Below are positions 1-14,890 of a DNA stretch of 14,890 bases, one piece after another (within the stretch, counting starts at the first letter, position 1; every line of letters begins with the position of its first letter). Under the pieces are notes generated by a model. That model made no database searches, had not been told where the DNA came from, and saw nothing but the letters and a program-made list of their open reading frames with translations. Location of the stretch: the NCBI GenBank assembly GCA_018668475.1, contig JABJCZ010000059.1, forward strand, positions 1 through 14,890. Reading direction: 5' to 3'. A program made the translations under genes and the position numbers. Source of the DNA: Alphaproteobacteria bacterium. GTDB lineage: Bacteria; Pseudomonadota; Alphaproteobacteria; UBA828.

Positions 1-22
1 CAGATGTTGAAAGAGCGTGTGC

Positions 23-520
23 TCAGGCAGTGTCACTTGGTTCCGCTGCAACTGCCCCGGTTTGCTTTGCGCGCCAGTCGTCCAACGCTTGGGCCAGCGT
101 CTTGTCTTCAAGGGCAATGATGGATGTTGCCAGGAGGGCGGCATTGATGGCGCCAGGCTTGCCAATCGCGAGGGTACCAACCGGCACGCCGCCAGGCATC
201 TGAACGATCGAGAGTAGACTGTCCATGCCCTTCAGGGCCTTGCTCTCGATGGGGACGCCGAGCACAGGCAGGGGCGTTTTGGCCGCAGCCATGCCGGGCA
301 GGTGAGCCGCTCCGCCGGCGCCGGCGATAATAACCTTCAGCCCGCGTTCGCGTGCGGTTGCTGCGTAGTCAAACAGCCGGTCTGGGGTGCGGTGGGCGGA
401 GACGATGCGGGTTTCATGAGGCACGCCCATGCCCGAAAGCGTTTCCGCTGCGTGGCGCATGGTCTCCCAGTCGGACTGGCTACCCATAATAATACCGACA
501 AGTGGCTTGGTCGTGCTCAC
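23..520 (-). CDS. purE: N5-carboxyaminoimidazole ribonucleotide mutase (class I PurE)
   Basis: This 165-residue enzyme converts N5-CAIR to CAIR in cytosolic de novo purine synthesis. The class I PurE signatures are all visible: GSQSDW at residues 13-18, the SAHRTP motif at 41-46 carrying the catalytic histidine, and the substrate loop [11 protein letters not shown] at 67-77. Length is normal for bacterial PurE. The start is GTG at 520; an AAGGA ribosome site lies 7 bases upstream (528-532) and no in-frame ATG competes. The last ~15 residues are a variable tail. In most bacteria purK follows purE; here the window ends 22 bases past the stop and those bases hold no start codon, so any purK start lies outside. 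The gene diverges from the GGDEF gene at 762. Identification is very secure. Confidence 0.97.
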
Positions 521-761
521 ACGTAATTCCTTCCGGCGTGACGGGCGATGGATATTATGTGGATGTCGGTCAGCGGGAAAGACCTTTTCACGCTGTAGTG
601 CGCCGCGACGTGCCGTAATTCAGGGCGGTGGAGGATCATGCGGAAACTTCTGTGGCGGGTAAATGGTATGCTGAGGAATGACGTTATTAACCCGATTATG
701 TTACAAGACGCGTCAATACGTAATCTTGGTATGGTTTTGGTAGCTTGTTGGTGACGACACG
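521..761. other. Divergent intergenic region between purE and the GGDEF gene
   Basis: This 241-base stretch must hold the promoters for both flanking genes. A purE ribosome site is at 528-532. The right half (about 660-760) is relatively AT-rich and includes TTAACCCG at 687-694, a partial match (6 of 8) to the alphaproteobacterial CtrA half-site TTAACCAT. I could not pick out a convincing -35/-10 pair. Open frames crossing the region read as shadows with no recognisable protein. Confidence 0.4.
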
Positions 762-1481
762 ATGAAAATCGAAGGTCCAAAGCCGCCCGGTGCCAGTCGC
801 GTTGGCCGGACCGGCGCCGCGAAGGCTGGTGGGGCAACACAGGGCGTTGCGGGGGCGCGCGAAATTTCGGACACGACGTCTATCCTTGGCGTGCCGGAAG
901 GCGACATCACGCCCAAAGTGCGTGAAGCGATCATGGGCCTGATGGAAGAAGTTTCCCGTTTGCGTGAGGAATTGCGCCGCTCTCAGGGCCGTATTCAGCA
1001 TTTGGAACACCTTGCGGATCAGGATTCGCTCCTGCCAATCAATAATCGCCGTGCATTTGTGCGGGAGCTGAACCGGGCGATCTCCATGGGCCAGCGTTAC
1101 AGCTATCCCAGTACCGTTGTCTATTTTGATGTCGACAACATGAAGGCGATCAATGACGAGCTAGGGCATCCTGCTGGCGATGCGGCGTTGACGTTGATCA
1201 CAGAAAAACTCAAAGAGAATGTTCGCGATTCTGACGTGATCGGTCGCCTGGGCGGGGATGAGTTTGGCGTCATCCTGTTGCAGGCGGATGAGGAACGCGG
1301 GCAGGAAAAAGCCAAACAGCTGGCAGATTCCATCGAATCGTCGCCCCTGCATTTTGGCGGCGAAGAGGTTCAGGTAACGGTGACTTGGGGTCTCTACACG
1401 TTCAGCGGCCAGGATGACGCAAGTGGCGCCCTGGCGGCGGCGGACGAGGCAATGTACGCCCGGAAACGCTCACGTACCTGA
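762..1481 (+). CDS. Small soluble GGDEF diguanylate cyclase
   Basis: This 239-residue protein should make cyclic di-GMP from two GTP. It has no membrane segment or sensor domain. Residues 1-40 are a Gly/Ala/Pro-rich, probably disordered tail, ~55-85 form a likely coiled coil (EEVSRLREELRRSQGRIQHLE), and ~86-236 are the GGDEF domain. The active-site signature is intact: FDVDNMKAINDELGH at 122-136 for metal and GTP binding, and GGDEF at 164-168. An RxxD inhibitory site (RDSD, 155-158) sits at the usual distance upstream, so product inhibition is predicted. The domain ends with the usual ADEAMYARK. The ATG at 762 has only a poor ribosome site. It diverges from purE across 241 bases. The coiled coil probably drives dimerisation; what signal it senses is not visible. 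Confidence 0.92.
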   Translation: MKIEGPKPPGASRVGRTGAAKAGGATQGVAGAREISDTTSILGVPEGDITPKVREAIMGLMEEVSRLREELRRSQGRIQHLEHLADQDSLLPINNRRAFVRELNRAISMGQRYSYPSTVVYFDVDNMKAINDELGHPAGDAALTLITEKLKENVRDSDVIGRLGGDEFGVILLQADEERGQEKAKQLADSIESSPLHFGGEEVQVTVTWGLYTFSGQDDASGALAAADEAMYARKRSRT

Positions 1482-1525
1482 CGCGGCGCCCTCGACGACG
1501 ATTTGATCCGGTTGGCGGGTAGCGA

Positions 1526-1720
1526 TCAGGCGGCTTCGTTGCCGCTATGCTCTTCCAGTCGGATAATTTGGTCTTTCAACGCGAGTTTTCGTTTCTTAAG
1601 ACGATGGATTTGACTGTCGTCGGTGTCTACTTCGTCGGCCAGTCGGTTGATGACCTCATCAAGGTCACGATGTTCAGTCCGTAAATCTTCGAGCTTCTGC
1701 TCAACGTTCGTCTCGTCCAT
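1526..1720 (-). CDS. DUF465 / YdcH family small protein
   Basis: This 64-residue protein is almost entirely charged helix. It carries the family's hallmark near the C-terminus, a helix of the form LKKRKLALKDQI followed by RLEEH. Preceding heptads (EQKLEDLRTEHRDLDEVI) predict a helical hairpin or coiled coil. The function of the family is unknown. Start choice is uncertain. The ATG at 1720 gives the usual family length and has AGGAG upstream, but only 2 bases away. An in-frame ATG at 1819 has a well-spaced AGGTGG (6 bases) and would add 33 residues. I prefer 1720 because those extra codons are AT-rich at third positions and unlike the downstream codons, and because a palindrome lies there. A divergent relative lies at 1948. 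Confidence 0.75.
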   Translation of the reverse strand: MDETNVEQKLEDLRTEHRDLDEVINRLADEVDTDDSQIHRLKKRKLALKDQIIRLEEHSGNEAA

Positions 1721-1727
1721 AGCTCCT

Positions 1728-1743
1728 ACATTTCGTGAAATGT
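1728..1743. promoter_or_regulatory. Near-palindrome upstream of the DUF465 gene, possible operator
   Basis: The sequence has perfect 7-base arms ACATTTC / GAAATGT around a GT centre. It overlaps a second dyad, GTGAA-ATG-TTCAC (1735-1747). It sits 8 bases upstream of the ATG at 1720, where a repressor or RNA hairpin could act on that gene. No regulator is identified. If translation actually begins at 1819, this would instead lie inside the coding region. Confidence 0.3.
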
Positions 1744-1947
1744 TCACTGAATATCGAGCCAGATCATACCAAGGTTGACGGATGATTCTCATCACATTTT
1801 CCCTGATTTTTTGATCCATGCTCAACCACCTGAAGAAATGGATGAATTCGGCTCAGGCAAGGTTGGCCAAGTCGAGTTTCTGATCCGTTGAGCGGGTGAT
1901 TCGATGGCGGTCGGTGCCGCACTGTGACAAAATCATCCAGTTCAGTG

Positions 1948-2247
1948 ATGGCGCGGCGTGACCGCGCGAATTCACTGCTAAGGACCTTGGCGGAGGCTTT
2001 CGCGTTCCTCGATATGCATGCAATTGGCGACCCAACTCAGCAGACTGATGGCGAAGTAGCTTGTGACAACTGGCTTGCCACGCTGGCCGCAAGGCACGCG
2101 GGACTGGAGCAAGCGATAGCCGAAGAGTGGGGGCGCCCGGCGCCGAACACGCTAAGCCTAACGCGCATGAAACGGCGGAAATTGCGCATCAAGGAAAGAA
2201 TCGTCGGGCTATTGTGGAGCGCAGAGATAAACCTGCGCGCCAGCTAA
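1948..2247 (+). CDS. Small hypothetical protein with a DUF465/YdcH-like C-terminal half
   Basis: The predicted protein has 99 residues. Its C-terminal ~55 residues follow the DUF465 pattern: a helix LAARHAGLEQAIAEEW, a proline break, then LTRMKRRKLRIKERIVGLL, which parallels LKKRKLALKDQI in the gene at 1526. The N-terminal ~40 residues match nothing I recognise. The start is uncertain: GTG at 1924 is the longest, ATG at 1948 is used here, and ATG at 2014 is also possible; none has a good ribosome site. The gene is divergent from the DUF465 gene on the other strand and ends 27 bases before the hldE stop. Whether the two DUF465-like genes arose by duplication is inference. Function unknown. Confidence 0.6.
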   Translation: MARRDRANSLLRTLAEAFAFLDMHAIGDPTQQTDGEVACDNWLATLAARHAGLEQAIAEEWGRPAPNTLSLTRMKRRKLRIKERIVGLLWSAEINLRAS

Positions 2248-2274
2248 CGGTAGCTCCCGTTTAGTCTGGTTGCC

Positions 2275-3735
2275 TCAGGCGCGTAGACGCTTGATGGTGC
2301 CGGTGGTGCTGAACCCCGGTTCCAGTTCTGCGAGGACGACCTTGCCGCCATAGGCTGTCACGAAATCACCGCCGATAACTTCTTCAACGGCATAGTCCGC
2401 CCCTTTGATCAGGCAATCCGGGCGCAGTGTTTCGATCAAATTGATCGGCGTGTCTTCGTCAAAGATGACCACGAGATCCACTGTTTCAAGCGAAGCGAGC
2501 ACCTGAGCCCTTGCATCCTCACCCTGTACTGGGCGGTCTTCTCCCTTGAGGCGTCGGATTGAGTTGTCGCTGTTGAGGCCAACAACCAGACGATCACAGC
2601 GTGCTCTAGATTGCCTCAGCAACGAGATATGGCCGGGATGCAGAAGGTCAAAACAGCCATTCGTAAAGCCGATGCTGAGGTTATCGTGGCGCCAGTGCTT
2701 CACGGTTTCCAGTGCATCTCCGAGCGGCAGGACTTTCGCCTCAGCCGTTGAGAGGTCACCGGCGCGCAAGGCGTGGAGCAAATCCGAGGTGTGCACGACG
2801 GCTGTGCCTGCTTTGCCGACCACAACACCCGCGGCGGTATTCGATAGGGCTGCGGCCGATTCCAGGTCCATGCCCGCAGCGAGGGCGGCGGCCAGCGTTG
2901 CGACCACCGTGTCGCCTGCGCCAGAGACGTCAAAGACTTCCCGCGCCTGCGCTGGCAGATGAACGCTGGTGTCTGTCTGGCCGACCAGACTCATCCCCTC
3001 GTGGCTACGGGTTACCAGGGCGTTCTCGATGCCACACTGCGCGAGTAAGTCTCGGGCGGCGGCGGTTATATCGGCTGACGTCTCGACATGCTGCGCGGCT
3101 GCGGCGCCAAGCTCGCCGCGATTCGGCGTAATCACGTTTGCGCCACGGTAGCGCTCGAAGTCACGCCCTTTCGGGTCAACGACAACAATTTTGCCAGCTG
3201 CCCTGCTGCGCTCGATGATGTGCCGGCAAACGGCTTCTCCCAGCACGCCTTTCGCGTAGTCGCTCAGGACGATGACATCAGTGTCGCCGATCAATTCGTC
3301 CGCCATTCGCAACAGACTCTCTATTGTCTGCGCAGACAGGTCGTCTGTTGTTTCGCTGTCTGCCCGCAGCAGTTGCTGGCTGCTTGCTACAAACCGGGTC
3401 TTCTGAGTTGACGTGCGCCCCGGCTGCACGAGCAGGCAGGGGTCAACTCGCTCCTCATCGCCCACCATGTTGGTTAGCGTGTGGCCGACCGCATCGTCCC
3501 CGACGACTGAGAGCAATACGGCCTGGGCACCAAGTGAGACGAGGTTGCGCACGACGTTTCCGGCGCCACCGAGCATCGTGTGATCGCGGTCAATGCGCAG
3601 AACTGGAACCGGCGCTTCCGGAGATGTCCGCTCGACATGTCCGTAGACGAAGCGGTCAAGCATGATGTCGCCGACACACAGGACGCGAGCGCGAGCGAGG
3701 TTTTCAACATGGGTGGCGAGGGTGGAGAGCTTCAT
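2275..3735 (-). CDS. hldE: Bifunctional D-beta-heptose-7-phosphate kinase / heptose-1-phosphate adenylyltransferase
   Basis: This cytosolic 486-residue fusion performs two steps of ADP-heptose synthesis for LPS inner core: phosphorylation at C1 and, after GmhB acts, adenylylation. Residues 1-~330 form a PfkB/ribokinase domain with GGAGN at 56-60 and DVSGAGDT at 269-276, whose GAGD aspartate is the catalytic base. Residues ~350-486 form a nucleotidyltransferase with FTNGCFDLLHPGH at 357-369, including the HxGH site. The full two-domain length matches E. coli HldE. The ATG at 3735 gives the family N-terminus (MKLSTLATHVENL...). The frame stays open to 3876 but those upstream residues are not family-like. 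The ribosome site is weak. It diverges from the CoA-transferase gene; no other heptose gene is in the window. Confidence 0.96.
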   Translation of the reverse strand: MKLSTLATHVENLARARVLCVGDIMLDRFVYGHVERTSPEAPVPVLRIDRDHTMLGGAGNVVRNLVSLGAQAVLLSVVGDDAVGHTLTNMVGDEERVDPCLLVQPGRTSTQKTRFVASSQQLLRADSETTDDLSAQTIESLLRMADELIGDTDVIVLSDYAKGVLGEAVCRHIIERSRAAGKIVVVDPKGRDFERYRGANVITPNRGELGAAAAQHVETSADITAAARDLLAQCGIENALVTRSHEGMSLVGQTDTSVHLPAQAREVFDVSGAGDTVVATLAAALAAGMDLESAAALSNTAAGVVVGKAGTAVVHTSDLLHALRAGDLSTAEAKVLPLGDALETVKHWRHDNLSIGFTNGCFDLLHPGHISLLRQSRARCDRLVVGLNSDNSIRRLKGEDRPVQGEDARAQVLASLETVDLVVIFDEDTPINLIETLRPDCLIKGADYAVEEVIGGDFVTAYGGKVVLAELEPGFSTTGTIKRLRA

Positions 3736-3894
3736 CAACTCATTGTATTGTTGTGGGCAAGGGCCTTGGTTCGGCGCGCACGATACAGGAACTCGCCTGC
3801 AATGCGCCACCATGGTCATTTTCTTGGCAAGTGAGTATTGCCCGCGACCCTCTGCGTCGGCAATATCGCTGCTCAATTGAGTTCAGGGAAGACC

Positions 3895-5217
3895 ATGACG
3901 CAAAGCGACTGGAAAACGGACTATCAAAGCCGGCTGACAACGCCCGACCGGGCGGTTGAACGCCTCGAGGCCGGCTGGCGCTTGATGCTACCTACTTTGG
4001 CAGGCGCACCTACGGCGCTGCTCGCGGCGATGGGTAGGGCGCTTCGCGAAGAGCGGATTTCAGGTTTAACAGCGGGCATGATCTTGCCAGCCGGAAATGT
4101 TGCAGAGCACCTGCTTGATCCGGCGGTGGCTGAGCGCCTCCAGTGGGATTCATTGTTCTGCGGCGGGGTGGATCGGCCGGGCGTCAACGACGGCACTCAC
4201 GATATGACGCCGATGCATTTCAGTCAGACGCCGCGAATCATGGAGAGTTGGGCGGGGGGCGTTCAAGCGGTCATGTCGCTCGTATCTCCTCCTGATGAGA
4301 ACGGCTATATGTCGCTCGGCCTCGCCACGGACTATACGAAACCGTTCATGAAGCTGGCGCAATATCGCGTGGTCGAAGTGAATCCCAATGTGCCGCGCGT
4401 CGGCGGCGATTGTCTGGTTCATGTGTCCGAAGTGGACGCAATTGTCGAGAGTGACGAGGAGATAATCGAGCTACCCAACACACCGTTTAATGCCGAGGAC
4501 AAGATTATCGGCGGCCATATTGCGGAGCGAATTGCTGACGGGGCGACTATTCAGCTGGGCTATGGGGCGCTGCCGGGTGCGGTCGCAACATGTCTCACGG
4601 ATCACAAGCACCTCGGCATTCACACCGAAATGTTCGTCGATAACATGCGTGTGTTGATGGAGTGCGGTGCGGTGGATAACTCGCAAAAGACGCTGCACCC
4701 AGGCAAAAGCATTTACACATTCTGCGCGGGCACGAAAGAAACCTACCAGTTTCTGCACGAGAATCCTGACATAGAGGCCTATCCTGTGGAATACGTGAAT
4801 GATCCGTATGTCATTGGTCGCAATGATAAAATGGTCACGATCAACGCAACCGTGGCAGTGGATCTGACGGGTCAGGCCTGCTCCGAATCGATCGGCGGGC
4901 GGCAATACAGCGGGACCGGCGGCCAGGCGGACTTTGTGCGCGGCGCGTTTCTGTCCGATGGCGGCCAGTCTTTTCTGGGCACCTATGCAACCGCAAAAGG
5001 CGGGGAGGTGTCGTGCATTGTCGACATGCTGCCTCAGGGCTCAGTCGTGACGACTGCGCGCACCGACATTGACATGGTGGTAAGCGAATTCGGTGTGGCT
5101 GAGTTGAAGGGGCGTAGCCTGCGCGACCGGGCGCAGGCTCTAATCGCAATTGCGCACCCGAAGTTTCGTGACGAGCTGCAAGAGAAGGCCAAGGCACGCG
5201 GGCTAGGCCCGCGTTGA
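3895..5217 (+). CDS. Acetyl-CoA hydrolase / CoA-transferase family protein (4-hydroxybutyrate or acetate type)
   Basis: This 440-residue enzyme belongs to the Cat1/AbfT-like family that moves CoA between acyl groups through a glutamyl-CoA intermediate. The motif GIHTEMFVDN at 241-250 supplies the probable catalytic Glu245. The C-terminal half carries GTGGQADFVRGAF (340-352), the CoA-binding glycine-rich segment. Length and domain order (N-terminal AcetylCoA_hydro, C-terminal AcetylCoA_hyd_C) are normal. The ATG at 3895 is preceded by AGGGAAG; an in-frame TTG at 3838 has no support. Which acyl substrate it uses cannot be read from the sequence; acetate, butyrate, 4-hydroxybutyrate or propionate are all possible. 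It converges with trcR, leaving 57 bases between stops with no convincing terminator hairpin. Confidence 0.9.
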   Translation: MTQSDWKTDYQSRLTTPDRAVERLEAGWRLMLPTLAGAPTALLAAMGRALREERISGLTAGMILPAGNVAEHLLDPAVAERLQWDSLFCGGVDRPGVNDGTHDMTPMHFSQTPRIMESWAGGVQAVMSLVSPPDENGYMSLGLATDYTKPFMKLAQYRVVEVNPNVPRVGGDCLVHVSEVDAIVESDEEIIELPNTPFNAEDKIIGGHIAERIADGATIQLGYGALPGAVATCLTDHKHLGIHTEMFVDNMRVLMECGAVDNSQKTLHPGKSIYTFCAGTKETYQFLHENPDIEAYPVEYVNDPYVIGRNDKMVTINATVAVDLTGQACSESIGGRQYSGTGGQADFVRGAFLSDGGQSFLGTYATAKGGEVSCIVDMLPQGSVVTTARTDIDMVVSEFGVAELKGRSLRDRAQALIAIAHPKFRDELQEKAKARGLGPR

Positions 5218-5274
5218 ACCTTCCCAGAGCGCCGTGGGGCGACTTAGCCCATAAATAGGCTTTAGTCCCCGGCC

Positions 5275-6015
5275 CTATTCGCTGCTTGGGCTCTTCCCAA
5301 AAACTGATTCAGCTGTGGGCGCCGCGGCCGGCTCCGTCGGCTGTACAGCCGATGTATCTGCGACAACATCTTCGGTCGTCGGTTGCGCTATGGCTGGAGC
5401 AACTTCTTCCGCCACAACGGCTTCTTCGGGCTCTTCGATTCCTTCGCGGCGCCGGCGACGGGCTTCTTCCTTCGCCTTGCGTTCGGCCGCCCGGGTCTGA
5501 CGCCGACGCGCAATATTGAGCGCTTCCACGAGTTCCATTTCGCCGCAAATTCCGAGAAGAAGGGGGTCCTGAGGCGAAATTTGCTGGGTATTCCAGTGGG
5601 TACGGTCGCGCACTGCGGTAATCGTCGCCTTGGTGGTGCCAAGCAATTTGCCAATCTGGGCGTCACTTAATTCCGGATAATTTTTCAGCAACCATGCAAT
5701 GCCGTTTGGCCGCTCCTGGCGCTTGCTGACTGGCGTATATCGGGCGCGGCGGACGCGTTTGGGAACCTCTGCCGCAGGCTCGATCATCACCAGACGCCCG
5801 CTTGGGTCCGCTTCGCAGCGTTCTACCTCTTCGCGGGTGACTTGGCCGGCGGCGACCGGGTCGAGGCCACGGATACCAACGGCCACTTCGCCATCGGCGA
5901 CACCTTGCACCTCAAGCGGGTGCAGGCCACAAAAGGCCGCAATCTGTTCAAAGCTCAGGGTTGTACTGTCCACAAGCCAGACGGCTGTGGCCTTGGGCAT
6001 CAGTGGCTGCGCCAT
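5275..6015 (-). CDS. trcR: Cell cycle transcriptional regulator TrcR (DUF1013)
   Basis: This 246-residue protein matches DUF1013, a family conserved across Alphaproteobacteria and named TrcR. The conserved core runs from residue 1 to ~170. It opens with MPKATAVWLVDSTTLSFEQI and contains a helix-turn-helix-like segment at ~106-137 (WLLKNYPELSDAQIGKLLGT, then KATITAVRDRTHWN). Residues ~170-192 are a very basic helix, and the last ~55 are an Ala/Pro/Glu-rich low-complexity tail that varies between species. The ATG at 6015 has GAGGAA spaced 5 bases away, so the start is secure. The quinone oxidoreductase gene ends 135 bases upstream on the same strand, making joint transcription possible. DNA or RNA polymerase binding is family knowledge, not visible here. 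Confidence 0.9.
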   Translation of the reverse strand: MAQPLMPKATAVWLVDSTTLSFEQIAAFCGLHPLEVQGVADGEVAVGIRGLDPVAAGQVTREEVERCEADPSGRLVMIEPAAEVPKRVRRARYTPVSKRQERPNGIAWLLKNYPELSDAQIGKLLGTTKATITAVRDRTHWNTQQISPQDPLLLGICGEMELVEALNIARRRQTRAAERKAKEEARRRRREGIEEPEEAVVAEEVAPAIAQPTTEDVVADTSAVQPTEPAAAPTAESVFGKSPSSE

Positions 6016-6150
6016 AGTCTTTCCTCACTTGTCACAATCGGGCCTGCTGCGCGGCAAATCGCGCCGAACAGCCCCGATGCGGTTATTCGTATTGCGGTGT
6101 TATGTCCTTTATGCGCCTTGTCTGCAAGGTGCGGGAAGGGCCAAGGGTAA

Positions 6151-7173
6151 TCATTTTACACTCAGCACGATCTTTCCGATGTGATCACCGGATTCCATTC
6201 TGGCGTGTGCCGCGGCCGCGTCTGCCAGGGAATACGTCGAATCCATGACCGGGCCGATCGTGCGGCTGGCTATCAGTGGCCACACTTCTTGCTCCAGAGC
6301 CGCTGCAATCCGGGCCTTTGCTTCCACACTCTGGGGTCTCAGGGTTGAACCGGTCACGGTGAGGCGCTTGAGCATGATGGGCAGCATGTTGAACTCGATC
6401 TTGGGGCTGGCAAGGAACGCAATTTGCACCAGCCGGCCTTCAGGGCGAAGAATGGTCAGGTTTTTTTTCACGTAGTCGCCGCCGACCATGTCGAGCACAA
6501 CGTCGACGCCTTCGCCATCGGTTGCGGCCATGATTGCCTCGTCAAAGGCGTCCGAGCGGTAATTTATGGCGACCTCGGCGCCCAGATCACGGCACGCTTG
6601 GCATTTCGCATCTGAGCCTGCGGTCGTGAATACGCGCACCCCACGTTGACGGGCCAGTTGAATAGCTGTGGTGCCGATGCCGCCGGTACCGCCGTGAACA
6701 AGCAAGCGTTCGCCCGCGCCAAGTGCAGCTCGCTCGAACAGATTGGTCCAAACGGTGAAGAAAGTCTCGGGCAGGCCGGCCGCCTCAATCATGCTCAAAT
6801 CGCCCGGAATCGGCAGCGCCTGGGCAGCCGGAATCGCGCAATATTCAGCATATCCACCGCCGTTAGCCAGCGCACATACTTCGTCGCCGGGCTGAAAGCG
6901 GGCGCCAACGCTGCTCATGACGACGCGACCGGCAACCTCCAGGCCCGGCAAATCGGATGCACCGGGCGGCGGCGGGTAAACACCGGAACGCTGCAGAACG
7001 TCAGGCCGGTTTACGCCGGCAGCCTCGACGGCGATCAATATTTCACCGGCTTGTGGCCGGGGAACCGGCCTGCGGGTGGCTGTCAGTACGCTTGGGCCGC
7101 CAGGTTCGGCGATCTCCACGGCACGCATGTCGTCGGGAAGGTTCGCGGGAAGACTGGATGGAGTGTCGATCAT
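6151..7173 (-). CDS. NAD(P)H quinone oxidoreductase, PIG3 family (zinc-free MDR)
   Basis: This 340-residue medium-chain dehydrogenase/reductase should use NADPH to reduce quinones or related carbonyls in the cytosol. The nucleotide-binding Rossmann motif is HGGTGGIGTTAIQLA (160-174). The N-terminal GroES-like half includes AAGVNRPDVLQRSGVYPPPPGAS (residues 51-73), and the PIG3 hallmark TGSTLRPQS appears at 274-282. The zinc ligands of alcohol dehydrogenases are absent, as expected for this branch. The ATG at 7173 is chosen because AAGGAA lies 8 bases upstream; a later ATG at 7128, closer to the usual family N-terminus, has no ribosome site. It diverges from the DUF1192 gene 71 bases away, so their promoters overlap. 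The exact substrate is unknown. Confidence 0.93.
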   Translation of the reverse strand: MIDTPSSLPANLPDDMRAVEIAEPGGPSVLTATRRPVPRPQAGEILIAVEAAGVNRPDVLQRSGVYPPPPGASDLPGLEVAGRVVMSSVGARFQPGDEVCALANGGGYAEYCAIPAAQALPIPGDLSMIEAAGLPETFFTVWTNLFERAALGAGERLLVHGGTGGIGTTAIQLARQRGVRVFTTAGSDAKCQACRDLGAEVAINYRSDAFDEAIMAATDGEGVDVVLDMVGGDYVKKNLTILRPEGRLVQIAFLASPKIEFNMLPIMLKRLTVTGSTLRPQSVEAKARIAAALEQEVWPLIASRTIGPVMDSTYSLADAAAAHARMESGDHIGKIVLSVK

Positions 7174-7177
7174 CAGG

Positions 7178-7208
7178 TTGATTCCTTTCCTCTTGCACAG
7201 TCTATAAT
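7178..7208 (+). promoter_or_regulatory. Candidate sigma70 promoter for the DUF1192 gene
   Basis: A perfect -10 box TATAAT lies at 7203-7208, with TTGATT at 7178-7183 as a possible -35. The spacer is 19 bases, longer than the ideal 17. Transcription would begin near 7215, giving a ~30-base leader that includes GGAGG. On the opposite strand, TTGAAT followed 18 bases later by TATAGA overlaps the same spot and could serve the divergent oxidoreductase gene. Confidence 0.5.
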
Positions 7209-7244
7209 GCCCCATGCCAAGCCGATTCAACCCGGAGGCCCGAA

Positions 7245-7430
7245 ATGAACGACGATATTGCTTTACCGAAGGCGCCCGAGGGCTTCGTGCCGCGAGCACT
7301 AGATGACTTGTCGGTTGAGTCATTGAGAGTATACGCCACCGAACTTGAAGTAGAGGCCGAAAGGGTGAAAGAGGAAATCGGCCGCAAGTCAGATTACAAG
7401 GCCTCGGCTGATGCGATGTTTAGAAAGTAG
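7245..7430 (+). CDS. DUF1192 family small protein
   Basis: This 61-residue protein fits DUF1192, a short alphaproteobacterial family of unknown role. The pattern LDDLSVESLRVYATELEVEAERVKEEI is typical: a short acidic N-terminus, then one helix rich in Glu and Lys, then SADAMFRK at the end. A strong GGAGG (7234-7238) sits 6 bases before the ATG and a perfect TATAAT lies 36 bases upstream, so it is very probably expressed. It diverges from the quinone oxidoreductase gene. No terminator immediately follows; its mRNA may run into the terminator at 7612-7643. Confidence 0.9.
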   Translation: MNDDIALPKAPEGFVPRALDDLSVESLRVYATELEVEAERVKEEIGRKSDYKASADAMFRK

Positions 7431-7504
7431 TTTCATATCTTTCGTAACTATTTCTTTTTGTTGACCAAATAGCGTTATTTGTTAACGTTCCAATTCTTGA
7501 TTCG

Positions 7505-7512
7505 TTAACCAT
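7505..7512 (+). promoter_or_regulatory. Possible CtrA half-site upstream of the candidate small RNA
   Basis: The sequence TTAACCAT is an exact match to the CtrA half-motif described in Alphaproteobacteria. A related TTAACGTT lies 23 bases upstream (7482-7489), and a GANTC methylation site of the CcrM type (GATTC) sits between them at 7499-7503. The placement, about 35-40 bases before the presumed RNA start, suits a promoter element. An 8-base match in AT-rich DNA can arise by chance. Confidence 0.3.
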
Positions 7513-7545
7513 TTTTTCATAAATGGCGTTTAAGTTAGGTATTGT

Positions 7546-7643
7546 GGTTGATCAGACATCTGATCACCCTCGGATTAGTCCTCCCTGATTATTCCGTCTC
7601 CCTGATCACTTGCGCCGCCCCAACGGGGCGGCGCCTTCTTTTT
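7546..7643 (+). ncRNA. Candidate trans-acting small RNA with a CUCCCU hexaloop
   Basis: Three hairpins follow one another. SL1 (7546-7569) has arms GGTTGATCAG and CTGATCACCC with one mismatch and an ACAT loop. SL2 (7571-7596) has 10-base arms with nine pairs, one of them G-U, around the exact hexaloop CUCCCU (7581-7586). SL3 (7612-7634) is a 10-bp GC stem followed by a T-rich run and is the terminator. Between SL2 and SL3 is an unpaired copy of the same motif, CTCCCTGAT (7598-7606), repeating 7581-7589. Pyrimidine-rich, anti-Shine-Dalgarno-like hairpin loops are a hallmark of several alphaproteobacterial small RNAs. The 5' end is a guess; alternatively this is the 3' UTR of the DUF1192 transcript. 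Confidence 0.55.
7612..7643 (+). terminator. Strong Rho-independent terminator
   Basis: A perfect 10-bp stem GCGCCGCCCC / GGGGCGGCGC closes a 3-base AAC loop and is followed by CTTCTTTTT. The T-run is on the plus strand only, so it ends rightward transcription. It terminates the candidate small RNA and possibly read-through from the DUF1192 gene. Confidence 0.9.
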
Positions 7644-7828
7644 GTCCGCAACAAGATTATTTGTGAGCAAAAATACGCCAATAGTGAACCGCAGAAGACG
7701 TCACTGATCGGCTGGAAGAATTGGAAAAAATTACACTGAATCCGCTGCTTGTCGGAATGTTCCCTTGACTTAAAAGGGTAAATCGAATGAACTCTCGCTG
7801 CTTTAACAGAATTTCAAGGAGACGTTGG

Positions 7829-8155
7829 ATGCTTAAGAACAAGCTCATCATGCGTTCGGCGATGCTTGCGCTACCGATTGCGCTCGTGGCCGGTTGCACG
7901 ACTACGCTGACCGAAGGTGATTCCGCACGAATCGCTGGTGCGGAGGCAACTGCAGCCGATGCGAAGCGTATTGCTGAAGATGCACTTATTTCACAGCGCG
8001 ATATTCGCATGGAGATTGGTGAGGCCAAGGCCGAAGCCCGCCGTGCTGCAGAAGCTGCTGAGCGTGCTGCCCAGGCTGCCGAGAATGCTGCGGCTGAAGC
8101 CAAAGCGGCGGCCGACAAGGCTGATCGCGTGTTCCAGCGTCAGATGCGCAAATAA
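7829..8155 (+). CDS. Lpp/OprI-like alanine-zipper outer-membrane lipoprotein
   Basis: This 108-residue precursor has a type II signal peptide with lipobox LVAGC, so Cys23 is the likely lipidated residue. After a short TTT linker the mature part is one long amphipathic helix with alanine heptads (AEARRAAEAAERAAQAAENA), as in OprI and Braun's lipoprotein, which trimerise through alanine zippers. It ends in ...QRQMRK; the C-terminal Arg-Lys is the same ending as OprI and Lpp, where the lysine side chain is bound to peptidoglycan. The ATG at 7829 has AAGGAG 7 bases upstream; the in-frame ATG at 7787 has no such site and would bury the signal peptide. A strong terminator follows. The convergent neighbour encodes an L,D-transpeptidase. 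Confidence 0.88.
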   Translation: MLKNKLIMRSAMLALPIALVAGCTTTLTEGDSARIAGAEATAADAKRIAEDALISQRDIRMEIGEAKAEARRAAEAAERAAQAAENAAAEAKAAADKADRVFQRQMRK

Positions 8156-8178
8156 CCTTCACTTGAGTTGAGTGATTT

Positions 8179-8214
8179 ATCGGGGCGTCCAGACGGGCGC
8201 CCCGATTGCTTTTG
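8179..8214 (+). terminator. Rho-independent terminator of the lipoprotein gene
   Basis: A 12-bp stem including one G-U pair (ATCGGGGCGTCC / GGGCGCCCCGAT) has an AGAC tetraloop and is followed by TGCTTTT. It starts 23 bases after the lipoprotein stop. The opposite strand lacks a T-run, so it is less likely to serve the convergent L,D-transpeptidase gene. Confidence 0.85.
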
Positions 8215-8326
8215 TGGCTAGTGTTGGTTTAAGTCGGCTTTGACCTTCTGATGGTCGAATAGGCTTGGGCGACCCGAGGTGCGCGTGCCGCCCCCGGGCT
8301 ATCCACGGGTCAATGTTTGGTGTGGG

Positions 8327-9295
8327 TCATTGTTCCGCGGAACGGGTGACCTGGACCGGTACGCCGCGCCGCTCAGCCAGTGTTATACGAATTGCGCTCC
8401 AATCGAGACGCGCCGTATCTGCGCCCGCGCGCTCGCGGATGCGAAACAGGATGTCGGCGGGTGAGCGCTCGCTATTTGTTATCTGCCCTTCACTTTCGAG
8501 TTGATCAGCCTGTTCTGGGTCCGGATGAGCTTCAACGTAGAGTTCACCGTTGAGCCATCCCACTTTGACAGGCCGGTTCAAGACGGCGACCGGTGTCCCC
8601 ACCGGCACGGCGCTGAACAGGCGCTCAATATCTTCGGGATACAGCCGTATACACCCGTGACTGACGCGGCGCCCGACACCCCAAGGCTGATTGGTGCCAT
8701 GGACAAGATAGCCCGGCCAATTGAAATAGAGCGCGTGGGTGCCCAGCGGATTATGCGGGCCCGGGCCAATTGCTCTCGGCAGGTCCGGGTTTTCGGCGCG
8801 GATTGATTTCGGTGGATACCAGGTGGGGCGGGCTTTTTTCCGCACAACCTCAGTAAGCCCAAGCGGCGTCGCCCAACCATCCCGTCCAACACCGATTGGA
8901 AACGTGCGTGGTGCGGCACCGGGTTTTTCAAAATAATACAGCCGATGTTCACCGAGGTTGATGACAAGGCCTTCGCGCGCGCCTTCCGGCAGAAGGTGAG
9001 CGGTGGGTAGAACAATATTTGTGCCTGTGCCAGGGACCCACGGGTCGATTCCCTGATTGGCAGCAATGATTTCAATGAACCCAAGACCGTTACTGCGTGC
9101 AAGATCAAGCAGCGTGTCCTCATAAACAGCTACATGCAGTCGGGCGGTGCCGAGCATGTCGTCGGTCAATGTCGCGGCTATTTCCGCCGGTGCAGACGCG
9201 TTTTTCGGGTTTCCGTCTTGGTCACTGGCTGCGCCGGCCGAAGCCGATACCAGAGCGAAAAGCAGAAAAATGGATAAGCGGGTCAATTTCATCAT
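8327..9295 (-). CDS. Periplasmic L,D-transpeptidase (LysM + YkuD, ErfK/YbiS type)
   Basis: The predicted protein has 322 residues. A signal peptide occupies residues 1-~22 (MMKLTRLSIFLLFALVSASA, then GAA). A LysM-like peptidoglycan-binding domain covers ~52-99, and the YkuD catalytic domain covers ~108-240. The YkuD signature is intact, with the conserved histidine in LVHGTNQPWG (197-206) and SHGCIRLYPEDI (212-223) carrying catalytic Cys215. The remaining ~80 residues are an acidic, probably flexible tail. Domain order resembles E. coli ErfK/YbiS/YcfS, which attach Lpp to peptidoglycan, so a tethering role is plausible; 3-3 crosslinking is the alternative. ATG at 9295 or 9292 gives a clean signal peptide; a further ATG at 9337 adds 14 residues without a ribosome site. 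It converges with the lipoprotein gene. Confidence 0.92.
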   Translation of the reverse strand: MMKLTRLSIFLLFALVSASAGAASDQDGNPKNASAPAEIAATLTDDMLGTARLHVAVYEDTLLDLARSNGLGFIEIIAANQGIDPWVPGTGTNIVLPTAHLLPEGAREGLVINLGEHRLYYFEKPGAAPRTFPIGVGRDGWATPLGLTEVVRKKARPTWYPPKSIRAENPDLPRAIGPGPHNPLGTHALYFNWPGYLVHGTNQPWGVGRRVSHGCIRLYPEDIERLFSAVPVGTPVAVLNRPVKVGWLNGELYVEAHPDPEQADQLESEGQITNSERSPADILFRIRERAGADTARLDWSAIRITLAERRGVPVQVTRSAEQ

Positions 9296-9575
9296 GTTCC
9301 GGGGGCGTATGTTTTTTATCAGGGGGCTGGTTGCCATAAACGACGATTACTGGTTGCCAGGGCAATAAACATAGCGGGTTTGATCGCTTCTTGGCTCAAA
9401 GCATCACGGTAAGTTGTTAGCTGAGTATGATGCGCTCGATTAGCAAACGCTTTGTTAAGCCTGCTTCGGTGATAATTGGTGATCGAATTTTCGGGTGAAG
9501 TTGAAGTATATTGCAGGGCGCTTCAATTCCCGTTTCATTGTTGGCATATCATTGAATTAGAGACAGGTTGGATCG

Positions 9576-9989
9576 GTGACAGGCGGCGGACTGGTCGATA
9601 CGACATTTTTCAGCCACACCTATGATGAGGCGTTGGCGTTGACGGTTGAAGCTCGCGACTATGTCGCGGGAGACCACGACTTTGACATGAGCCACATCGG
9701 TTTCGCCGAGCGTCTCTACTTGAGCTGCGAAACGATGCGCCTGACCAGTCGTATGACGCACATTATGTCGTGGGTATTTTTTCAGCGTGCCGCTCAGGAA
9801 GGCGAGATTACGTTGGAAGAAGCTCGCCGGGAAGAATGCCGTCTAGGCGGCGCGGTTGTCTGCCTCGGGCATGACCCCGACGTCATCGAGGTGTTGCCAT
9901 CGCGGCTTCAGGATCTGATGGAGCGGAGCTACAAGCTCTACCAGCGGATTGCCCGACTGGATCAAATGCTGGACCGTGAAATCGGCTGA
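9576..9989 (+). CDS. rcdA: RcdA-family ClpXP protease adaptor (DUF1465)
   Basis: The 137-residue protein matches DUF1465, the family of Caulobacter RcdA, which helps deliver CtrA and other substrates to ClpXP during the cell cycle. The helical core is well conserved: FFSHTYDEALALTVEARDYV (12-31), CETMRLTSRMTHIMSW (51-66) and FQRAAQEGEITLEEARRE (69-86). The C-terminus ends soon after the last core helix, so the long disordered tail of Caulobacter RcdA is absent or very short. The start is GTG at 9576, with AGGTTGG upstream; the conserved FFS...YDEA motif begins 12 residues in, supporting this start. It stands alone, convergent with the MipA-type gene 35 bases away. Whether it acts on CtrA here is inferred from the family. 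Confidence 0.87.
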   Translation: MTGGGLVDTTFFSHTYDEALALTVEARDYVAGDHDFDMSHIGFAERLYLSCETMRLTSRMTHIMSWVFFQRAAQEGEITLEEARREECRLGGAVVCLGHDPDVIEVLPSRLQDLMERSYKLYQRIARLDQMLDREIG

Positions 9990-10024
9990 GCACCAGTCGC
10001 GAATAAAAATTCTCCCTGAAAACT

Positions 10025-11158
10025 TTAAAACTTGTAACCAGCAACAAACGTTGCCGATACCTGATTTTCAGAATCGGGATCGACGAGTGGGCTGATGGCG
10101 GCATCACCGATCAGGCGTTTCCATTCTGCCCGGGTCGTGCCGAACCAATTGTCAGAGATCACATAGTGAAAATTGACCGCGCCGGTGATGTCCTTAAATC
10201 CGGCTTCCGGCAAAAAGACCGCTTTGCCTGATGTCGCGGCCTGGCCCGGGTTTACCCCGAAATAGGTGCGCATATAGTTTTCGCCGCCATAGGCTGCGGA
10301 CCCTTCGACGCCAACCGTCAGTTGCTCATTCACACGGCCACCAAATTCACCGGCAAATGTGATCAGCGTGCCGTCCTGCCCGTCGCGGTTCAGACCCTCC
10401 ACCAAGTCCGCGGAGAACCGCCATGAGCCGGTGTACAATTCAGCGAATATGCCGACTTCTGGTGAGATTTCGATGTCTCCTGTGCCGGCGAGGCGCGTGG
10501 CGTCAGATTCCTCACGACCCCAATCGATGGTCAGGTAGGTGCCCGCCCGAACCTGGCGGCTTCGGAACAGGTTGAGCCCGAGCCCGCGGTTTTTTTCGGT
10601 GGTCAGAAATGCCCGGTCCCGCCACTTGATGTCGAGCAGCAGTTCCGGCGCGACCTCATATTCGTCATCACCTTCATAGGTTGGCTGCAGCGCCAAACCA
10701 AGCCCAAGTGAGACGTCCCAGTCTGACCAGGTATCGTTATCTCGACGACCGCCAGTCGCCGGAGTCAGGCGGGCCGGTTCGTCACTTTTGCTGCTGGAAG
10801 AAGGCTGGGTTACGGCGCTGATCGTCGACGCTGTTTCCGGGGTGGAATGGGAAGCGGCAGCCGCGATCTGTGTCGCAAATGCCGGAAATGCGGCAGCGGC
10901 GTCACGGGCAATAACAATGCTGTAGGCGGGTGCAGCACGCGATGCCGTGCGGATAATTTCGCCCAGCAGCTGCGGGTTCTGCGCGATCGCATCAACCACG
11001 GTCGCCGATAGAACTTTACTGTCGGCCCTGGCTGTGGCGCGCTTGATAGCATGGTCAATATCGGCGGGCAGGGTGCCTGCATTCGCGCCATGATTGGTTC
11101 CCGCGAAAATGGGCAAGGCCAGGACGGCCGTGAGAACAAGCCAACGTAAATTGCCCAT
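10025..11158 (-). CDS. MipA/OmpV family outer-membrane protein with a helical N-terminal extension
   Basis: The 377-residue precursor has a signal peptide ending near residue 27 (GANA|GT). The part from ~residue 145 to the end is a MipA/OmpV beta-barrel: it starts WDVSLGLGLALQPTYEGDDE (147-166), has the family's basic stretch WRDRAFLTTEKNRGLGLNLF (179-198), and ends in IGDAAISPLVDPDSENQ followed by a terminal phenylalanine (VAGYKF), as barrel-assembly signals do. Residues ~30-110 are an unusual Ala-rich helical segment, followed by a Ser/Thr-rich linker (~110-145). MipA proteins include an MltA-interacting scaffold in E. coli; others are porin-like, so the role is open. AAGGA lies 9 bases before the ATG. 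It follows sseA on the same strand after 140 bases. Confidence 0.85.
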   Translation of the reverse strand: MGNLRWLVLTAVLALPIFAGTNHGANAGTLPADIDHAIKRATARADSKVLSATVVDAIAQNPQLLGEIIRTASRAAPAYSIVIARDAAAAFPAFATQIAAAASHSTPETASTISAVTQPSSSSKSDEPARLTPATGGRRDNDTWSDWDVSLGLGLALQPTYEGDDEYEVAPELLLDIKWRDRAFLTTEKNRGLGLNLFRSRQVRAGTYLTIDWGREESDATRLAGTGDIEISPEVGIFAELYTGSWRFSADLVEGLNRDGQDGTLITFAGEFGGRVNEQLTVGVEGSAAYGGENYMRTYFGVNPGQAATSGKAVFLPEAGFKDITGAVNFHYVISDNWFGTTRAEWKRLIGDAAISPLVDPDSENQVSATFVAGYKF

Positions 11159-11298
11159 TCCTGATCATTCCTTTGTTATTGCGGGCCGTTTCCTCCGAAT
11201 CCGGAGACACGCCAAACGGAGAAAAGGCAGAGTGCCGGGGAGATCAAGGCGTGGCAAGCGCCTTTGCGGATCCAAACTCAGGGATCAGGCGATAAAAT

Positions 11299-12156
11299 TC
11301 AGTCGATGGGCGCGCCGGGCATGGCGCCCCATTCGGCCCATGACCCGTCGAACACCGCTGCTTCGGTGTGCCCCAGCGTAAAGAAGGCGAGGGCCAACAA
11401 CGCCGCCGAAATGCCGGAGCCACATGTTGTGGTGATTGGCGCGGCTAGATTAATGCCCGCAGCGTCCAGTCGGGCTTTGATCTGGTGCGGGGCCAGCAAG
11501 CAGCCGCTCGTCGGGTCAAGCAGGTCGCCATACGGCAGATTGATACTGCCGGGGATGTGACCACTTTTCAGACCGGCCCGTGGTTCCGGGTCGCGGCCCT
11601 CGAACCGTCCCGCCGATCGCGCATCAACAACCTGCGCGATTTGCGTATCCATATTGGCCAGCACGGCATTTGAATCGCGTACGAGGCTACGATCGAAGCG
11701 CGAAGAAAATGACTGCCTTGATACGGTTGGCACGTCGTTATCGGTTCTGTTCCCCGCAGCTTTCCAAGCGGGCAAACCACCTTGCAGGACGGCTACATTG
11801 TCGTGGCCAAAGGTTCGAAACATCCACCACGCTCGGGGGCTGCTGAAAACGCCGGCGCCATCATAGACGACGACAGCGTGATAATTGGCAATTCCGAGTG
11901 AGCCGACTGCGGCATCGAAACCCTCCACCGGCGGGAGCATATGCGGCAGGTCACTGGTCGTATCCGATATAGCGTCGATGTCGAAAAAGACGGCACCCGG
12001 AATGTGTTCCGCTTGGTATTCCGCGCGAGGATCGCGCTTTTGGGTTGGCAAATACCAAGAGGCATCGACAACACGAATGGCGTCGTTGTCCGGGGCGATT
12101 TTCGCAAGCCATTCGGCGGTGACCAGCGGGCCGGGCAGGGTTGGCATATTAGTCAT
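11299..12156 (-). CDS. sseA: 3-mercaptopyruvate sulfurtransferase (two-rhodanese-domain)
   Basis: This 285-residue cytosolic enzyme transfers sulfur from 3-mercaptopyruvate to a thiol or cyanide acceptor. It has two rhodanese domains: an inactive N-terminal one (~10-140, including DASWYLP and EHIPGAVFFDID) and a catalytic one (~155-285) with the loop CGSGIS at 245-250, placing the persulfide cysteine at 245. CG-S/T-G-V/I is the mercaptopyruvate type rather than the thiosulfate type. Length equals E. coli SseA. ATG at 12156 overlaps the alaX stop in ATGACTAA and has no ribosome site, which suggests translational coupling; ATG at 12147 and TTG at 12162 are alternatives. It is the last gene of the cysK-alaX-sseA unit. 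Confidence 0.93.
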   Translation of the reverse strand: MTNMPTLPGPLVTAEWLAKIAPDNDAIRVVDASWYLPTQKRDPRAEYQAEHIPGAVFFDIDAISDTTSDLPHMLPPVEGFDAAVGSLGIANYHAVVVYDGAGVFSSPRAWWMFRTFGHDNVAVLQGGLPAWKAAGNRTDNDVPTVSRQSFSSRFDRSLVRDSNAVLANMDTQIAQVVDARSAGRFEGRDPEPRAGLKSGHIPGSINLPYGDLLDPTSGCLLAPHQIKARLDAAGINLAAPITTTCGSGISAALLALAFFTLGHTEAAVFDGSWAEWGAMPGAPID

Positions 12157-12862
12157 CGGCAAACACCACTGATATACGGCGGTTCTGCTTCCCTTTGCTC
12201 TCGATCTTGCGCACCGTCACGTTACCGATTTCGCCGGTGCGGGCAACATGTGTGCCGCCACAGGGCTGTAAATCAATTTCGTCGATGTCGATCAGCCTGA
12301 TCTGCCCGGCGCCAACCGGTGGCCGGATACTCATGGTCTTGATCAGGTCAGGTCTGGCATCGAGTTCAGCTTCCGATATCCAGTTTGCAACGACAGGGTG
12401 GTCGTCGGTAATCAATTCGCTCAGTCGGGCCTGGATTTCTGCCTTATCCATGGTCATCTCCGGCAAATTGAAATCAATTCGGCCTTTTTCGTCGGTTAAC
12501 TGGGCACCCGTGATCGGGGCCTTGATAACTGCGGTTAGCAAGTGGAGGCACGTGTGCATCCGCATGTGCCGATGGCGGCGCTCCCAGTTGATTTCAGCGT
12601 GGAGGGTCGCGCCCACTGCCGGAATCGGCACGCCCTCGGCCAATTTGTGAATGATTTTGCCGTTGTCACCTTTGACGGTGTCGATGACGTCAAAAATGGT
12701 GCCGTCTGCAAGGCTTAACCGGCCCGAATCGCCGGGCTGGCCGCCGCTGGTAGCGTAAAACACCGTGCGGTCCAGAACGACACCGTCGGTATCTGCGCCC
12801 ATAACGACGGCCTCGCAGGACCGCTCGTAGGGTGCATCGCGGAACAGAGCGTCAGTCGGCAT
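12149..12862 (-). CDS. alaX: Alanyl-tRNA editing protein AlaX
   Basis: This free-standing 237-residue editing enzyme hydrolyses wrongly charged Ser- or Gly-tRNA(Ala). It resembles the editing part of alanyl-tRNA synthetase. The fold signature VFYATSGGQPGDSG is at residues 34-47. The zinc site is complete: HTCLH at 103-107 (HxxxH) and CGGTH at 201-205 (CxxxH). The size fits an AlaX with a small N-terminal beta-barrel, lacking a C-terminal extension. ATG at 12862 overlaps the last 11 bases of the cysK gene, and its own stop overlaps the sseA start by 8 bases, so all three are likely co-translated. An upstream in-frame start at 12898 is deeper inside cysK and unlikely. Confidence 0.93.
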   Translation of the reverse strand: MPTDALFRDAPYERSCEAVVMGADTDGVVLDRTVFYATSGGQPGDSGRLSLADGTIFDVIDTVKGDNGKIIHKLAEGVPIPAVGATLHAEINWERRHRHMRMHTCLHLLTAVIKAPITGAQLTDEKGRIDFNLPEMTMDKAEIQARLSELITDDHPVVANWISEAELDARPDLIKTMSIRPPVGAGQIRLIDIDEIDLQPCGGTHVARTGEIGNVTVRKIESKGKQNRRISVVFADD

Positions 12863-13868
12863 TGTATGTCTCAAGCCAGGACGGGGTCGGCAGCCCACGT
12901 TCCTTCAGGAAAGCGGGATTGAAGAGCTTGCTGTGATAGCGGTTACCGTAATCACACAGAATGGTGACGATCGTGTGGCCAGGCCCAAGATGTTCTGCCA
13001 GGCGTTTGGCACCAGCGATATTGATAGCGCTTGAACCCCCAAGAATAAGACCTTCCTGCTGAACAAGATCAAAAATCAGCGGCAGTCCTTCTTCATCGGG
13101 AATCTGGAACGCGATATCCACCGGCGCGCCTTCAAGGTTGGCCGTGATCCGCCCCTGCCCGATCCCTTCGGTGATCGAGCTGCCCTCGGCCTTGAGGGTG
13201 CCGTGCGTATAAAAATTGTATAGCGATGCGCCCATGGGGTCGGCAAGGCCGATGACGATATCTTCGCGCCGTGACTTGAGATACATCGCAACGCCGGCGA
13301 GGGTGCCGCCCGTGCCGACCGCGCACGTAAAGCCGTCTATCTTGCCACCGGTCTGGCGCCATATCTCGGGCCCGGTGGTCTCAACGTGGCCCTGCCGATT
13401 GGCGACATTGTCAAACTGGTTCGCCCAGATCGCGCCATTGGGTTCCTTTTCGTTGAGCTCTTCCGCGAGCCGGCCCGAATATTTTACGTAATTGTTCGGG
13501 TCTCGATACGGCACCGCGGGCATTTCGATCAATTTGGCGCCGCACAGCCGGATCATGTCCTTCTTTTCGTCGCTCTGGGTTTCCGGAATGACGATGACGG
13601 AGCGGTAGCCAAGCGCATTGCCAACCAGCGCGAGGCCGATGCCGGTGTTGCCGGCTGTGCCCTCGACGATCATGCCCCCGGGTTTAAGCGCGCCGCACCG
13701 TTCTGCTTCTCTGATAATGAAAAGCGCCGCCCGATCCTTGACAGAGCCGCCGGGGTTGAGGAATTCACATTTGCCGAGAATTTCGCACCCCGTCGCGTCC
13801 GAGACAGCGTTGAGCCGGACGAGTGGGGTGTTTCCGATCAAGTCGACGAAACCGGATTTCACTTCCAT
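12852..13868 (-). CDS. cysK: Cysteine synthase A (O-acetylserine sulfhydrylase-like, PLP enzyme)
   Basis: This 338-residue fold-type II PLP enzyme makes cysteine from O-acetylserine and sulfide. Lys44 in NPGGSVKDR (38-46) should bind PLP. The substrate loop reads TAGNTG (71-76) rather than the usual TSGNTG. The phosphate-binding glycines are in GTGGT, and EGIGQGRIT plus GGSSAINIAGA are family features. It matches the longer alphaproteobacterial CysK-like branch, which also resembles cystathionine beta-synthase, so alternative amino-acid donors or sulfur acceptors are possible. ATG at 13868 has only a distant AGGA (13 bases). It heads the cysK-alaX-sseA unit and diverges from the DUF1611 gene across 182 bases, where I found no clear regulator site. 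Confidence 0.92.
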   Translation of the reverse strand: MEVKSGFVDLIGNTPLVRLNAVSDATGCEILGKCEFLNPGGSVKDRAALFIIREAERCGALKPGGMIVEGTAGNTGIGLALVGNALGYRSVIVIPETQSDEKKDMIRLCGAKLIEMPAVPYRDPNNYVKYSGRLAEELNEKEPNGAIWANQFDNVANRQGHVETTGPEIWRQTGGKIDGFTCAVGTGGTLAGVAMYLKSRREDIVIGLADPMGASLYNFYTHGTLKAEGSSITEGIGQGRITANLEGAPVDIAFQIPDEEGLPLIFDLVQQEGLILGGSSAINIAGAKRLAEHLGPGHTIVTILCDYGNRYHSKLFNPAFLKERGLPTPSWLETYNAD

Positions 13869-14050
13869 GATATGTTAAATTCCTGATTGTCCACAGATTG
13901 CCCGCAAGTTAGCCTTTCCGCATCCGTTCAAGCAAGCAGGAAGGGCGTTGTCGGGTCATGTATCTTGCGAGATGGGGCGGCGCACGACAAACTCCGGCGT
14001 TGCCGGGGGCCATTTTCTGCGGCAATCCTGACAGTGCTATGGGTATCCGG

Positions 14051-14890
14051 ATGTTGATCAAATCTCCCTATCTTCTGTTTATTGGTGATGCGGCGGATCA
14101 TCTCGCCGCCAAGACGGCGCGCGGCATTGTCGATTGGCGCCCTGATGGCTGTCTCGGCCAACTCCGTTTGCCGGGCTGCCAGGCTGATCTTGGCCTCCTT
14201 GACATGACACCTGCGGAAGCCGCCGCCGCCGGATGCAAAACTATGGTCGTGGGTGTCGCAAACCGAGGAGGTGTCATTCCTGACAGCTGGGCTGCGACGC
14301 TGACTGATGCCCTCGAGCAGGGCTTGGATATCGCATCCGGGCTGCATATGCGGCTCACTGATATCGAGGCGGTTCGCAGCATAGCCAACAAGCTGGGTCG
14401 GCAGCTTTTTGATGTGCGCCACCCGAGCCGGGAGTTTTCGGTGGGAGCTGGCAGCAAACGGCCCGGCAAGCGCTTGCTGACGGTTGGCACGGATGCGTCA
14501 GTTGGAAAAATGTACACCACGCTCGCCATTGAGCAGGAGCTGCGCGCGCGCGGCGCCAAGGCCACATTCCGGGCGACCGGGCAGACGGGTATCTTTATTG
14601 CCGGTGATGGCGTTTCCGTCGACGCCGTAGTGGCGGACTTCATCTCCGGTGCGACTGAGTGGCTGTGTCCGGAAAACGCACCAGACCATTGGGACGTGGT
14701 CGAGGGGCAGGGCTCGCTGTTTCACCCGTCATTTGCTGGGGTAACTCTCGGTCTGATCCATGGTGCCCAACCCGATGCCCTTGTGATGTGCCATGAGCCT
14801 ACACGGACACATATGCGTGGTCTGCCGCATTGGCCGTTACCCGACATCGAAGATTGTTTGGCCGGTAATCTGGCGGCGGCACGATTGACC
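14051..14890 (+). CDS. dgcN: DgcN-type DUF1611 protein, probable D-glutamate N-acetyltransferase (partial, runs off the right edge)
   Basis: Only the first 280 codons are present; the frame is open to the last base with no stop. The N-terminal domain (~1-125) has the family pattern SPYLLFIGDAADHLAAKTA, followed by QLRLPGCQADLGLLDMTPAE. The second domain (from ~140) is a P-loop fold with GTDASVGKM at 146-154. DUF1611 members of this type, called DgcN, acetylate D-glutamate and work with the racemase DgcA, usually encoded next door. The start is uncertain: ATG at 14051 fits the family N-terminus, ATG at 14039 is in frame four codons earlier, and neither has a ribosome site. It diverges from cysK. 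The family call is secure; the substrate is inferred. Confidence 0.85.
   Translation, partial: MLIKSPYLLFIGDAADHLAAKTARGIVDWRPDGCLGQLRLPGCQADLGLLDMTPAEAAAAGCKTMVVGVANRGGVIPDSWAATLTDALEQGLDIASGLHMRLTDIEAVRSIANKLGRQLFDVRHPSREFSVGAGSKRPGKRLLTVGTDASVGKMYTTLAIEQELRARGAKATFRATGQTGIFIAGDGVSVDAVVADFISGATEWLCPENAPDHWDVVEGQGSLFHPSFAGVTLGLIHGAQPDALVMCHEPTRTHMRGLPHWPLPDIEDCLAGNLAAARLT

Follow-up and report, generated by a model that had tools for sequence, protein, structure and literature searches.

The window analysed here, a 14,890-nt stretch of DNA from an alphaproteobacterium, carries a candidate small RNA on its forward strand (7546..7643). Two neighbours conserved in synteny lie upstream: a gene for a quinone-oxidoreductase-type dehydrogenase (6151..7173, reverse strand; PF00107 and PF08240), the start codon of which is unsettled, and a DUF1192 gene (7245..7430, forward strand; PF06698). 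Between DUF1192 and the RNA is a CtrA-type box, TTAA-CCATTTT-TTCA (7505..7519, forward strand), which matches 7/8 letters of the motif and has counterparts ahead of the RNA in relatives, with position and spacing unchanged. Downstream are two neighbours typical of the host's family, a small lipoprotein gene (7829..8155, or from 7787, forward strand; PF11839) and an L,D-transpeptidase gene (8327..9337, reverse strand; PF03734), and then a DUF1465 gene (9576..9989, forward strand; PF07323), 1.9 kb from the RNA. In many class relatives DUF1465 is directly downstream of the RNA (for example at L083); here the lipoprotein and L,D-transpeptidase genes (7829-9337) separate the two.

At 8/10 loci of the host's family, quinone oxidoreductase, DUF1192, RNA, lipoprotein and L,D-transpeptidase are found together and in the same order. 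The exceptions are the G012 locus, which ends at a contig end, and the G009 locus, which has an extra ORF between DUF1192 and the RNA and at which the lipoprotein and transpeptidase genes were not found.

Fold and conservation of the RNA

The RNA consists of two stem-loops, two copies of a C-rich seed and an intrinsic terminator, all on the forward strand. Stem-loop 1 (SL1) occupies 7546..7568. Stem-loop 2 (SL2) occupies 7571..7596 and presents CUCCCU in its loop (7581-7586). A sequence-only reading had described SL2 as an exact CUCCCU hexaloop closed by nine pairs; the sequence and the minimum-energy fold bear this out, with one G.U among the nine pairs and a single U.U mismatch (7575/7592). 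The same reading was right about a second copy of CTCCCTGAT between SL2 and the terminator and about the terminator itself. The seed copies lie at 7581..7589 and 7598..7606, and the second is aligned with the CUCCCU of BjrC1505 and suhB. Neither strand of the window has a further CTCCCTGAT; two or more copies arise in 1/200 shuffles. The terminator (7612..7643) has 10 pairs and is supported by the fold, a terminator scan and covariation. Its tail, CTTCTTTTT, is not an uninterrupted T run. The 98-nt RNA folds at -42.3 kcal/mol (z -5.9; equal stability in 0/200 shuffles), and the terminator supplies a large share of this stability. The 30 nt holding SL2 have a z of -3.4 on their own in the window sequence. 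The 3' side of SL1 (CTGATCACCCTC, 7559-7572) presumably resembles the 3' end of 16S rRNA; it is not kept in the SL1 of relatives.

A blastn search of 60 relatives gives matches with E < 1e-8 in four genomes besides the source window. A pattern search finds the RNA in 8/21 family genomes, the source genome included. The covariance model R1, built from these eight RNAs, finds it in 10/21 and has no match in the other 11/21. The family alignment (A3) holds eight of the ten RNAs; those of G009 and G016 came to light later. In the eight aligned RNAs, 94.7% of the cells of SL1 and the terminator are paired and 17 cells are changed on both sides, values reached in 0/500 shuffles. Six pairs are changed on both sides (25/500 shuffles), and the value for further pair types is reached in 96/500. 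CCUCCCU of copy 1 and UCCCUG of copy 2 are invariant among the eight; over all ten, CUCCCU of copy 1 is kept in 8/10 and YUCCCUG of copy 2 in 9/10. Folding leaves both copies exposed (at least 68% unpaired) in 8/8 RNAs. Presence in 10/21 family genomes, covariation, seed conservation and exposure support the proposal that the small RNA is conserved and exposes its C-rich motif twice.

Related loci are found throughout the class. A scan for the seed pattern gives at least 118 loci. Removal of ten that lack a T run (three of which have the neighbours described above) leaves, among the matches listed, 108 named loci that combine TTTGAYGCCTCCCTGTT with a T run. Among these, quinone oxidoreductase, DUF1192 or DUF1465 adjoins the RNA in 100/108, and such neighbours are on both sides in 54/108. 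One or more of these three genes also lies beside the RNA at 26/30 loci of the BjrC1505 type (Rfam RF02356), the exceptions being L100, L104, L106 and L108. R1 has six class matches outside the family: L081-L083 have BjrC1505 neighbours and L084-L086 do not. L085 looks alpha-r8-like. At L110 (G395:C6:79514-79656 and 79714-79860), two RF02356-type RNAs stand in tandem, about 200 nt apart.

SL2 behaves differently from the rest of the RNA. In the eight aligned family RNAs, the nine-pair stem has 74.6% of its cells paired (22.5-53.5% when the stem is slid) and zero pairs changed on both sides; shuffling left the SL2 measures unchanged, so this control is uninformative. Pair 37-59 is missing in 7/8 RNAs and the two loop-closing pairs in 4/8. 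When the SL2 stretch is folded in each of the eight, the mean z is -0.8. Three other family genomes have a shifted hairpin with the loop ACCUCC (z -1.0 to -2.2), and in four z is above 0. The sequence-only reading had proposed an alignment of relatives as a check for paired changes in both stem-loops with CUCCCU kept: SL1 (with the terminator) covaries and CUCCCU is kept in most, but SL2 has no two-sided changes. The hexaloop as a conserved presenting device is not upheld, as close relatives do not keep its nine-pair stem.

In the wider class, 37 RNAs were aligned (A4; MAFFT). This set comprises 25/29 dereplicated named loci and 14/15 hand-picked RF02356-type loci, minus two with truncated ends; L136, L194, L199 and L201 were left out by judgement. 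The consensus fold is weak (-1.7 kcal/mol) and the alignment is not structure-aware, so the 30 nt before each seed were folded individually. A hairpin precedes the seed in 33/37 (z < -1; mean -2.6), and its loop often contains or adjoins UCCU. Since this hairpin is widespread in the class but weak in the family, SL2 looks like an ancestral element that has weakened in the host's family.

The CtrA-type box and its predicted binding factor

The CtrA motif is given as TTAA-N7-TTAA (PMC12403871), and sites with other spacing are described as weakly bound (PMC3616915). CtrA-activated promoters of Caulobacter are reported to have mostly one site, at -35 (PMC11264516). The window holds four 7-of-8 matches to the motif against 1.5 expected; such matches are not rare there, so the box at 7505..7519 is not significant on its own. 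The evidence comes from relatives. A TTAA-N7-TTAA site with at least 7/8 letters lies upstream of the RNA in 9/10 family loci (shuffle mean 1.4), and two of these sites are perfect. Spacings of N11 (6/10) and N3 (5/10) score in the family too, and at four family loci (L069, L071, L072 and L078) the best 7-of-8 box chosen by the script is in a register other than that of the box described here.

The class gives a larger sample. Four of the 108 named loci among the matches listed were dropped for having less than 140 nt upstream, and removal of 20 near-duplicates from the remaining 104 gave 84. Among these matches, the box is present with at least 7/8 letters in 80/84 loci (100/104 before dereplication), against a shuffle mean of 8.5 and a largest shuffle value of 17. 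L199 (Lentisphaerae) and L201 (Flavobacteriaceae), which were retained in the set, account for two of the four misses. In 82/84 named loci among the matches listed, the box precedes the seed pattern by 67-86 nt. It is found in 51/8589 other stretches of the same loci and in 29/591 AT-rich stretches. It is absent from 18 alpha-r8 control loci, one per genome and taken from 26 matches over the cut-off, although 130 nt were searched in these and 85 in the test. RF02356-type loci have the box in 29/30, a biased count because the RF02356 model itself contains the promoter stretch; the R1 and seed-pattern loci are free of this bias.

It is unlikely, though conceivable, that the RNA is as proposed but its TTAA-N7-TTAA site serves a factor other than CtrA or belongs to the core promoter. 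Spacing bears on this in two ways. Among the matches listed, 47/84 named loci also have an N13 site at 7/8 letters or better (N6 29, N8 8), and N13 is thus frequent. Perfect sites, on the other hand, number 41/84 at N7 (0.7 in shuffles), 8 at N13, and at most four at each of the remaining spacings between 2 and 13 (none at N6 or N8), again among the matches listed; the weak binding of CtrA to sites with other spacing, noted above, also argues for CtrA. The distribution of CtrA was surveyed with a CtrA query. A full-length CtrA-like match (66-85% identity) is present in 25 of the 30 class genomes that carry the RNA, and a partial one in three, which again favours CtrA. G133 and G229, however, have perfect boxes without a CtrA match above 38% identity, and in the host's family the site is kept, in imperfect form, in genomes where CtrA was not found. 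With this query, a CtrA orthologue is detected in only 2/21 family genomes (E up to 1e-40). It was not found in the source genome, which is 78% complete and has four regulators with PF00486; its best-matching protein has 34% identity to the query. Of the ten family genomes with the RNA, only the two with CtrA have perfect boxes (Fisher p 0.022), an exploratory comparison noticed after the fact.

CtrA binding to the box is a prediction. Because a CtrA-type box recurs at the promoters of class relatives, CtrA probably controlled the ancestral RNA. Its control may have changed in the host's family, where most of the genomes searched show no CtrA.

Relation to catalogued RNA families

A covariance check against Rfam did not place the RNA: no family is matched at the gathering score. 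The sequence-only reading had pointed to the cuckoo/CcsR type, and this identity (alpha-r14) is rejected. There is no CCUCCUCCC in 7546-7643, and the upstream gene encodes DUF1192, not DUF1127. The likeness lies in a repeated anti-Shine-Dalgarno motif in unpaired parts; alpha-r14 RNAs are described with CCUCCUCCC in three hairpins (PMC10746234), and for CcsR a unit shared with a DUF1127 gene is reported (PMC10253847).

Two families score below their cut-offs. BjrC1505 (RF02356) gives 23.1 bits on the window RNA (cut-off 50) and 19.7-29.9 on family members. The suhB model (RF00519; alpha-r8, MmgR, SisA) gives 29.4 bits (E 2.7e-4 on 371 bases; cut-off 41). At E up to 0.05, suhB matches 4/6 family loci and BjrC1505 1/6. 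At a loose threshold, RF02356 has 10 weak matches in 7 of the 21 family genomes, 6/10 of them on this locus, and 7/14 control genomes match too.

Membership of alpha-r8 is improbable, for all that these RNAs likewise have a weak hairpin and, ahead of a terminator, an exposed CUCCCU, with anti-Shine-Dalgarno action by analogy. The suhB scores just given favour it, and the window RNA is the second-best suhB match of the source genome. That score is nevertheless under the cut-off, and another stretch of the source genome, C50:6850-6928, scores higher (32.3 bits). The neighbour genes are different, being those of BjrC1505 loci: most alpha-r8 RNAs are said to adjoin an N-formylglutamate amidohydrolase gene (PMC12559287), and none was found among six neighbouring window proteins scanned. 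The lack of the CtrA-type box at all 18 alpha-r8 loci counts against it as well; the SisA-D promoters are reported to have no motif in common (PMC12559287). The alpha-r8 core is given as UUUCCUCCCU, single-stranded (PMC12559287). Copy 1 of the window has UCCUCCCU (8/10 letters) and copy 2 has UCUCCCU.

We instead read the RNA as a diverged, double-seed form of the BjrC1505-locus RNA, and not as an Rfam-grade member. Despite the score below the cut-off, this assignment is made by synteny, because the neighbour genes (quinone oxidoreductase, DUF1192 and DUF1465) are shared. Also alike are SL1, a hairpin, an exposed CUCCCUG, the terminator and the upstream CtrA-type box. The hairpin directly before the exposed CUCCCUG and terminator is seen in the window and in 33/37 class RNAs, and is weak or absent in most family members. 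The window RNA differs from BjrC1505 in its second CUCCCU copy, and the host's family in the lipoprotein and L,D-transpeptidase genes placed before DUF1465.

Two further matches should be mentioned. The higher-scoring suhB-like stretch of the source genome (L050 1501-1579) has AAACCTCCCTGTTGACT before its terminator and is a possible alpha-r8 sibling. At L077 (1504-1683, reverse strand), a weak GcvB match (27.2 of 42 bits, E 0.015) lies over the G009 family RNA.

Proposed function and targets

We favour, with fair confidence, a trans-acting RNA of about 100 nt that directs CUCCCUG seeds against ribosome sites, is the BjrC1505-locus form in this family, and was probably under CtrA control ancestrally. 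Such an RNA would start near 7540-7546 and end at 7643. Its seeds would pair with G-rich ribosome sites and repress the mRNAs concerned. Blocking of ribosome sites is suggested by analogy: SisA-D are described as having a common CUCCCU core, as repressing many mRNAs via an anti-Shine-Dalgarno 10-mer and as being sponged by CrfA (PMC12559287). In the host's family the seed is doubled, with the old copy (7598-7606) in the linker before the terminator and the second at the position of SL2; two seeds could allow tighter or double binding. The RNA does precede a same-strand gene, the lipoprotein gene here and DUF1465 at class loci such as L083 and L087, but a role as leader or attenuator of that gene instead is very improbable: the terminator is strong, and family and class have different genes downstream although both keep the seed, the terminator and the position of the promoter.

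BjrC1505 is catalogued; in the open-licence literature its name turned up as a table entry in one paper, and neither a described function for it nor a report of CtrA control of the RNA at its locus was found. Among RNAs linked to the cell cycle, CcnA of Caulobacter is reported to have a CtrA box (PMC8959179). By its description it is set apart: it is 182 nt long, lies at the replication origin and uses a CCCC loop. GspR is reported to repress ctrA, to lack a known promoter signature and to have turned up only in Sinorhizobium (PMC5928217). The broader idea is finely balanced: a class-wide, CtrA-controlled anti-Shine-Dalgarno RNA would tie the cell cycle to the translation of numerous mRNAs, and would persist, with its seed doubled, in a family most of whose genomes seem to have lost CtrA. 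The CtrA-type box common to relatives makes a role for BjrC1505 in the cell-cycle network open to test, and the family genomes without detectable CtrA offer a natural comparison.

Targets were sought in ten named genomes with a start-site pattern, which matched in 10 rows (0 for the reversed pattern); one row is the RNA's own locus and two rows are one site. No gene is common to the translated matches. At L252 (G411), the gene for a 501-aa protein, to all appearance a transporter substrate-binding protein, has AACAGGGAGGC 4 bases ahead of its start codon; this stretch is complementary to the BjrC1505 seed.
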